This document shows, one piece after another, positions 1 through 64,000 of a stretch of 64,000 nucleotides of DNA. The notes below the pieces were generated by a model. The model ran no database searches, had not been told where the DNA came from, and was given only the letters and a program-made list of their open reading frames with translations. The stretch comes from Anatilimnocola floriformis (GTDB lineage: Bacteria > Planctomycetota > Planctomycetia > Pirellulales > Pirellulaceae). Location: assembly GCF_024256385.1 (NCBI RefSeq), contig NZ_JAMLFW010000001.1:5208001-5272000 (forward strand), read 5' to 3'. Position 1 is the first letter of the stretch; each line of letters begins with the position of its first letter. Made by a program: the position numbers and the translations under genes.

Positions 1-1
1 G

Positions 2-2017
2 ATCCGCTGGATCGGGTTCACTCGCTATGGTGAGAGCGAACCCGAAGCATTGATGCGGATCGGCGTGCTCACCAAGAGTGAATTTAAGCAATTGCGCGAT
101 GCCCGCGATTTCCTGCTGTGGCTGCGCAACGATCTGCACTTTCAAGCCGACAAAGCCAACGATCTGCTCGAACGACACGAACAGTTGCGCGTCGCTGAAC
201 AGCGACAGTATCCGCCGAAGGAAGGCTTGCTGCCGGTTGAGCAGTTCATGCGCGAATACTTCACGCATACCAGTGCGGTGCGCGAGATCGCCGCCAATGT
301 GTGCGCAAACGCAGAACCGCGGCGGTGGTGGCGCTGGTTCACCGATCCACTCTTCAGTCATCAATTCGAAGGGGATTACCGAGTTGGCCCGCAAAGCGTG
401 TATGCCACCAGCCGCGGCTTGAAGAAGCTGCACGGCGACACGGCTCAAGTGCTGCGGTTGTTGGAAATCGCCAATCTCTACAACAAGCGAGTCGATCAGC
501 ACACCTGGCAATCGATTCGTCTGTCGATGGCGACTCCGCCGCCTGTTGATGCAAGCGAACCAGTTCCAGAAGAACTGTCGCAGCGATTTATGTCGCTGAT
601 GGCCACTCCCAGCCGGCTGTATGATTCGTTGCGTCGATTGCATGAACTACGCGTGCTGGAGCGAATCGTTCCCGCCCTGACGCACGCCCGCGGCCTCTTG
701 CAGTTCAACGCCTATCACCGCTATACGGTCGATGAGCATTCGCTGCGGGTCGTCGAAGCCGTCGCCAAAATGCAGCACGATTCCGGTGTGCCTGGGCAGG
801 TGTATCGCAGCCTGCGCGACAAGCGGATCCTGCACTTGGCCGCGCTAATTCACGATCTCGGCAAAGGCTATATCGAAGACCACAGCGAACTCGGCGCACG
901 GCAAGCTCTACAGCTCGGCAAGCGACTGCGTCTTGAGCAGCACGAGACCGAGCAACTCAGTTTCCTGGTCCTCAAGCATTTGCGGATGTCGCACCTTGCC
1001 CAGCAACACGACATCAACGACGCCCAGGTCATCGTGCCGTTTGCGGCCGAAGTTGGGTCACCCGAGCTGCTGAAGATGCTGTACGTTCTCACGCTCGCCG
1101 ATCTCACGGCGGTAGGGCCCGGCGTGCTGAACGATTGGAAGCAACAGCTGCTGACTGATTTGTACGAACACACGCTCGCGCTGCTGGCCAGCGATTCACC
1201 GGCGGCGAAGGCCAGTCAACGACAACGGGCTCAGCGGGAAGAATTGCAACTCCTGGCCGAGCGCTATCCCGATCAAGATTGGTGGAAGGAGCAAATCACT
1301 AACTTGCCGGCCTGCTGCTTATTTGCAGGTCCCAGCGAGCAAGTGGTCGGCGAACTTGAACGCCTCCGCAATCTGCCGCACAACCAAGCCATGGCTTGGG
1401 GACGGTACATTCCGCAGCGCGACGTCGTGGAATACACGATCGGCACTTACGAAGAGATCACGCCTGGAATTTTTCATCGCCTGACGGGAACGCTCACAAG
1501 CAAACGGCAACAGATTCTGTCGGCAGAGATCAATACACTCCGCCGCGGCCTCGTGCTCGACCGCTTTTATGTGCATGACGAAGACGCCACCGGCGAGCCG
1601 AGCACGCAGCGAATGGATGAGGTGAGCGAAGCCCTCGAAGCAGCTTTGAAGCGGCCCAGCGATCGACCGCCCGTCTTTCGCAAGCTTTGGCAAGATCGTT
1701 CGAACGCGCAAGAAGCGGCCGTCAAACATCTGCCGACGCGAGTGACTTTCGATAACACAACGTCGGATACGTGTACGATCCTCGCCGTGTTCGCCTACGA
1801 CCGAATGGGGCTGCTGTACACGATTTCGAAGACGCTGTTCGACGTCAATCTCTCGGTGAGCATCGCCCGCATCGGCACGCATCTCGATCAGGTGGTCGAC
1901 GTCTTCTACGTGACCGACCGAGAGCGGGGCGGCAAGATTACCGACCCCGGTTATTTGCATCACATCCGTGAACGCGTGCTGGCAGAGATCACGGCGTTAG
2001 AGCAAAAGCCCGCGTAA
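2..2017 (+). CDS. glnD: [Protein-PII] uridylyltransferase / uridylyl-removing enzyme, 5'-truncated
   Basis: GlnD modifies and demodifies the PII nitrogen-signalling protein. The reading frame is open to the left edge, so the N-terminal nucleotidyltransferase domain is cut off; the in-frame TTG at 50 is internal, because the 16 codons before it still read as GlnD-like sequence (IRWIGFTRYGESEPEAL). What remains is about 671 residues: a GlnD linker, an HD domain with YTVDEHSLRV and LIHDLGKG followed by EDHSELG (uridylyl-removing activity), and two C-terminal ACT domains (around ITPGIFHRLTG and DRMGLLYTISKTL) that sense glutamine in known GlnD. The gene ends 27 bp before the convergent AAA ATPase gene. 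Identity is firm because domain order and motifs agree; whether the transferase half is intact cannot be seen. Confidence 0.93.
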   Translation: MRWIGFTRYGESEPEALMRIGVLTKSEFKQLRDARDFLLWLRNDLHFQADKANDLLERHEQLRVAEQRQYPPKEGLLPVEQFMREYFTHTSAVREIAANVCANAEPRRWWRWFTDPLFSHQFEGDYRVGPQSVYATSRGLKKLHGDTAQVLRLLEIANLYNKRVDQHTWQSIRLSMATPPPVDASEPVPEELSQRFMSLMATPSRLYDSLRRLHELRVLERIVPALTHARGLLQFNAYHRYTVDEHSLRVVEAVAKMQHDSGVPGQVYRSLRDKRILHLAALIHDLGKGYIEDHSELGARQALQLGKRLRLEQHETEQLSFLVLKHLRMSHLAQQHDINDAQVIVPFAAEVGSPELLKMLYVLTLADLTAVGPGVLNDWKQQLLTDLYEHTLALLASDSPAAKASQRQRAQREELQLLAERYPDQDWWKEQITNLPACCLFAGPSEQVVGELERLRNLPHNQAMAWGRYIPQRDVVEYTIGTYEEITPGIFHRLTGTLTSKRQQILSAEINTLRRGLVLDRFYVHDEDATGEPSTQRMDEVSEALEAALKRPSDRPPVFRKLWQDRSNAQEAAVKHLPTRVTFDNTTSDTCTILAVFAYDRMGLLYTISKTLFDVNLSVSIARIGTHLDQVVDVFYVTDRERGGKITDPGYLHHIRERVLAEITALEQKPA

Positions 2018-2044
2018 GCGGCTGTGGTTTATCTTCGGCAGCAA

Positions 2045-3421
2045 CTAGGTTTCATTCAGCCCGGCAAAATAATTCTTCACCGCGACGTCGAGTCCTTTCG
2101 CCGTCAGCACCAGCGGCAGGTCGTGGAACTCGCAGAACGTGCGCACCTGTTCGATCAGATCGCGCGGATGACAGTACCGCATCGGCCGGCCCGATTCGGC
2201 ATAGTGCTTCGTCAGCAAATGCTCGAAGGCATCGTCGCGAAATTCAATGCCGGCCTTCTGGCAGCACAGCTTGAGGAGATCGCGGAACTCGCGCGGAGCC
2301 GGGTCGTTGACTTCGATTTTGTAGGGAATTCGGCGGAGAAAGGCTTCATCGACTAGGCTCTTCGGCGGCAGGTTGGTCGAGAAGATCAGCAGCTGATCGA
2401 AGGGCACCTGCACCTGCCGACCCGATGGCAGCGACAGATAATCGTAACCCTTTTCGAGCGGAACGATCCAGCGATTCAAGAGTTCGGCAGCACCCATCCG
2501 TTGCCGGCCGAAATCGTCGACGACCAGTGCGCCGCAGTTTGCTTTCAGCTGGACCGGCGATTCGAGAATGCCGGTCGCTGGGTTGAAGATTACTTCGAGT
2601 TGTTCCATACGCAGTTCGCCACCAACGATGATCGACGGCCGCTTGATGCGGACCCAGCGACGATCGAAGTGGACCGTGTCGAGGAGCGCGCCGCCGGCGA
2701 GCGGTGGCGCTTCTTCGTGACTGGCGGGGTCGAACAGCCGGATGATCTCGCCCGAGATCGTCATCGTCCGCGGAATCCACACATAGTTGTTGATCGAGCG
2801 AATCACCCGTTCGGCAATGCTCGTCTTGCCGTTGCCAGGCTGGCCGAAGACAAACATCGCCTTGCCGGCGTGAATGGCCTGACCGATCTGGCTGATGATC
2901 GCGGGCGGTAGCATGAGGTCGCTGAACGCGGCGCATAGGTCGGGCAAGCGTGGCCGCGATTTGCGGACCGATTGCCGTTCGATGCCGGCGATGTAATCCT
3001 TCAGCGGCACGGGAGCGGCGCCGCAGTATGTGCAGCGCTCGAGATGAAAACGGGCTCGCTTGTCACCTTCTTCGCTCAGTTCGTATTCAAAGTCGCCGAC
3101 GGTGGCCTGACCTTTGTAATTGAGCAGCATCTGGGCCTTCAGACTCCGCAGCGCTTCCTGCAGGATGCCGAAGGGGAGCTTGATTTGGTCAGCGATTTTG
3201 CGGCCGATGCACGAACCGGTCGTGAGGAGCTGTTTAAGGATTAGCGCCTCGACTTCGGTCAACGTCAGGCCGGTGTCTTCGAGTGCTTTTGGTTCCGGTG
3301 GCAGGAAGCCGTCGTACTTCGGCTTGGGCTGCGCGGCGAGCTGGGCGAACTGAGTCTCGATCGGGCGGCCGCTTTCCGTCTGCGGCTTTTCGGTGGACAG
3401 AGCATCGGCGGTGTTCGACAT
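2045..3421 (-). CDS. AAA ATPase with winged-helix-like N-terminus
   Basis: 458 residues. Residues about 50-125 look like a winged-helix fold (TEVEALILKQLL, then a short beta-rich wing near YELSEEGD), followed by a CTYCG knuckle at about 130-134. The ATPase core has Walker A GQPGNGKT at 193-200, a Walker B-like VVDDFG near 300, and a sensor-1-like stretch IFSTNLPP near 345, with an arginine-rich sensor-2-like end (HPRDLIEQVR). This arrangement resembles AAA proteins of unknown role that are widespread in planctomycetes; they look like MoxR/regulatory-type ATPases rather than proteases or helicases, as no extra catalytic domain is present. It is transcribed away from the NatA gene across a 266-bp divergent intergenic region. 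Substrate and partner are unknown. Confidence 0.85.
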   Translation of the reverse strand: MSNTADALSTEKPQTESGRPIETQFAQLAAQPKPKYDGFLPPEPKALEDTGLTLTEVEALILKQLLTTGSCIGRKIADQIKLPFGILQEALRSLKAQMLLNYKGQATVGDFEYELSEEGDKRARFHLERCTYCGAAPVPLKDYIAGIERQSVRKSRPRLPDLCAAFSDLMLPPAIISQIGQAIHAGKAMFVFGQPGNGKTSIAERVIRSINNYVWIPRTMTISGEIIRLFDPASHEEAPPLAGGALLDTVHFDRRWVRIKRPSIIVGGELRMEQLEVIFNPATGILESPVQLKANCGALVVDDFGRQRMGAAELLNRWIVPLEKGYDYLSLPSGRQVQVPFDQLLIFSTNLPPKSLVDEAFLRRIPYKIEVNDPAPREFRDLLKLCCQKAGIEFRDDAFEHLLTKHYAESGRPMRYCHPRDLIEQVRTFCEFHDLPLVLTAKGLDVAVKNYFAGLNET

Positions 3422-3687
3422 GGAGAGTCCCGATCTAAATCAAGAAATGACAGTTGCTGACAGAGGAACCCTACCTTACGGCACGACTGGCGCGGCCGCG
3501 AAAAGTCGATTCGCAGCCGAAGTAATCCGTCTCGCGCGGCAAGGTTGGCGCAATCCGCACAACTGCGTTGTTCGCTGCTTGTCACATTGCGATCCGCCCA
3601 GCGGCAACTCCTGACGTATGTTGCAATGTACGTCCCAAATCTCCGTACACTCTCGTCTCATTGCCCCTTCACTTATCAGCGGCGCGC

Positions 3688-4497
3688 ATGATTCACGTTC
3701 ACCGGCTCGCAAAGTCGTACGCCGATCTGCATCAAGGTCCGCGCGTGGCCCTGGGGGGCATTTCGTTTCAAGCGGCGGCGGGAGAAATCTTCGGCCTGCT
3801 CGGTCCCAATGGCGCGGGAAAGACCACCGCGCTGCGCATCCTGGCGACCATCCTGCAGCCGACTTCCGGGACGGCGACGGTCAACGGATATGACGTACAC
3901 ACGCAGCCCGCGCTAGTTCGCCGACAGATCGGCGTGGTGAGCTGCAACACGGCCATCTACGATCGCATGACCGCTTGGGAAATGGTCGAGTATTTCGGCC
4001 GACTTTATGGTCTGCCTGCCGATGAACTGCGCGACCGCATGACGCAGCTGTTCGAACGGCTGCAGATGAAAGAAATTCGCGACACGCTCGGCGCGAAGAT
4101 GTCGACGGGCATGAAGCAAAAGGTCTCGATCGCGCGAGCCCTGGTACACGATCCGCCGGTGCTGATCTTTGATGAAGCCACCGCTGGTCTCGATGTGTTG
4201 GTCGCGCGGGCGTTGCTCACGACGGTTGGTCAATTGCGTGATCTCGGCAAGTGCATCATTTTTTCGACACACATCATGCGTGAAGCCGAACGGCTGTGCG
4301 ATCGCCTGGCGATCATGCACCGCGGCCAGATTCTGGCGCATGGAACTTTGCCGGAACTCGCCGACAAATACAACGAAAAAGATCTGGAAGAGTTGTTCTT
4401 CCGCCTGATCAGCGAACAAAGCGAATCGACCGCGACCTTGCTAACCATGTCGCCTACCAGCGCCCTCACTGCAGCCACCACCACGAGTCACGCATGA
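3688..4497 (+). CDS. natA: NatA-type ABC transporter ATP-binding protein
   Basis: 269 residues. Walker [10 protein letters not shown] lies at about 39-47, the signature is [14 protein letters not shown] (the STGMKQK variant typical of NatA/ABC-2 exporters instead of LSGGQ), followed by the Walker [12 protein letters not shown] and the switch histidine in STHIM. I start it at ATG 3688 ([11 protein letters not shown]), where ABC homology begins; an upstream in-frame ATG at 3568 would add 40 residues with no domain character. Its TGA overlaps the ATG of the following permease gene (ATGA), so the two are translationally coupled and very likely form one exporter. NatAB in Bacillus extrudes sodium, but the substrate here cannot be told from sequence. 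Confidence 0.9.
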
Positions 4498-6740
4498 GCT
4501 GGACCAATACCAAGCTGATTTATTTGCGCGAATTGCGCGACCAGCTGCGCGATCGGCGAACGCTGTTCACCATCGTCATCTTGCCGCTGCTGATGTATCC
4601 GCTGCTGGCGATGGTGTGGTGCCAGATGCAGCAGTTCCTGAAGGAACGGCCATCGAAAGTGCTGATCGTGGGGGCAGAGCATCTGCCCGCCGAACCAGCC
4701 TTGCTCAAGGAAGCCATCTTTTCGTCGATCATCTGCACCGAAATGGAAAACGGGCTGCTACAGCTCGAGACCAAGAGCAAATTCGATAAGCTGCCTGCGA
4801 GCGACGTGAAATCAACCGCCGAGCGCGAGATCGCGGCGCGGCTGTATGACCTCGTCGTCTATTTCCCGCCGGACTTCGCCGCCAACCTGGATCGCTTCCG
4901 ACAAGAGAAGAACAAAGTCGGTGAAAAGAATCTGCAAGTCGCCGATCTCGATCAGGCGCCGCAGCCGGAGATTTTTGTCGACTCGGCCAGTGACAGTTCG
5001 CGCGTGGCCATGTCGCGAGTCGATTTGATCTTGCGCCGTTGGCGCGAGACGCTGGTTCAACAAAACTTAATTCAAAGCGACATTCCCCTCGGCGTAGCGC
5101 GGCCGTTCGAAGTGGTCAATACCGATATTGCCGAGACGTTTCGACGACGAGCAGCGCTCTGGTCAAAGGTTCTGCCGTTTGTCGTGCTGATTTGGGCATT
5201 GACCGGCGCGTTCTATCCCGCAGTCGATTTGTGTGCCGGTGAAAAAGAACGAGGTACGCTCGAAACTTTGCTCGTCAGCCCCGCGATGCGGAGCGAAATC
5301 GTCTGGGGAAAACTACTGACGGTCACTACGTTCAGCATGGCGACCAGTTTGCTCAACCTGGCTTGCATGGGATTGACCGGTTCGCTGTTTTTCATGCAGA
5401 TGGCCCAGCAGTCGTCGATGATGCTCGACCTGGGACCGCCGCCGCTCGCTTCGCTTTGCTGGCTGGCCGTCGCGGTGGTACCGATCTCGGCGCTCTTTAG
5501 CGCGCTGGCCCTGGCGATTGCCGCGTTCGCGCGCAGCACCAAGGAAGGTCAGTATTATTTGATGCCGCTACTGCTCATCAGTTTGCCGCTGATGGTGCTG
5601 CCGCTGCTGCCGCAGGTTCGACTCGACTTGGGTTTCAGCTTGATTCCCGTGACCGGCATGATGCTGCTCCTGCGAGCGCTCATGGAAGGCCAATATTTCG
5701 AAGCGCTTCGTTACGCACCGTTCGTGCTCGGCGTGACCGGACTGTGCTGCTGGTTGGCGATTCGTTGGGCCGTGCATCAGTTCAACAGCGAATCGGTGTT
5801 GTTCCGCGAGAGCGAACGCTTTGGCGTGGGCTTGTGGCTGCGGCATTTAATTCGAGACCGCGGCGACATGCCGTCGCCGACCGAAGCCATTGCTTGCGGC
5901 ATTTTGCTGCTGGTGATCCGCTTTGTGGCGAGCTTCACCATTCCGATGCCGACCGGTTTCTCGCACTTCGTGATGACGACGGTCGTCGTGCAGATCGCGC
6001 TCATCGCTACGCCCGCCTGCTTGATGGCGATCATGCTCACTCGCAAACCGCGACAGACGCTCCTCTTGCAAGCCCCGTCGTTCTGGTTGACCTTGCCGGC
6101 CGCGGCTGCACTGGCCGTGCTACTGCATCCGACCTTGATGTTCTTGGCGACCGGCATTCGCGAGATCTATCCGCTCAGCAACGAAACGCTCCGTGCTCTC
6201 GCCCCGTTTGAAGTGATGTTGCGAGAAGCCACGTTGCCGCAACTGCTGTTGCTCGTCGCGGTGACGCCGGCGATCTGCGAGGAACTTGCTTTCCGCGGCT
6301 TTATTCTCTCCGGTCTGCGGCGACTGGGTCACAAGTGGACCGCGATCGTAATTTGCAGCGTGATCTTCGGCGTCGCGCATGGACTGCTGCAGCAATCGAT
6401 TGCTGCGACGATCGTTGGCATTGTGATTGGCTATATCGCGGTCAAGACGAATAGCCTGTTGCCGGCGATGGCTTATCACCTGGTGCATAATTCGCTGGGG
6501 GTGCTCATCGGGCGCGTCGACGCCGAGTTGATCGCCAATTGGCCGATCTTGGATGCCGTACTGTTGCTGAGTCCGGACGGCGGCGTCGAGTATCGCTGGA
6601 ATGCGATGGTGATTGCCGGGCTGTGCGGCGCACTCGTGCTGCTGTGGATCAAACGGCTGCCGTATCATCCGTGCGCGGAAGAACGCCTGCAGACCGCACT
6701 CGCTCAGCAAACACCGCTGCTGCGGCCGGCTACGACTTAG
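4494..6740 (+). CDS. ABC-2 permease fused to CPBP (CAAX-type) intramembrane metalloprotease
   Basis: 748 residues. The N-terminal two thirds is a NatB-like ABC-2 permease: a first membrane segment near 22-44, a long extracytoplasmic loop, then the hallmark [15 protein letters not shown] near 250 and several further membrane helices. The C-terminal third is a CPBP/Abi domain: EELAFRG near 593, FGVAHG near 628 and HLVHNS near 661, matching the EExxxR, H and HxxxN-type motifs of glutamic-type intramembrane proteases such as Rce1. I use ATG 4494 because it overlaps the natA stop; the frame is open further upstream but only as an antisense-quality extension. Its last 4 bases overlap the end of the convergent gene. 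The fusion suggests export coupled to membrane proteolysis, which is inference. Confidence 0.88.
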
Positions 6741-8299
6741 GCCTTCGGCGGCGTGGTCGGCATTGGTGTAGTCGGCATCGGCGTGGCAGGTGTCGTTGGC
6801 ATCGGCGCTGGAGCAGGTGTGGGAGTCGCTGCTTTCGGCGGTGTGACGCCCTTGGCCGGCGTGGCAGGCTTCTTGGCGGCGAGCAGTTCGCGCTGCATGG
6901 CGTTCCCCAGCTCTGGATCGAGGAACTTGCTGAGCAATGTGCGAGCGTCGACCAGCATCTTGTCGATCCGCTTTTGCGTGGTGGGATCGACCGACTTGAT
7001 GATTTGCTTGTCGAGCATGCGGCTCAGGTCGGAACGCGTTTCGAGATTGCGAAACTCCTCGAACATTTTCTGCGCGTCGTCGAGCTTGTCATCTTTGATC
7101 TTCGCCCGAATCCGCACGGCGGAGATCTGCCGGCGAGCTTCCAGATCCATGATCTTGCTCTGCAGCGAGGCGATGAACCCTTCTGCCTGCAGGCGACCGT
7201 CGTCGTTGACCACGGCGGCTTCGAGCTGTGGCTGTTGACCCGGAACGAGCGGCAGCCGCGCGAGCAATTGATTGCCGCTCTTCACCAGCAAGGTTTGGAG
7301 CGCTGCCGTTTCGGCTTGCGGCAACTCGATGTCACCGCGCCAATCGGTCGCGCCGATTCGCTCGGCGTCGGTATCGCCCGTCTTGCGCCAGATTTCATAA
7401 CCGGCGAGCGGCGAGGCGCTGGCATCGCGCGAGCGAAGATGCAGCACCGTAGAAGGAAACTGCGGTTTGACGAGCAAGGCCAGCCGTTCGAGCCGGGCGG
7501 TACCCTTGGCGGGGATCGGCGAGCGATAGCCTGTTTGCAATTTGCACGATAGCTGCGGCCCACTCTGCTCGAGTACATTCAGCATGGTCCAGGGGAGAAT
7601 GCTGATGCCCCCAGCCGCAGGTTCGCCATTCCGATCGTTCCGGCGCAGTACTGGCCGCAGGGCCACATTTTTCCTGATCCAGGCGGGAGAATCTTCCGTC
7701 GTAATCAAACCGCCGGCGCGCGTTCGCGCGGCAAGTTCGTTGCCGTTGACGCGCTCGATGCGGGCAATCGGCGTGAACGCCGTGACAATCCCGTCCCAAA
7801 TGGTCCAGGCGAGCGCATCACGCTGCATGGTTTCGCGATCGAGCACTACGCCAAACAGACGGGCCCGGTAATCGAGCTCGCGAATTTGTAGTTGCAGGCG
7901 CCCGTGATCGTCGTTCACGGCTATCAGGTAGATCTTGTCGATCCCTGCTTCGCCGGGAATGGCGTTTTGAACTTGCTCCACCTTCAAGCCATTGAGGTCG
8001 CCCCTCATCTGCGTGGCGAGCACGTCCGGCGCGCGATCGACCTTTGTATTCCACACCGGGCCGAACGTCGTTTCCGCCCGGCCGAGCAAAACGGTGCGCA
8101 GTTGCGCGATTTGCGCGTCGTTCCAAGTCGGATCGTCCGGCAACGCAAGCCAGATGCGAACTTCGTAGGGAGTGAACTCCCAAGCCGCCTGAGCAAAGGC
8201 CGACGAAGACGAACTAACGATCACGAGCAGCAACAGCGCGCACCACTGCAGGCCTGAGAACAGGTTACGGAGCATCGTGCTGTGGAGTAACCTCGTCAT
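6737..8299 (-). CDS. Secreted protein of unknown function with Pro/Thr-rich tail
   Basis: 520 residues. A signal peptide is clear: basic N-terminus, hydrophobic WCALLLLVIV, and a likely cleavage after AFA-Q near residue 36. The mature part has no motif I recognise; a charged helical stretch near 375-460 (EARRQISAVRIRAKIKDDKL) precedes a low-complexity tail of repeated PMPTTP units. The start codon follows immediately on the stop of the upstream gene (TAG then ATG at 8300/8299), so it is the last gene of a three-gene minus-strand operon with the solute-binding and PQQ-propeller proteins. A later ATG eight codons in is also possible. It may be an envelope component of the same unknown assembly. 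Confidence 0.75.
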   Translation of the reverse strand: MTRLLHSTMLRNLFSGLQWCALLLLVIVSSSSSAFAQAAWEFTPYEVRIWLALPDDPTWNDAQIAQLRTVLLGRAETTFGPVWNTKVDRAPDVLATQMRGDLNGLKVEQVQNAIPGEAGIDKIYLIAVNDDHGRLQLQIRELDYRARLFGVVLDRETMQRDALAWTIWDGIVTAFTPIARIERVNGNELAARTRAGGLITTEDSPAWIRKNVALRPVLRRNDRNGEPAAGGISILPWTMLNVLEQSGPQLSCKLQTGYRSPIPAKGTARLERLALLVKPQFPSTVLHLRSRDASASPLAGYEIWRKTGDTDAERIGATDWRGDIELPQAETAALQTLLVKSGNQLLARLPLVPGQQPQLEAAVVNDDGRLQAEGFIASLQSKIMDLEARRQISAVRIRAKIKDDKLDDAQKMFEEFRNLETRSDLSRMLDKQIIKSVDPTTQKRIDKMLVDARTLLSKFLDPELGNAMQRELLAAKKPATPAKGVTPPKAATPTPAPAPMPTTPATPMPTTPMPTTPPKA

Positions 8300-10639
8300 C
8301 TAATTCCTTGCCGCCAGTCGCGCTGCGGGTTGCCACTGCTGAACGTTCTGATAGAGCGTCACGCGATTCGATTCGAGGCCCGTGAAGCCTGCGCGGAACG
8401 CGTAGTAGTCGTAGGTTTGCCAGAGCGGAATCACCGAGACGTCTTCGTGAACAAGCTGATGAAGTTGCTGCATCCGCTGACGAACCTGTTGCCAGTTGGT
8501 CGCTGTTTCGGCTTGTTTGATCGCCAGGCGAATGTACGAATTGTCGGTCGGCGAGAGCCCTTCTTCACCGAAGATGCGGGCCGCGTCGATGATTGGTTCC
8601 CAAGCCGCCGCTTGCACGTAAGTCAGGTCGCATTTTTTCTTCGGGTCAGAAAACACACCAAGCGGAAACTCTTTCAATTGCACTTCGATGCCAACCACTT
8701 TCCACTGCTGCACGAGAGCTCGGCAGGCCAGGCGACTTCCTTCGTCGGCAGGATGGCCGAGCACAATCGGCCGCCACTTGGCGACTTCGGCCATCTTCTT
8801 TTCCGCTTCGACTTTCAGTTGACGCTGCGTCAGCACTTTCAAAATCAGCGCCAGGCGCGGATCGTAATCGCGGGGGGCAATCGAATCGTCGTAGCCGTAA
8901 GCAATGTTGTTGGCCGTGCCGCTCGGCGCCGGAAAAACATTGCTGACGACGCGCCAACCGGGCAATGTCTTTCCCTTGAGGAAGCCTTGCTGCAGGATGG
9001 CGTTGCGGTCGGTGGAGTAGAGCAACGCCCGGCGGAACGTGCGGTTCGCTAGGTAGGGATGCTCGCGATTGATGACCAGGAAGTGAGTGGTCGGCGCCGA
9101 GTATTGCTTGACGACAACGTTCGAATCGAGCGAGAGGGCCGCGATGTCGGAGGAATAAACTTGATCGATGACATCGATTTCGCCCCGCTTGAGCGCGAGA
9201 ATCGCTCGCTGAGGATCATCGAAATAACGTTCGACCACTTCAGCCGGTTGACCAGGAATGACAAACGGCGAGCGATCGTTTTTAGCAAAGCGATTGGCGG
9301 CCGCATCGGCGGAGAATAATTGGAATGGTCCAAATCCCTTGCCGCTCGCGCTTTCAATGGTCGTAGGGAGCGCATCGACCTGCAGAAGTGCTTCGGGCAA
9401 AACGTGCGGCAGACGCAAATCAACCTGGGCTTGATTGCCTTGCTTAACCTGCACGGCGGAAACCAACCGCGACCACGCCGCCTGGTAATCGGCGTTGTGA
9501 GGATCGGCGAGTTGCAGCAATCGCTGCGAAACATCGAAGGCCGTCAGCTTGGCGGGTGGTTTCACCTCGAGCGTGAAACTCGTGCCGTCGTCGCTGCGGG
9601 TGAAGCTGCCGTAAGGGCTCGAATATTTGCCACCTTCCGGACCCATGCCAGAGAAATCCATCAGTTGCCGCTGCACCAATCGCCCCGCGCGACGTGCGGC
9701 AGGATCGATCAAGCTCCGCGAATCGAACGCCTTGGCAGGCTGCGAAACGGCGACGATCACCAACGGGTATCGCCGCGACATTTCGGTGATGAGCTGTTCG
9801 CCGCCGGGTACCTGCGGCCAAATGTTTTTCATCCGCGTCGACGCATCGTACGCTTCGACGTATTTTTGTTCGGCGAGAAAGCTCTGCGCCTTGTCACGCT
9901 CAGTCGCGGCGAGCTCCGACATTTGTGTGACCCACTTCGTGGCAAACGGCTCGTTGGCCGCGTTGTAGGTTCGCACCAATCGCTCGAGCAGAATGCGGGC
10001 CGACCGGTAGTCATTTTTGGCGACATACACGCCGATCAGATTGTCGGCCATGCTGCTGAGGCTTTGCATGACTGTTGGCGCCGCTTCGCTCGCGCGGAAA
10101 TTCGGATTGAGCGTATAGAGCTCTTCCAGAATACCGAGGGCCTCGGCGTAGTTTTTTTGCCGATAGCCGAAGATGGCCGCCGCAAACATATATCGCTGCC
10201 GGGCGTCGTCGAGCCCTTCGGTCTTGGGATAGTTGTCGAGCAGAAAGACAAAGTAGTCGAAGGCTTCGTCAATCTTGCCGGCGGCGGTCAGCTTGTTCGC
10301 CTCTTCGAGCACGATGTTCTCGAAAAGCTCGACTTTCTTGATGTTCTGCCACAGGATGTCGTAATCCTTGCCATCCTCGATCAGCTTGACGCGCAGTTTT
10401 TCGCTCGGCTTGGGCTTGGCCGGGACGCGACGATTGGGGAAGGGAATCGTGCGGACGCGCAGTACGGCGTTTTCGTTGGCTTCGTCGAGCGTGAGGCGAT
10501 CGAAGAAATCGCCTTCGAAAATACGCTGCGGCGGCGCCGGCTGTTGGGCAAAACTGATGGTCGTTGCGCACCACAGCCAGGCAACCGCGAACGCGGTGCT
10601 GAGCATGAAAGGCAACAGGACTTTTCGACGATCTGGCAT
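8300..10639 (-). CDS. TPR-containing family-5 extracellular solute-binding protein
   Basis: 779 residues with an N-terminal signal peptide (MLSTAFAVAWLW core, cleavage probably after SFA). Residues about 95-290 are helical repeats of TPR character (EANKLTAAGKIDEAFDYF, then KNYAEALGILEELY). From about 300 the sequence follows periplasmic peptide/nickel-binding proteins of family 5 (SBP_bac_5), with the characteristic NRTFRRALLYSTDR segment and a C-terminal HEDVSVIPLWQTYDYY. Family members normally feed an ABC importer, but no permease or ATPase gene lies nearby, so here it may serve as a sensor or scaffold. It starts 27 bp after the end of the PQQ-propeller gene and abuts the secreted protein gene without a gap. 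The SBP assignment is secure; the role is not. Confidence 0.85.
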   Translation of the reverse strand: MPDRRKVLLPFMLSTAFAVAWLWCATTISFAQQPAPPQRIFEGDFFDRLTLDEANENAVLRVRTIPFPNRRVPAKPKPSEKLRVKLIEDGKDYDILWQNIKKVELFENIVLEEANKLTAAGKIDEAFDYFVFLLDNYPKTEGLDDARQRYMFAAAIFGYRQKNYAEALGILEELYTLNPNFRASEAAPTVMQSLSSMADNLIGVYVAKNDYRSARILLERLVRTYNAANEPFATKWVTQMSELAATERDKAQSFLAEQKYVEAYDASTRMKNIWPQVPGGEQLITEMSRRYPLVIVAVSQPAKAFDSRSLIDPAARRAGRLVQRQLMDFSGMGPEGGKYSSPYGSFTRSDDGTSFTLEVKPPAKLTAFDVSQRLLQLADPHNADYQAAWSRLVSAVQVKQGNQAQVDLRLPHVLPEALLQVDALPTTIESASGKGFGPFQLFSADAAANRFAKNDRSPFVIPGQPAEVVERYFDDPQRAILALKRGEIDVIDQVYSSDIAALSLDSNVVVKQYSAPTTHFLVINREHPYLANRTFRRALLYSTDRNAILQQGFLKGKTLPGWRVVSNVFPAPSGTANNIAYGYDDSIAPRDYDPRLALILKVLTQRQLKVEAEKKMAEVAKWRPIVLGHPADEGSRLACRALVQQWKVVGIEVQLKEFPLGVFSDPKKKCDLTYVQAAAWEPIIDAARIFGEEGLSPTDNSYIRLAIKQAETATNWQQVRQRMQQLHQLVHEDVSVIPLWQTYDYYAFRAGFTGLESNRVTLYQNVQQWQPAARLAARN

Positions 10640-10666
10640 CGAGCGAAATTTCGTAGTTGGAAAAAA

Positions 10667-13600
10667 TCAGGGCGAAGCTTGCGGCGGCGTGACGACATGC
10701 AACACGCCATCGCGACCACCTACCAAAAGTCTGCCGGAGAAAGGAGAAACAACGTCACCCAAGGGCTCGCCGGCGTCAACTGCGGCAAGCTCCTTGCCAT
10801 CGCTCGCGCTGAGCCGTGCGAGAGCGCCGCTGGCGTGCAGCAGCAGTAAGTCGTTGTCGAGTTGTTGCGGACGTCCCATCAGCGGACCGCGGGCGAGATC
10901 TAATTGCCATGCCTGGCGATCTGCCGCGATAGCGAGCAGTTTGCGTTCCTGCAGTTCGACAAACACATGGCTGCCGACTGCAAATGGCCCCGCTCGATAG
11001 CGGCCGCCAAGAGGCAGTTTCGCACCCAGTGCAAGATTACCGGCTTGGAGAAGTTGCAACACATCACCGCTCCCTTCGCGGACGACTGCGTAGACAAAAT
11101 CTCCCGCCGTGGCGATGGGCGAGATCAAATCTCCCTCGACGCGAGCTTCGGCTTCTTTGTTCAAAGCCGCCTGGCCGCCTTCCTTCAAACCGACTCGATA
11201 AACGGTCTGCTTACCGTCGCCGATCACCAGGGCGCGATCGCCAGTCAGAACGGCTGGTTCGTTCCAGGTCATGCGTGCGCCGGGTGCGAGAGCGGGTTGA
11301 AATGGATTGGCACTTCGCTGGCCGGTGGTGGGATTGATGAGTTCCAGCAGGCCTGTCGAGAGTGGCAGGGCGAGACTCTGTTTGAATTGCACTGCCGGCG
11401 CGATTAGGTCGCGCACCGTGGGACCAAGATCGGTCATACGGACGCGATCGCCGGCCTGCGCTGGATCGTAGAACAATCCAAACGACTTGCCGCCGCCACT
11501 CAATGCCAACCAACGGCCATCGGCTCCCTGCCGCGCGGTGCGGAAACTGACGATGCCTGCGCCGGGAGGGGGCGTGAAAATCGGCTTGTCGTAGTAACCC
11601 GCGCTTAATTCCGTGCCGGGGACTTCAAAGACTCGCCCAGCGCTGTTGAGAGCGATGAATCGCTTCTTTTCCATATCCGCAGCCAGGCCGATCAACGGCG
11701 CGGCGAGTTGCGTAACCCAAATGCTTTTGCCATCGCCAGCCTGGCAGGCCTCGACGAGAACGGCAGCCGAATTAGGACGGCGGCGAATGTGGAGTAGCGT
11801 ATCGGCGTGAATCTGCGGAGCGGCGAGGAATGCGTCGTCTTGATAGAGAGTCCACTTACGACCAAGTTGCTGCAGCGAGACTTGAATTTCAAACATCGAG
11901 CAACGATGACCGGCCAGCCACAGTCGACCGCCATCGGTTGCTTGATATAGCATCTGCGGCTTTGACTCGCTGGCCTCGATCTTGCCGACGACCTGCAACG
12001 GTTTGTCTTTGATGGCAGGATCGATTTCGAACGAATCGACCTGAGCCAAGTCCGTCACCACGCTGACTTTCTTACCGGCAACGGCGAGCGGAGTAACCAC
12101 GCGTCCCTTCAGGCGGAGTGGCCGATCGACCTCACGCAGCTTCTTCTTCTCTGGATCGCGACTGACTACGCGGAGCAAGGAGAAATCATCGCCAGGACTT
12201 TCGACCATCAGGAAAAGGTCGAGGGCAAACACTGGAGGAACCAGGATCGCGCCCGCTTTGTGCCCGCTGTAAAAAGTCTCCTCGCAAGCCAGTGAATCAT
12301 TGATGACAAACAGCGTTGAATGTTCACCCAGCTGATACAGCCGCGAATTGGTTCGGTCGTACGCAGGAGGTACCGAAAGCTTTTGTGGCAGAACCACTTG
12401 GCGGGCAACGTCGCCACTCGTCAGATCTACTTCGATGATCTTGCCGGCTGGCGTGGCCACGAACAGTTTGTTGACGGCAAAGGTCGGCTGAAAAAACGGT
12501 TCGCCGATTGTCAGTCGCCATTTCACATTGCCAGTCGCCGCATCAAGGCGATAAAGCTCGTGCGTCCGACTATCGCCCACCAACACATCGGCAGCAGGCT
12601 CGCGAGTAACCGGCGTGGGAGTGAATTGCGTTTCATGACCGACGTAGCGCCGCCACAGCACCTTGCCGGTCGCGAGATCGAGGCCGTAGACAGCTCCTTC
12701 GACAGTGACGAACACAGGCTGACTGGCAGGCGCCGTTCCTGTGCCGGGCTGACGACTGGCGAGGATGATGCGCTGCATCACCGGGCGAGGATCATCTTTG
12801 GCGGCAGTGATCACCGTCTCTGAGATCCGCACCGCTTGCCGTTCGCGCTCGCTGATCGCAAGGGTCGATTCGATGAGCTGCGGATGGATTTCCAAACCAG
12901 GAAAGCGACGCACCAAGTCGGTGCGGACCTGATAACAATCCGCCGTTTTGCCGTCGGCGAGGTGCTTGGTAATATCGGCCAAGCCGACTTGCAATTCCTT
13001 TTCTTGATCGATACTGCGGCGGGCAGCCGACAGTTTATCGAGGATATTGGCGATGCGCCCTTCCAGATTCTTCCGCTGAGCACTGGGGAGATACGACGGA
13101 TTGTTGACGAGCACCATCGAATCGTCGGCGAGCTTGGTGAGATCAACCTTGCGGGCCACTTGATCGGTGGCTTTGGCCTGCTCGGCAAAACCATCGGCAA
13201 TTTCAGGCAGGATAGTGGCCAGTTGATCGCGCACATCGGCGAAGGCCGCTTCGCGCTCGATCTTCGGCAGCACTTCTTGAGTCGTCTTCAGCGCCGAGCG
13301 GGGATCCTTCGCAGAGTTACTGCTGGCCTGACGAATCTCCGACATACCGCGCATCACGCGGGCCTGGCTGATGAGCGGATCCTTCGGATAGGACTCGATG
13401 AACTTGTCGAAGGCCGCCATTGCTGCGACGTACTGGCCGCTCTTGAAGTCTTCGTCCGCTTTACGGAAGACTTCGGCCGACTTGCCGCGGGTCAGCGCGT
13501 AGAGCAAAACGACAAAAGCAATGATCATGACTAGCAGGCCGCCGCCGCCAAGCAACAAGAGCGGCGAATCCCAAACGTTGGCCCGGCCTGTCTTCTTTTT

Positions 13601-14500
13601 GAGCTCAGGCTTACCAGGCTTCTTTTCGGCGGGCGCTGGCGCGAGTGGATTTGCAGCGGGAGGCGCCGTTGAGAAGGGATCGAGACCAGCGCCACCACCA
13701 ATCGGCGAAAGCAGATCAGCCGAACCGCCCAATGAATCCAGCCCCGTCATTGGCGATAACGGAGCAAGATCCGTTAGTGGCGCCATCGGCGCGGGACCGC
13801 CGAGCGGCGTTAGCTCGGCCAAAGGCGCTGGCGCGGGAGTCGGAGCAGCTGGTCGCGGCGCGGGGGCGACTGGTTTGGCTGCAGGAGCCGGCGTGAGTGG
13901 TTCCAGCGGCGCGAGATCCATCATCGGCGCGAGCTCGGCGGGAGCTGGTGCGGGTTTGGGCTTCGGCTTTTCGGTGCGCGCGGGAGGAACAGTCTTTGGA
14001 GGCTCTGGTTTCTTTACCGGCGCGGGAGCCTGTGGAGCCTCGGCCATATCAAGCGGCGCGAGTTCGAGCAAATCAACCGGCGCAGGAGCAGCCGGCTTGG
14101 GCGCTGGGGCCTTTGGTTTCGGCGCGGGTGTCGGAGCAGGTTTTGGTTTGGGAGCCGGCTCGACCGCTTCGAGCATTACCACGTCATCGTCTTCTTCGGC
14201 GACCGGCGCGGGAGGTGGCGTTGGCTTGGATTTTGGTTTCGGCGCGGGGGCAGGTGGCGGTTCGTCGAGCCCCAGATCAAGGTCGAGATCGAGTTCCGGC
14301 GGCGGGGCGGCGGCCAGCGCAGCCGTGAGTAACTTCTTCGACTGAAACGCCGTCAGCAGGCCTTTGTCGACAAGTTTCTTGGCGATTAGTTCCGCAGTGA
14401 CGTTCGGTTTGGCTTGCACCTGCTTGCGCAAAGTGGCAATCACTTGTGGCTCGAGCAAGCCCTGCTCTTCTGCGAGTTCCAGTATCTTCACTGCCGACAT
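10667..14500 (-). CDS. Large PQQ-like beta-propeller membrane protein
   Basis: 1277 residues from ATG 14500 (MSAVKILELAEEQGLL); an in-frame TTG at 14605 would add 35 residues of poor quality. A short helical N-terminal domain is followed by a long Pro/Ala-rich linker (about 75-310), a single membrane segment near 330-355 (GGGGLLVMIIAFVVLLYAL), and a TPR-like stretch (SGQYVAAMAAFDKFIESYP). The C-terminal half is a PQQ-type propeller with repeats such as VYGLDLATGKVLW and LYRLDAATGNVKW. The topology puts a cytoplasmic N-terminus in front of an exported propeller. It heads the operon with the solute-binding and secreted proteins. Catalytic PQQ ligands were not identified, so a structural or assembly role is as likely as a dehydrogenase. 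Confidence 0.85.
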   Translation of the reverse strand: MSAVKILELAEEQGLLEPQVIATLRKQVQAKPNVTAELIAKKLVDKGLLTAFQSKKLLTAALAAAPPPELDLDLDLGLDEPPPAPAPKPKSKPTPPPAPVAEEDDDVVMLEAVEPAPKPKPAPTPAPKPKAPAPKPAAPAPVDLLELAPLDMAEAPQAPAPVKKPEPPKTVPPARTEKPKPKPAPAPAELAPMMDLAPLEPLTPAPAAKPVAPAPRPAAPTPAPAPLAELTPLGGPAPMAPLTDLAPLSPMTGLDSLGGSADLLSPIGGGAGLDPFSTAPPAANPLAPAPAEKKPGKPELKKKTGRANVWDSPLLLLGGGGLLVMIIAFVVLLYALTRGKSAEVFRKADEDFKSGQYVAAMAAFDKFIESYPKDPLISQARVMRGMSEIRQASSNSAKDPRSALKTTQEVLPKIEREAAFADVRDQLATILPEIADGFAEQAKATDQVARKVDLTKLADDSMVLVNNPSYLPSAQRKNLEGRIANILDKLSAARRSIDQEKELQVGLADITKHLADGKTADCYQVRTDLVRRFPGLEIHPQLIESTLAISERERQAVRISETVITAAKDDPRPVMQRIILASRQPGTGTAPASQPVFVTVEGAVYGLDLATGKVLWRRYVGHETQFTPTPVTREPAADVLVGDSRTHELYRLDAATGNVKWRLTIGEPFFQPTFAVNKLFVATPAGKIIEVDLTSGDVARQVVLPQKLSVPPAYDRTNSRLYQLGEHSTLFVINDSLACEETFYSGHKAGAILVPPVFALDLFLMVESPGDDFSLLRVVSRDPEKKKLREVDRPLRLKGRVVTPLAVAGKKVSVVTDLAQVDSFEIDPAIKDKPLQVVGKIEASESKPQMLYQATDGGRLWLAGHRCSMFEIQVSLQQLGRKWTLYQDDAFLAAPQIHADTLLHIRRRPNSAAVLVEACQAGDGKSIWVTQLAAPLIGLAADMEKKRFIALNSAGRVFEVPGTELSAGYYDKPIFTPPPGAGIVSFRTARQGADGRWLALSGGGKSFGLFYDPAQAGDRVRMTDLGPTVRDLIAPAVQFKQSLALPLSTGLLELINPTTGQRSANPFQPALAPGARMTWNEPAVLTGDRALVIGDGKQTVYRVGLKEGGQAALNKEAEARVEGDLISPIATAGDFVYAVVREGSGDVLQLLQAGNLALGAKLPLGGRYRAGPFAVGSHVFVELQERKLLAIAADRQAWQLDLARGPLMGRPQQLDNDLLLLHASGALARLSASDGKELAAVDAGEPLGDVVSPFSGRLLVGGRDGVLHVVTPPQASP

Positions 14501-14853
14501 CGATGCTGCTGCTCCGTGTGCCTGCTCGGCTTGCTGGGTTGTTGCCGGATACCGCCGCGGGAGAGACATCGCGCACTGCTGCGCGCGAGTCGGGGTGTGA
14601 GTCAACAGAATCGTCGTGCCAATCCCGATTCGACTGGTAACGCCTGCTCGCTCTCAACTGCGGATAAGTATTCTGGCTGCTGTTCCGTCGCGGTCTAGAC
14701 AAGGCAATATCGCGACACCCTGATTCTAATTCAACCTGCGCGGGGCTGCAGCCCCGCGAAAAAGATTCCAGCCACCCTTTCAGGGCTGTGCCAGATCGGC
14801 CTTCCGCCAGCGGTTGGCTGTTGAGTTTGTAATCTCCGGTAGCGTCCCCGAGC
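14501..14853. other. Intergenic stretch with one perfect palindrome
   Basis: 353 bases between two minus-strand genes. Apart from a possible in-frame extension of the propeller gene up to 14605, the only structure I see is the 20-base palindrome listed separately at 14739. No coding sequence or RNA gene was recognised. Confidence 0.5.
14739..14758. repeat. 20-bp perfect palindrome, repeat-like
   Basis: CGCGGGGCTGCAGCCCCGCG reads the same on both strands with no spacer and is followed by AAAAAG. It lies 3' of the small membrane protein gene on the minus strand, so it could act as part of a terminator, but the zero-length loop and high GC are more like a dispersed intergenic palindromic repeat. 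Confidence 0.5.
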
Positions 14854-15123
14854 TCACTCCTTGGCTGGTTCGGTTGGACTGGCTGGCACTTCGGCCGGCG
14901 CTAGAGGTTCGATGGTGGTCGTCGGCGCTAAATCGGGCGGAGCCGATGGCGGCGGCGCGATCAGCATCGGCGGCATTGGTCTCGGTGCATCGACGGCCAT
15001 CACGAAAAACGCCCCCGCACCAATGACCACGACCACTCCAATCAGCAGCAAGATCCCGAGGGCCAAAATAATCGCAACAACCGCGCCATTGCTGCTGTCG
15101 CTGCGGCGTTCTTCGTGACTCAT
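14854..15123 (-). CDS. Small single-pass membrane protein
   Basis: 89 residues starting at ATG 15123 (MSHEERRSDSSN); an upstream in-frame start at 15150 would add nine residues. A charged N-terminus is followed by one strong membrane helix (about 14-42, VVAIILALGILLLIGVVVVI) and an exported Pro-rich tail (PPMLIAPPPSAPPD). No functional motif is visible. It is divergent from rnpA, with only 78 bases between the starts, which must hold both promoters. Coding status rests on the clean membrane helix, codon use like its neighbours and lack of a competing frame. Confidence 0.65.
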   Translation of the reverse strand: MSHEERRSDSSNGAVVAIILALGILLLIGVVVVIGAGAFFVMAVDAPRPMPPMLIAPPPSAPPDLAPTTTIEPLAPAEVPASPTEPAKE

Positions 15124-15201
15124 GATGATTCTCCTATTCAGGCTGCCCACATCTTAATGCCGTTTCCACGATGAGACATCATTTCTTGTTATATTTGCAG
15201 G

Positions 15202-15582
15202 ATGGCCGACGCGAGTTTTCCCAAAGTCTTTCATCTTCTCAAACAGGCGGAATTTGACCGCGTGTTTGCTACGCGAGCCTATGCCGCCGACGATCACTTG
15301 ATCATTCATGGCTGCGCGAATGAACTGCCGATCAGTCGCCTGGGCCTGAGCGTTTCGAAGAAGTCTGGAAACTCCCCACAGCGGAATTATTGGAAGCGAT
15401 CGATCCGCGAAGCGTTTCGTTTGAATCGCGAGCAAATGCCGCGCGGCATCGATATTGTCGTGAGGCCGCAAAAGGGAGCGAAGGCCGACAGCCTGGCCAT
15501 TCAGCAATCGCTGCCGGTGCTGGTGCAAAAATTAGCCAAGCGTTTGAAACTGCCGTCACGGCCCACGGAGGAATCGGCATGA
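15202..15582 (+). CDS. rnpA: Ribonuclease P protein component
   Basis: 126 residues, the usual RnpA length. RnpA binds the catalytic RNase P RNA and helps process tRNA 5' ends. The family signature is present: FDRVFATRAY near the start, the ISRLGLSVSKKSGNSPQRN segment with its basic RNR-type core (RNYWKRSIREAFRLNR), and an amphipathic C-terminus. Its TGA overlaps the ATG of yidD (ATGA). rpmH, which precedes rnpA in most bacteria, is not upstream here: the 5' neighbour is a divergent membrane protein gene 78 bp away. Confidence 0.93.
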   Translation: MADASFPKVFHLLKQAEFDRVFATRAYAADDHLIIHGCANELPISRLGLSVSKKSGNSPQRNYWKRSIREAFRLNREQMPRGIDIVVRPQKGAKADSLAIQQSLPVLVQKLAKRLKLPSRPTEESA

Positions 15583-15815
15583 TCGTCCTCCGTTGGCTGC
15601 GCGAAGCAGTCTCTGCCGTGCTGATCGGCTGCGTTCGCTTGTATCAGATTTTTCTGAGTCCGATCTTCGGCCGGCAGTGCCGGTTTCAGCCGACGTGCAG
15701 TCATTACTACATTGGCGCCGTGCAAAAGTACGGGCCGATCCGCGGCTCGCTTAAAGGGGCATGGCGAATCTGCCGTTGCAATCCGTTTTGTCAGGGCGGC
15801 TTTGATCCGCCGTAA
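15579..15815 (+). CDS. yidD: Membrane protein insertion efficiency factor YidD
   Basis: 78 residues, the normal size of this small amphipathic protein that assists YidC/Sec insertion. The start overlaps the rnpA stop (ATG 15579), which excludes longer in-frame readings. Diagnostic motifs are LYQIFLSPIFGRQCRFQPTC, SHYYIGAV and CNPFCQGGFDPP, with the three cysteine-containing patches conserved in the family. The usual next gene, yidC, is absent; an epimerase-like gene follows after 28 bp. Confidence 0.93.
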   Translation: MIVLRWLREAVSAVLIGCVRLYQIFLSPIFGRQCRFQPTCSHYYIGAVQKYGPIRGSLKGAWRICRCNPFCQGGFDPP

Positions 15816-15843
15816 CCTAGCGAAGAAATAAGAGGAGCGATCG

Positions 15844-16707
15844 TTGGCGAAGTTGATTATCGGCTGCGGCTATTTGGGTTCGCGTGTGCTCGATCTATGG
15901 CTCGCGCGCGGCGAAAAGGTTTATGCAATGACGCGTTCGCCCGCGCGCGCTGCGGAATGGTCGCAGCGCGGCATCTCGCCGCTCGTTGCCGACATCGCTG
16001 CGCCTTTGAATATCGAGGCGCCAACGGACATTGACACTGTGTTGTTCGCCGTCGGCTTCGACGCCCAGGCCGGTCGCTCGATTCGCGAAGTTTATGTCGA
16101 CGGCCTGGCGCGCGTGCTCGCTTGGTTGCCAGCAACGATTCGCCGTTTCATCTACATCAGTTCGACGGGCGTCTACGGTTCATTCCAAGGCGAATGGATC
16201 GACGAAATAGCTCCATGTGATCCGCAACGCGAGGGAGGCAAGGCTTGCCTCGCGGCAGAACAACTCCTCGCAAAATCCCCTTTCGCCGATCGCAGCGTTA
16301 TTCTCCGCCTCGCCGGCATTTACGGCCCAGGGCGAATTCCGCGCGCGAAAGATTTGCTCGAAAACAAACCGCTCGATGCGACGCCAACAGGTTATCTGAA
16401 TTTGATTCATGTTGCCGATGCCGCGCGAATCGTGTTGCTCGCCGAAAAACCTACGTCGCATTGTCTGCTCGTCAGCGATGGAGCACCGGTCGTCCGCGGC
16501 GAATATTACGCTGAGCTCGCCCGCCTCTTGAACGCCCCGCCGCCGCAATTTGCTCCTGCAGCCAATGAACCACCGGTCGCCAAGCGCGGCGCCGCCGACA
16601 AACGGATCAGCAACGCACGTCTCATAAGCGAACTATCGCCCGAGTTTCAATTCCCTGACTATCGCGCCGGCTTGTCCGATGCAGTCAAGCATTGGCAAGC
16701 TTCGTAA
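15844..16707 (+). CDS. NAD-dependent epimerase/dehydratase family protein (YeeZ-like extended SDR)
   Basis: 287 residues. A Rossmann nucleotide-binding start (LIIGCGYLGSRVL) opens the protein, followed by the SDR serine region YISSTGVYG; the catalytic YxxxK is not clearly kept, as is common in the YeeZ subgroup, where the segment reads GGKACLAAEQLL. The ending (RLISELSPEFQFPDYRAGL) matches this subgroup. It starts at TTG 15844 behind a good ribosome-binding site (AAGAGGAGCG). It ends 13 bp before the convergent cyclase gene. Substrate is unknown; a sugar-nucleotide or related carbonyl compound is possible. Confidence 0.82.
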   Translation: MAKLIIGCGYLGSRVLDLWLARGEKVYAMTRSPARAAEWSQRGISPLVADIAAPLNIEAPTDIDTVLFAVGFDAQAGRSIREVYVDGLARVLAWLPATIRRFIYISSTGVYGSFQGEWIDEIAPCDPQREGGKACLAAEQLLAKSPFADRSVILRLAGIYGPGRIPRAKDLLENKPLDATPTGYLNLIHVADAARIVLLAEKPTSHCLLVSDGAPVVRGEYYAELARLLNAPPPQFAPAANEPPVAKRGAADKRISNARLISELSPEFQFPDYRAGLSDAVKHWQAS

Positions 16708-16720
16708 GCCATATTTCCAT

Positions 16721-18577
16721 TTACTTGCCCGGCAATTGCCAGACCGGATCGAAATCTTCTTTCTCTTCCACCATTGCCTGCACTGTGCGATGCAGCAGTA
16801 ACAGCGCCGGAGCGTCGGCGCCATGTTGCATTCGCCAATTCCCTAGAATTCGGGCAGCCGGAGAAAAACGACGATTCTCAAATTCCGTGAGGGCCGCTTC
16901 GTAGACGGCTTTGGCTTCGGGCCAATCAGGGCTGCCGGGCGGGACGAGCTGATACAAGTCAACTGCCTGCGCGATGTTGAAGACGCGCACCTGGCACAAC
17001 CGGCGAGTCAAAAATTCCGGGCCGAGCTTGGCTTGCGTGGTGCCGGTGATCAGTAGTTTGCATTTCGCGTGCTTGGTGGCGCCCTGCACTCGGCTGGCGA
17101 GGTTTACGGTGTTGCCCAGCGGTCCGTATTTGAATTTGTGACTCGAGCCGATGTTGCCGACGCGGGCGATGCCGGTGTTGATACCAATTCCAATATCCAG
17201 CGGCTCCTTTAGCTCGCCTTGCCAGCGTTCGTTCAAGATCGGTAGTTGTTCCAGCATGGCAAGGGCAGCACGGCAGGCTCGCTCGGCATGATCAGGCTGT
17301 TCTTCCGGCGCACCCCACATGGCGAAGGTTTCATCGCCCACGTAATCGACCAGAACGCCGGACTCAGCCCGTACGCAATTTGAAATCGCATCCATCACGT
17401 CGCTGATCCAGTCGACCGTACGGGCGGCGCCGAGTCGTTCGCTGATGCGGCTGAAGCCGCGAATGTCGCAAAACAGCAGAGTCACTTCGGCATCGCGCAC
17501 ATTCAGCAGATCGGGCTGCAACGTGAGTTGCCGTGAAAGCTCTGGGCTGAAAAAGTTCGCAAACTGCACCTGCGCTTTGAGAGCGGCCTGCTCTTGCTCC
17601 AAACGGGCCAAGCCAGCCGCGATGCACCGAGCCAGCAGTTGCACGAAATTGGCTTCGCCTTCGTCGATCGAATCGACAATTCCCAGGCCGACTCCCTGCC
17701 GGTTGCCGCACAGCGCACCGATGACTTCCCACTGGCGATTAAAAATAGGCGCGGCGACAAATGCGTCGACGCCGGTGAGGCTTTCCATTTTTTCCGGTGT
17801 CGGCGACGGCGGTAACTGCCAGAAGGTTTGCTTCTTTTCTCGCACTAATCTAAGCACGGTCTGGCTGAAGTCCTTCGTCGCGCTCGAACCGACACGCGGC
17901 GAGATGTAGCGCGCCTGTTGCCGCCATTTGCCGTTTTCGAAAAAGAGTACCCAAGCCGAATGGAGCTTGGCGAGGTCCACCACCGCGCGAGCCGCCTTGT
18001 CGTAAAAATCGGCCGAGTTGGCGGCGCTTTCGAGCACATCCATCGCCGCTTGTACCCAGCGATCGACCGCCCGCGTCTCCTGGCTCAAATTCGCCGCCGA
18101 CAAACTCTGAAAGGCCGTCTCCCCGAAGAAGCTCTGCCCCGGCCCATCGGAATCAAGATTCGGCAGGCTCTTGTACAGCGATTCGTCGATCAATTCGCGA
18201 TCGGCAACGCGGCTCGCGTTCATCGGTTGCAGGCGAATCGCCGTAGTCCTGCCGAAACCGATCAGTGTTTCGCCTTCCAAAATGCGTTTCGCGCCTGGCT
18301 CAAGTGTGCCGTTGATATCGAGCAGATTGATCGCCCGGTTGGTGCTGATATTGGTGAGCTGGCAGCAGCCTCCTTCCAGCGGCTCCAGTAGGGCCTGATT
18401 CCGGGAGACTGACTTCTCCTCAGTCACCACGAGTCGTGGCCGGCCAGCGACAATCGCGGTCGCATACAGCAATTCCTCGGCGGCAGCCTGGCGCCCCAGT
18501 TCGATGGGACCGCTTACTTCGGCTGTGTGCGCGAGCTTGCCATCCTCATAGATGCGAATTTCCCAACGTTGGTTCAT
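16721..18577 (-). CDS. FHA-GAF-class III adenylate/guanylate cyclase
   Basis: 618 residues in three modules. Residues 1-118 form an FHA phosphothreonine-binding domain (PIELGRQ, SVSRNQALLEP, LLDINGTLEPG). About 170-335 is a GAF-like sensor. About 365-550 is a class III nucleotide cyclase with CDIRGFSRISERLG and VDYVGDETFAMWG supplying the two metal-binding aspartates, and FKYGPLGNTVNLASRV supplying the purine-contact lysine and the Asn/Arg pair; the usual second purine-specifying Asp is Asn here, so cAMP versus cGMP cannot be decided. No membrane segment is seen. It is divergent from the electron-transfer operon with 142 bp between starts, and that operon encodes a protein with two cyclic-nucleotide-binding domains. 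Cyclase activity is likely; the link is inference. Confidence 0.88.
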   Translation of the reverse strand: MNQRWEIRIYEDGKLAHTAEVSGPIELGRQAAAEELLYATAIVAGRPRLVVTEEKSVSRNQALLEPLEGGCCQLTNISTNRAINLLDINGTLEPGAKRILEGETLIGFGRTTAIRLQPMNASRVADRELIDESLYKSLPNLDSDGPGQSFFGETAFQSLSAANLSQETRAVDRWVQAAMDVLESAANSADFYDKAARAVVDLAKLHSAWVLFFENGKWRQQARYISPRVGSSATKDFSQTVLRLVREKKQTFWQLPPSPTPEKMESLTGVDAFVAAPIFNRQWEVIGALCGNRQGVGLGIVDSIDEGEANFVQLLARCIAAGLARLEQEQAALKAQVQFANFFSPELSRQLTLQPDLLNVRDAEVTLLFCDIRGFSRISERLGAARTVDWISDVMDAISNCVRAESGVLVDYVGDETFAMWGAPEEQPDHAERACRAALAMLEQLPILNERWQGELKEPLDIGIGINTGIARVGNIGSSHKFKYGPLGNTVNLASRVQGATKHAKCKLLITGTTQAKLGPEFLTRRLCQVRVFNIAQAVDLYQLVPPGSPDWPEAKAVYEAALTEFENRRFSPAARILGNWRMQHGADAPALLLLHRTVQAMVEEKEDFDPVWQLPGK

Positions 18578-18719
18578 GGCGTGTCCTACGCAATTTCCAA
18601 ACTAGCAATGATGAGCGCCAGGGGGCGGCATTCTAACAGGAATTGGCGGAGTCGCGGCGATTTGGCGGTCGACGTTTGCCGGGAGAAATCACTATGTTAG
18701 ACTCTGCCACTAATAACTT

Positions 18720-19742
18720 GTGTTTGCGTCTGACCATCCCCGCCCAGACAGGAAATGGATTCCAGTGCTGAGTGACCGCCAGTCTTTTGTTGCCTTGCAT
18801 TTGCGGTGGTTCATTGCCGCAATCCTGGCGACGGCGGGGGCGATCGCCTGGTACGCGCTGGAAGCGGCCGGCGGACTCCGCTGGCCCGGCGGCAGCTCGT
18901 TGGTTGGGCTGACGTATGGAATCGTGGCGGCAGGCATTATTCTCTTTGAATGCCTGCTCGGCCTGCGGCGAACTAGCTTCTTTCGCACCTCACGCTGGCT
19001 TGGCTCGGCGAAGTTTTGGATGAAGGCCCACATCTGGCTCGGGTTGCTCGCGGTGCCGCTGGTGCTCATGCACACGGGCTTTCACTGGGGTGGCTGGTTG
19101 TCGACCTTGGTGGCCGGGGCGTTTGCCTTAGTCACGGCCAGCGGCATTTTCGGTTGGTACATGCAAAACCTAATTCCTCGCTGGCTGATCGAAGCTGTAC
19201 CGGAGGAAACAATTCATTCGCAAATCGATGCCGTCGCTGCTCAACTGTGTGCGGATGCTCGGCGAGCCGTCGGATTGCATGCGCCGCTCGCTGATGGCCA
19301 CGAATTATCTTTTAAAGATTCGCGTCGAACTGGGAAGTTGATCATGGCTGGTGCGCCGCGTCGCGTGGGCACGATGGTCGAGCGCACGCCGCGGCCCAAA
19401 CAGGAAGCAACGCAGGAACTCGCAATTCCGCAACTGCTGCGCGATGCCGTCGAGCAGGACATCGAGCCCTATCTGCTGACTGGCAAGAGCCCCGATCGTG
19501 GTTTGCACACGACGCATCGCGGCGTGTGGTATTTCGAAGAAATTCGCCGGCGCATCAATGACCGCGAGTTGCAAACCGTGGTCAGTACGCTCGCCCAGCT
19601 GTGCGAAAGACGGAGACAGATGAATACGCAGCAAGTGTTGCACTTCTGGCTGCACAGTTGGCTGTCGCTGCACTTGCCGCTGGCGATGATGCTGTTGATT
19701 TTGCTCGCCGCGCACGTGTGGTTTGCCCTGCGTTACAGTTAA
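18720..19742 (+). CDS. Membrane cytochrome b-type protein of the electron-transfer operon
   Basis: 340 residues. About five membrane helices are visible: 26-50, 62-82, 104-120, 125-147 and 310-338. Histidines placed to bind heme sit in or next to helices: H104, H118 and H122 in the middle pair, and H308, H312, H318 and H332 around the last helix, so a di-heme b-type cytochrome resembling ferric-reductase-like or b561-type proteins is probable. A soluble loop of about 150 residues separates the helices. Start is GTG 18720; GTG 18765, with AGGAAA ahead of it, is an alternative. It is the first gene of a five-gene operon (next start 6 bp away). Probable role: electron transfer between the quinone pool or Fe-S subunit and the multiheme cytochromes. 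Confidence 0.75.
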   Translation: MFASDHPRPDRKWIPVLSDRQSFVALHLRWFIAAILATAGAIAWYALEAAGGLRWPGGSSLVGLTYGIVAAGIILFECLLGLRRTSFFRTSRWLGSAKFWMKAHIWLGLLAVPLVLMHTGFHWGGWLSTLVAGAFALVTASGIFGWYMQNLIPRWLIEAVPEETIHSQIDAVAAQLCADARRAVGLHAPLADGHELSFKDSRRTGKLIMAGAPRRVGTMVERTPRPKQEATQELAIPQLLRDAVEQDIEPYLLTGKSPDRGLHTTHRGVWYFEEIRRRINDRELQTVVSTLAQLCERRRQMNTQQVLHFWLHSWLSLHLPLAMMLLILLAAHVWFALRYS

Positions 19743-19748
19743 GCAGTC

Positions 19749-21233
19749 ATGATGACGACCCATTCACCAACGCCCGAATCGAGCAAGCAGCGCGCACTTC
19801 GGATCGTGCTCGACTACCATCGTCGCGGCGATCGACTGGTCCGCTCGAAGTATTTTTGGACATTCATCGGCACACTCGTCGCGCTCGCTTACGTTGCCTG
19901 GCTGTTTGTCGGCGGCACAAGCGCGCAGCAACAACTTTCGCCCGGTTCGCTGGCGGCGGTCCATTCGTCGCTGAATTCTGATTGCGCGAAGTGTCATCAG
20001 AATTTCAAACCACTGAGCGCCGATGCCAGCGGCTCGCGGATGTTGCTCGCCGCCTTTCATGAAACGCATCCAGCGAAAGTCAGCTGCCGCGATTGTCATC
20101 CTCAGCAAACCGATTTGCCGCATCATCCCAACCAGTTGTCCACCGATGAGATGAGCTGCGCTGCCTGCCACGTCGATCACCAAGGGAGCGGTGCTCAACT
20201 CGCCCGGCCAGCTGATCGCACTTGTACGGTGTGTCACGAAGATATGGCCAGCCATCGTACGCGTTCGCAGTTCGAGCCGGCCCTGCAAAGCGTCGCTCAA
20301 TTTGCCCGCCTCGCGCCCGAACAATTTGCTCATCCCGGTTTTCGCTCGCTGCCTGCCGAAGACAAGAACGATTTCAAATTCAACCACCAGCTTCACCTGC
20401 TCCCCGGCCAATGGCCTAAGGACGGCAAGCCCGAAGGAGCCTGGAAACTCGGCCAGATTCCCGCCGAGTTGCGCGAGCAATTCAAAACCAGTCCCGATCA
20501 ATCGCTCGATTCACTGGTGCAGCTCGATTGCAGCTCCTGCCACGTCACGGCGACAACCGATTCTGGCGCGTACATGTTGCCGGTCAATTTTGAGCGGCAT
20601 TGCCAGGCCTGCCATTCGCTGACCGTGGCAAAGACCTTGGGCGGAAATACCCAAACCTGGAACATCCGGCATGGCTTGAAACAGCTCGAACTGCGCGACG
20701 TGCTGCTCGGCATATCGGCCTCGGTCGAAAAACAAGATTCCAGCGCAACGAAGCTCTCGCCAAATTCGCCGCTTGGTCCACCGCTGCCGGTTCCTGGCAG
20801 GACGCCGGGGTTCAATCTTGCGCAACAGCTAGGCGATCCTGGCCAAGTCGATGCGTGGCAAAAAAGCTTGTTTCGCGAACAATGCTTGAAGTGCCACACC
20901 GACGCTTCAGCCCTATCAGCGAAGGAAGCCGAGCCGATCGATTTCCTCAAGCCGCGGATTCCCGAACGCTGGTTCACGCACGGCGCTTTCAATCACCGCA
21001 CGCACGAAGCCTGGGCCAATTGCCGCGATTGCCATGCGGGAGCTTACGCTACCGATGCCACCGGCAAACCACCGATTGATGACCAGCGCGTTCTCGTGCC
21101 GAACATCGACAACTGCGTGCAGTGTCACGCGTCCAAAAGTACGCACGAAAAATTCAAAGCCACCGCGCGCTTCGATTGCGCAGAGTGCCATCGCTATCAC
21201 CCGACGGGAGCGCAACCGCATGTCGCTCCATAA
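19749..21233 (+). CDS. Membrane-anchored ten-heme cytochrome c
   Basis: 494 residues with one N-terminal membrane anchor (about 36-58, WTFIGTLVALAYVAWLFVGG). Ten CxxCH heme-binding motifs can be counted: CAKCH, CRDCH, CAACH, CTVCH, CSSCH, CQACH, CLKCH, CRDCH, CVQCH and CAECH, with many extra histidines as distal ligands (e.g. CAACHVDHQ). No enzyme family signature beyond multiheme cytochrome c is recognisable. The protein should sit on the outer face of the cytoplasmic membrane. It starts 6 bp after the cytochrome b gene and its end overlaps the next gene by 14 bp, pointing to a tightly coupled complex. It could be an electron conduit or a terminal reductase. Confidence 0.88.
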   Translation: MMTTHSPTPESSKQRALRIVLDYHRRGDRLVRSKYFWTFIGTLVALAYVAWLFVGGTSAQQQLSPGSLAAVHSSLNSDCAKCHQNFKPLSADASGSRMLLAAFHETHPAKVSCRDCHPQQTDLPHHPNQLSTDEMSCAACHVDHQGSGAQLARPADRTCTVCHEDMASHRTRSQFEPALQSVAQFARLAPEQFAHPGFRSLPAEDKNDFKFNHQLHLLPGQWPKDGKPEGAWKLGQIPAELREQFKTSPDQSLDSLVQLDCSSCHVTATTDSGAYMLPVNFERHCQACHSLTVAKTLGGNTQTWNIRHGLKQLELRDVLLGISASVEKQDSSATKLSPNSPLGPPLPVPGRTPGFNLAQQLGDPGQVDAWQKSLFREQCLKCHTDASALSAKEAEPIDFLKPRIPERWFTHGAFNHRTHEAWANCRDCHAGAYATDATGKPPIDDQRVLVPNIDNCVQCHASKSTHEKFKATARFDCAECHRYHPTGAQPHVAP

Positions 21234-22575
21234 CCGCTTGCTGCTCGTATTTCTGGCCGTTGTCGTCGCTGGCTGCAAACCAGCCGTACCCGCGGCGAGC
21301 GTTTATCAACTCACCAACGTCGTCGAGTCGGTAGAAAACAGAGCAACTGCACCAGCCGACGTTCATTTCGTCGGCCGCAATTCCTGTTCGGCCACGGCCT
21401 GCCATGGCCAACCGCAAGCCGAATCGATCAACTGGCGAAACGCTCATCAAGCGTTCGAAGCCAACGATCCTCACCGACGGGCCTTCGATGTGCTCTACAC
21501 CGCGCGCTCGGTGCGGATGTATCGCTTGCTGGCCGAGGATGAGGCGAAAACGATCGACGATGGAGTTTACCTGCGGTTCCTCGAGAAGAATTGCGTCGGC
21601 TGCCACGCTACGCCGCCGCAGGGAATGCCAGCCAATGGTGCATTCGCTCCGCAACCGAGCCCGGAAGTTTACTGGCAAGGCGTGTCGTGCGAATCGTGCC
21701 ACGGCCCGGCCAGTCGTTGGCTGGGAACACACTATTCTCTCTCGTGGCCAGAGAATGCCACCGCACGAACCCACCAAGCGGCGAATGGCTTTCAGGACAC
21801 GCGCAACTTAGATTCGCGCGCCGCGGTCTGCCTCAACTGTCATCAGGGACCTCGCCAACTGGGCGAGGAAACGTACGACGTCAATCACGATCTAATCGCA
21901 GCCGGGCATCCGCGTTTGAAATTCGAACTCCACTCCTACCTGGCCAACTTGCCCAAGCATTGGAGCGAAGCTCAAGAACTGCAGCGGCAACAAGCTGCCG
22001 ATTCTCAACTAGCGGCGGCCTTCCACTTCAACACCTGGCGGGCAGGGCAGAACCAATCCGCGGCCCGCGAACAGCAGCTGCGAGAGTTCCGCACGAAGAA
22101 ATCCGCTGATGGACTCAGCGGCTGGGCCGAGTTTGCCAATCACGATTGCCGTCATTGTCATCATCTGACTGCCGAACACACTTTTCGTTTGACGCATAAC
22201 GAACCGAGTGCCCGACCCGATCTCTTTAAAAATGTTTCACTCACGCCGACACCAGCCGAGCGGGCCGGAGTGCTGCTGAAGCATCTGGACCAAAGTCGTA
22301 AACCGCAAAGCACCGCTCTGTTGCCGAGCAGCGATCAAGGTGTCGACATTTATCTCGCAGCCGCTGCGTTCGCTCGCGATTTTCCGCAAGAGCCGCCGTT
22401 CACTGACCTGACTCGTTTGCAGTGGCTCCTCGCGCAACAAGCAGGCAAAACTCAATACGACCTGCCGACCAATTTCGATCCAGAACAACCCGAACTGAGA
22501 CAAGCCTTGAACGATTTGCAACAAGCTCTCGAGCGATTGGCCCAGCCGAATCGTAACGGGAGTCGCCGACCATGA
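21220..22575 (+). CDS. Cytochrome c554-like multiheme lipoprotein
   Basis: 451 residues from ATG 21220 (MSLHNRLLLVFLAVVVAGC). The N-terminus is a lipoprotein signal with lipobox VAGC, so the protein is membrane-tethered. Four CxxCH motifs are seen (CVGCH, CESCH, CLNCH, CRHCH) plus an unusual CSATACH near residue 55, which would be a CX4CH heme site in the place where c554-type cytochromes start their heme series. Conserved flanks such as SCESCHGPA resemble the cytochrome c554/c' family. It overlaps the ten-heme gene by 14 bp and the NuoEF fusion by 4 bp (ATGA). Likely the distal cytochrome of the chain; substrate unknown. Confidence 0.85.
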   Translation: MSLHNRLLLVFLAVVVAGCKPAVPAASVYQLTNVVESVENRATAPADVHFVGRNSCSATACHGQPQAESINWRNAHQAFEANDPHRRAFDVLYTARSVRMYRLLAEDEAKTIDDGVYLRFLEKNCVGCHATPPQGMPANGAFAPQPSPEVYWQGVSCESCHGPASRWLGTHYSLSWPENATARTHQAANGFQDTRNLDSRAAVCLNCHQGPRQLGEETYDVNHDLIAAGHPRLKFELHSYLANLPKHWSEAQELQRQQAADSQLAAAFHFNTWRAGQNQSAAREQQLREFRTKKSADGLSGWAEFANHDCRHCHHLTAEHTFRLTHNEPSARPDLFKNVSLTPTPAERAGVLLKHLDQSRKPQSTALLPSSDQGVDIYLAAAAFARDFPQEPPFTDLTRLQWLLAQQAGKTQYDLPTNFDPEQPELRQALNDLQQALERLAQPNRNGSRRP

Positions 22576-24482
22576 TCATTCAAGAGTTGCAGCATTTGCA
22601 ACATCAGCACGGCTATCTGCCGCGACATGCGCTGCGGCAATTATCCGACCGCCTCGCCGTGCCCCTGTATCGCATTCAGGAAGTGGCCAGCTTCTTTCCG
22701 CACTTCCGCATCTTCGCCGATGAAGCCGCCGAAGCTCGCGAGATCGCCAAGCTGCCGCAGTGTGAAGTTGCCGTTTGTCGCGACATGGCTTGCCGGTTAC
22801 GCGGCTCGGCCGTGATCGCCGATCAGTTGAAACAACTCCCCGCTGCGAAGAACGGAACGCTCGCGGTGCATGAAGTCTCTTGCCTAGGCCGCTGCGATCG
22901 CGCGCCAGCTGTGCGCGTTCATCAGAACGACAGCCACTCGGTGCGCAATTTGTTTGGGCGCTCGCCAGACGAGGTTGTGCAACTCGTTTCGCAGTCAACC
23001 GGCAGTGTGGCTGCCGATTTGCCCGATGACCGCGACGAAGATCTCGCGCTGGACGCTGGCAGCTGGAAGATCAATTGCTATGCCAATCAGCCGCCGGAGC
23101 AGCGTTACGCTGCCGTCAAGCAATGGCTGAACGTGCTACAGAATCCACCGCCGCCGCGCCGGCCTGATCCCAACGCGCCGCGCGACGACAGGCCGCAGCA
23201 TCCGCTGATCGCCGCGCTCTGGACTGCCAATCTACTCGGCATGGGTGGCGCTGGCGGGCGAGCCTGGAAGAAATGGGAAGAAGTGCTGCGGGCCCGCGGG
23301 CAACACAAATATGTCGTCTGCAACGGCGACGAAAGTGAGCCCGGCACCTTCAAGGACCGCGAGATTTTTCTCCGCACGCCGAACCTGGTGCTGGAAGGAA
23401 TGATCCTCGCCGGCCTGCTGCTGCGAGCTCGTCGTGGTTATGTCTACATCCGTCACGAATACGAAGAGCCGATCGCTGCCATGCGGGCCGAGATCGACCG
23501 GGCTCGCGCGGCCGGCGTGTGCGGCAAGAATATTCTCGGCAGTGGCATCGATTTTGACGTGGAAGTGTTCGTCTCACCTGGTGGATATATCTGCGGCGAA
23601 CAAACCGCGCTGATCCAAGCCATTCAAGACGAACGAGCCGAGCCTCGCAACAGGCCGCCGGAGTTGCAAACCAATGGCCTGTGGGACATGCCGACGCTGC
23701 TCAACAACGTCGAGACCTTCGCCTGGGTTCCATCGATCCTCACACAAGATGGCAGCGACGGCAGTTGGTATTCGAAACTCGGCCAAGCCAAAGCCGCGCC
23801 GGTAAAAGAGGGCGCGCTCCCCCATTACCAAGGTGCGCGCTTCTTCTCCGTCTCCGGCGATGTCGCCAAGCCCGGCGTGGTCGAAGTGCCGATCGGCATC
23901 ACGCTTGGCGAGCTTATCGACAACTACTGCGGCGGCATGCGTGACGGTAAAAAACTGAAAGCCGTCGCCACCTCAGGGCCCTCGGCTGGTTTTCTTCCCG
24001 CCGCAATTCCACTCGATGCGTTCAGTCCGCGCGTGCAGAAAAAGCTGGCCGAGCACAAGCTCGTCGCGCCCGGCGACAAGGAATTCGAACTCCGCCGTTT
24101 GCCGCTCGAGCTCGGTGTGGTCCGCGATTTGAATCTCATGCTCGGCGGCGGCATGGTGGTCTACGACGAGCGGGCCGATCTGGTCGACCAGGCAGTGGCT
24201 TGTCTTCGTTTTTATCAATCCGAATCGTGCGGCAAGTGTGTCCCCTGTCGCATTGGCTCCACCAAGATACTTGAGCTGGGCGAAGCCATTCAGCGGAAAG
24301 AACTGACCGTCAGCGAAGTTGAAGGGCTGTTGTCGACCTCCGGCGGCTTGGTGCTGGAGTTGTCGCAAACGATGGCCGAGACGGCGATCTGCGGCCTGGG
24401 CAACGTCGCGCCGAATCCATTGCGGACGCTGCTATCGTATTTTCCCGGCGATTTGCAACCTTATCTTCGAGCACGGAAGTAA
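22572..24482 (+). CDS. NuoE-NuoF fusion: NADH-oxidising flavoprotein module
   Basis: 636 residues. About 1-125 is a NuoE-like thioredoxin-fold [2Fe-2S] domain with ligands C69, C74, C104 and C108 (CRDMAC and CLGRC). The rest is NuoF: the nucleotide/FMN-binding MGGAGGRAWKKW and CNGDESEPGTFKDRE, then the SPGGYICGEQTALIQ segment, and a C-terminal [4Fe-4S] site ESCGKCVPCRIGS with a last ligand in ICGLG (about 553-607). NuoF-type proteins take electrons from NAD(P)H via FMN. There are no complex I membrane subunits in the window, so this is a soluble NADH-dehydrogenase module like those of formate dehydrogenases, bidirectional hydrogenases or electron-bifurcating enzymes. It sits between the c554-like gene and the large Fe-S fusion gene. 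Confidence 0.9.
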   Translation: MIIQELQHLQHQHGYLPRHALRQLSDRLAVPLYRIQEVASFFPHFRIFADEAAEAREIAKLPQCEVAVCRDMACRLRGSAVIADQLKQLPAAKNGTLAVHEVSCLGRCDRAPAVRVHQNDSHSVRNLFGRSPDEVVQLVSQSTGSVAADLPDDRDEDLALDAGSWKINCYANQPPEQRYAAVKQWLNVLQNPPPPRRPDPNAPRDDRPQHPLIAALWTANLLGMGGAGGRAWKKWEEVLRARGQHKYVVCNGDESEPGTFKDREIFLRTPNLVLEGMILAGLLLRARRGYVYIRHEYEEPIAAMRAEIDRARAAGVCGKNILGSGIDFDVEVFVSPGGYICGEQTALIQAIQDERAEPRNRPPELQTNGLWDMPTLLNNVETFAWVPSILTQDGSDGSWYSKLGQAKAAPVKEGALPHYQGARFFSVSGDVAKPGVVEVPIGITLGELIDNYCGGMRDGKKLKAVATSGPSAGFLPAAIPLDAFSPRVQKKLAEHKLVAPGDKEFELRRLPLELGVVRDLNLMLGGGMVVYDERADLVDQAVACLRFYQSESCGKCVPCRIGSTKILELGEAIQRKELTVSEVEGLLSTSGGLVLELSQTMAETAICGLGNVAPNPLRTLLSYFPGDLQPYLRARK

Positions 24483-24488
24483 CGCACG

Positions 24489-27101
24489 ATGCCGGCCAAA
24501 CTGTTTGTCGACGAAATCGCGCGGGCCTGGGAAGAGGAAGGTCTCTTCGCGCGCGACTTGAATGGCCAGCTGATTCGCGCCGAAGAAGCGACTGCGAAAC
24601 AGTACAGTGAGTTTGTCACGATGACGATCGACGGCCAGTCGATCTCGGTGCCGCGAGCGACTCCCGCCGTCGATTCGCAAGGGAATATTATTTTTCTCGA
24701 TGCCTCGGGGCGAACGCAGCCGCGGGCGACGACGATTCTCGATGCCCGCAATGCACTTCGCCGGCAGACGGAAAACAAACCTGAAGCCTGCGAACATTTC
24801 ATTCCGACACTTTGCCACTTGCCGCACTTGCAGCCCGCTGGCGTGTGTCGCGTTTGCTCGGTCGCCGTGGGCAGAAAGGACTCGACCGGTCGGATCACGG
24901 TACAGGACAAACTTGTGCCAGCCTGCATGCAGCCGGTGCAGCCAGGAATGCAGATTTTCACGCTCGATGCGCCAAGCGAGGCAGCTGATCCTGAAGACAA
25001 ATCGCACGAAGTGGCGCAGGCCGCGCGGAATCGCGTGCGCGCGAATGTCAAAACGCTCATGGAGCTGCTCTCAGCCGACCATCTGCCTACGCAGCCACCT
25101 GTCGCCGCCGATTCCGATGCGGCGAGCGATTTGGAAAAGCTCCTTGCTCGGCTGCAAGCGAAAGGGATGCAAGTGCAGCGGAGTCGGCTCGCGACACGCG
25201 CTGCTTCGCCTGCGCCGGTAGTGGCCAGCGACACTTCTTCGCCGCTCATTCAAGTCAATCACGAGGCGTGCATCCTGTGCGATCGCTGCGTCCGCTCCTG
25301 CAGCGACATCAAGCAGAACTTTGTCATCGGCCGCACCGGCAAGGGTTACATCACGCAGATCGGTTTTGATCTCGATCAACCGATGGGCGAATCGACCTGC
25401 GTGGAGTGCGGCGAGTGTGCGCTGAATTGCCCGACGACCGCGCTGACCATCACCAAGCCGCCGGAAGAACCCGAGTGGTGGCTGGAGCAAGTCGGCGGCG
25501 TGAACAGCGTGACGAAGCAGAAGTTCCGCGGCCATCCGGGCAAAACAGCCGTCACGCCGGAGTCGCTCGCCGCGCATCGTTACTTCGGCCAGCTCAGCTA
25601 TCGGCAGCGGCAGTGGTTTCAGTACTCGATTGTGCGCTGGGAACTGAAACCGGGCGAGGAGCTTTGCCGCCGCGGCGACTACGGCTTTACGGCGTTTCTG
25701 CTGGAGAGCGGGCAGTTTGAAGGCTGGCGCTCCGATCCGCGCGAAGCACTGACGGAAACAACGAAAACGGGCGGCATTTTCAGTTGGCTCGGTCTTTCCT
25801 CAAGGACGCCCAAGATGCCGACGGCGGCGGAGTTGGGCAAACCCCATTTCGAATGCGGCGCTGAGGCGATCATCCTGGGCGAAATGACCCTCATCAGCCA
25901 TCAAGCCCGCACGGCGACGCTGCGGGCCAAGACGCCTTGCGTGGTGTATGAAATTCGTCGCAACGTGCTCTATGCGCTGCAGCGGCATCCGTATGTCCGC
26001 GAGGAACTCGACAAGGTGTATCGAGCTCGCGCGCTGCGTGATGTGCTGGAGTTTGTCGAAAATCGTTCGGCGCGAAATCTCAAGCATCGCCTCTTCGGCG
26101 AACTCGGCGCTGAGGACCTGGAGAAATGCCGCCGCTTTCTGGAAACGGCCAGCCAAACGCCCATTTCGGCGACCAATCCCAAACGGCAGGTCGATTTGAT
26201 TCGCGTCGAACCCGATCAGGTGATTTGCCGGCAAGATGAACTTGCCGAGGATTTTTACATCATCCGCATCGGTCACGTGAAAGTGACGCAAACGATCGCT
26301 GGCGAGGAGCGGGTCATCGATTACTTCCGGCCGAAGCATTCCTTCGGAGAAATTTCCTGCGTCGCCGATTGGGACGATCTGCAGTCAGAATTGCAACTGC
26401 AAGCCGGCGCGAGTCGACGCACGGCGACGTGTACGGCGCTGGATGACGTCGAGCTCATTCGCATCGATAAGCAGGTCTTTCGGCAACTGCTCGTGCAAGT
26501 GCCGGCTCTCTGCACCATCGTGCTCGCGCGAGCGAAACAGTTGCAATCGGCAGCACCAGTTCAACCTGCGGCACAAAAGCCGACGACGAACAGCCCGATT
26601 TTGCGTGAGTTCACCGAGCAGGGACTTTACAACGCGCAGCGGTTGCTGGTGCTCGATCTCGAAGCCTGCACGCGCTGCGACGAATGCACAAAAGCCTGTG
26701 CCGACACGCACGGCGGCGTGACGCGGTTGATCCGCGAAGGACTGCGGTTTGATAAGTGGTTGGTCGCCAGTTCCTGTCGGTCGTGTACTGATCCGTATTG
26801 CCTGGTTGGCTGTCCGGTCGATGCGATTCACCGCAGCGGCGAACGACTCGAAATTCAAATTGAAAAGCACTGCATCGGCTGCGGGTTGTGCGCGAACAAT
26901 TGCCCGTACGGCAACATCAACATGCACGAGGAGCAAGCCGGGCCGATCTTGTCGCACACAGCGACGACGTGCGATCTGTGCCACAAAATCGTGGGACCGA
27001 ACGAAGACGTCAGTTGCGTCTTCGCGTGTCCGCACAATGCTGCGTTCCGCATGAGCGGACCGCAGTTGCTCGGAAAAATCGAAGGGTACCGGGCGGTTTA
27101 G
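24489..27101 (+). CDS. NuoG-like / double cNMP-binding / DmsB-like iron-sulfur fusion protein
   Basis: 870 residues with an uncommon order of domains. About 75-160: NuoG/HoxU-type [2Fe-2S] site (C109, C120, C123, C146). About 255-320: two [4Fe-4S] sites (C261-C264-C267-C271 and C304-C307-C310-C314). About 375-510 and 550-680: two cyclic-nucleotide-binding domains, each with a phosphate-cassette core (GEMTLISHQARTATL; FGEIS...SRRTATC), the first with an insertion rich in Thr/Lys. About 715-855: a DmsB/HycB-type subunit with four more cysteine quartets (727-737, 763-775, 795-805, 828-847). No molybdopterin domain follows the NuoG part. It is the last gene of the operon, 6 bp after the NuoEF fusion, and is the natural electron acceptor of that module. 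Confidence 0.88.
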   Translation: MPAKLFVDEIARAWEEEGLFARDLNGQLIRAEEATAKQYSEFVTMTIDGQSISVPRATPAVDSQGNIIFLDASGRTQPRATTILDARNALRRQTENKPEACEHFIPTLCHLPHLQPAGVCRVCSVAVGRKDSTGRITVQDKLVPACMQPVQPGMQIFTLDAPSEAADPEDKSHEVAQAARNRVRANVKTLMELLSADHLPTQPPVAADSDAASDLEKLLARLQAKGMQVQRSRLATRAASPAPVVASDTSSPLIQVNHEACILCDRCVRSCSDIKQNFVIGRTGKGYITQIGFDLDQPMGESTCVECGECALNCPTTALTITKPPEEPEWWLEQVGGVNSVTKQKFRGHPGKTAVTPESLAAHRYFGQLSYRQRQWFQYSIVRWELKPGEELCRRGDYGFTAFLLESGQFEGWRSDPREALTETTKTGGIFSWLGLSSRTPKMPTAAELGKPHFECGAEAIILGEMTLISHQARTATLRAKTPCVVYEIRRNVLYALQRHPYVREELDKVYRARALRDVLEFVENRSARNLKHRLFGELGAEDLEKCRRFLETASQTPISATNPKRQVDLIRVEPDQVICRQDELAEDFYIIRIGHVKVTQTIAGEERVIDYFRPKHSFGEISCVADWDDLQSELQLQAGASRRTATCTALDDVELIRIDKQVFRQLLVQVPALCTIVLARAKQLQSAAPVQPAAQKPTTNSPILREFTEQGLYNAQRLLVLDLEACTRCDECTKACADTHGGVTRLIREGLRFDKWLVASSCRSCTDPYCLVGCPVDAIHRSGERLEIQIEKHCIGCGLCANNCPYGNINMHEEQAGPILSHTATTCDLCHKIVGPNEDVSCVFACPHNAAFRMSGPQLLGKIEGYRAV

Positions 27102-27120
27102 CGTGAGTCCTTCACCCCAA

Positions 27121-27148
27121 CCCTCTCCCCGTATTACCGGGGCGAGGG
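27121..27148. terminator. Stem-loop after the electron-transfer operon
   Basis: CCCTCTCCCCG and CGGGGCGAGGG can pair over 11 bases with one mismatch around a short loop. It lies 19 bp after the Fe-S fusion gene and 21 bp before the convergent end of glgB, where a bidirectional terminator would be expected. There is no T-run, so it may equally be a member of a dispersed GC-rich repeat. Confidence 0.45.
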
Positions 27149-27169
27149 AGTATGACGCCAGGGCAAAGG

Positions 27170-29413
27170 CTATTTGCTCTTCGGCTGTTCAATCGCAGCC
27201 ATCTTTTCCGGCTTGAGCACTACGGTGCCGAGTGGTGGCAGCGTGAGATTCAGCTTATGGCTGCGGAAGTGCCAGCCGGGTTCCTCGGCTTGGACGCCGG
27301 GGAAGTTGCCTTTGTTCGAACCGCCGTAGTACTGCGAGTCGCTGTTGAAGACTTCCTGGTACCAGCCGCCGCGGGGCACACCGATTGGGTAGTTTTCGCG
27401 ATAGGCAGGCGTGAAGTTCTGCACGACCAGTACGAAATCGTTCGGATCTTTGGCCTTCCGCAGATAGGCCAGCACGCTGTCGTTGCGGGCGTTGCACTCG
27501 ACCCATTCGAAGCCGTCGCCATCGAAGTCGCGTTCGTACAGCGCGGGCTCGGCGCGGAGCAGCTTGTTCAGGTCAGCGACCATCTTCTGCATGCCGGCGT
27601 GCGATTCCCATTGCAGCAGGTCCCACTGCAGTTCGGCATCGTGGTTCCATTCGTTCCACTGAGCAATGTCGCTGCCCATGTAGAGCAGCTTCTTGCCCGG
27701 GTGCGTCCACATGTACGAATACAAGAGACGCAGGTTGGCGAAGCGTTGCCACAGGTCGCCCGGCATCTGGGCGAGCAGCGACTTCTTGCCGTGCACCACT
27801 TCATCGTGCGACAACGGCAGGCAGAAGTTTTCGGTGAAGGCATAGATGAGGCTGAAAGTCAGCTCGTCGTGATGGTATTGGCGGTGAATCGGATCGTGCT
27901 TCATGAAGCGAAGCGTATCGTTCATCCAACCCATGTTCCACTTGATGCTGAAACCCAGGCCGCCCGTCTCGACCGGCCGAGAGACGCCGCCCCACGCGGT
28001 CGATTCTTCGGCGATCGTCAGCACGCCAGGGAAATTGCCGTGGGCTTCGTAGTTGAACTCGCGGAGCAGCGAAATGGCTTCCAGGTTTTCGCGGCCGCCG
28101 TGGACGTTCGGAATCCACTCGCCTTCTTTGCGGCTGTAGTCGAGATAAAGCATCGAGGCCACGGCATCGACGCGCAGACCGTCGATGTGGTACTTGTCCA
28201 GCCAGAACAGCGCGTTGCTGAGTAGGAAGTTCCGCACTTCGTGCCGGCCATAGTTGAAGATCATCGTCCCCCAGTCGGGATGTTCGCCCATGCGGGGATC
28301 TTCGTGCTCGAACATCGCCGTGCCGTCGAAGCGGCGCAGGCCGTGGCCATCTTTGGGGAAGTGGGCCGGGACCCAGTCGACGATCACGCCAATATCGTTT
28401 TGATGGCAGTAATCGACGAAGTACATGAAGTCTTCGGGCGTTCCGTGGCGGCTCGTCGCCGCGAAGTAACCAACCGTTTGATAGCCCCAGCTCCCCGAGT
28501 AAGGATGTTCGCTGATCGGCAGCAATTCGATGTGCGTGTAGCCCATCTCTTTGACGTAGGCGACGAGCTGATGAGCCAGCTCGCGGTACGACATCCAACC
28601 ATGATGGCGCGAAGGGTCCCGCCGCCAGCTGCCGAGGTGGCACTCATAAACGCTGATCGGCTTATCCAGTTGATTGGTCGCCGTGCGGCGAGCCATCCAC
28701 TCGCTGTCTTGCCACTGATGCTGCGTGAGGTCGGTCACGATCGAAGCCGTGCGCGGCGGCAACTCGGCAGCGAAGCCGAACGGATCGGATTTGTCGACCG
28801 ATTCGCCCCACTTGGATTTGACGCGGTACTTGTACTTCTCACCCGCTTGCATGCCAGGGATGAAGATTTCCCACACGCCGCTGCTCTCGCGGCGACGCAT
28901 CAAGTTGCGGCGGGCATCCCATTGATTGAAATCGCCGACCAGCGAAATGCTCTGCGCGTTCGGAGCCCAAACAGCAAAGTTAACGCCCTTCACCCCCTTC
29001 ACTTCGCGCAGTTGCGCGCCGAGCTTGTCATAGGCTTTCAGCAGCCGGCCTTGCCCGAACAGGTGCAAGTCAAACGGCGTGAGCATCGGTTCGAAGGAAT
29101 ACGGATCATGTTGCGTGGTCATCTCGCCCCCCTGATTGGCAAATCGTAGCTGATATTGTGGCTCCGATTGCTGCGACGGCAACGGGCAGAATGCCTCGAA
29201 CAACCCGGCCGGGTGGATTTTCCGCATTGGCCGAGACACGCCATGCGACTCGTCCAGAACCCAGCCTTGCTGAGCTTCGGGGGAAAACGCCCGCACTGCA
29301 AGTACCTGGCGGCCGTCATGTTGCACTACGGCTGGTCCGAGGACGCTCGTAGGGTCGTGCAAATTGGCATCGAGCAAAGACGACATATTTGAAAGAGAAA
29401 CACTGGTGCGCAC
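27170..29413 (-). CDS. glgB: 1,4-alpha-glucan branching enzyme
   Basis: 747 residues, normal for GlgB. The enzyme makes alpha-1,6 branches in glycogen. Residues about 115-225 are the CBM48-type N-terminal domain ([24 protein letters not shown]), followed by a GH13 barrel with [10 protein letters not shown], the nucleophile Asp in [10 protein letters not shown] (about 414), the acid/base Glu in IAEES (about 467) and the third Asp in [10 protein letters not shown] (about 537). I keep GTG 29413 because GGAG sits six bases ahead of it; ATG 29386 ([11 protein letters not shown]) is an alternative without a visible ribosome-binding site. No other glycogen gene is adjacent. Confidence 0.95.
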
Positions 29414-29555
29414 GCTCAGCTCCGCTGTTCGTTACTAAGTGGGATGTTCGGTGGTGGGAAAAATCGCAGGGGAAAGTCAGTGGCAGGCAGACCGGTAGGG
29501 TCAACTCCCTGCAGGCAGGAAGTTTTTTTCGGTGGGAGAGGCTGTCTGATCGCGG

Positions 29556-30266
29556 TTAGCGATCACCGTTGCTGAAGAGGCTGCGAACTCCACCCACAGC
29601 TCGTTGCCACAGCGAAGTAGCTGCAGCGGGCTGACGGGCACGAGTTCGCCGAGGTGATGCTTTGGCTGTTGCGGTTGATGCTGGTTCGCCCGCATCAAAT
29701 CGCAACTGCTTGCCACGCACACGGCGGGGTTTGGGCATCGTAACGGCTGATGCCGTTGCTGAGAAGTCGACCGCATCGCCCGTGATCGACTCAGGCAGGT
29801 TCAGGTCATCGCTTCCTGTGCCGATGGTCAGCTTGCAATTCACCTGGTGAATTTGCAGGGCCTGATCGACGCGGCGCCACAGGTCGCTGTTCTTAATGGG
29901 CGTCAGGCTGCCGAAGCGCTCCCATTGGTAGTCGTTCTCACGCCATTGGTTGAGCCCTTCGCGAATGCCGCGGCTAATGGCCTGCGACTGCGTGTGGAGC
30001 GTGACTTGCGACGGTTGATCGAGGGCTTCGAGGCCGCGGACAATCGCGAGCAGCTCGAGTCGTTCGCGGGAATTGCCTTCTTCTTCGTCTTCGGCGTCGA
30101 GCACCGTCTCGCCTTCTGGCGATTGCAGCACAAATCGCCACCGGCCACCGTATTCGGCAGCGGTCGTTTCGGCATCGGCATTGGCCTGGCCGCGGGAAGG
30201 AGCCCCGACCAGCGTGTTGCCGGTGACGTGGGCGAAGAGCATGAAGTGAGGTGCGGAGACGCTCAT
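29556..30266 (-). CDS. RNase H-like protein with degraded active site
   Basis: 236 residues. The first about 150 align well with RNase HI in order: RLELLAIVRGLEAL (the RMELMAAIVALEAL helix, keeping the catalytic Glu at E71), LHTQSQAISRGI (where RNase HI has STDSQYVRQGI, so the catalytic Asp is Gln93) and PIKNSDLWRRVDQAL (PVKNVDLWQRLDAAL). The first catalytic Asp position appears to be His13, and the HAGHPENERCDEL region is replaced by a serine- and aspartate-rich stretch. The C-terminus is basic and low-complexity (RRTRARQPAAATS). Three of four acidic ligands are therefore missing or unclear; the fold may be kept as a nucleic-acid-binding module. It stands alone upstream of glgB. Confidence 0.75.
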   Translation of the reverse strand: MSVSAPHFMLFAHVTGNTLVGAPSRGQANADAETTAAEYGGRWRFVLQSPEGETVLDAEDEEEGNSRERLELLAIVRGLEALDQPSQVTLHTQSQAISRGIREGLNQWRENDYQWERFGSLTPIKNSDLWRRVDQALQIHQVNCKLTIGTGSDDLNLPESITGDAVDFSATASAVTMPKPRRVRGKQLRFDAGEPASTATAKASPRRTRARQPAAATSLWQRAVGGVRSLFSNGDR

Positions 30267-30584
30267 GGGAGGTGGAGCCGGTGAGAGCCGGATTTAAAGT
30301 CCTGGGCCGACAGGTCGCCAAGTGCGTGCATCCTGCCTGGAACCAGAGGCTATCCCGCGCCTCCGCTCGAACTCTGCGTCTGCCGGGCTTAGCCGGTGTA
30401 GAAACAATAGCTCGTTACAACATCCATCGGCCCGGTCTACGTCACTGCTTCAAATTATCCAGCCGACAGAGTTTGGTTCTCTGTCACCTTTTGAAATTCC
30501 GCGCACGATCGTGCGGGTTAAGAGAATGAACCACAGAGGCACAGGGGACACGGAGAAGTTACTCTCCGTGTCTCGGTGGTCAAA
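30267..30584. other. Intergenic stretch with hairpin repeat
   Basis: 318 bases between two minus-strand genes. No open frame of gene quality is seen. It should hold the promoter of the RNase H-like gene at its left end and the terminator of the mqnE operon at its right end; the only recognisable structure is the hairpin at 30547-30572. Confidence 0.5.
30547..30572. repeat. Hairpin in an ACCACAGAGGCACAGG-type intergenic repeat
   Basis: GACACGGAGA (30547-30556) and TCTCCGTGTC (30563-30572) form a perfect 10-bp stem with a 6-base loop, extended by imperfect pairing of CCACAGAGGCACAGG with the GGTGG side. It lies 13 bases beyond the end of the small gene downstream of mqnE on the minus strand, a suitable place for transcription termination. 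The sequence resembles the ACCACAGAGG repeats scattered between genes in many planctomycetes. Confidence 0.5.
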
Positions 30585-30959
30585 TCACCAGACCGGATGC
30601 TCGAAATACTCCGGCAAAAACTCCTCGATGAAAGTCTTTTGCGGAGCGCCCAGGTTTTGCAAAGCAGACTTCAGCAACTCGATCCCTTGCTTGCGATCGG
30701 TTAACTCAATATCCACACCGCAGTAGTCGATTGCGTCGCCATCACCGAGCGACGAACCGCCACCAACCACTTCGCCCAAACCATGATTTTGCAGCATTTC
30801 CTGCAGCGGCACTTCGTACTTGGCCGCCCGTTCTAGCGGCTTGATATCTTCGTGAATTCGCACGTAGACGAAATGCAGCCCCACCACGGCCGAACTTTCA
30901 GCCATTTCTGCGGTCATGAACTCGACACGGCTAGCATACTCAGGATCCGGCTCAGGCAT
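30585..30959 (-). CDS. Small protein of unknown function downstream of mqnE
   Basis: 124 residues from ATG 30959 (MPEPDPEYASRVEFM); the frame is open upstream into mqnE but that part is an antisense-quality extension. The protein is acidic, with a predicted alternation of strands and helices (VGLHFVYVRIHEDIKPLERAAKY, then a Gly-rich GEVVGGGSSLGDGDAIDY) and no signal peptide or metal motif. It starts 5 bp after the mqnE stop, so co-expression is near certain. The paired strand-helix pattern is compatible with a small ferredoxin-like fold. No function is claimed. Confidence 0.7.
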   Translation of the reverse strand: MPEPDPEYASRVEFMTAEMAESSAVVGLHFVYVRIHEDIKPLERAAKYEVPLQEMLQNHGLGEVVGGGSSLGDGDAIDYCGVDIELTDRKQGIELLKSALQNLGAPQKTFIEEFLPEYFEHPVW

Positions 30960-30964
30960 GGTGG

Positions 30965-32110
30965 TTACACCGCGGCGAGAATCTGATCCCCAACGCTCCA
31001 CTTCGCCGGGTTCGCCGCATCTCGTTCGATGCGCCGATACAGCGTATCGCGCTCAATCGGTTCGCGGCCTGCTTCGATGATCAGGCGGCGGATTTGTTCC
31101 GTCGTCAGCAACTCGGGAGTCGTGGCCCCCGCATCGTGGTAGATCAATTCGTGACGAACCGTGCCATCGATATCATCAGCGCCGTAAGCCAGCGCCGATT
31201 GTGCCGTGCCGATGCCGAGCATGATCCAATAAGCCTTGATGTGCGCGATGTTGTCGAGCATCAGCCGGCTGACCGCGATCGTCCGAAGATCCATCAGCGC
31301 CGACGGCTTTTTGATGTGCGACAAGCCGGTGTTTTCTGGATGGAAGGCCAGCGGAATGAACGTTTGGAAACCGCCGGTTTCGTCCTGCAGTTCCCGCAGG
31401 CGGATCAGGTGATCGATGCGATGGAAGGCGTTTTCGATGTGTCCATACAGCATCGTGCAGTTGGTTTTGATCCCCAGCTGATGAGCGGTCCGGTGAATGT
31501 CGATCCAGTTGCGACAATCGGCTTTGTGTTCGCAAATCTTGCCGCGGACTTCCGGGTGGAAAATCTCCGCGCCGCCGCCGGGCATCGAGCCCATTCCGGC
31601 AGCTCGCTGCTCTTCGAGAATGGAACGGACCGAGCGCTTCGTCAGAAACTCAAACCAGTTAATCTCGACGCCCGTCCAAGCCTTCAAGTGCAGATCAGGA
31701 AACGCATCGTGCAGTTGCTGCACGACGTTCAAATACCAGTCGTACTTCTTTTGATGGTGTAGACCGCCGACGATGTGCAGTTCGGTGCAGCCGTTATCGA
31801 CTGCTTCCTGGCCGCGGGCGATGATTTGCTCATCGCTCATCGCGTAACCCTTGGCTTCGCGCAGGTCGGAACGAAACGCACAAAACGTGCAGCGATAAAC
31901 GCAGACGTTCGTGGCGTTCAGGTGCGTATTGATGTTGTAATACGCCGCGTTGCCGTTCTTCCGCTCGCGTACGAGATTCGCCAGGGCACCAACTTCGTGC
32001 AGCGGCGTGGCCTGATCGTATAGCACCAAGCCGTCGTCGAGCGACAGCCGCTCGCCGGCATAAACCTTGTCCTTGATGGCTTCAAAAGCAGCGGGCGTAA
32101 ATCCAGACAT
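30965..32110 (-). CDS. mqnE: Aminofutalosine synthase (radical SAM)
   Basis: 381 residues from ATG 32110 (MSGFTPAAFEAI). MqnE makes aminodeoxyfutalosine in the futalosine route to menaquinone. The radical SAM cluster motif is CVYRCTFC (CxxxCxxC), preceded by NTHLNATNVC and followed by the family marks IVGGLHH, SMPGGGAEIF and the C-terminal IGTAQSALAYGADDIDGT. These separate MqnE from the related MqnC and from CofG/H. No other mqn genes lie in the window. An upstream GTG at 32167 is less likely since the added residues lack family character. Confidence 0.93.
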   Translation of the reverse strand: MSGFTPAAFEAIKDKVYAGERLSLDDGLVLYDQATPLHEVGALANLVRERKNGNAAYYNINTHLNATNVCVYRCTFCAFRSDLREAKGYAMSDEQIIARGQEAVDNGCTELHIVGGLHHQKKYDWYLNVVQQLHDAFPDLHLKAWTGVEINWFEFLTKRSVRSILEEQRAAGMGSMPGGGAEIFHPEVRGKICEHKADCRNWIDIHRTAHQLGIKTNCTMLYGHIENAFHRIDHLIRLRELQDETGGFQTFIPLAFHPENTGLSHIKKPSALMDLRTIAVSRLMLDNIAHIKAYWIMLGIGTAQSALAYGADDIDGTVRHELIYHDAGATTPELLTTEQIRRLIIEAGREPIERDTLYRRIERDAANPAKWSVGDQILAAV

Positions 32111-32232
32111 ATCAGCAACTTGGGCGAAACTTCGAAAATCGGTGCCGCATCCGCGCGGCCACCTCACAACTGTCTAACCGTCGAGTTTAGGGGTGAGATA
32201 ACGGCTTGTCGATGCCGCGACGGTTCTGCATG

Positions 32233-32946
32233 TCAGAGATGAACTTTGTTCTGCGTCGCAAACTCGTCCCGCACGAACGCTTCAACGCTGGCAACTTGTT
32301 CTGTTGAAATTCCGAAGCCGGGTCTCAGTTCTTGCAACTTCTTGATGCCCTCTTCTGCATCGGGCACTTGCTTCTTTACGAGCAGCCAGGCGAGCACGAT
32401 GGAACCGGTTCTGCCGTGACCGAGTGCGCAGTGGACAAACAGGTTCCCGCACCGCCGGCGTTCCGCGAGCCATTTCAAGGCAATCCGCAAGTTTGCTGCG
32501 CTGACCGGCAGGCCGTCGAGTAGGGGCAACGATTTGTAGTCTGCGGTTGGTACCCACACCCGCGAAAACTCCGCCGCCAGATCGAGTACACCAGCAAATT
32601 CAACAGGCAGTTGCGACGCTTCGCGCTTGGTGAGACGCCGACCAAACCACAGCCCCGGTGCAAACTCAGCAATCGCTGGCTGCTTGCGATTGAGTAGCCG
32701 GGCAATCCCCAGGCTCAGTCTGATCAGCAGGAAATAGCAAACCCAGCGGTTCCAGGCCAATTTCTCAAACGTCCCATCGTCCAGCTTGCCAAACCAGCGA
32801 GGCTGATCACACGCATAGGTTAACCCCACACCTGCAAAGGTAAGGGCCAGAATTGCCAAGGGAACTTGAACGAGCCCGTTCGCGCCAAAAGGGATTGCGA
32901 CACCCAAGATGGCTGCCAACAGCAAGAACAAGATCGGGTACTTCAT
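32233..32946 (-). CDS. Membrane-anchored dual-specificity phosphatase-like protein
   Basis: 237 residues. Two or three membrane helices occupy the N-terminal 90 residues (ILFLLLAAILGVAIPFG, PLAILALTFAGVGLTYA, VCYFLLIRLSLGIARLL). The C-terminal part is a cysteine phosphatase with the P-loop VHCALGHGRTGS (HCxxGxxR, so Cys and Arg are present) and a plausible general-acid Asp in the upstream LPLLDGLPV loop. Its start overlaps the stop of the sialate esterase gene by 4 bp, so it is the second gene of that operon. Substrate could be a phosphoprotein, phosphoinositide or phospholipid such as phosphatidylglycerophosphate; sequence alone does not decide. Confidence 0.82.
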   Translation of the reverse strand: MKYPILFLLLAAILGVAIPFGANGLVQVPLAILALTFAGVGLTYACDQPRWFGKLDDGTFEKLAWNRWVCYFLLIRLSLGIARLLNRKQPAIAEFAPGLWFGRRLTKREASQLPVEFAGVLDLAAEFSRVWVPTADYKSLPLLDGLPVSAANLRIALKWLAERRRCGNLFVHCALGHGRTGSIVLAWLLVKKQVPDAEEGIKKLQELRPGFGISTEQVASVEAFVRDEFATQNKVHL

Positions 32947-35924
32947 CGCTCAATCGCCGCTTCGCAAAACGTCAGCGCCGCAATGCCGTTTGCGCCGATC
33001 AGCAGGTTGTCCGGGTTCCAGGCCGCGCTGTCGAGATAAGTGACTTGCGTCGCCTTGCTCGGAGCTTTCAACTTCAGCGTCAGCTTGTTGCCAACAGCCG
33101 CGCCGGACTCGACCTGCTTCGGTTCGCTGATCAGATGGAACTGGTTGACGAGCGAATCTTGCCAAACGACCGGCTGATCGAACTCGAGGGCCAGTTCATC
33201 CTTCTTGTCCGAGGTGAAATAAGCCTTTTGTAGATTCGGTGGATTGATCGGCTGTTTAAACGGTTTGCCGTAGAGATGCGTTTCGACTTGCGGCTGGATG
33301 AGCCGGGCGAACTCCGCATAACCGGCAGCGGGAAAGTGGCAGCCGCCCGGCGGCTTCACGCCGCAGGTCGACATGATGCTGAGGTTGGAAAACAGCCCCG
33401 GCATGTTGCGTTGCACTTCGCGCAGGCGGTTGTCGGAACCGTTAATTCCCATCGAGCATGACTTCGGCCAGATTTGGAACGTGAAGTAATGCTCGACGTT
33501 CGGAAAATCGCTCTTCCAGCTGCCGGCCAGGTCGACAAAGAACTGCTGATACGTTTCAAAGCCGTAAGTGCCGGTCGGGCCGTCCGATCCCTGATCGCTT
33601 TCGCCCTGATGCCAGATAATGCCCCGCACGCCGTGCGTCAGCCGAGCTTCTTGCACCCGCCATAGCAGACGGCCGTAGATCGTTTTGATGTCGGTCGGAT
33701 CCTCGTCGTTCCGAATGTGCTGATCGATCCGTGTGCCGCCGACGGCGCCGTTGATGATGCAGATCGGCATCTTCCGGCTCTCGACCAATCGCCGGCCGAG
33801 TTCCATGCCCCAGAAACCGATCTCGGCTTTGCCGCCCGGCGCGCGAGCTTCGGCGGGTGCCCATTTTTTCAATCGCGAGCCCGGTCCGCCGTCGGTAGCA
33901 CCGAAAGTGCGAACCCATTCGTTTGGTACCAGCGGGTTTTCTTTGCCGAAGTCATTGGCTACCGCATTCGATTGGCCCGTGATGATGAAGGCATCGCCGC
34001 AGACGATGTTCGTCGCCGTGTGCAGGACCTTCTCTTCGCCCTTCTGCTTCACGCCGAACTCGGTGCGGTATTTCACCAGGCCCGCTTTGATCTTGGCCGT
34101 GAGTCCATATTGCTTCTCAGGAGTGACGCGAGCATTGAGCGTGTCGACCAATTTGTCGTCGGCATAGATTCGTAGGAATGCAACTTCGGCTGGCTCCAGC
34201 AGCGTGCCGGCGTAAACGATCGTTCCTTCCGCGCTCGCGCCCTCGCGAGCAATGAATTGTCCATCCTCGGGCTGTTCACGTTCGGCAATTGGCTGCGGCA
34301 GCCATTTGTCTTTTTCCTGCGGCTGGGTGACGCGAATCTCGGTCGTCTTCACCACCGGCTCGCCGCCGTTGCTCACGGCCAGCTTGATTCGCAGCAAGCC
34401 ATCGCCTTGAGCTCGCTTCAGCTGCAGTTTGTCGCTGGCTTGCTTGATGACCGCAACATCGTCGGCCGACCATTGGAATTCCAATGGCACGCCGGCTTGC
34501 TTCACGGCGTCGGCGTTCGAAATCTTCGGAGCAATTTCGAGCGGCTTACGGCCATTCCATGTCGCCGGCACATCGAGCGTGAACTGCGGCTCTGCAATTG
34601 CTTCGCGAATGGAAATGTCGATCGTCTTGCTCTTTACCTCGCTGGGATAAACCGCACGGACAATCAACTGCGCTTTGCTATCTCCGGTCACGCGTCCTGC
34701 GGCGAAGGTATGTGCAAAGCGATCGGTGGCAACGAGCGACTCTTGTTCGCCGCGTTTCAGGATCCAGTAAATCTTCTGCGCACCGCCGGCCTTCACCGAC
34801 ACGTCAGCCGTTTTGCCTTCGCCGATTTCGAGCTTTTCGGTGGAGACGGAAAACGCATCGCCAGTCTGTACCAGCGGCCCCACCAGCGTTTGCTGTGGCT
34901 TTTGATTTTCGAATTGCAGCTTGATCCACTCGGCCGAGCGGACGACGCTCGAGATGCGGACTTCGTCGATATCGCCGGTGAATTGGTAATTGTTGTACCA
35001 ACCGCCGATCCACAGCCGAGCCGGACGCTTGATCTCCAGTGGCGGGCCTTGGCCTTTATTCGTGACGTCGAGCTGACCATTGACGTAGAGCTTGGCTTCA
35101 CCTTTTTCATAGGTGTGCACCACGTGGTGCCAATCGCCAGTCGAGAGAGGGATCGCGCCGTTCACATTGCCGCCCGAGAAGTAGCAATCGACGTGAGCAT
35201 GTGGCGGGCTGCGATACTGCACGACGACCTTGCCCTTGGCGTGCTCGTTGCCCCAGCTGACGATCAGCACGTTCGGCTTCTCGGCGCGGAACCAAGCCTC
35301 GGTGCTGTGCGATTCGGATCCTTGCGGCAGCGATTCGATTTTCTCGCCGGCCGTCAGTCCCTTGCCGGGCAGAAAGTGCCGGGACGAACCAATCATGCCC
35401 TGCGATGCCGTGGTGCCGGTGTCGGTGGTTGTGAGCGTGCCTACTGCATCGTTGGCTGGTTCATTCATGTGCCAGGCGGCGACGTATCCATTGGAAGAAT
35501 TGAACACGGCAGCGCCGTTCGATTCGCTCTTGGCGGCAGCATTGCCCCAGAACATGCGCAGCATCTGTCGGGCATTGCCGGTGATCTTCGGCACGCGGAC
35601 CCAAACGCTCGCGGTGCCCTGATCAGCGTTCCATTCTTCAATTTGGTGAGCGATTGATTCTCCGCTGCTCGTAGCAAAGCGGATGTCTTCGCCCTGCGGC
35701 TGGGCTTGCTTGAAATCGAAGAAGTCGCGGTGCAAACGAACGAGCACCGGAAAGTTCTCGCAAACGGCTTCGGCTGGCAGATGGGCTCCTTCAGGAGTTG
35801 TCAGCAGCCAGAATTCGCCTCGCTGTTTCCAGTCCTGATAGGGCTCGCTCTTGGCTTGAGCGAAACCGATGGAGGGCAGCAACGACCAAACAACCAGACC
35901 GACAAACAGAGCAGCGCGCAGCAT
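32943..35924 (-). CDS. Secreted sialate O-acetylesterase with DUF2341 and LamG-type domains
   Basis: 993 residues with a signal peptide ending near GFA-Q (residue 22). Residues about 40-150 resemble DUF2341, about 150-345 a LamG/concanavalin-like domain (DWHHVVHTYEKGEAKLYVNGQ, FTGDIDEVRIS), then Ig-like linkers, and from about 630 an SGNH esterase with the nucleophile in ITGQSNAVAN, an oxyanion GAVGGT segment and GIIWHQGESDQG, as in sialate O-acetylesterases. It probably removes acetyl groups from sulfated or sialylated polysaccharides outside the cytoplasm. It is the first gene of a two-gene operon with the membrane phosphatase, overlapping by 4 bp. Confidence 0.9.
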   Translation of the reverse strand: MLRAALFVGLVVWSLLPSIGFAQAKSEPYQDWKQRGEFWLLTTPEGAHLPAEAVCENFPVLVRLHRDFFDFKQAQPQGEDIRFATSSGESIAHQIEEWNADQGTASVWVRVPKITGNARQMLRMFWGNAAAKSESNGAAVFNSSNGYVAAWHMNEPANDAVGTLTTTDTGTTASQGMIGSSRHFLPGKGLTAGEKIESLPQGSESHSTEAWFRAEKPNVLIVSWGNEHAKGKVVVQYRSPPHAHVDCYFSGGNVNGAIPLSTGDWHHVVHTYEKGEAKLYVNGQLDVTNKGQGPPLEIKRPARLWIGGWYNNYQFTGDIDEVRISSVVRSAEWIKLQFENQKPQQTLVGPLVQTGDAFSVSTEKLEIGEGKTADVSVKAGGAQKIYWILKRGEQESLVATDRFAHTFAAGRVTGDSKAQLIVRAVYPSEVKSKTIDISIREAIAEPQFTLDVPATWNGRKPLEIAPKISNADAVKQAGVPLEFQWSADDVAVIKQASDKLQLKRAQGDGLLRIKLAVSNGGEPVVKTTEIRVTQPQEKDKWLPQPIAEREQPEDGQFIAREGASAEGTIVYAGTLLEPAEVAFLRIYADDKLVDTLNARVTPEKQYGLTAKIKAGLVKYRTEFGVKQKGEEKVLHTATNIVCGDAFIITGQSNAVANDFGKENPLVPNEWVRTFGATDGGPGSRLKKWAPAEARAPGGKAEIGFWGMELGRRLVESRKMPICIINGAVGGTRIDQHIRNDEDPTDIKTIYGRLLWRVQEARLTHGVRGIIWHQGESDQGSDGPTGTYGFETYQQFFVDLAGSWKSDFPNVEHYFTFQIWPKSCSMGINGSDNRLREVQRNMPGLFSNLSIMSTCGVKPPGGCHFPAAGYAEFARLIQPQVETHLYGKPFKQPINPPNLQKAYFTSDKKDELALEFDQPVVWQDSLVNQFHLISEPKQVESGAAVGNKLTLKLKAPSKATQVTYLDSAAWNPDNLLIGANGIAALTFCEAAIER

Positions 35925-36044
35925 GGAGAGACTCGGCAGGTGAGTAGGGTGGGGAGAGACCGCTGCCTATCATCACCGCCCGAATTGGCAGTTGCAATCG
36001 CAGGCAGATAGCAACTGGCCGAGCAACAGCGCAGAATAACCGCC

Positions 36045-36695
36045 ATGCACCTCGATCCGCACTCCAACGAACCGCCGATCGGCGACGATCCATTCGCCGC
36101 CCCCGGTCCGATGACCGGCTATCGGTTCTCGGAGCGTCCCGAGGATGGCAAGGATGCCACTGGTGGGCCATGGACAATCGCCACCAGTCCCTGGCAGACC
36201 TGGCTCTGGTTCGTCCGCGTTCTGTCAGCCGATCCCACCCATCACGTGCCGCCGCGGTTCGGCACTTCGGCGATTTTAGGCATTACAACGCTGTTAGCTT
36301 TACTTTTCGCATTGTTCCGCGCGGTCGATCTCCATCCGCTCAATTACATCTTCTCGACGCTGCTCCTGTTCACGGTCGTGCTGGTGCAAATGCGCTGGGG
36401 GCACATGGCTCGGCCGGCGTCGATCGTTGCCGGCGCCATCTGGCTGCCGCTGTTTGTCCTTACGCTGATTGCCTTTGTGGAAGAGCCGCCGGCCCTGCTG
36501 GGGGCCTGTTGCGCGGTCCCGGTGCTGGTGCCGATTGGTGGCTTCTTCGGCTACTTGGCCGGCACGTGTGCTGGCGGCTTCTTTTTACTGATGGAATTAT
36601 TTGAGAAGTATTGGGAACGCCGGATGCAGCAGAGCGGGTCGACCCCACCCGCTGCGGCCCCGACGCAGCTTGACGACCCGAAAGGGCACCGTTAG
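36045..36695 (+). CDS. Membrane protein of unknown function
   Basis: 216 residues. A soluble Pro/Gly-rich N-terminus is followed by four probable membrane helices (SAILGITTLLALLFALF, YIFSTLLLFTVVLVQM, ASIVAGAIWLPLFVLTLIAF, VLVPIGGFFGYLAGTCAGGFF) and a charged Pro-rich tail. No family signature was recognised. It is divergent from the sialate esterase gene (120 bp between starts) and lies 144 bp ahead of accB on the same strand. Confidence 0.7.
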   Translation: MHLDPHSNEPPIGDDPFAAPGPMTGYRFSERPEDGKDATGGPWTIATSPWQTWLWFVRVLSADPTHHVPPRFGTSAILGITTLLALLFALFRAVDLHPLNYIFSTLLLFTVVLVQMRWGHMARPASIVAGAIWLPLFVLTLIAFVEEPPALLGACCAVPVLVPIGGFFGYLAGTCAGGFFLLMELFEKYWERRMQQSGSTPPAAAPTQLDDPKGHR

Positions 36696-36745
36696 AATCC
36701 GCCGAAAATCCAAAGCGGCCAAAGGGTTGTGACTCCCGGCCGCCT

Positions 36746-36792
36746 GCTTTTAAAAGCACCTGTTTTTCACAGCATGGTGCTTTCGAAAGCAC
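36746..36792. promoter_or_regulatory. Overlapping palindromes in the accB leader
   Basis: Two perfect palindromes, GCTTTTAAAAGC (36746-36757) and GTGCTTTCGAAAGCAC (36777-36792), lie 48-94 bases before the accB start. AAAGCACC of the first region (36753-36760) can also pair with GGTGCTTT (36776-36783), which would exclude both local folds. This could be an operator pair or a switchable leader RNA. No known regulator site was matched. Confidence 0.45.
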
Positions 36793-36839
36793 TGCGATTA
36801 ACAACCAACCTGTTATCAGAACCCGACCAGGAAACAGAC

Positions 36840-37445
36840 ATGGCCGATGCCCGCAAACCCTCTCCGCGATCCGGTACGTCCGCGCGGGCGGCGGCCAAGG
36901 GCCCGGCGGTCAAAAAGCCTCGGAAAGAACCAATGGCAGAATCGGAATCGGAATCGGTTACGGGCAACGTCTTTGATGTCGAGCGGATTCGCAAGCTCGT
37001 CGAGCTGATGAAGGAACACGATCTCAACGAGATCGACCTCCGCGAATCGCGTCAACGGCTCCGCATTCAACGGGGCGCTGCCGTGCAATACGCCGCGCCG
37101 CAGATGATGGCTGCCCCTCCTCAAATGATGGCAGCCAGCGCTCCAGCGCCAGCCGCTGCCGCGAGCGGTGGCAAGAGTGCGCCGGCTGCAGATGGCCCGA
37201 ACATCACGATCATCAAGAGCCCGATGGTCGGTACGTTCTATTCCAAGGCCAACCCCAAGGCAGCCCCGTTTGTGAAGGTCGGCGATCGCGTCGATACCAA
37301 CACGACGATCTGCATTGTCGAAGCCATGAAGGTCTTCAACGAGATCCCTGCCGAGGTACGGGGCTCGATCGTCGCCGTGCTCGTCGAAGAAGGCGAAGCC
37401 GTCGAATTCGACAAGCCGCTGTTCAAGGTCGACACCAGCAAGTAA
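36840..37445 (+). CDS. accB: Biotin carboxyl carrier protein of acetyl-CoA carboxylase
   Basis: 201 residues from ATG 36840 behind AGGAAA. The C-terminal 80 residues are a biotinyl domain with SPMVGTFY and the biotinylation motif EAMKVFNEI (K164). The N-terminus is longer than usual (about 40 extra residues, rich in Lys/Arg/Ala and then ESESESV) before the FDVERIRKLVELM segment typical of AccB; ATG 36933 is a possible shorter start. A Met/Ala/Pro-rich linker separates the halves. accC follows after 79 bp, making the usual accBC pair that starts fatty acid synthesis. Confidence 0.93.
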   Translation: MADARKPSPRSGTSARAAAKGPAVKKPRKEPMAESESESVTGNVFDVERIRKLVELMKEHDLNEIDLRESRQRLRIQRGAAVQYAAPQMMAAPPQMMAASAPAPAAAASGGKSAPAADGPNITIIKSPMVGTFYSKANPKAAPFVKVGDRVDTNTTICIVEAMKVFNEIPAEVRGSIVAVLVEEGEAVEFDKPLFKVDTSK

Positions 37446-37478
37446 GTCGCCCGTCGTCCGGCCCTCCAGCAATGTCTC

Positions 37479-37515
37479 GCCGGGTTTCCGGCCATTTAGC
37501 CGCCGGTAACCCGGC
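37479..37515. promoter_or_regulatory. Intercistronic hairpin between accB and accC
   Basis: GCCGGGTTTCCGGC (37479-37492) and GCCGGTAACCCGGC (37502-37515) pair over 14 bases with one mismatch around a 9-base loop, ending 9 bases before the accC ATG. There is no T-run. Its place directly before the accC start suggests RNA processing, partial termination or control of accC translation. Confidence 0.45.
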
Positions 37516-37524
37516 TATCGAGCA

Positions 37525-38877
37525 ATGTTTAAAAGAATTCTGATTGCTAACCGCGGCGAAATCGCGCTGCGGATCATCCGGGCTTGCAAAGAGCTCGGCA
37601 TCGAAACCGTCTGCGTTTACAGCACAGCCGACAAGGGCTCGCAGTATCTGCAGCTCGCCGATCAAACCTATTGCATCGGCCCGCCGAAGAGCGTGCAGTC
37701 GTACTTGAAGATCGATCAGATCATCGCCGCTGCCGAACTGGGCGAGGTCGACGCGATCCATCCAGGTTACGGCTTTCTCGCTGAAAACGCCCACTTCAAC
37801 GAAGTGGTTCGCAGCTGCGGCTTTGGCTTCATCGGCCCCACACCCGAAGCCATGGATGCCCTGGGCGATAAGAACCGCGCTCGCGAAGCAGCCCGCAAAG
37901 CCAAAGTTCCCGTTGTGCCCGGCTCGGCTGGCTTGATCGAAGACGACGAAGAAGCCGTCAAAGTCGCCCGCGAAATCGGTTACCCCGTGCTCATCAAGGC
38001 TACGGCTGGTGGTGGCGGCAAGGGCATGCGCGTCGCTCCCAACGAAGCGGCCCTCAAGCCCGCGCTGCAAGCCGCCAAGACCGAAGCCGCCGCCGCGTTC
38101 GGCAACGCTGGCGTGTATCTCGAACGCTACATCGAAAAGCCCCGCCACGTCGAAGTGCAAATCATCGCCGATCACCACGGCAATGCGATTCACCTCTTCG
38201 AGCGCGAATGCTCGACTCAGCGCCGCCATCAAAAACTGATCGAAGAATCGCCGGCCCCGCGCTTGCCCGCCGCTCGTCGTCAGGAAATGTGCGACGCTGC
38301 CGTTCGCCTGGTAAAGACTGTCGGCTATCAAAACGCCGGCACCGTCGAGTTCATTGTCGATCAGCAGGACAACTTCTACTTCATCGAAGTCAACGCTCGC
38401 GTCCAGGTCGAACACCCCGTCACCGAAATGGTCACCGGCGTCGACATCATCAAGACGCAGATCTTGGTCGCCAGTGGCGAGCCGCTGCCGTTCAAGCAGG
38501 AAGACATCAAGCAGACCGGTTGTGCGATCGAGTGCCGCATCAATGCGGAAAACCCCGACCGCAACTTCCAACCCTGCCCCGGCTTGATCAAGCAGATGTA
38601 CATCCCCGGCGGCAACGGCGTGCGGTTCGACTCGCACGCTCACCCCGGCTACAGCGTGCCGCCATACTACGACTCGATGATCGGCAAGCTGATCGTCTAC
38701 AAGCCGACCCGCGCCGAAGCCATCGCCACCATGATCCGGGCCCTCGATGAACTTCGCTTCGAAGGGATCCAATCGACGGCTCCCTTCCACAAAAAGGTGC
38801 TCAGCCATCAGATCTTCGCCGACGCCTTGGTCGACACGGGCTTCGTCGAGCGGACCTTCCTCACCGCCGGCACCTAG
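37525..38877 (+). CDS. accC: Biotin carboxylase subunit of acetyl-CoA carboxylase
   Basis: 450 residues, the normal AccC length. The enzyme carboxylates biotin on AccB at the cost of ATP. The N-terminal [20 protein letters not shown] and [10 protein letters not shown], the ATP-grasp glycine loop [11 protein letters not shown], the [13 protein letters not shown] strand, [13 protein letters not shown] and [14 protein letters not shown] are all as in the family. The start is ATG 37525, directly behind the intercistronic hairpin. The last gene of the accBC pair; followed by an inverted repeat. Confidence 0.96.
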
Positions 38878-38897
38878 CCGGAACTAGGCAGGAATAT

Positions 38898-38938
38898 ATA
38901 ACAGGTTATTGCAATTTGATTTTGCCGTAACCTGTTAT
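38898..38938. terminator. Inverted repeat after accC
   Basis: ATAACAGGTTA (38898-38908) and TAACCTGTTAT (38928-38938) are perfect 11-base inverted repeats with a 19-base spacer, starting 21 bases after the accC stop. The long spacer and AT-rich stem make a weak terminator; a protein-binding site is also possible. The word AACCTGTTAT also occurs at 36807-36816 just before accB. Confidence 0.4.
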
Positions 38939-39055
38939 TCGGCAGCCACTTAAGCCAAAAGCACTGCACCTGGCTATAACCTTTTATAACCGCGACAAAA
39001 TGTCGTACCCGACAGTCGCGGATGGGAGCTGCACCAGCTAGCGGGCGGACGGTAT

Positions 39056-40033
39056 CTAGACCGTTGCGCGAGTCAGGCCGCCAGCAAAGGGCAGCGCGGG
39101 AAACGAACGCACTTGATATGGGGCAACATTTTGCTGCCGAGCGATGCCTAGCCACGTATCGATCATGCTGGGCAACCTTTGGTGGAGTTGCTCAACGGTA
39201 AATTGATTCGCCGCGACGCGTTGCAGTACCGCAGTGATCGGCTCGACGAATAGTGAGCATTGACCACGAGAAAGTTCTGTGGTCACGGCCTGCAGTTGTG
39301 CGGCCTGATTATCGAGACAGTAAACGGCGCCAGGATGCCTATAGACCGACTCGCCGAAGCAGAGCACGGGTAGTCGCTGATTCAAGGCTTCGATGGCTGT
39401 CGATGAATTGATGCAAGCCAGCGCGCGGCTGGCGCTCAATGCTTGCTGCAAAGTGGACGAATCGTCCCACAGATGGCCGCGCGACAGCACGAGTTCCTTC
39501 AGGCCTGCCGCTGGTGGATGGCGCGGATGCGGCCGGACTCGCACGCGGAGGGCGGAGTGCTTGGTAACGTGATCCACCAGCGCAGCCATGTCTCGAAACC
39601 AGGGCGAGTAATCGGTCAGTTGCGTGTCGCGGTCGTACTGCAGCAGCAGCAGGAGATCTCCCTTATCGCGCACCTGTAGCGGAGTCTGCCCGTTGGCGGC
39701 CAGCGGTTTGTTCGCCCAACTCGCGCCGATGTTTACTCCGACGTCGTCGAGTTGGACGGTGGCTTGCTGCGGATACCAGCCATGTTCTACGTAGACAACG
39801 TGGGCTCCCAGTTCGCGCAGCAGGCGCACGCTCGGCAGGTATCGCTGCTTGATGCCGTTCCAAACAAAGGCGAGATCCGGCCTGCCAGCCCACCAACGAT
39901 TGGGCAACCAACCACTCAACGGCCCAAACCAGTAATTCATCTGGTGCCCTTGGGCTTTGCAAGTCTGGGCGATCTGCTGAAGTGCTGGCAAGCAGCGCGC
40001 AGAGAACGGAAGTTGAACGAGGATTTTTGCCAT
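39056..40033 (-). CDS. Capsule-polysaccharide-type glycosyltransferase
   Basis: 325 residues. The C-terminal half follows the capsule synthesis/Kdo-transferase type (KpsC/KpsS-like and related glycosyltransferases): RVRPHPRHPP with the donor-binding His, then INSSTAIEALNQRLPVLCFGESVY, where Ser/Thr and Glu form the usual nucleotide-sugar pocket. The N-terminal half begins with a Rossmann-like strand (KILVQLPFSARCLP) and includes VVYVEHGWYPQ. No membrane segment or signal. It stands alone: no further surface polysaccharide genes are adjacent, and it is convergent with accC. A sugar-transfer role in surface glycan synthesis is likely; donor and acceptor unknown. Confidence 0.75.
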   Translation of the reverse strand: MAKILVQLPFSARCLPALQQIAQTCKAQGHQMNYWFGPLSGWLPNRWWAGRPDLAFVWNGIKQRYLPSVRLLRELGAHVVYVEHGWYPQQATVQLDDVGVNIGASWANKPLAANGQTPLQVRDKGDLLLLLQYDRDTQLTDYSPWFRDMAALVDHVTKHSALRVRVRPHPRHPPAAGLKELVLSRGHLWDDSSTLQQALSASRALACINSSTAIEALNQRLPVLCFGESVYRHPGAVYCLDNQAAQLQAVTTELSRGQCSLFVEPITAVLQRVAANQFTVEQLHQRLPSMIDTWLGIARQQNVAPYQVRSFPALPFAGGLTRATV

Positions 40034-40225
40034 TCGTCACCTTGCAGTCCAAGCGAAGCCGCCAAGTTTCGTCGCTTTGCTAGCAGTCATCACCCCATCG
40101 AATGATGGGACTTACCTGACTAATCGGCAAAATCGTTACAGACCAACATTACAAACGAAATGGCCGTTGCGGCTAGTTTGAAGGTTCCGCGGCAGACGGT
40201 GCTCTTGCACGAGACACTAGCAGAC

Positions 40226-41107
40226 CTACTTCAGATCGAGCAGAAAATCTTGCGGACCGGTGGGGAGAACGACTCTTTGAGGTAGCGAGTGCAACCTGAA
40301 TTCGGAGAACTCCCGAAGCGTTCGCAGCGCGTTGTCCCACCATTCGAGTCGTGACACATTCACGCTCAATTCACGGGCGTGCTTGTGGGTAGAAACAATG
40401 GCGCACGAAACCCCGATCAGCAAGGTTAGCCAAAAGAAGTCACGCAGTTGCCAACGGAATACGGGCCTAAGTAGATCGGCAGCCGTAGCTTGTTCATACT
40501 TCTCATCAATCTGCTGACTCAACTCTGGCGTCAAAGATACGCCTGGGTGGGTGAGGTAGAAGGTCAACATGAAGATGGCTCCCGCAAATGCCAGCGTGCC
40601 AGTGAAGGGACGCAAATCGCAGTATCCGCTGATTGACATGCCGCAGGCCATCAGGATCGAGAAGGGAGTAACGAAGCGGTAGACGCTGAGAGAAGCCTTG
40701 GAGTATGCCTTGCCGGTCGTCGGTGCAGCCTTGCGAACCAGAATGCCGGCCAGAGCGCTGAGGGGCGCAACGACAACCAGTAGCAGGAGCGCAAAATCCG
40801 CGTCCATCATCCCGGTCAATAAGGATTGATCGCGTTCTGGCCTAGCTCCACCGAACGAATAGCTGCTGCTGTTACGACGCTGCCAGTCGTCGCTGACAAT
40901 CGAGAGTGTGTTGAATTCAGAGAGGTTAGTCCGCACGCCAAACCTCGTTTGAAGCTGATACGCCAACTCGTGGGTTGCTTGCTCCGTACGTTCTGCCTGT
41001 TCTTTCGCGAGGGAAAATTTGCGATAGCGGGCGTGCTCGGTCGCCAAGCCAATTAGCAGCCCGATTAACAGTGTCAGCCAGACGAATTCGCGCCAAGGAA
41101 ACGGCAT
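40226..41107 (-). CDS. Membrane protein with repeated WLTLLIG unit, unknown function
   Basis: 293 residues with about five membrane helices. The motif WREFVWLTLLIGLLIG at the N-terminus reappears near 225 as WQLRDFFWLTLLIG, each followed by a polar charged stretch (EHARYRK; THKHAREL), which looks like an internal duplication. Between them are LLLLVVVAPLSALAGIL, VTPFSILMACGMSISG and GTLAFAGAIFMLTFYL. No enzymatic motif. The gene is followed by the glycosyltransferase (192 bp away) and preceded by the hydrolase (24 bp), all on the minus strand. Confidence 0.7.
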   Translation of the reverse strand: MPFPWREFVWLTLLIGLLIGLATEHARYRKFSLAKEQAERTEQATHELAYQLQTRFGVRTNLSEFNTLSIVSDDWQRRNSSSYSFGGARPERDQSLLTGMMDADFALLLLVVVAPLSALAGILVRKAAPTTGKAYSKASLSVYRFVTPFSILMACGMSISGYCDLRPFTGTLAFAGAIFMLTFYLTHPGVSLTPELSQQIDEKYEQATAADLLRPVFRWQLRDFFWLTLLIGVSCAIVSTHKHARELSVNVSRLEWWDNALRTLREFSEFRLHSLPQRVVLPTGPQDFLLDLK

Positions 41108-41131
41108 GCATTGTTCCCGGTGACGTCAGGT

Positions 41132-42112
41132 CTAGCCTTGTTTGCGGAAGAAATCCTGCGTCTTCGAGAGCGCGGCGAGAATGTGGCGGAAGACGCTGTA
41201 GTGCCCGCCGGAGTACCAATGAATTTCTGGTTTGTCGAGCGCGTTCCATAACGCTTCGGTGCAGGCCTTGGGAATAACCTCGTCGCTCTCGGCGTTGAGC
41301 ATCAAGATGTGCCGGCCTTTGCAATTGCCGACGTAGTTGAGAGGCTCGATTTCTTTGACGGCGGCGCGGAAGTCGGTGAGCTGCGCACCCTGCGCGATGA
41401 GCTTGTCGCGCTCGCGGCGAAACTCGCGAGCCTCCCAAGCGATCTGGCCGAGGTCGCCGCCGGCGAGGAGCAGGCAGATGTTCTTGAGTCGGGGTTCCGA
41501 AGCTGCCGCCAGCGAGCCAGTGATTCCTCCGAGGCTGATGCCAAAAATGCCGAGCTGCTCGGGATCGATTTCGGGCCGGCTCATCAAAAAGCCGGTGGCC
41601 TGGCGAATGTCGAGAATAGCCTGCGTCATGCCAGCGATGGTCTCCTCGGGGTTAGCGCTGATCATCCGCTGCGGCGCGCCTGGCGCGCGGCGCGGACCGT
41701 AGTAGGGCATCTTTACGAACAGAGCCGCCGTGCCCGTTTGAGCGATCGCTCCGGCAAAGAGCCGCGAGAGCGCGAAGTCGCCGCCGAGAATGTGGAGCAC
41801 GATGACGGCAGGGCGCTTGGTCTTGGTGAGTTCGGCTCCGACCGGCTTGTAGTACTCGCAATGGATTGTGTTGTTGGCTTCGTGCGGCGTGACGACCGGC
41901 GAGGGGAACGTCACGTCCCAGATCTCGTGGTTCGAGAGCTGGACGTCGAGTTTTTTCATCTCGTAGTTGAACGAGTGCTCGGCCAGGCGAAATCGCTCGC
42001 CGACCTGCTGCTCAGCCGTTGCCGGCGCGGGATGAAAAGTGGCCGTCCCTTTTTCCGTGCCAACATAATCGCCGCTGAGGGTGAGCAGCAGAAGCGCGAG
42101 TGCAGCAGCCAT
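41132..42112 (-). CDS. Secreted alpha/beta hydrolase
   Basis: 326 residues with a short signal sequence (MAAALALLLLTLSG). The hydrolase fold is shown by the nucleophile elbow GISLGG (near 195), the acidic ligand in LMLNAESDEVIP and the catalytic His in SGGHYSVF. HILGGDF gives the oxyanion-hole region. GGGAA-type ribosome-binding bases lie just ahead of the ATG. Substrate is unknown; acetyl xylan esterase-like or peptidase-like relatives are possible. queC starts upstream on the same strand with 45 bp between the genes. Confidence 0.82.
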   Translation of the reverse strand: MAAALALLLLTLSGDYVGTEKGTATFHPAPATAEQQVGERFRLAEHSFNYEMKKLDVQLSNHEIWDVTFPSPVVTPHEANNTIHCEYYKPVGAELTKTKRPAVIVLHILGGDFALSRLFAGAIAQTGTAALFVKMPYYGPRRAPGAPQRMISANPEETIAGMTQAILDIRQATGFLMSRPEIDPEQLGIFGISLGGITGSLAAASEPRLKNICLLLAGGDLGQIAWEAREFRRERDKLIAQGAQLTDFRAAVKEIEPLNYVGNCKGRHILMLNAESDEVIPKACTEALWNALDKPEIHWYSGGHYSVFRHILAALSKTQDFFRKQG

Positions 42113-42157
42113 GCGAATTCCCGTCTAAATCCCGATCCGAGGAGAGAGGCACGCAAA

Positions 42158-42838
42158 TTATGGGGCTGGCGGCAGGGGAAGTACAGACGAATAAGTCGTG
42201 GGATCAGCGATGCCGGCCAGGGCAAAGGCTTCGCGTCGTTCTACGCACGTGCCGCAGCGACCGCAGTGAACCTCGCCCCCTTCGTAGCAGCTCCAGGTGC
42301 TAGCGAAATCGACGCCCAGGCGAGCACCTTCGCGCACGATGTCGGCTTTGCTGAGCGTGAGAAACGGCGTGTAGAGCTCGAGCGTGTCCCAATCGGCGAG
42401 CCCGAGCGCGTGGCGCATGGCTTCGACAAACGCCGGTCGGCAGTCGGGATAAATCGCGTGATCGCCGGCATGAGCGCCATACGCAACGCGGTCGCATTTC
42501 CGGCTCAGGGCCCAACCAGCCGCGATCGCGAGCATGATCATGTTGCGATTCGGCACGACCGTGGCCTTCATCGACTCTTCGGCATAATGGCCATGCGGCA
42601 CGGCAACATCGCTGCTGGTCAAACTCGACCCTGCCAAGAGTGGCGTGATCGCCCGCAGATCGGCGAGTCGCCATTCGATCTGCAACCGCTCAGCCGTCGC
42701 GCGCGCATATTCGAGCTCCCGCCGATGTCTCTGCCCGTAATCAATCGACAGCGCGAACACTTCATCGCCCGCCCGCAGCAAATGTTCGAGCATGACAGTG
42801 GAGTCGAGCCCACCGGAAAAAATGGCGATGCTGCGCAT
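42158..42838 (-). CDS. queC: 7-cyano-7-deazaguanine synthase
   Basis: 226 residues. QueC converts 7-carboxy-7-deazaguanine to preQ0 using ATP and ammonia, for queuosine in tRNA. The PP-loop SGGLDST is at residues 8-14; YGQRHRREL and VPNRNMIMLAIA are family marks; the C-terminal zinc site is CYEGGEVHCGRCGTC (Cys at 188-ish, then CxxCxxC). It follows trmB on the same strand, both concerned with tRNA modification. Confidence 0.95.
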   Translation of the reverse strand: MRSIAIFSGGLDSTVMLEHLLRAGDEVFALSIDYGQRHRRELEYARATAERLQIEWRLADLRAITPLLAGSSLTSSDVAVPHGHYAEESMKATVVPNRNMIMLAIAAGWALSRKCDRVAYGAHAGDHAIYPDCRPAFVEAMRHALGLADWDTLELYTPFLTLSKADIVREGARLGVDFASTWSCYEGGEVHCGRCGTCVERREAFALAGIADPTTYSSVLPLPPAP

Positions 42839-42842
42839 GGGG

Positions 42843-42925
42843 CTGGGAACTGGGGACTTGGGGCTGGGGAAATGCGGGCGAATTGGTACTAGAGTTTACC
42901 AGGGTTCCCAGTCCCTAGTTCCCAG
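42843..42925. repeat. Long inverted repeat across the trmB end
   Basis: CTGGGAACTGGGGAC (42843-42857) and GTCCCTAGTTCCCAG (42911-42925) match over 14 of 15 positions with a 53-base spacer; the right arm runs into the last codons and stop of trmB. The left arm is followed by a second GGGGCTGGGG. It may be a terminator between trmB and queC or a copy of a G-rich intergenic repeat. Confidence 0.4.
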
Positions 42926-43595
42926 CGCCTGCCGCTTCCTTCAGAAACTCCGAGCGATATACCGGCAGCTCGTGCAAGCGCGTGCGACGTTCGAAGTGGG
43001 TGCGGAAGTCGAGATCGTGCTCGGCGGGCGTTTCGGGCACGGCCAGGGGCCCCTGCAATTTGCCGGCGGGATTCGGCGGCAACTGCGCGATCAGTTCGAG
43101 CGTCGATTGATAGTACTCTTCGACGTCGGTCCAAAAATGGAGCTTGCCGCCGGGGATCAGTGTGCGGATGACATCCTGCAAGAATGACTCGTTGAGCACG
43201 CGACGACGGCGATGGCGTTTCTTCCACCACGGATCGGGAAAGTAAACGTGGACCGCGTGCAGCGAGCTATCGACAATCGCTTCGCGAAAAAACGCGAGGG
43301 CATCGCCGCAAGCCATTTTCGCATTGGTCCGCCCAGCGCGCGACAATCGCGAGGCCGCGAAGCGGGAATATTTCTTGGCGACTTCGATGCCGAAGAAATT
43401 GTGTTCAGGATTTGCGCCCGAGGCGCTGAGCATGAACAGGCCTTTGCCGCTGCCGACTTCCACTTCGAGCGGAGCGCTGCGGCCGAACATGGCGACGGGA
43501 TCGAACGGCTTGGGAACGTCCGTGGTCTCGACCAGGTGCGTGGCCAGATCCAGAGTGGGATCGATTTTGGGAAGAGCGCGGCGTCCCACGATCAA
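42915..43595 (-). CDS. trmB: tRNA (guanine-N7-)-methyltransferase
   Basis: 226 residues from TTG 43595. TrmB methylates G46 in tRNA. The SAM-binding VEVGSGKGLFM, GIEVAKKYSRFAASRL and the family motif VHVYFPDPWWKKRHRRRR, with the later LHFWTDVEEYY, are all present. The start is uncertain: TTG 43595 overlaps the fabZ stop as TTGA, GTG 43589 lies two codons on, and a longer reading to 43676 would run deep into fabZ and lacks family sequence. I prefer the coupled TTG. A queC-trmB-fabZ order on one strand suggests one transcript. Confidence 0.92.
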   Translation of the reverse strand: MIVGRRALPKIDPTLDLATHLVETTDVPKPFDPVAMFGRSAPLEVEVGSGKGLFMLSASGANPEHNFFGIEVAKKYSRFAASRLSRAGRTNAKMACGDALAFFREAIVDSSLHAVHVYFPDPWWKKRHRRRRVLNESFLQDVIRTLIPGGKLHFWTDVEEYYQSTLELIAQLPPNPAGKLQGPLAVPETPAEHDLDFRTHFERRTRLHELPVYRSEFLKEAAGAGN

Positions 43596-44122
43596 CCCTT
43601 CGCCGCAGCTTGTTGCTGCAATTTCTGCAGCGAAGAAACCGGAATCGGCACTCCCTTGAGCGTTCCCTCGATGCACAAGCGATCGCCCGCGATCCCTTGA
43701 AACTGGCAGATGATCATCCCGCCGCGGCGGACCTTGCCGAGTTTCGAAATCACGATAAAGCGTTCGCCGGGGAAAACCACATCGCGAAAGCGAACGTTTT
43801 CGAGCCCACCAAAGCCGACGACTTCGGCGCCCAGCAAGTCATAGCGCTGGGTGACGAAGCTGCACAGCTGGGCGATCGATTCGAGCATCACCACGCCCGG
43901 CATGATGGCCAGCTGCGGAAAGTGGCCGCGGACCCAAAAGTCGTCCTTCGTGGTGTCGCGATAGCCGACGCTGAGGTACTGCGTTTCGTCGACATAAACG
44001 ACGCCCGACAGCTGCTCCATCTCGTGGCGCTGCGGGTTGTACTTACGAATCTCCTCCAGCGTCGCCACGTGGCGGCTGAAATCGAGCTTGGAGATGTCGT
44101 ACAAGAATTCTTGCTGGGGCAC
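43592..44122 (-). CDS. fabZ: (3R)-hydroxyacyl-ACP dehydratase, FabZ type
   Basis: 176 residues. The hot-dog fold centres on the motif RGHFPQLAIMPGVVMLESIAQLC, in which the His of GHFP and the Glu of LESIAQ are the FabZ catalytic pair. The following GLENVRFRDVVFPGERF is the second conserved block. The N-terminus is about 30 residues longer than E. coli FabZ, so it could belong to the related BioZ/hot-dog dehydratases used in other acyl pathways. It overlaps trmB at its 3' end by 4 bases. Confidence 0.88.
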   Translation of the reverse strand: MPQQEFLYDISKLDFSRHVATLEEIRKYNPQRHEMEQLSGVVYVDETQYLSVGYRDTTKDDFWVRGHFPQLAIMPGVVMLESIAQLCSFVTQRYDLLGAEVVGFGGLENVRFRDVVFPGERFIVISKLGKVRRGGMIICQFQGIAGDRLCIEGTLKGVPIPVSSLQKLQQQAAAKG

Positions 44123-44226
44123 AGCGTTACCCTTACCAAACGCTGACGATCCGGACAGTTGTGCGCAGTGTCTTCTACGTGACGCTTTTTTGCGTGCAAC
44201 AGCGGCACGGAAGGCAGAAACGCCGA

Positions 44227-44325
44227 CTAGGTGCGGACCAGCTTTCGCTTGGCGCGCTTGGCTTTGCCATTGGCTGGACGCTTACCGTGATTGGCTTTTT
44301 TGTTCGTACGATGGGGCTTGGCCAT
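44227..44325 (-). CDS. 32-residue very basic protein, possibly ribosome- or nucleic-acid-associated
   Basis: A short frame from ATG 44325 to TAG 44227 encodes a 32-residue protein starting MAKPHRTNKKANHGKRP and ending KAKRAKRKLVRT. About 40 percent of residues are Lys or Arg, with no acidic residue. It is the first gene upstream of fabZ on the minus strand (104 bp away). The composition and the repeated KANHGKRP / ANGKAKRAK-like units resemble the tiny basic ribosomal proteins (bL34, bL36, bTHX) without matching any of them by memory. Read-through in the other frames is poor. It is shorter than usual gene-calling limits and is easily missed. Confidence 0.6.
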   Translation of the reverse strand: MAKPHRTNKKANHGKRPANGKAKRAKRKLVRT

Positions 44326-44551
44326 GACAGACTACTTGAAAAATAGAGTGGCTGAGAATGGTGACAAAATTGGAATCCCTCAAAATACCACGAGGCAGGA
44401 AATTGGGGAAGGGGAAAGCAAGGCTGAAGTGGGCTGCAAAGTTGTAATACAAAAAGTTGCAAATCCGCCGATTTTCGCTACTATCAAGCACCAGTCGCGC
44501 CCCTCCTGGCCGATGCAAAAGTATTCCCTCTCCACCTTGCTGGTTCTTCTC

Positions 44552-45568
44552 ATGCGCATTCGATCTCTCCGCGGCGGGTTTACTCTCGTCGAACTGCTCG
44601 TGGTCATCGCCATCATTGGCGTGCTGGTGGCGCTGCTCCTGCCGGCAGTTCAATCTGCCCGCGAAGCATCTCGCCGGATTTCCTGCTCGAATAACATGAA
44701 GCAACTCGCCTTGGCGTGCCTCAACTACGAAGACACCTACAAGAGCTTGCCGGTGGGCATTCAGTTTCCCAAAGGCGAGGCACCCGAATCTAGCCGCAAA
44801 CATGGCCCGAACTGGATCATCTCGATCCTTCCCTTCATGGAGCAGCAGCCGCTGTTTCAGAAGTTCGATCTGACGGTGCCGATCTCGCATGCGAATAACC
44901 GGGAACCGCGGGGCACTACGATCAAGGCTCTGTTGTGCCCAACCGATGGTTTCAACCGCCGGAAATTTGTCGGCATCGACGCCAATGAAGGTGACAACTG
45001 GGCGCGCGGCAACTACGGTTCCAGCGGGCTCAACTGGCAGCTCGATTCAAACGCTAACGGTCATTGGGGCGAGCCAAATATCACCGGTGTGATGGGTTGG
45101 AACGTTACCAGCCGCCTCGCTGAAGTTACCGACGGCTTGAGCCAGACGCTGATGCTGGGTGAATTGCGTTCTGGGTTGTTTGAGAATGATCGCCGCGGCA
45201 CGTGGGCGCTCGGGACTGCGGGCGCGAGCGCTATGTTCTGGCATGGCTGTGGCGGCGATGCTTATGGTCCCAATGCCGTCGATATCGACTCGGATGACGT
45301 CGAAGGCTGCTCTCTCTTCTACACGGCAGGGAACGCGCTGCTGAAAGCGCAGCGGATGGAATGCCATAACGGCTGCCCCAGTTACCAAGCCGCGACGCGC
45401 AGTTTGCATCCGGGCGGTACGGTCATCGGAATTTGCGATGGCAGCGTGCAATTCATCAGCGAGAATATTGAAACGGCCGGCAACTACGGCGCTTGCACCG
45501 TGCAGTCGGCCTGGGATCGCCTGATTACGCGTGAACAGGGCCAACCGCTCAAGGCCGGCACGTTCTAG
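44552..45568 (+). CDS. DUF1559 protein with type IV pilin-like N-terminus
   Basis: 338 residues from ATG 44552 (MRIRSLRGGFTLVELL). The N-terminus is a prepilin leader ending in RGG-FTLVE, with the hydrophobic LLVVIAIIGVLVALLLP helix and the SAREASRRISCSNNMKQLALA stretch found in this planctomycete family. The C-terminus has the HPGGTVIGICDGSVQFI motif (H-x-G-G...DGS). A frame open to 44291 would put the leader inside the protein, so the later start is preferred. The small lipoprotein and the di-heme peroxidase follow on the same strand. Role in surface or pseudopilus structure is inferred from the family. Confidence 0.9.
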   Translation: MRIRSLRGGFTLVELLVVIAIIGVLVALLLPAVQSAREASRRISCSNNMKQLALACLNYEDTYKSLPVGIQFPKGEAPESSRKHGPNWIISILPFMEQQPLFQKFDLTVPISHANNREPRGTTIKALLCPTDGFNRRKFVGIDANEGDNWARGNYGSSGLNWQLDSNANGHWGEPNITGVMGWNVTSRLAEVTDGLSQTLMLGELRSGLFENDRRGTWALGTAGASAMFWHGCGGDAYGPNAVDIDSDDVEGCSLFYTAGNALLKAQRMECHNGCPSYQAATRSLHPGGTVIGICDGSVQFISENIETAGNYGACTVQSAWDRLITREQGQPLKAGTF

Positions 45569-45634
45569 TGCGAGTCGCACCGACGTTACAGACCTGCTTA
45601 AAAACTACTCGAAGCGATTCTGATCCTAGGAAAC

Positions 45635-46054
45635 ATGATGCGACCTCTCCTGTATCTGACTGGCACGATGGCGTTGTTCCTGCTCGTAGGCTGCAGCGGT
45701 GAGGACACGATGTATCCCGTATCGGGCACCGTGAAATTCAGCGATGGGACGATCCCGCACGGTGAAGTCGCCACGATTCGCTTCGAGCCGGTAAAAGCCA
45801 ACAACGACGAAATGGGCAAGACTCCGGCAGCCGGTCAGATCGATGCCGAGGGAAAGTTTCGGCTCACGTCGAAGACATCGAACGACGGCGCTCGCGCTGG
45901 CGACTATAAGGTGACGCTGACGATCTTGAAGACCTACGGCAAGACCGATTCGCTGATCCCAGGCAAATACAACTTGGCGACTTCCACACCTCTTACCGCC
46001 ACGGTTGGCCCCAAGGGCCAAAAGCAATTCGATTTTGTGCTCGATCGCAACTGA
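45635..46054 (+). CDS. Small lipoprotein with carboxypeptidase-regulatory-like domain
   Basis: 139 residues. A lipoprotein signal ends in FLLVGC. The rest is a single beta-sandwich-like domain (YPVSGTVKFSDGT, then AGQIDAEGKFRLTSKTSNDGARAGDYKVTL), the partner type that often follows DUF1559 genes in planctomycetes. It ends where the peroxidase gene begins (TGATG overlap). Confidence 0.85.
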   Translation: MMRPLLYLTGTMALFLLVGCSGEDTMYPVSGTVKFSDGTIPHGEVATIRFEPVKANNDEMGKTPAAGQIDAEGKFRLTSKTSNDGARAGDYKVTLTILKTYGKTDSLIPGKYNLATSTPLTATVGPKGQKQFDFVLDRN

Positions 46055-47274
46055 TGATGGCAGGCTCGTCGAATCCGCGCAGCGAGGTGCGCCTCGCACT
46101 CATTGCCGTAATCGGATTGACTCTGGCATGGACGGGTTGCGACAAGCCCGCCGCCGCGCCGTTGGAATTTCACGACGAGCTGCGCGCCGGAAAGGTCGTG
46201 CTCGGGTCGGCATCGCTTGTGTCCGGAATGCCGGGGGACAAAGAACTCACGCCGGCCCAAGTCAAGTTCTGGCTGCAGGATGAGCGAGTTCATCAGCCGC
46301 TGAAATACTGTTTGCCGCTCGGCCTGCATACGGCGGATCACGGTCAACTGCCTGAGTTGACGCGGGCCAAAATCGAGCTCGGCCGGCAGCTGTTTTTCGA
46401 TCAAAGAATGGGCCGCGACGCTGGCATGTCGTGCAGCCGTTGCCATCAGGAAGAGAGCTTCTCGAACGCGATCGGCCCCAAGCAAGGGCTGCGGAATCCC
46501 AACACGGTGATCAACCGAATCCTCGGCGAAAACCATTTCTGGGACGGCCATGCGAAATCGCTGCGCGACGTGCCGCCGACCCCCATCCTCGATTTTGCTG
46601 AGATGAACACTACGCCTGAAGCCGTGGTGGCGATGCTGCAGCAGCACGAAGGATATCGCCTGCAGTTCGAGCGGATTTTCGGCAAAGTCGATTTCGAAAA
46701 CGCCTGCGATGCGCTCGCAGCTTTCCAGTGCACGCTGGTCACCGCCCCTTCGCCCTGGGACTACGACGTCGTGCTGCGCGAACTTTCGGCCCGTGAGCCT
46801 GGCACTTTGACAGAGGAAGAGCAGGAGTTGCTCGCCGAGGCGCGGGCTGGAGCCGAACGCGAACCCTTGAGCGCCGCAGCTCGCCGCGGCGCGGAACTCT
46901 TCTTCAGCGAACGGACCAACTGCAGCAGCTGCCACAGCGGCCCCAATTTCACGGACGAATCGTTTCACAACCTAGGCGTCGAGCCACCCAACGATGATCC
47001 GGGGCGCTACGCGATCACCAAGCAACGCGAAGATCTCGGCGCGTTCAAGACGCCCACTCTTCGCAATGTGGCCCACACCCATCCCTACATGCACAACAGC
47101 CGATTCGGCAGCGTGGAAGAAACGGTCGCCTGGCTTGTGAAGGGTGGCGACGGCGAACGAGCTGCCCTAACCGACCTCAAGCTAACTCGCGCCGAACAGG
47201 AAGCTTTGGTCGAGTTTCTCCGCTCGCTTTCGAGCAGCGTCCCACGTCCCGAGCAATGGAAGCTACCGAAATAG
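46054..47274 (+). CDS. Di-heme cytochrome c peroxidase/MauG-family lipoprotein
   Basis: 406 residues. A lipoprotein signal ends in WTGC. Two CxxCH motifs are seen, CSRCH and CSSCH, with MGRDAGMSCSRCHQ and LGAFKTPTLRNVAHTHPYMHN typical of the CcpA/MauG family, which reduces peroxide or oxidises protein substrates. The start overlaps the preceding lipoprotein stop by one base, indicating an operon with it and the DUF1559 gene. MauG versus peroxidase function cannot be told. Confidence 0.9.
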   Translation: MMAGSSNPRSEVRLALIAVIGLTLAWTGCDKPAAAPLEFHDELRAGKVVLGSASLVSGMPGDKELTPAQVKFWLQDERVHQPLKYCLPLGLHTADHGQLPELTRAKIELGRQLFFDQRMGRDAGMSCSRCHQEESFSNAIGPKQGLRNPNTVINRILGENHFWDGHAKSLRDVPPTPILDFAEMNTTPEAVVAMLQQHEGYRLQFERIFGKVDFENACDALAAFQCTLVTAPSPWDYDVVLRELSAREPGTLTEEEQELLAEARAGAEREPLSAAARRGAELFFSERTNCSSCHSGPNFTDESFHNLGVEPPNDDPGRYAITKQREDLGAFKTPTLRNVAHTHPYMHNSRFGSVEETVAWLVKGGDGERAALTDLKLTRAEQEALVEFLRSLSSSVPRPEQWKLPK

Positions 47275-47316
47275 TCGATGTGGAGCGAGTGCGCGTGACG
47301 GTAGCAGGCACGTTGA

Positions 47317-48573
47317 CTAGCCCTTCCCACCCGCCATTTTGCTGGCGGCGGGCGAGAACCGCAGGCGTGCCATGTGCCAGATGCCGAAGAGCGGCCCGGC
47401 AGCAAGCAGCGCGGTGGCCAGCGGCCAACCGAGAGATTGTTGCAGCAGTGGCAAAATGGCGATGGTGAGCGGCGTGAGGAGGAAGCCGGCGCAAGTTTGA
47501 ATCGCAAGGGCGGTGCCGACGTAACGCGGGTCGCAAAGCTCTGAAACGGCGGCGCTGAATTGGGCGCTGTCGGCGATCACGCTCACTCCCCACAGGATGC
47601 AAACGATCGTGAGGATCGCAGGCCAAGGTGTGAGACTGCCGGCAATGAGGGCGCAGCCGCCGGAAACGACGAGGCTGAGAAGCGCCGTCAAACACCGGCC
47701 CCGGCGATCGGCAAATTGTCCGGCAGCGACACAGCCGATCACGCCACTAGCGACGGTGGCGAAGGAAGCGAACGCCGCGGAAGCAGGCGAATGACCGGCG
47801 CGCTCGTAGGCATCGCGCAGCAACTGCGGCGCCCACGTCCACATGGCGTAGAGCTCGAACATGTGGCCGAGGTAACCAAAGTTTGCCCGGCGGAGCGGCA
47901 CATCTTGCCAGATCCGCAGAAAGTACGACCAATCAAACTTCGAAGCCGCCGGCAACCACGGCCCGGTGCGAATGAAAACCAAACCGAACACGGCAGCGAG
48001 CAACGAACAAGCCGAAGAAGCCAATAAAACAAGCCGCCAGGTTTCGGCCGCCGCGAGCGAATCGAGCGGCAAAGCACGCAGCAGATGCGGGGCCCCAGAA
48101 CCAATCGTCAACGCGCCAACCATCACGCCGATGGCAAAACCTCGGCCGCGGCGAAACCACGACGCCATCAATTTCATCCCAACGGGATAAACGCCGGCGA
48201 GCATCGCACCGGTCGCGGCTCGCAGCAGCAAGACCACGAGGAACCCGGATTGCGTCGCGGCGAAATCGTTCCTGATCCCAATCGCGATGGCAGCATTGAA
48301 CAAAGTTCCGAGCAGCCCACAGAGAGCGAGCAACCGCGGCGCTGGCCAGCGATCGGCGAGATTCCACACAGCACTCGCGAGCGCTCCGGCTGCAAATCCA
48401 AGCTGCACGCTGATCGTCAGCCAGGCTTGTTCGAGCGGGGATAATTCCCAGGCGGTCTTCAACGCTGGGGCAACTGCACTGACCGAAAACCAAAGCGTCA
48501 TCGCCAGCAAGTTGCAGGTGGAAAGCCAGAAGAGTTGCGTCCAACGCTGCGGTGATTCTGGCTGGTCGCTCAT
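47317..48573 (-). CDS. MFS transporter
   Basis: 418 residues from ATG 48573 (MSDQPESPQRWTQLF), whose first base overlaps the last base of the preceding gene's stop. About twelve membrane helices are visible, with an MFS-like loop 2-3 motif near WNLADRWPAPRL and a second repeat QFADRRGRCLT in the C half. It follows the rlhA-type gene on the minus strand and ends convergently 42 bp from the peroxidase gene. Substrate unknown. Confidence 0.85.
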   Translation of the reverse strand: MSDQPESPQRWTQLFWLSTCNLLAMTLWFSVSAVAPALKTAWELSPLEQAWLTISVQLGFAAGALASAVWNLADRWPAPRLLALCGLLGTLFNAAIAIGIRNDFAATQSGFLVVLLLRAATGAMLAGVYPVGMKLMASWFRRGRGFAIGVMVGALTIGSGAPHLLRALPLDSLAAAETWRLVLLASSACSLLAAVFGLVFIRTGPWLPAASKFDWSYFLRIWQDVPLRRANFGYLGHMFELYAMWTWAPQLLRDAYERAGHSPASAAFASFATVASGVIGCVAAGQFADRRGRCLTALLSLVVSGGCALIAGSLTPWPAILTIVCILWGVSVIADSAQFSAAVSELCDPRYVGTALAIQTCAGFLLTPLTIAILPLLQQSLGWPLATALLAAGPLFGIWHMARLRFSPAASKMAGGKG

Positions 48574-51092
48574 CAAATAATCGCCAGCGGATGACGGCGT
48601 TCTTCGAGCGTGCCGCGGGTGACACCCACGCGGTTGGAGGCGGCGAGGCGGCTCCAAACTTCTCGGCCGGTGACTTCACCGCGAAGGAGTTGCCGATAGA
48701 GCTGCAGCATTTCGCCGAGCTTGCGATCGCTGCCAGGGACATCGAGCAGCTCGACCCGAAAATGTCGCACGCCCTGCGTGAGGAGCGTCGGCACGACTTC
48801 GGCGGCGCTTTGCGGCACGGCATTGAAGAGCGTGTTACGACAACCAACGTCGGCGGTCAGCGGATGATCGACGCCCATCCGATCGCGGAGGGCAACCTGA
48901 TGTTCATCGCAAGGGCGGCCACAGTTTGTCTTATTCGTCCCTGGCGAAAGCATCGCGCAAAAGACGCAATGCTCCATATGAAACATGGGCATGTGCTGGT
49001 GAATCACGCACTCGAGCCAGTTCGCCGGCACGGCTGTGACGAGCTCGAGGAGTTGTTCGCGATTCAAATCGTACGACGGCGAGATCCGGCCGGCGCCTTG
49101 TTCACGCAGCCAATTGGCAGTGAGTTCGTTCGCACAATTGAGCGAAAAATCGGCCACGACGGGCAAACCTTGTTCGGCAAAGAATCGCAGACCGGCGAGA
49201 TTGCGCACGAGGATGCCATCGGCGCCATGTTTGGCCAGCGCACGAAAGATTCCTGCTTCGCCCGGCTTTTGAATTCGCGGTGTGGCGAGCAGGATTTTTG
49301 CGTTGTGCTGGTGAGCGACTTGCACGGCTTCGCGATACTCGCGGATATCAGCGAAGTCGACGTATACGCTCGGCACTTCATGCTGCAGGACCGATTTCAA
49401 CTGCGGCAACGTGCGACACAGGACGTGCAACTCCGGCTGCTCGCTGCTGGGAGCTTCGTGAGCCGGCAGGGCAGATCGCAAATTGGCCAGAACCGATTCG
49501 CTCGCGATCCGCCGCTGAGGAACGGCTTCGATTGCAGCCGTCAGTCGCTCGATTATTTCGTGACGCACTTTGCCGAGGACGCTGAGCGGCGCCATCGGGT
49601 TGCCGCTGATCGTGGCTTGCAGGTCGCGGAGTTCGAAGGGGCTGTTGCCAAGTCGGCCCAGTTGAGTACGCAGCGTCTCTTCATTCAACACATGCTGCCG
49701 CGCGATTGGCAGCGGCTCGGTCGATCGGATTTCGATCGCAACTTGGTCGACTCGGGCCGTAACACGCAGCGTTTCGCCGGCGGTGGCCTGCACTTCAAAA
49801 TCAACCGGCGCGCGGCGATTGATTGCTCCTGGCGCAAAGGTCTTGCGTAAGCGATTCGTGAGTTCAGGATCGTCGGTCTTCCAGACTTCGCGGCCGACTT
49901 GCACTTCGGCGAAATCGAACGCGCCGTGCGCGAACGTCAGCTCGACCACGCCGCTGCTGATCGGGTCGGTGAGCGAACGACCTTTGTAGAAGACTTCGAA
50001 GACGCGACCACCTTGTTGATCGTCTTCAGCGCGGCCGCAGTCAAAGACGACGCCGTCGCCGCGCTTGATCGAGGCGGCCAGTTGCACCGCGATGTATCCG
50101 GGCCGCACGGCTTTCACCGTGCCGAGGAACACGCCCCGCTTGTCACTGCTGCGGGCGGGCACCAGCATCTTGTGATCGCAGCCTTGCAGCCAGCCGGGCG
50201 AGAAGCCGCGCGAAAACGACAGCTCCATCTCCTCGACTTCTTGCGGCGAAAACTTCGCGACATTGCCGGCCACGGCAGCATCGATGGCAGCGCGGTAGTG
50301 GCGCGTGATATTGGCAACGTACTCGGGCGTCTTCAACCGACCTTCGATCTTCAGCGAGCAAACGCCCAGCTTGGTGAGTTCCGGAACAAGATCGTAAGCC
50401 GCGAGATCTTGTGGGCTGAGGAGATATTTCTGATCGCCGGTTTCCACCAACTTGCCGTCACAGAGCAAGTCGTATGGCAAACGACAGGCTTGGGCACATT
50501 GGCCGCGGTTCGCGCTACGGCCGCCGAGCGATTCACTCGTCAGGCATTGTCCGGAATATGCGACGCACAGCGCGCCATGCACAAAAACTTCGACGGGCAT
50601 TGTGCTACGCTCGCGGATGTCGCGGATCTCATCGAGCGAAAGTTCGCGCGGCAGCACGACCCGTTCGATGCCCAGTTCCTCGGCTACAGCAATGCATTCG
50701 GCACTACTCAGCGTCATCTGCGTCGAGGCGTGAATGGCCAGCTGCGGACAAATGCCGCGAATCAATCGAGCCAATCCCAAATCTTGCACCAGCACCGCAT
50801 CGACGCCTGCTTCGGCGAGTTCGATGACGTGGCGTTCGACTTCGGGGAGTTCGCTGGGGAAGATCAGCGTATTGAGCGTGACGTACCCCTTCACGCCGCG
50901 ACCGTGAAGTTGGCGGAGGATATTGGGCAGGTCCTCGACTGCGAAGTTTTTGGCCCGGGCTCGCGCGTTGAACCCGCAATCGAGGCCGAAATAAACCGCA
51001 TTGGCGCCATTTTCAATGGCAGCGCGAATGCAGTCGCGATCGCCGGCCGGCGCGAGCAATTCAGGAGCGTTGATAATGCGAGTCGAAGTCAT
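48573..51092 (-). CDS. rlhA: U32-family protein, 23S rRNA hydroxylation (RlhA-type)
   Basis: 839 residues, longer than E. coli RlhA. The N-terminal half is the U32 domain: APAGDRDCIRAAIENGANAVYFG, then HGALCVAYSGQCLTSESLGGRSANRGQCAQACR with the Fe-S-type cysteines and SLKIEGRLKTPEYV. The C-terminal half holds a DUF3656-like beta region and a second U32-like repeat with HMEHCVFCAMLSPG and NCGRPC. RlhA hydroxylates C2501 of 23S rRNA in E. coli; a peptidase role is not established for the family. It overlaps the MFS gene start by one base. Confidence 0.88.
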   Translation of the reverse strand: MTSTRIINAPELLAPAGDRDCIRAAIENGANAVYFGLDCGFNARARAKNFAVEDLPNILRQLHGRGVKGYVTLNTLIFPSELPEVERHVIELAEAGVDAVLVQDLGLARLIRGICPQLAIHASTQMTLSSAECIAVAEELGIERVVLPRELSLDEIRDIRERSTMPVEVFVHGALCVAYSGQCLTSESLGGRSANRGQCAQACRLPYDLLCDGKLVETGDQKYLLSPQDLAAYDLVPELTKLGVCSLKIEGRLKTPEYVANITRHYRAAIDAAVAGNVAKFSPQEVEEMELSFSRGFSPGWLQGCDHKMLVPARSSDKRGVFLGTVKAVRPGYIAVQLAASIKRGDGVVFDCGRAEDDQQGGRVFEVFYKGRSLTDPISSGVVELTFAHGAFDFAEVQVGREVWKTDDPELTNRLRKTFAPGAINRRAPVDFEVQATAGETLRVTARVDQVAIEIRSTEPLPIARQHVLNEETLRTQLGRLGNSPFELRDLQATISGNPMAPLSVLGKVRHEIIERLTAAIEAVPQRRIASESVLANLRSALPAHEAPSSEQPELHVLCRTLPQLKSVLQHEVPSVYVDFADIREYREAVQVAHQHNAKILLATPRIQKPGEAGIFRALAKHGADGILVRNLAGLRFFAEQGLPVVADFSLNCANELTANWLREQGAGRISPSYDLNREQLLELVTAVPANWLECVIHQHMPMFHMEHCVFCAMLSPGTNKTNCGRPCDEHQVALRDRMGVDHPLTADVGCRNTLFNAVPQSAAEVVPTLLTQGVRHFRVELLDVPGSDRKLGEMLQLYRQLLRGEVTGREVWSRLAASNRVGVTRGTLEERRHPLAII

Positions 51093-51131
51093 CCACCCAG
51101 CCTACTTGCGAAGTAGGCACATGGGCAACCG

Positions 51132-52178
51132 CTAAGGCTTACTACCGGCGAGCACTCCGCAGTGAATTAGGGTCGGTTGCACCGCGTGCGGCTGCAGTCC
51201 GGCGGCCACCAACCACTGGCGGTATTCCGCAGCACTGTAGGCTCGCCCCTCCGTGAGCGTGAAGAGAGCGGCCGAGTACAACGCCGTCGGCAGCGGGCCG
51301 TCGAGTTCGTCGTTCAGAAATACGTCATGAATGAGCAATTGGCCGAGCGGCTGAAGTGCCGCAGCACAGCGGTTGACGAGTTCCGCGCACTGCGGCTCAT
51401 CCCAATCGTGCAGAATATTCGAGAGCAGAATCGCATCGGCGCCGGTCGGCAGGGCATCGGCAAACATATCGCCCGGCTGGCAGGTCAGCCGATCGGCCAC
51501 GCCATGCTGAGTGGCAAATTCGGCCGCGATCTTCAGCACTTCAGGCCGATCAAAAACAATGGCCTTGAGATGTGGATAACGGAGCAACAGGCCGATGCTA
51601 TAAATCCCCGTGCCGCCGCCGACATCGAGCAGCAGTTGAGCCTGCGACAGATCAACGACATTGGCTAGGTGCGGCGCGACGTTCTTCGCCCGGCCAGCCA
51701 GGGCCAACGTGAGATGCCGGGCCGACGATTCGCGCTCCATCGCCGATTCCAGGCCATCGCGAAAGATGAAGGCCGCGCCGCCATCGTCGGCCGTCGCGCC
51801 GGCAGGGCGGTTGGTGCGCAATCGTTCGACCATCTCCTTCACGCCGGGACTTTCCGCGGCCAGGCCAATGTAATCGCCGACAAAATGCGGTCCGCCAGCA
51901 ATCAAATGTTCTCGGGCCAGCGGCGTGAGCGACCAGCTATCATCCTTAACCTGCAATACATCCATGGCCCGGAGCGCAGTCGTTAAGACTACAAACGGCC
52001 GACGGGCGATGTTTAACTTTGCTTGCAATGCAGCCGACGACAGGCTGCCGCCTCCCAGAATCTCGAAAAGGCGTAGATGTGCCACGGCGGCCGTCAGCAA
52101 TTCGGTGGCGTAAACGCCGCGAAAATGCTCAAACAAGGGCGTAGGATCGAGGGCAGGAAACGGCAGTCCGGGCGGCAT
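51132..52178 (-). CDS. SAM-dependent O-methyltransferase
   Basis: 348 residues from ATG 52178 (MPPGLPFPALDPT), with GGAGAA correctly placed; ATG 52217 adds 13 residues. An N-terminal dimerisation helix bundle is followed by the SAM site LLLDVGGGTGIYSIGLL, DRPEVLKIA and the LHDWDEPQCAELV segment with the catalytic His/Asp context of acetylserotonin/hydroxyneurosporene-type O-methyltransferases. It is transcribed away from the large J-domain-like gene (195 bp between starts). The methyl acceptor is unknown; no biosynthetic cluster surrounds it. Confidence 0.85.
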   Translation of the reverse strand: MPPGLPFPALDPTPLFEHFRGVYATELLTAAVAHLRLFEILGGGSLSSAALQAKLNIARRPFVVLTTALRAMDVLQVKDDSWSLTPLAREHLIAGGPHFVGDYIGLAAESPGVKEMVERLRTNRPAGATADDGGAAFIFRDGLESAMERESSARHLTLALAGRAKNVAPHLANVVDLSQAQLLLDVGGGTGIYSIGLLLRYPHLKAIVFDRPEVLKIAAEFATQHGVADRLTCQPGDMFADALPTGADAILLSNILHDWDEPQCAELVNRCAAALQPLGQLLIHDVFLNDELDGPLPTALYSAALFTLTEGRAYSAAEYRQWLVAAGLQPHAVQPTLIHCGVLAGSKP

Positions 52179-52373
52179 CGTCTTCTCCAGCAATTGGTAA
52201 TGATTGTGGGCCATCATAGCAGCCGCAATCCAGGTATTTTCAGCGAAATTTTACTTGACGTTCGCGACCACAATAAGTTTTGCTGAATCCCTTCATTTCA
52301 AACTTGTAACGACCCCCGCAACGCTTATGCTAGAAGCTGCCATCTTTCGGAGGTTCGCCGACCGAGGCATTTT

Positions 52374-55300
52374 GTGAGCAACCCGCCAGATCTCAACAAA
52401 GACGAATTCGATCCGTATCGAATTTGGCTCAGCATTCCCAAAGCCGAACAGCCGCCAAATCACTATCGGCTGCTCGGTGTACCGCTGTTTGAAGCCGATC
52501 CTCGCGTGATTGAGGAAGCAGCCGATCGTCAGATCGCGCACCTCAAAACCAAGCAGACGAGCGCTCACGTCGCACATTCGCAGGCTTTGCTGAACGAGGT
52601 TTCCGCGGCGGTCGCCGTGCTGTTGGATCCGAGTGCCAGAGAACGCTACGACGCCAAGCTCCGGGCCGCCACCGCCCCGAAACCTGCTGCTGCAAAACCG
52701 CAGATGCCGCAAGCCCGCGTCTTGCCCACGGCTCAAGCGTTGCCAACCGCGCAGCACATGCCGGGGCCGATGCAGCCCAACCCGATGCAACCGCAGCCAC
52801 AACAGTGGGTGCCACAGCAACCGGGCTATCCCGCGCAGCAACCGAGTCACTACTCGCCGCAGCCAGTCCATCAAACGCCAATGCATCAACCTCAGCTGCA
52901 TCAGGCGCAGCCGATGCAGCAGCAACGGCCAATGCCGCTGCAAACGATGCAGTCGCCGGCTCAAACGATGGCGCCGCCGCAACCGCTGCGTCCTGCCCCC
53001 ATGCCGGTTAGCCCGCCACAACAGCCCGAGCCGATCGCCGATTTTCCGCTTCCCGAGCAAGTCAATCTGAAGCCTTCTGGCACGGCAAACGACGCCGAAC
53101 GCCGTAAGGAAAAGAACCCCGTCCTCGAACTGGTGAAGATCATCGGCGGCGGCGTCGGCGGTTTGGCGATCGGCGTGATCGTGCTCTATATGATCGGCCG
53201 TAGTGATCTAGTGAACGGTCTCACCGGCAATGGGCCGCCTCCCAAAGTCATCGTGAAGACGATCCCGGCCAAGGCAAAGCCAAGCACTCCCAAGCCGGTT
53301 GCCAAGACGAACACGGTCGTGCCACCCACGCCGCCGCAAACTGGCAAAACAACACCCACAAAAACCTTCACCCGGCCGAACAACAACGATCCCACCGATT
53401 CTGGCGACGATTCGCTCGAACCAACGATGCCCGGACCGGTAGCGCGGCCAGGATTCGGCGGTGGGCCAGGCCCGAATCGATTTCAGCCACCAACGATTGC
53501 GCCCAGTCCCGATCGTCTGGCGCAGCCCGAGGTCTCTGGCGCCTCGTTGCAGACTGCCAGCGCTGCAGCGCGAGAGAGCTTGGAATTTCTGCAGTCGGTG
53601 TTCGGGAAACTGCGCACCATGGCGCAGCGGCCGGCAGATCGCAATTTGTCGCGCGATCAATTTGCCGTCGCGCAGCAACTCTCCAACGAGATTACAACGT
53701 TGGAAGATGGTACGTTACCCGCGTTTCGCCGTTCGGCCATCTCGCGTTTCGATGCTGTCGATCAGCGGTACAAAGATCAGGGCGTGTCGCTCAATTTCTC
53801 GGGCAAGTTGCTGGCCACGCTCTGCATCCCGGGGCGGCCCAATGCCAATGAGCCCCAAGGGCGAGTACACAAAATCAACAACGTCGACGAGTTCCCTGCC
53901 AAGTTGCTGGAACATGCCGACGGCCTGCTCGCGCTCGCCAAAGATTGCGTCGGAAGCGAGGCCTACGACCGAATCTATTATCAAGCGGTGATGGCGCAGC
54001 TGCTGCACTACACTTACGTGCGCGGCAATTCGGACCAGTTCTCGGCCTGCCAGTTGATGGCGACGCTGGGTATCGAAGTCGAGCCTGCGCTCAGCAGCAA
54101 CATGCTGCGCAACAAGCTGCGGGCCGCGAACGACTTGACGATGACCGCTGCCGGTTTTTCTGGCGATGGCGGCGACGTGATGAGTGACCCTCGCACGTCG
54201 TTCCGCAGTGCGGGAAGCTTCTTTGCCCGCGAAGCGAATGGCCAATGGATCGAGCGAAGTCCCACGCGCGGCGTGGTCATGTATCGCGAGAGCAATCGCA
54301 CGCCGGGCATTATCGAACTGCTGCCGCTGACGGGTGGACCACCCGTGAAGCTTGCGCTCGGCTGGACCTCGGTTTCAAATCCGTCCCGCATGGATCCAAC
54401 CATCGTCAGCGAGACGATCACCGACGGCGAATGGGAAATGAACAAGCCGGCGCGTTCGCTGGTTCCCAAAATTTCGGTCGGCACGGTAACCATCACGCGC
54501 AATGCGAACGGTGGACAAGTCGTTAGTACGGCTCCGCCGGCGCCGGGCATTGCCATCAGCAATGTCGGCGAATTGCGAATTGGTGAGCGTGTGTATGCTG
54601 AACGCGTACATCGTTCGGGCAGCTCGGATTGGCTCCCCGCCGTTATCACTGAAATTATCGCCTCGCGAGCAGTGGTGCAGTACGACGCGGTTGTCGACGG
54701 CCTCATTGGCGAAGGCTTGACGCGCATCCACATTCGCAAGATGAACGGCATGTCGCCGCCGAACGTGCCAAGTATGCCTGGCATGCCGCAGCCCTCAACG
54801 CCTGCCGTGGCTGCCACCACCAACGCCGGCAAAACGGTCTGGCGGCATACGGGCGGATTCTTTGAACAGATCGATGGCATTTGGCACGAACTGTCGCCAA
54901 CCGGCGACTACTTCGCGCTCAATCAGGTCGCTCAAACCAACGACTGGATCGAGCTCGAACGGACGGTCGGCGCGGTCCGCTTTCGGCTGTCCGACAAAGC
55001 CGCCATGATCGCCCTGCAGCCCTACAACAATTATGTCGAAGTGGCCAAGGGTAACTGGGTGAAGCCGCTCGACGAAATCGAGCTCGACGCCAGTAAGCAA
55101 GCCGCCCTCAAGAAGCATCTGACCACTCACTCCGACATGGTCGCGTTGGCTCGCAAGAAGTTGCTAGGCCGTTTCGACACAGCCATGGCTTCCGTTCGTA
55201 ACCGCATCGGCAAAGCAGAAGAACGCCTCGCCGCAATCGCATTGCTGGAAGAAGAACAAACTCGCTTCGAACGAGATGGGCTGGTTCCCTGGTCGGCCCC

Positions 55301-56027
55301 CATGCGGAATCACACCGCCGAATACATCAAAGGCCTGGCCTCGGCCCGCAATGCGGTCGAAGCCAACTTCGATCGTGCGATCGATTACTTCGTCAATCAA
55401 AACCAATCCGAAGCGGCCCATGGCGTGTTGATGCTCAAGCAAAAGACGCTCGCGCCTTCGATCGTCGCGCGATTGGTGGCTCGCGATCAGGTCGGTGCCG
55501 GAATGCCTCGTAATCAGTTCGGCAATCAGTTTCCCACTCGCACAGATACGATGGGTCCGATTCCACCAGGCCTGCCGTCAGAAATCTCCGAGCAGATCAT
55601 CCGCGACCGCGAAATGCGAGGTTACTCCACGCCGAAGGTTACCGTTCGCCGCCTGTGGTCGAACGGCTGCGTCGACGATGCCTTCGGCGCGTCGAAGTGG
55701 CTCGCCGATACGACGGGCGTGATGCTCAATATCAGTCGTCCCACGGCCTCCTACCGCGAACGCTACGTCATCTCGGAGCGCGGCGACGAGTACGTAGGTC
55801 AAAGCACGCAGGGCACGGGGAGTTCCAGTAGCAGTAGTAGCACGCAGGGAACCAATCTCGCCGGCACGATCTCCAGCGCCCTGGAGTCTTATGAAAAGCG
55901 CCCGGAAGCCAAGTTCAATCCTGCCCAGCCAGGCGACGCAAAACCAGCCGACAAGGCCACAGAGATGAAACCGGCTGAACCCAAAGCCGACGTCACTCCC
56001 GAAATTCCTCCGGTTGTTCTGCCGTAA
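52374..56027 (+). CDS. Giant J-domain-like membrane protein with Gln/Pro-rich linker
   Basis: 1217 residues from GTG 52374. Residues 1-105 resemble a degenerate J domain (YRLLGVPLFEADPRVIEEAADRQ and LLDPSARERYDAKLRA), but the HPD tripeptide reads as ADP, so Hsp70 activation is doubtful. A Gln/Pro/Met-rich region (105-240) leads to one membrane segment (about 255-278). Beyond it lies a Pro/Thr-rich linker and a large exported part with a Tudor-like segment (GERVYAERVHRSGSSDWLP) and a C-terminal SSSSS stretch. The membrane helix places the repetitive N-terminus inside the cell and the rest outside. Proteins of this layout are common in planctomycetes; the function is unknown. Confidence 0.75.
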   Translation: MSNPPDLNKDEFDPYRIWLSIPKAEQPPNHYRLLGVPLFEADPRVIEEAADRQIAHLKTKQTSAHVAHSQALLNEVSAAVAVLLDPSARERYDAKLRAATAPKPAAAKPQMPQARVLPTAQALPTAQHMPGPMQPNPMQPQPQQWVPQQPGYPAQQPSHYSPQPVHQTPMHQPQLHQAQPMQQQRPMPLQTMQSPAQTMAPPQPLRPAPMPVSPPQQPEPIADFPLPEQVNLKPSGTANDAERRKEKNPVLELVKIIGGGVGGLAIGVIVLYMIGRSDLVNGLTGNGPPPKVIVKTIPAKAKPSTPKPVAKTNTVVPPTPPQTGKTTPTKTFTRPNNNDPTDSGDDSLEPTMPGPVARPGFGGGPGPNRFQPPTIAPSPDRLAQPEVSGASLQTASAAARESLEFLQSVFGKLRTMAQRPADRNLSRDQFAVAQQLSNEITTLEDGTLPAFRRSAISRFDAVDQRYKDQGVSLNFSGKLLATLCIPGRPNANEPQGRVHKINNVDEFPAKLLEHADGLLALAKDCVGSEAYDRIYYQAVMAQLLHYTYVRGNSDQFSACQLMATLGIEVEPALSSNMLRNKLRAANDLTMTAAGFSGDGGDVMSDPRTSFRSAGSFFAREANGQWIERSPTRGVVMYRESNRTPGIIELLPLTGGPPVKLALGWTSVSNPSRMDPTIVSETITDGEWEMNKPARSLVPKISVGTVTITRNANGGQVVSTAPPAPGIAISNVGELRIGERVYAERVHRSGSSDWLPAVITEIIASRAVVQYDAVVDGLIGEGLTRIHIRKMNGMSPPNVPSMPGMPQPSTPAVAATTNAGKTVWRHTGGFFEQIDGIWHELSPTGDYFALNQVAQTNDWIELERTVGAVRFRLSDKAAMIALQPYNNYVEVAKGNWVKPLDEIELDASKQAALKKHLTTHSDMVALARKKLLGRFDTAMASVRNRIGKAEERLAAIALLEEEQTRFERDGLVPWSAPMRNHTAEYIKGLASARNAVEANFDRAIDYFVNQNQSEAAHGVLMLKQKTLAPSIVARLVARDQVGAGMPRNQFGNQFPTRTDTMGPIPPGLPSEISEQIIRDREMRGYSTPKVTVRRLWSNGCVDDAFGASKWLADTTGVMLNISRPTASYRERYVISERGDEYVGQSTQGTGSSSSSSSTQGTNLAGTISSALESYEKRPEAKFNPAQPGDAKPADKATEMKPAEPKADVTPEIPPVVLP

Positions 56028-56042
56028 GGCAACGGGCTGTTC

Positions 56043-57353
56043 TTAAGCAAACAGCTCCGCAATCGGCTGGCCACCATCGGTGATCGGCACCGGCCGATCA
56101 CCCGCATACAGTTCCTTGTGCGGATCGATGCCCAGCGCCCAGCAAATGGTGGCGTGAAAATCGGGAATCGAAACGGGCCGGTCGACAATCTTCATGGCCA
56201 GTTCGTCAGTCGCGCCAATCGTCAGGCCATTCTTCAAGCCGCCGCCAGCCAGCACCATGCTGTAGCTCTTGCTGTGATGGCCGCGACCGCCACCGCCATC
56301 AAAGGCCGCCGGCCGGCCAAACTCGGTCGCCACGACGATCAGCGTTTTATCGAGTAGTTTCTTCTCCTCCAGGTCTTCCACCAGTGTGGCCAGCGCGTGA
56401 TCGAGTTCGCTGATTAATTCGTGCTGCTTGGCCATCCCCTGGTTATGCACATCCCAGCCCGTGCCGTTGAGGAAGTTCAGATTGTGGCTGACTTCGACGA
56501 ACCGGGCGCCACTCTCGACCAGACGTCGCGCGAGCAAACACCGCTGACCAAACTCGCCGCCGTAACGAGTTCGCAGTGTCGCCGGTTCTGCATCGAGTTG
56601 AAACACCTTGCCAAATTGTGGTCCGGCCAGCTTCAGCATTTCGGTGATCGTGGCGTCGTAGTTCTTGACGATTTCATCGCTCTTCGCCGCGCCGTACTCC
56701 TCGCGCACCGCGGCCAACAGTTGCTCGCGCCGAGCCTGTCGCTCGGCCGAAATATCCGCCGGCCGCGAAAGCCCCACGGGGCCGCTTTGCGTATCGGTCA
56801 GATAGATGTAGCCATACTTCGAGCCCAAGAACCCCGGCCCGCGGGTCACGTTCGGATAACCGATCAGCACATACGCGGGCACGCCTTCGCCGGCCGGTCC
56901 ACGCTCGTGGGCGACAATCGAGCCGATCGAAGGATACACCACGGTCCCCGCCGTCGGCCGGCCGGTATGCACCCGATTGGTCGCGGCTGCGTGTTCGTCG
57001 ATCACCTCATGATTCACAGTCCGGACGATATTCATCCGGTCCAGCACCGTCGCGCACCGCGGCAGATACTCGCACACCTGCGTCCCCGCAACGGCCGTAT
57101 CGATGCTGCGGTACATGCTGCCGGGCTTCTTCGCCTTCGGGTCTCCCTGCGCTTTGGGATCCCACGTATCAATCTGCCCCGCGCCACCGCCGAGCCACAA
57201 AAAGATGCAATGCTCCGCCCGACCCTTGGCGAGCTTTGCTACTGCGGCCTTGTCTTCGGCGCGAAGGGCTGGCGACCACAGCGATGCCGTCGCCACTGCG
57301 CCCGCCGCAGCTCCTGTAGCCAAAAATTGACGGCGACCCTGCATTTCAAACAT
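56043..57353 (-). CDS. Tat-exported DUF1501 protein
   Basis: 436 residues. The N-terminus carries a twin-arginine signal ([13 protein letters not shown]). The body matches DUF1501 (sulfatase-like/alkaline-phosphatase-fold relatives): [49 protein letters not shown]-type segment and [18 protein letters not shown]. In planctomycetes DUF1501 genes usually pair with a DUF1549/DUF1553 cytochrome-like gene; here no such partner lies adjacent. Convergent with the giant J-domain-like gene (15 bp apart). Confidence 0.9.
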
Positions 57354-57921
57354 CGGAGAGGCCTCTCGAAAACGGACGGCAAGCCTTCAGCATACCAAAA
57401 CAAGTTGCCAACATCCCCACAAAACCGAGCGTTCGAGGGCTGTTTCACCGGTACTCACGGTCGATGCGCTCAGGAACCATCTACCCCTTAACGCTGGCGG
57501 AACACAAGCTTCACAACAGTTGTTTGCTGATTTCGCGTTGGTCCGAAGTCTCGAAAATGTCAATACTTGCGCACGGATTGATGGTCTTTGTCGCAGTTTT
57601 TTACAACACTTTCATAGCAACATACATGGCATTGGTTGCGCGCGTTCCACGTCGCCGAAGCTCCGACCAGTCAATCACTTGCCGTCAGCTGAATTGTCGT
57701 AAACCGCTGAGTGCACTGGCTACCGCACAACAGTCGCCAGAACTGCCGCACAACAATTAAAGCAAGCAGTCACTCGCGATCATCGCACCACTCAACAGCG
57801 GAACGATCTCTGGGTCAAGAAAACGCGATCAGCTATGCCAACTTGCATTGCGAGCTTCCACCAAATTGCCAACGATCACGGCGGCATGCCGTCGGGAATT
57901 ATACAAATATACACTATTTAA
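57354..57921. other. Gene-poor, AT-richer intergenic stretch
   Basis: 568 bases. It holds the promoter region of the DUF1501 gene at the left. From about 57480 the base composition is visibly more AT-rich than the neighbours, ending in ATTATACAAATATACAC around 57900. A frame from 57464 to 57760 is open, but it lacks family character and a ribosome-binding site, and I do not annotate it. No tRNA, repeat or phage feature was seen. Confidence 0.45.
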
Positions 57922-58224
57922 TCAACTGCTTGTCACGGTGCTGATGGGAACCACAGGAAGCCCATAGTTTGGCATCTCTGACCAGGCAGCGGGCCTAAGT
58001 TTTCGGTCGATTTGTTCTAGGGGCCAGAAGAATTTCGCCGAGTGTGCATTGGCGAATCGATAAAAATCGCTTGTCATATTGCGCATGTAGTGCCCATGGA
58101 CAAACACCACGCCCAATTCGCGAGGGATGCCGCTGGGCACAACTAACGCCAAGTAGCTCCCGACGTACAACACTGGTAGGAGCAGCAGTAAGGTGGCAAA
58201 TGCGGGAGCGGCGTGGCGTTTCAT
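57922..58224 (-). CDS. Small membrane-anchored protein of unknown function
   Basis: 100 residues from ATG 58224. One N-terminal membrane helix (PAFATLLLLLPVLYVGSYLALVV) precedes a soluble tail that contains the aromatic stretch SAKFFWPLEQIDRKLRP. Small proteins of this pattern (helix, then FxWPLxxxDRxL) are frequent in planctomycetes and usually stand alone. No function known. The codon use matches the neighbours even though the flanks are AT-rich. Confidence 0.65.
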   Translation of the reverse strand: MKRHAAPAFATLLLLLPVLYVGSYLALVVPSGIPRELGVVFVHGHYMRNMTSDFYRFANAHSAKFFWPLEQIDRKLRPAAWSEMPNYGLPVVPISTVTSS

Positions 58225-58575
58225 ACAAGCTTGTGCAGTGATACCAGCAAAAGGTGATTCACGACTTGTGATTCACCAAGGGCTCAGCGGCAGCGTCAGT
58301 TTAGCGCCGATCGCCGAGTCGCTTCAACGGGAATTGCGATCGTAACATGACGTCAGCCCCGCTCCGGCCTTTACTTCGGCCTGATCTCTACCCGCTAGAC
58401 CAAGTGGACTCCTGTTTTCTACGATAGGGGATTGGCCTGTGGGTTGCTCCTTTACCGCTGCGTGGTCGATGGCGGCAGTGGTTTTTCCCCAAGGGCCAAA
58501 TTTAAGGACGTTATTTCGGCCGTAATTGGCTGCTGGGGCTGTGGTTACGTAATTGGTACGGATGGGAGTGGGCGA
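58225..58575. other. Divergent intergenic region with inverted repeat
   Basis: 351 bases between the small membrane protein gene and the 1319-residue gene, which are divergently transcribed, so both promoters should be here. The region includes the inverted repeat listed at 58253. The frame of the large gene is open back to 58432, but those 48 residues look unlike protein and ATG 58576 has a purine-rich leader (GGGAGTGGGCGA). A tRNA-like patch near 58380 fails the T-arm test. Confidence 0.45.
58253..58277. promoter_or_regulatory. Candidate operator: 10-bp repeat around 5-base spacer
   Basis: GGTGATTCAC (58253-58262), GACTT, GTGATTCACC (58268-58277). The arms form an inverted repeat at 9 of 10 positions and at the same time contain the direct repeat GTGATTCAC. 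It lies 29 bases upstream of the small membrane protein start. A dimeric regulator could bind; no regulator was matched. Confidence 0.35.
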
Positions 58576-61500
58576 ATGGGAGGACGAGAAACCGAAGCCG
58601 GGCGAGTGGCCCTGGACAAGGTCCTCGGGTACCTCAACTTTTCGTCGGGAGCGTCGGATCCCCAGTTTTTGGCTGGCTTGAGCCAGCTATTTGAGGAGGC
58701 CGATCACCGCTCACTGGGGGAAGAGACTTGGATCCGTCTGTATGAATGGTTGACGGTCGAGTTGCAGTCGCGAGTGGGCACCAATCCGGCCTTTCAGGAC
58801 GTGCAGCAAGCCCAGGCTGTGCTGGAACTTACGTTCGAAAAGCTGCTGCTCGCCTATCGCGACTTCCACCGCGATTTGTTGTTCCACCAAACGGCAGAGT
58901 CGCTGTTTCAGCCCTATTTTCTGGGCCGGGCCCTGGAAGCGGTTTTGCGGCAAGGGGCACCGTGGGAAGAATCGGACCGGATTGTTTCGACGGCGATCAA
59001 ACAGCTGAGCGACTACATCGGTCATCGGCCAGTCGCGGCGCTTGAGTCGCAGCGTATCGAACCGTATCCGCACGAATTCTGCCGACCGGTGCCGCTGTAC
59101 ATTCGCGGCGCGGGCGTGGCCTATGGCCCGCAGCGCGAAGTCGTCGCACTCGCACTGAAGTTGCTCGAAACGACCGACGAAAACCTGCTGCGGCAGGCCT
59201 GCTTTTTTCCGCATCGGTTGGAAGAACTTGCCATCGATCCACGAGCTTATGACTTCGATCACCCGGCCAACAAGCGGCCGAACTACCACTTCGGCCAGTG
59301 GGATCCGCACCAGATCGATCAGCACGGTTTTTACCGTCGGTTTGTCGTGCAGCAGATCACGCTCGACGCGCTGATGCGGCGGCTGACCGAAGACACGACG
59401 ATCCCGCAAGAAGAATTGAAATTCGAAGCCGCCGCCGTGCTCGCGGGCACCGTGCTGATGGCCTCGGGCATCAGCGGCGAAGGACCGGGTGCGCACGATT
59501 CGACGATCACGCTGGCCAAGCTCCTGCCGCGGATTGCCAAGTATCGTGATGCGTTCTACGAGCAGTTGCTGCAGCGAACGAGCGGCGAACATCTCGAGCG
59601 ATTGAAAAACGAAGCCGCCCAAAAACGCCAGCCATTCGGTGGCGCTCGGCAACATCTCAATGCCCAATTGGCTCGCGCGCGGGCTTCGCAACTCGAGCAT
59701 GTTCACTTGGCGCGGATTTTTGCTCGGCTTGGTCATGTCGAGGCTGCCGCCAAGCAAGCCAACGTGGTGCCCTGTGCATCAGCCCGCATGCTCTGTCAGA
59801 TCGACTGCTTGCTGACAACTTGTCAGCTGGCGTGTGCGGCTGGCAAGCTCGATGCCGCCGCCGACATCATGCCGCAGATCATCGATCTGCTGAAACGGGC
59901 GATTCAATGCGGCGCGGTGATCGATCCTTGGAACATCCTTGGCTTCGATGCTCACTTCAGTTTGTTCCCCGCCCTCGAAAACAGCGTGCGTGATCATCGG
60001 GCGGATGAGTTGGTCGCGCTCATGGAGCGGATCTGGACGTTGTATTCGCTCGTGTGGAGCGAAGCGGCTGCCAGCAATCGGTCGGAGATTGCCGACCGAA
60101 TTTCGCGGCAATTCAAAAAGACCGCGACTTGGTGGCATCAATTCGCGACGCACGAAGTTTCGACCGTCGAAGCCATCGATTCACTCGCCATGTTCCGCGC
60201 CGCTGAACGAGTCGCCAAGGCCTTGCAAGTGTGGCACGGAGGTGGCGCATCGAGCGGCGACGTCGGTTTTTGGGCGCCGCACGCCGAGATGTTTGATTCG
60301 CCGAAGGCCTATGCGATGGTCATCGACTCGTTGCTCGAGCGCGGCGATTCGATTGCCTCGATGGCCCTAATGATGAGTTGGCTCAGCCGGGCCGATTCGG
60401 TTGGCCTTGAGCACGGCGATTCGTCGTTCCACGATTTAGCTCAAAGGTGGGTAACGGCCACAACGGCTGCCAGCGCAGAATCGCCCGAAGCAGCGCTGAA
60501 GGCTTGGGACTCGGCTCGCAAGTTTCTCGATTATCTCGAAGCGAACGCCGAAGGTTTGTGGAACGTGCCGACCTTCGAACTGGGCAACGGCAAACGGCCC
60601 GCATCGGCCACCGCCGAGCAGGACGACGACGAGGACGAAGACCGTTTCGACTCGGCCTACGAGGACATGGTCTATCGCGACAGCACCGACGACGGCGTTG
60701 ATGGAGCCATTTTTGAATCGGGCGACGATACGCACGACGAGATGCAGCATCAGTCGAAGCTCGTCGCCGATCGCCTGGCCTTTCTCGCGACCGTGGCTCG
60801 GTTGTGGAAGCAGACGATCGTTAGTCCGGCCTTTGCCGTGATCATCAAGCAGCAAGCCACGCCCGAACAAAGTGCGCCGCAGCAGCGGCGCACGGCGGCG
60901 ATGCAGAAGTGGATCGAGCAAGCGCAGACCAATCTGAACGGCCTTGATCGCTTGCTCGCGCAAGTTCGCGATTTTCGCATTCCCACGCCCTCGGGCGATC
61001 ACGATTCGATGGTCGAGTACGACCGTCGGCGGATGATTAAAGAATCGCTGCTCGAACGCGTGGTCGCCACCAGCGTGGAGATGGCCGATGCGGCGCGACT
61101 GCTCCTCGCAGCCCGTGCAGCCTTGCAGCCCGGACAGCCGATTGAAAAAGACGAAGAAGAAAACCAGCGGACCGTAGCCGTCTTCACCGCTCTACTCAAG
61201 CGCGATGAAGTCGCGGTCAAGGAAGCCTGCGAACTGCTGTTCAAAACGCTGCTCCGCCAGCCATTGCTCTACGTGCCGCTCGGCAAGGGTGGCAATCCAC
61301 TCGAGATCGTCATCGTTCGCACCCGTCAGCATTCCATTCAAGATCTGCTGGCCTGGTTGCCGCGCTGCGGCTTGTGGATCGAGACGTGCCAGCTCCTCGA
61401 CGTCGCCCGGCAGATGGAACGCGATCATCCCGTTGGTCCCGGCGCGGTGACAGAGTTCGATGAGCTCTTCAAAATCGGTTACAAGGGAATCGTCGAAAGC

Positions 61501-62535
61501 CTCGTCGTTTCGGCCCAATCGTGGCCGCGCATTCCAGGCACGACCGACGATCAAGCCGCGGAACCGCTCGTCGCTTGTCTCGAACAATTGACCGAGAGCA
61601 TGCTCACCAGCTGGCTCGCGCACAGTCGCACGCTGCGGCTGAGCGTGCTCGAGCGCGTGCACGACAAGACGACCTGGAAGAAGGTCATCGCCTTCGTCGA
61701 GAAATACGGCGCCGATCTGTTTACGCAGCGATTTTTGAATCTCAGCAACATCCGCGCAATCATTCATCAGGGACCGGCTCGCTGGCTGAAGAGCCTGCAG
61801 GAAGAACCCGCCGACGATGCGCCGCAAAAACTGCTCGATGATCTAACCACCGAGAAGGCTCTCGAAGATAATGCCGAGATGCTGAACATCGTGCTGGAAG
61901 CGATTCTCGAAAACTACGGCGAGTATCGCGACTACAACAGCACGACCACGCAATCAGACCGCGGCGAGCTGCTGTATATGTTGCTCGATTTTCTGCGGCT
62001 GCGCACGCGCTATGATCGCGTCTGTTGGAATCTCAAGCCCGTTGTGCTCGCGCACGAAATCCTCGTTCGCCGTGGCGAAGACATTGCGGCCCGAGTTTGG
62101 CGGCGCGCTCTTTCGGAGCGGATCCAGGACGAAGCCGAGCAATATCTAACTCGACTGGCCGATCTGCAGAAGAAATATGCGATGCGAATGCCGACCGTCG
62201 CCGATCGTCTGGCCGAACGTTTTGTGCGGCCGCTGACGATCGATCGAATTCGTGCGCTCGTCGAATCGGCCATGGAAGAAGCCCGCCAAGGTGGCGACGC
62301 GCCGAAGTTTGCCATGCTGGAATTCGAAACCGCGACGCTCACGCGCGAGCCCACCGGCGTCGGCTTGGATGTGCCCGCCTGGTTGGTGGCGCTCGAAGAA
62401 GAAGTCGACGAGATTTTGCGTCCCACGCATGAACGGCAAGAAGAAGCCGATCTCGCTGCCATCCTGCCGCCGGTGCTTCTCACGATCGAGCAAGCCAAGC
62501 AGCAGCTCGATCAGTGGACAACGAAGGAAGAGTAG
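58576..62535 (+). CDS. Very large soluble protein of unknown function
   Basis: 1319 residues from ATG 58576 (MGGRETEAGRVALDKV). The protein is almost wholly helical by inspection, without signal peptide, membrane helix or any enzyme motif I know. It contains a strongly acidic low-complexity patch near residues 680-730 (EQDDDEDEDRFDS, later DDGVDGAIFESGDDT) separating two helical halves. The C-terminus has paired helices typical of scaffold proteins. No operon partner: the gene stands between a divergent membrane protein gene and a convergent ankyrin gene 6 bp away. Such long, uncharacterised cytoplasmic proteins are a planctomycete feature. Confidence 0.75.
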   Translation: MGGRETEAGRVALDKVLGYLNFSSGASDPQFLAGLSQLFEEADHRSLGEETWIRLYEWLTVELQSRVGTNPAFQDVQQAQAVLELTFEKLLLAYRDFHRDLLFHQTAESLFQPYFLGRALEAVLRQGAPWEESDRIVSTAIKQLSDYIGHRPVAALESQRIEPYPHEFCRPVPLYIRGAGVAYGPQREVVALALKLLETTDENLLRQACFFPHRLEELAIDPRAYDFDHPANKRPNYHFGQWDPHQIDQHGFYRRFVVQQITLDALMRRLTEDTTIPQEELKFEAAAVLAGTVLMASGISGEGPGAHDSTITLAKLLPRIAKYRDAFYEQLLQRTSGEHLERLKNEAAQKRQPFGGARQHLNAQLARARASQLEHVHLARIFARLGHVEAAAKQANVVPCASARMLCQIDCLLTTCQLACAAGKLDAAADIMPQIIDLLKRAIQCGAVIDPWNILGFDAHFSLFPALENSVRDHRADELVALMERIWTLYSLVWSEAAASNRSEIADRISRQFKKTATWWHQFATHEVSTVEAIDSLAMFRAAERVAKALQVWHGGGASSGDVGFWAPHAEMFDSPKAYAMVIDSLLERGDSIASMALMMSWLSRADSVGLEHGDSSFHDLAQRWVTATTAASAESPEAALKAWDSARKFLDYLEANAEGLWNVPTFELGNGKRPASATAEQDDDEDEDRFDSAYEDMVYRDSTDDGVDGAIFESGDDTHDEMQHQSKLVADRLAFLATVARLWKQTIVSPAFAVIIKQQATPEQSAPQQRRTAAMQKWIEQAQTNLNGLDRLLAQVRDFRIPTPSGDHDSMVEYDRRRMIKESLLERVVATSVEMADAARLLLAARAALQPGQPIEKDEEENQRTVAVFTALLKRDEVAVKEACELLFKTLLRQPLLYVPLGKGGNPLEIVIVRTRQHSIQDLLAWLPRCGLWIETCQLLDVARQMERDHPVGPGAVTEFDELFKIGYKGIVESLVVSAQSWPRIPGTTDDQAAEPLVACLEQLTESMLTSWLAHSRTLRLSVLERVHDKTTWKKVIAFVEKYGADLFTQRFLNLSNIRAIIHQGPARWLKSLQEEPADDAPQKLLDDLTTEKALEDNAEMLNIVLEAILENYGEYRDYNSTTTQSDRGELLYMLLDFLRLRTRYDRVCWNLKPVVLAHEILVRRGEDIAARVWRRALSERIQDEAEQYLTRLADLQKKYAMRMPTVADRLAERFVRPLTIDRIRALVESAMEEARQGGDAPKFAMLEFETATLTREPTGVGLDVPAWLVALEEEVDEILRPTHERQEEADLAAILPPVLLTIEQAKQQLDQWTTKEE

Positions 62536-62541
62536 CGAGGT

Positions 62542-63207
62542 TTACTTCTTCTCTTCCGGGGCTGGCTTGGCCCCTTCTTCAGCCTGCTTCTTGGCATCTT
62601 CCTTCATCTTCAAAAACGGATTGGGCTTGAGCTCGATCTTTTTCACGGTCTGCAAGTAATCAAGCACGTTGGCCGATTGCTCGCCGCCAACTTGCGCGTG
62701 AAAGTGGAGCGAGAAACCATGCGGGCCCTTCACGTCGATCAGCTTTGGTTGAAACGTGATCAGCGTGCGGACGACATCCACTTGGCCGAGCATCGCCGAG
62801 CAGAAAATATCCGGCCGCGCGCCCTTTTCGAGCAACAGCTCGACAATGTCATGTCGTCCGCAGTGAGCCGCCGCTCCCAAGCCGCTTTCCCAATCGCCGG
62901 CGCCCCAGTTCATGATGGCGAGCACTAGAGCCGCTTCTTTCTCGACGAGTTTCTTCACCATCTCGAGATCGGTGTGGGCAAACATCACGAAGTCTTGAAT
63001 CAGCGTGCGATTGAGCTGCGCGTTCTTCCACTTCGGCTGAAACTTGGGTGCTTCGTAATCGCGTTCGAACGGAGCTTCGCGAGGACCGAGTGGCACTTCG
63101 GGCGCGGCCGCTGCGGGTTTGTCCTCGGCACGTACGACGGTAGATGTCAGGAAAGCACCAGCCGTCAGAGCAGCGAACGAACGGCGTGAGTATCGATTGG
63201 TATTCAT
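62542..63207 (-). CDS. Tat-exported ankyrin-repeat protein
   Basis: 221 residues from ATG 63207 (MNTNRYSRRSFAALTAG); an upstream frame to 63243 would bury the twin-arginine motif. The Tat signal SRRSFAALTAGAFL is followed by a Pro-rich segment and ankyrin repeats: MFAHTDLEMVKKLVEKE, GLGAAAHCGRHDIVELLLEKGA, CSAMLGQVDVVRTLI. A Lys/Glu-rich tail ends the protein. Exported ankyrin proteins mediate protein contacts; partner unknown. Convergent with the 1319-residue gene. Confidence 0.82.
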   Translation of the reverse strand: MNTNRYSRRSFAALTAGAFLTSTVVRAEDKPAAAAPEVPLGPREAPFERDYEAPKFQPKWKNAQLNRTLIQDFVMFAHTDLEMVKKLVEKEAALVLAIMNWGAGDWESGLGAAAHCGRHDIVELLLEKGARPDIFCSAMLGQVDVVRTLITFQPKLIDVKGPHGFSLHFHAQVGGEQSANVLDYLQTVKKIELKPNPFLKMKEDAKKQAEEGAKPAPEEKK

Positions 63208-63431
63208 GGATGTTCTCGGGTGGATTGGCTGGATCATCATCATACGAACTTTGCTTGACTCGGCCCATCAAAGGTGACTGGTCAGTTGATGCCGACCAGA
63301 TGGGGAGTAGCGGTTGTGCAGTCCAGCTACGCGAAGCGCCCAGCCAAATTGACGTGACTATGACATCATTTGCGGAAAATAAGTAGTAAAGTTGCGAATC
63401 AAATCCCCATTGGAAGTGATCCTAACCTGCC

Positions 63432-64000
63432 GTGACCGTTACAAACCCAATCGACACCGGAGCGTTCACTCCCCTGCCGCTGGCTGGGGTCGTCGCCGAT
63501 CTGCTACCGCCGATCGAGCTCTACTTGCCCGCTGTTCCATCGCAGAAGCCCGTGCTCTATCGCGCACGCACGGCGGCCGTCAATGAGAGCGACTTGCAGT
63601 TGTTGCAAGCCCGCGGCATCGATGAGTTGTGGGTTTCGGGTGATGAGCAGAACACCGTTGCCGAGTTCCTCGCAAATAATCTGGCCACACTGCTCGCGAA
63701 TGAAACGCAGCCACCCGCGGCCCGCGCCAAACTGCTCAACCAAGTCGTCAGCCAAACGCTGAAAGATTCGATGAGCTGCGACGATCCGGCCTCGTCGGTG
63801 ATTGCTTCGCAAGATCTCGCCAAGCACCTGGTCGAACTGGGAACTCGCTCGGATTTGACGATTCGCGACGTCGCCAAAGTCGCCCGCCACGATTTGTGTA
63901 CCTTCACGCACTCGGCCAATGTCGCCTGCTATTCCACCATGCTGGCCAAAGCGCTGGGTGTGAACGACGAACAAGAACTGCAAGCGATCGCCACCGCAGG
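63432..64000 (+). CDS. HD-GYP-type signalling protein, 3'-truncated
   Basis: 189 residues are visible from GTG 63432, with the frame open to the right edge; the codon before is preceded by an in-frame TAA at 63423, so no longer start exists. The N-terminal 120 residues are a variable region (VTNPIDTGAFTPLPLAGVVADLL). From about residue 150 the sequence reads RHDLCTFTHSANVACYSTMLAKALGV, the opening helices of HD-GYP domains (H...THSxNV), which hydrolyse cyclic-di-GMP. The HHExxDGxGYP core lies beyond the window, so catalytic competence cannot be judged. Confidence 0.75.
   Translation, partial: MTVTNPIDTGAFTPLPLAGVVADLLPPIELYLPAVPSQKPVLYRARTAAVNESDLQLLQARGIDELWVSGDEQNTVAEFLANNLATLLANETQPPAARAKLLNQVVSQTLKDSMSCDDPASSVIASQDLAKHLVELGTRSDLTIRDVAKVARHDLCTFTHSANVACYSTMLAKALGVNDEQELQAIATA

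Follow-up and report, generated by a model that had tools for sequence, protein, structure and literature searches.

An 870-residue iron-sulfur protein of the planctomycete Anatilimnocola floriformis, called here the wire, carries a pair of cyclic-nucleotide-binding (CNB) domains in the middle of its polypeptide, and its gene stands in an operon with three cytochromes and a NuoE-NuoF fusion. The wire is probably the cytoplasmic iron-sulfur part of a conduit leading electrons from NADH to the periplasm, in which the CNB pair would bind cAMP or cGMP and gate either the passage of electrons or the docking of the protein. NuoE-NuoF would accept hydride from NADH and pass electrons to the [2Fe-2S] cluster and two [4Fe-4S] clusters of the wire, from which they would move through four HycB-type clusters to a di-haem membrane cytochrome b and on to a periplasmic decahaem cytochrome, an order modelled on that of homologous complexes. 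The CNB pair, which lies between the two cluster groups, would receive a 3',5'-cyclic nucleotide supplied, at least in part, by class III cyclases such as the one encoded next door here, and binding would re-orient the modules as in the regulatory subunits of PKA and PKG, opening or closing the wire or its docking. The window referred to below is the whole stretch of 64,000 nucleotides that was analysed (contig NZ_JAMLFW010000001.1, positions 5,208,001 to 5,272,000), and positions in Table 1 are counted from its first letter.

Table 1. Features of the window that belong to the putative conduit, its wire protein and the adjacent cyclase.
Feature	Positions	Strand	Evidence and remarks
Class III nucleotide cyclase, 618 aa	16721..18577	-	Guanylate_cyc E 2e-20; divergent from operon, 142 bases between
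Membrane cytochrome b-type protein	18720..19742	+	Weak DUF4405/Ferric_reduct match below cut-off; 5 hydrophobic segments
Decahaem c7-type cytochrome	19749..21233	+	Cytochrome_C7 (Pfam); one N-terminal hydrophobic segment; 10 CxxCH in 44/54 rows
Tetrahaem c554-type cytochrome	21220..22575	+	Cytochrome_C554; lipoprotein-like signal; 4 CxxCH in 44/48 rows
NuoE-NuoF fusion (NADH/FMN subunit), 636 aa	22572..24482	+	2Fe-2S_thioredx, Complex1_51K, SLBB, NADH_4Fe-4S
CNB Fe-S wire protein	24489..27101	+	ATG start, 870 aa; single full-length copy in the window's genome
[2Fe-2S] region of wire, residues 103-158	24795..24962	+	Fer2_4 (Pfam); C109, C120, C123, C146, Cys in 89/89 rows
Two-[4Fe-4S] region of NuoG/HoxU-like module, residues 255-320	25251..25448	+	Fer4_9/Fer4_10; Cys in 89/89 rows
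CNB1, residues about 365-525	25581..26063	+	Pfam fragment match; phosphate cassette 25878-25928 (464-480)
CNB2, residues about 541-690	26109..26558	+	Pfam fragment match; phosphate cassette 26346-26441 (620-651)
HycB/DmsB-type four-[4Fe-4S] module, residues 719-856	26643..27056	+	16 Cys (C727-C847), 88-89/89 rows

Elsewhere in the window, positions 58432-62535 (+) hold a candidate ORF of 1367 aa without a Pfam match at E 1, and positions 4296-6740 (+) encode an 814-aa ABC-2-type membrane protein fused to a CAAX-protease (Rce1-like) domain.

The whole wire matches cNMP_binding in Pfam (E 5e-29), with Fer2_4 at residues 103-158 and Fer4-type matches at about 255-320 and 759-855; besides this protein, the window's genome has three weak partial matches. 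The [4Fe-4S]-type sets of the N-terminal part are C261/264/267/271 and C304/307/310/314. All 28 ligand cysteines are conserved, each in 88 or 89 of the 89 aligned rows, and their motifs point to a cofactor set of one [2Fe-2S] and six [4Fe-4S] clusters. The domain order and the cluster count proposed in the earlier note, which was made from the letters of the window, are borne out by Pfam and by these cysteine sets. The 89 rows consist of the window protein, eight type-A proteins from the genome search and the best 80 of 317 relatives, and they represent 88 distinct loci; L076 and L077 are near copies, and L019 and L054-L056 (the same loci as L078, L079, L081, and L084), L057, and the truncated L070 were omitted. 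Several ORFs, such as L088, L089, L092, L109, and L139, are overlong at the N end, since each ORF was taken from its earliest possible start.

The closest sequence neighbours of the N-terminal module are the N-terminal parts of NAD-linked hydrogenases, formate dehydrogenases, and NuoG, and those of the C-terminal module are HycB/DmsB-type subunits. An AlphaFold model built with the window wire and 48 homologues (mean pLDDT 75.9, pTM 0.78) gave, in Foldseek against the PDB, two groups among the 50 matches listed: one of chains of HydA, formate dehydrogenase, and complex I (7t30_A, E 1.2e-12), the other of chains with tandem CNB domains, most of them from PKA or PKG (6rsx, 1.6e-12; 4z07, which is PKG I beta with cGMP, 3.3e-12). 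The earlier assignment of the N-terminal module to the NuoG type stands for the [2Fe-2S] and two-[4Fe-4S] sets and fails for the His-Cys3 site, which we take to be N5, as the NuoG pattern HxxxCxxCxxxxxC occurs in 0 of the 89 wire rows. The aligned His198 is retained in 71 of these rows, and the Pfam model of the His-Cys3 region matches 4 of 49 scanned wire members. No NCBIfam model of the NuoG, HoxU, HydA, or FdsA families reaches its cut-off among the 25 matches listed. Membership of NuoG is rejected: the [2Fe-2S] ligands are present (89/89), but the His-Cys3 motif is absent, and so is a molybdopterin-type C-terminal domain (no Pfam match at E 0.1).

When fragments of the wire are run alone, residues 330-540 and 541-700 each match cNMP_binding above the curated cut-off (E 1.8e-12 and 1.6e-17, respectively). 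Predicted secondary structure places the strands of CNB1 at 381-489, with helices to 524, and CNB2 at 541-688, which agrees with the limits given in the earlier note (about 375-510 and 550-680). CNB domains are found by Pfam in 49 of the 49 scanned members. A chance or misread domain assignment is ruled out by Pfam, on the whole protein, on fragments and on these members, and by Foldseek. The phosphate cassettes are strongly conserved among the 89 rows, in CNB1 at Gly464 (89), Glu465 (87), Arg474 (89), and Ala476 (89), and in CNB2 at Gly620 (89), Glu621 (88), and Arg644 (87); in the window protein, roughly twelve extra residues lie within the CNB2 cassette. The canonical Glu and Arg are present in both pockets in 84 of the 89 rows, whereas the mean frequency of the top residue over positions 365-690 is only 0.50. 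The five rows without both pockets are L058, L096, L104, L107, and L120, with L058 and L107 being one locus. Decay of the pockets is therefore ruled out for the NADH-linked type. The earlier note had made nucleotide gating depend on residues 375-680 having a cNMP fold and on phosphate-pocket residues being kept across homologues, and both are found.

A broader alignment of 32 rows, which takes in proteins without the NuoG-like module, has the CNB1 Glu in all 32 and the CNB1 Arg in 31, and the CNB2 Glu in 26 and the CNB2 Arg in 25; the CNB2 cassette is gone altogether in one sub-group of six proteins, which counts against our reading. A second point that may speak against it concerns the β2-β3 Gly that, according to the text of PMC2246266, co-evolves with the cassette Arg and is tied to cAMP allostery. 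At the corresponding position, with the equivalence set by eye, CNB1 has Gly399 in 78 of the 89 rows, but CNB2 has mostly Ala (64, and Gly in 9). The same paper describes CNB folds with other ligands, and, with the six losses among 32 rows, this gives some credit to the idea that the CNB domains of the wire bind a ligand other than cAMP or cGMP, or serve as a ligand-free scaffold. Such a role is quite improbable, as the cassettes associated with other ligands in PMC2246266 are noncanonical ones, whereas both domains have the canonical cassette in 84 of 89 wire rows. Binding of cAMP or cGMP stays the preferred reading, and the sequence cannot decide between the two nucleotides: the residue after the pocket Arg is Ser in 61 and Thr in 17 of the 89 rows in CNB1, and Thr in 67 and Ser in 10 in CNB2, and at this position Table 1 of PMC2246266 lists Ala in PKA, Thr in PKG, and Ser in the general bacterial family.

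The operon consists of five genes on the + strand, separated by gaps or overlaps of at most 14 bases, the wire gene being the last. The earlier note had described the wire and missed both this operon and the cyclase next to it. In the membrane cytochrome b, His104, His118, His318, and His332 form two pairs with a spacing of 14 and are invariant in 52 of 52 and in 17 of 17 rows; by comparison with known di-haem cytochromes, we infer that they bind two b haems. Among 78 rows of NuoE-NuoF, the ligand cysteines are kept in 71-72 for NuoE and in all 78 for NuoF, and the ESEP motif in 73. A NuoEF gene is found at 77 of the best 80 of the 317 wire loci, an ORF with at least eight CxxCH motifs (any such ORF being counted as the decahaem cytochrome at these loci) at 52, cytochrome b at 51, and c554 at 47, on contigs many of which end early. 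For the 35 wire loci that are flanked by 7.5 kb or more on each side, these numbers are 34, 30, 30, and 26 for NuoEF, the ORF with at least eight CxxCH, cytochrome b, and c554, respectively. NuoEF is missing at L080 and L097, both with fewer than 640 bases upstream, and at L084, which has full flanks. The last of these, L084:8050-11451, is a stand-alone wire paralogue with neither NuoEF nor cytochrome b nearby, and counts against our reading.

The direction of flow might be the reverse of the one proposed, with the periplasmic cytochromes collecting electrons and the wire reducing NAD+. No terminal reductase is recognised by Pfam among the proteins of the operon, and modules of the NuoEF/wire kind are reversible in principle, both of which fit inward flow. 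We consider it unlikely, however, since haems usually have a higher potential than the NADH couple and outward flow would be downhill. The outward direction, from NADH to the periplasm, is the one kept in what follows.

The cyclase of the window has two metal-binding Asp residues and a catalytic Arg, roles that we assign to these positions by assumption. In an alignment of 22 cyclase rows, one of them truncated, all 21 readable rows near wires (the window's included) have, by eye, the second metal Asp, 20 have the first, and 19 have the Arg; the two Arg-less rows, L054 and L079, are one locus. The window cyclase has what is presumably the adenine-type Lys and lacks the usual Asp/Thr. No FHA domain is matched by Pfam in its N-terminal 150 residues. 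At L084, an FHA-carrying cyclase lies 34 bases from the wire on the same strand, and there Glu replaces the first metal Asp.

Linkage between cyclase and wire is above chance, yet it is found in a minority of loci, and the latter counts against our reading. Among 33 wire loci in 30 genomes (out of 34 carrier genomes), 9 have a PF00211 match within 10 kb against 0.47 expected (Poisson P 2e-9), and among the best 80 of 317 loci, a set that overlaps the first, 14 have a cyclase against 0.74 expected; these expectations assume independent loci, which those of related genomes are not. A second set of 15 further genomes, made of the remaining carriers G101, G122, G269, and G337 and of 11 found via cytochrome b, has a cyclase within 10 kb (distances taken by hand) in only two, G107 and G128, which are sister species. 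In G062 the cyclase is 17 kb from the wire but adjoins decahaem and cytochrome b genes. The wire of Roseiconus nitratireducens (L092) likewise has a cyclase as a neighbour. Anywhere in the genome, a class III cyclase is present in 30 of 30, 11 of 11, and 14 of 15 carriers, the exception being G269, which is 77% complete; it is also present in 5 of 14 named control genomes, carriers and these controls being the genomes compared.

With a 12-member alignment as query, tblastn (E up to 1e-3) located relatives of the wire at 317 sites of the genome collection. The best 80 of these share one layout, with matches starting at window residue 1-45 and ending at 835-870, and four CxxCxxCxxxC motifs are present in 80 of 80. 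By record titles, these 80 belong to Planctomycetota, plus Verrucomicrobiota for six. Cultured carriers include Rhodopirellula, Roseiconus, Neorhodopirellula, Rubripirellula, Tautonia, and Zavarzinella. A wire match of some architecture occurs in 12 of 60 sampled relatives (E 1e-40) and in 23 of 392 genomes of the phylum (E 1e-50), the window's own genome being counted. Hence, the layout is recurrent and no oddity. Two wires of 926-975 aa, L023:7869-10796 and L024:1413-4193, have long extra stretches inside CNB2 and among the HycB clusters.

The unit that recurs is smaller than the wire. A search with the cytochrome b alignment identified 27 genes in 24 of 149 genomes of the phylum (E 1e-15), two of the rows being pieces of one gene. 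Of these genes, 21 adjoin a CNB-HycB protein, such neighbours having been picked out with a profile covering both CNB and HycB, and CNB being confirmed by Pfam in the six scanned. Three others (G062 C117, G115, and G124) have no such neighbour, though their genomes carry one elsewhere, and the last three (L162, L164, and L165) lie beside a 23-haem and a 13- or 16-haem cytochrome. These last loci (L162:3846-8830, L164:6532-10531, and L165:5071-10626) share with the window a related membrane cytochrome b beside multihaem cytochromes, but no CNB protein was found there, and in the two scanned, L162 and L165, the iron-sulfur partner is a Fer4-Pyr_redox protein. This type of conduit therefore does not need a CNB protein, which counts against our reading, as do two cytochrome b loci of carrier genomes, L169 and L170, that have no wire nearby.

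In a tree of the CNB2-HycB part, whose 46 rows comprise 29 that have the NuoG-like module and 17 that lack it, the distribution of this module needs four changes, at least two of which are forced by starred branches, the tree being a quick and unrooted one. Type B, the class without the module, was called on the ORF itself, by its having fewer than four CxxCxxCxxxC motifs; an N-terminal module encoded separately in a neighbouring gene would count as absent. From the cytochrome b neighbourhoods and the tree together, the CNB pair goes with the HycB module and cytochrome b; on these sequences, the recurring unit is the CNB pair with the HycB-type module, and the NuoG-like NADH-input module comes and goes. 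Hence, insertion of the CNB pair between NuoG-like and DmsB-like modules, as had been supposed in the earlier note, is rejected as a history. Three CNB-HycB wires without the NuoG-like module, L154:4550-6565, L158:2781-5357, and L068:8553-10748, bear an FHA domain. The presence of FHA in some cores hints at phosphorylation-dependent control.

The recurrence of CNB-HycB beside cytochrome b, even where the same ORF has no NuoG-like module, means that control by the CNB pair may act at the interface between HycB module and cytochrome b. Nucleotide binding in the same conduit might then control assembly, oligomerisation, or docking to the membrane cytochrome and not transfer within the polypeptide, a reading that differs from ours solely in the site where control acts and that we hold to be unlikely. 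With the wire itself as the gated element, we tentatively suggest, at somewhat less than even confidence, a cyclic-nucleotide-gated conduit, in which a second messenger would bind the wire and act as an allosteric switch on NADH-to-periplasm flow, at the speed of signalling and with no need for transcription, and in which an old planctomycete core of CNB, HycB, cytochrome b, and multihaem cytochromes would have had varied input modules plugged onto it.

The best-known CNB effectors of bacteria are transcription factors and channels. With a CNB pair inside a multi-cluster wire, direct control of electron flow by a second messenger becomes testable with purified protein, and the conservation of the pockets across two phyla and the presence of cyclases nearby above chance are grounds for interest. 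The NADH-fed cytochrome conduit recurs in Planctomycetota, and its description was not found in the literature searched: no title or abstract start among the papers listed describes the fusion or the operon, in a coverage from which subscription papers are mostly missing, so that absence is no proof, and "cyclic nucleotide" does not occur in the passages of PMC12057145. CNB effectors have been described before, and so has one CNB-redox fusion, while the literature searched gave no account of a multi-cluster wire with CNB domains as part of a transmembrane conduit.

The wire shares parts with several known systems. With the N-terminal modules of NuoG, HoxU, HydA, and FdsA, it shares the Fer2 and two-[4Fe-4S] regions, the best sequence and fold matches, and a NuoE-NuoF partner, but it lacks the His-Cys3 motif and has CNB-CNB-HycB in place of the catalytic C-terminal domain. 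It has the 16 cysteines in four sets of the HycB/DmsB-type subunits, but the molybdopterin enzyme that partners them is absent by Pfam from the five proteins of the operon. The Bfu family of PMC9304861 (in whose main text "cyclic" and "cNMP" do not occur) resembles the wire system in its NuoF-like NADH/FMN subunit and its NuoG-like partner with variable added domains. Membership of this electron-bifurcating family is rejected, as the NuoEF of the window shows by Pfam only the NuoE and NuoF cluster domains; it has no Fer4 domain and therefore differs from the BfuBC core of FMN and six iron-sulfur clusters. The tandem CNBs of the PKA and PKG regulatory parts share their fold (Foldseek) and canonical phosphate cassettes with those of the wire, the effector being a kinase there and an electron wire here. 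The nearest printed precedent is the Bact_Pyrredox group of tandem-CNB pyridine-nucleotide oxidoreductases (PMC2246266, in whose main text neither "ferredoxin" nor "4Fe-4S" occurs), where tandem CNB domains are likewise fused to a bacterial redox protein. The N-terminal pyridine-nucleotide-disulphide oxidoreductase domain (Pyr_redox) required for membership of that group is absent from the wire (Pfam, E 0.1), which is instead a multi-cluster iron-sulfur protein encoded in a cytochrome operon.
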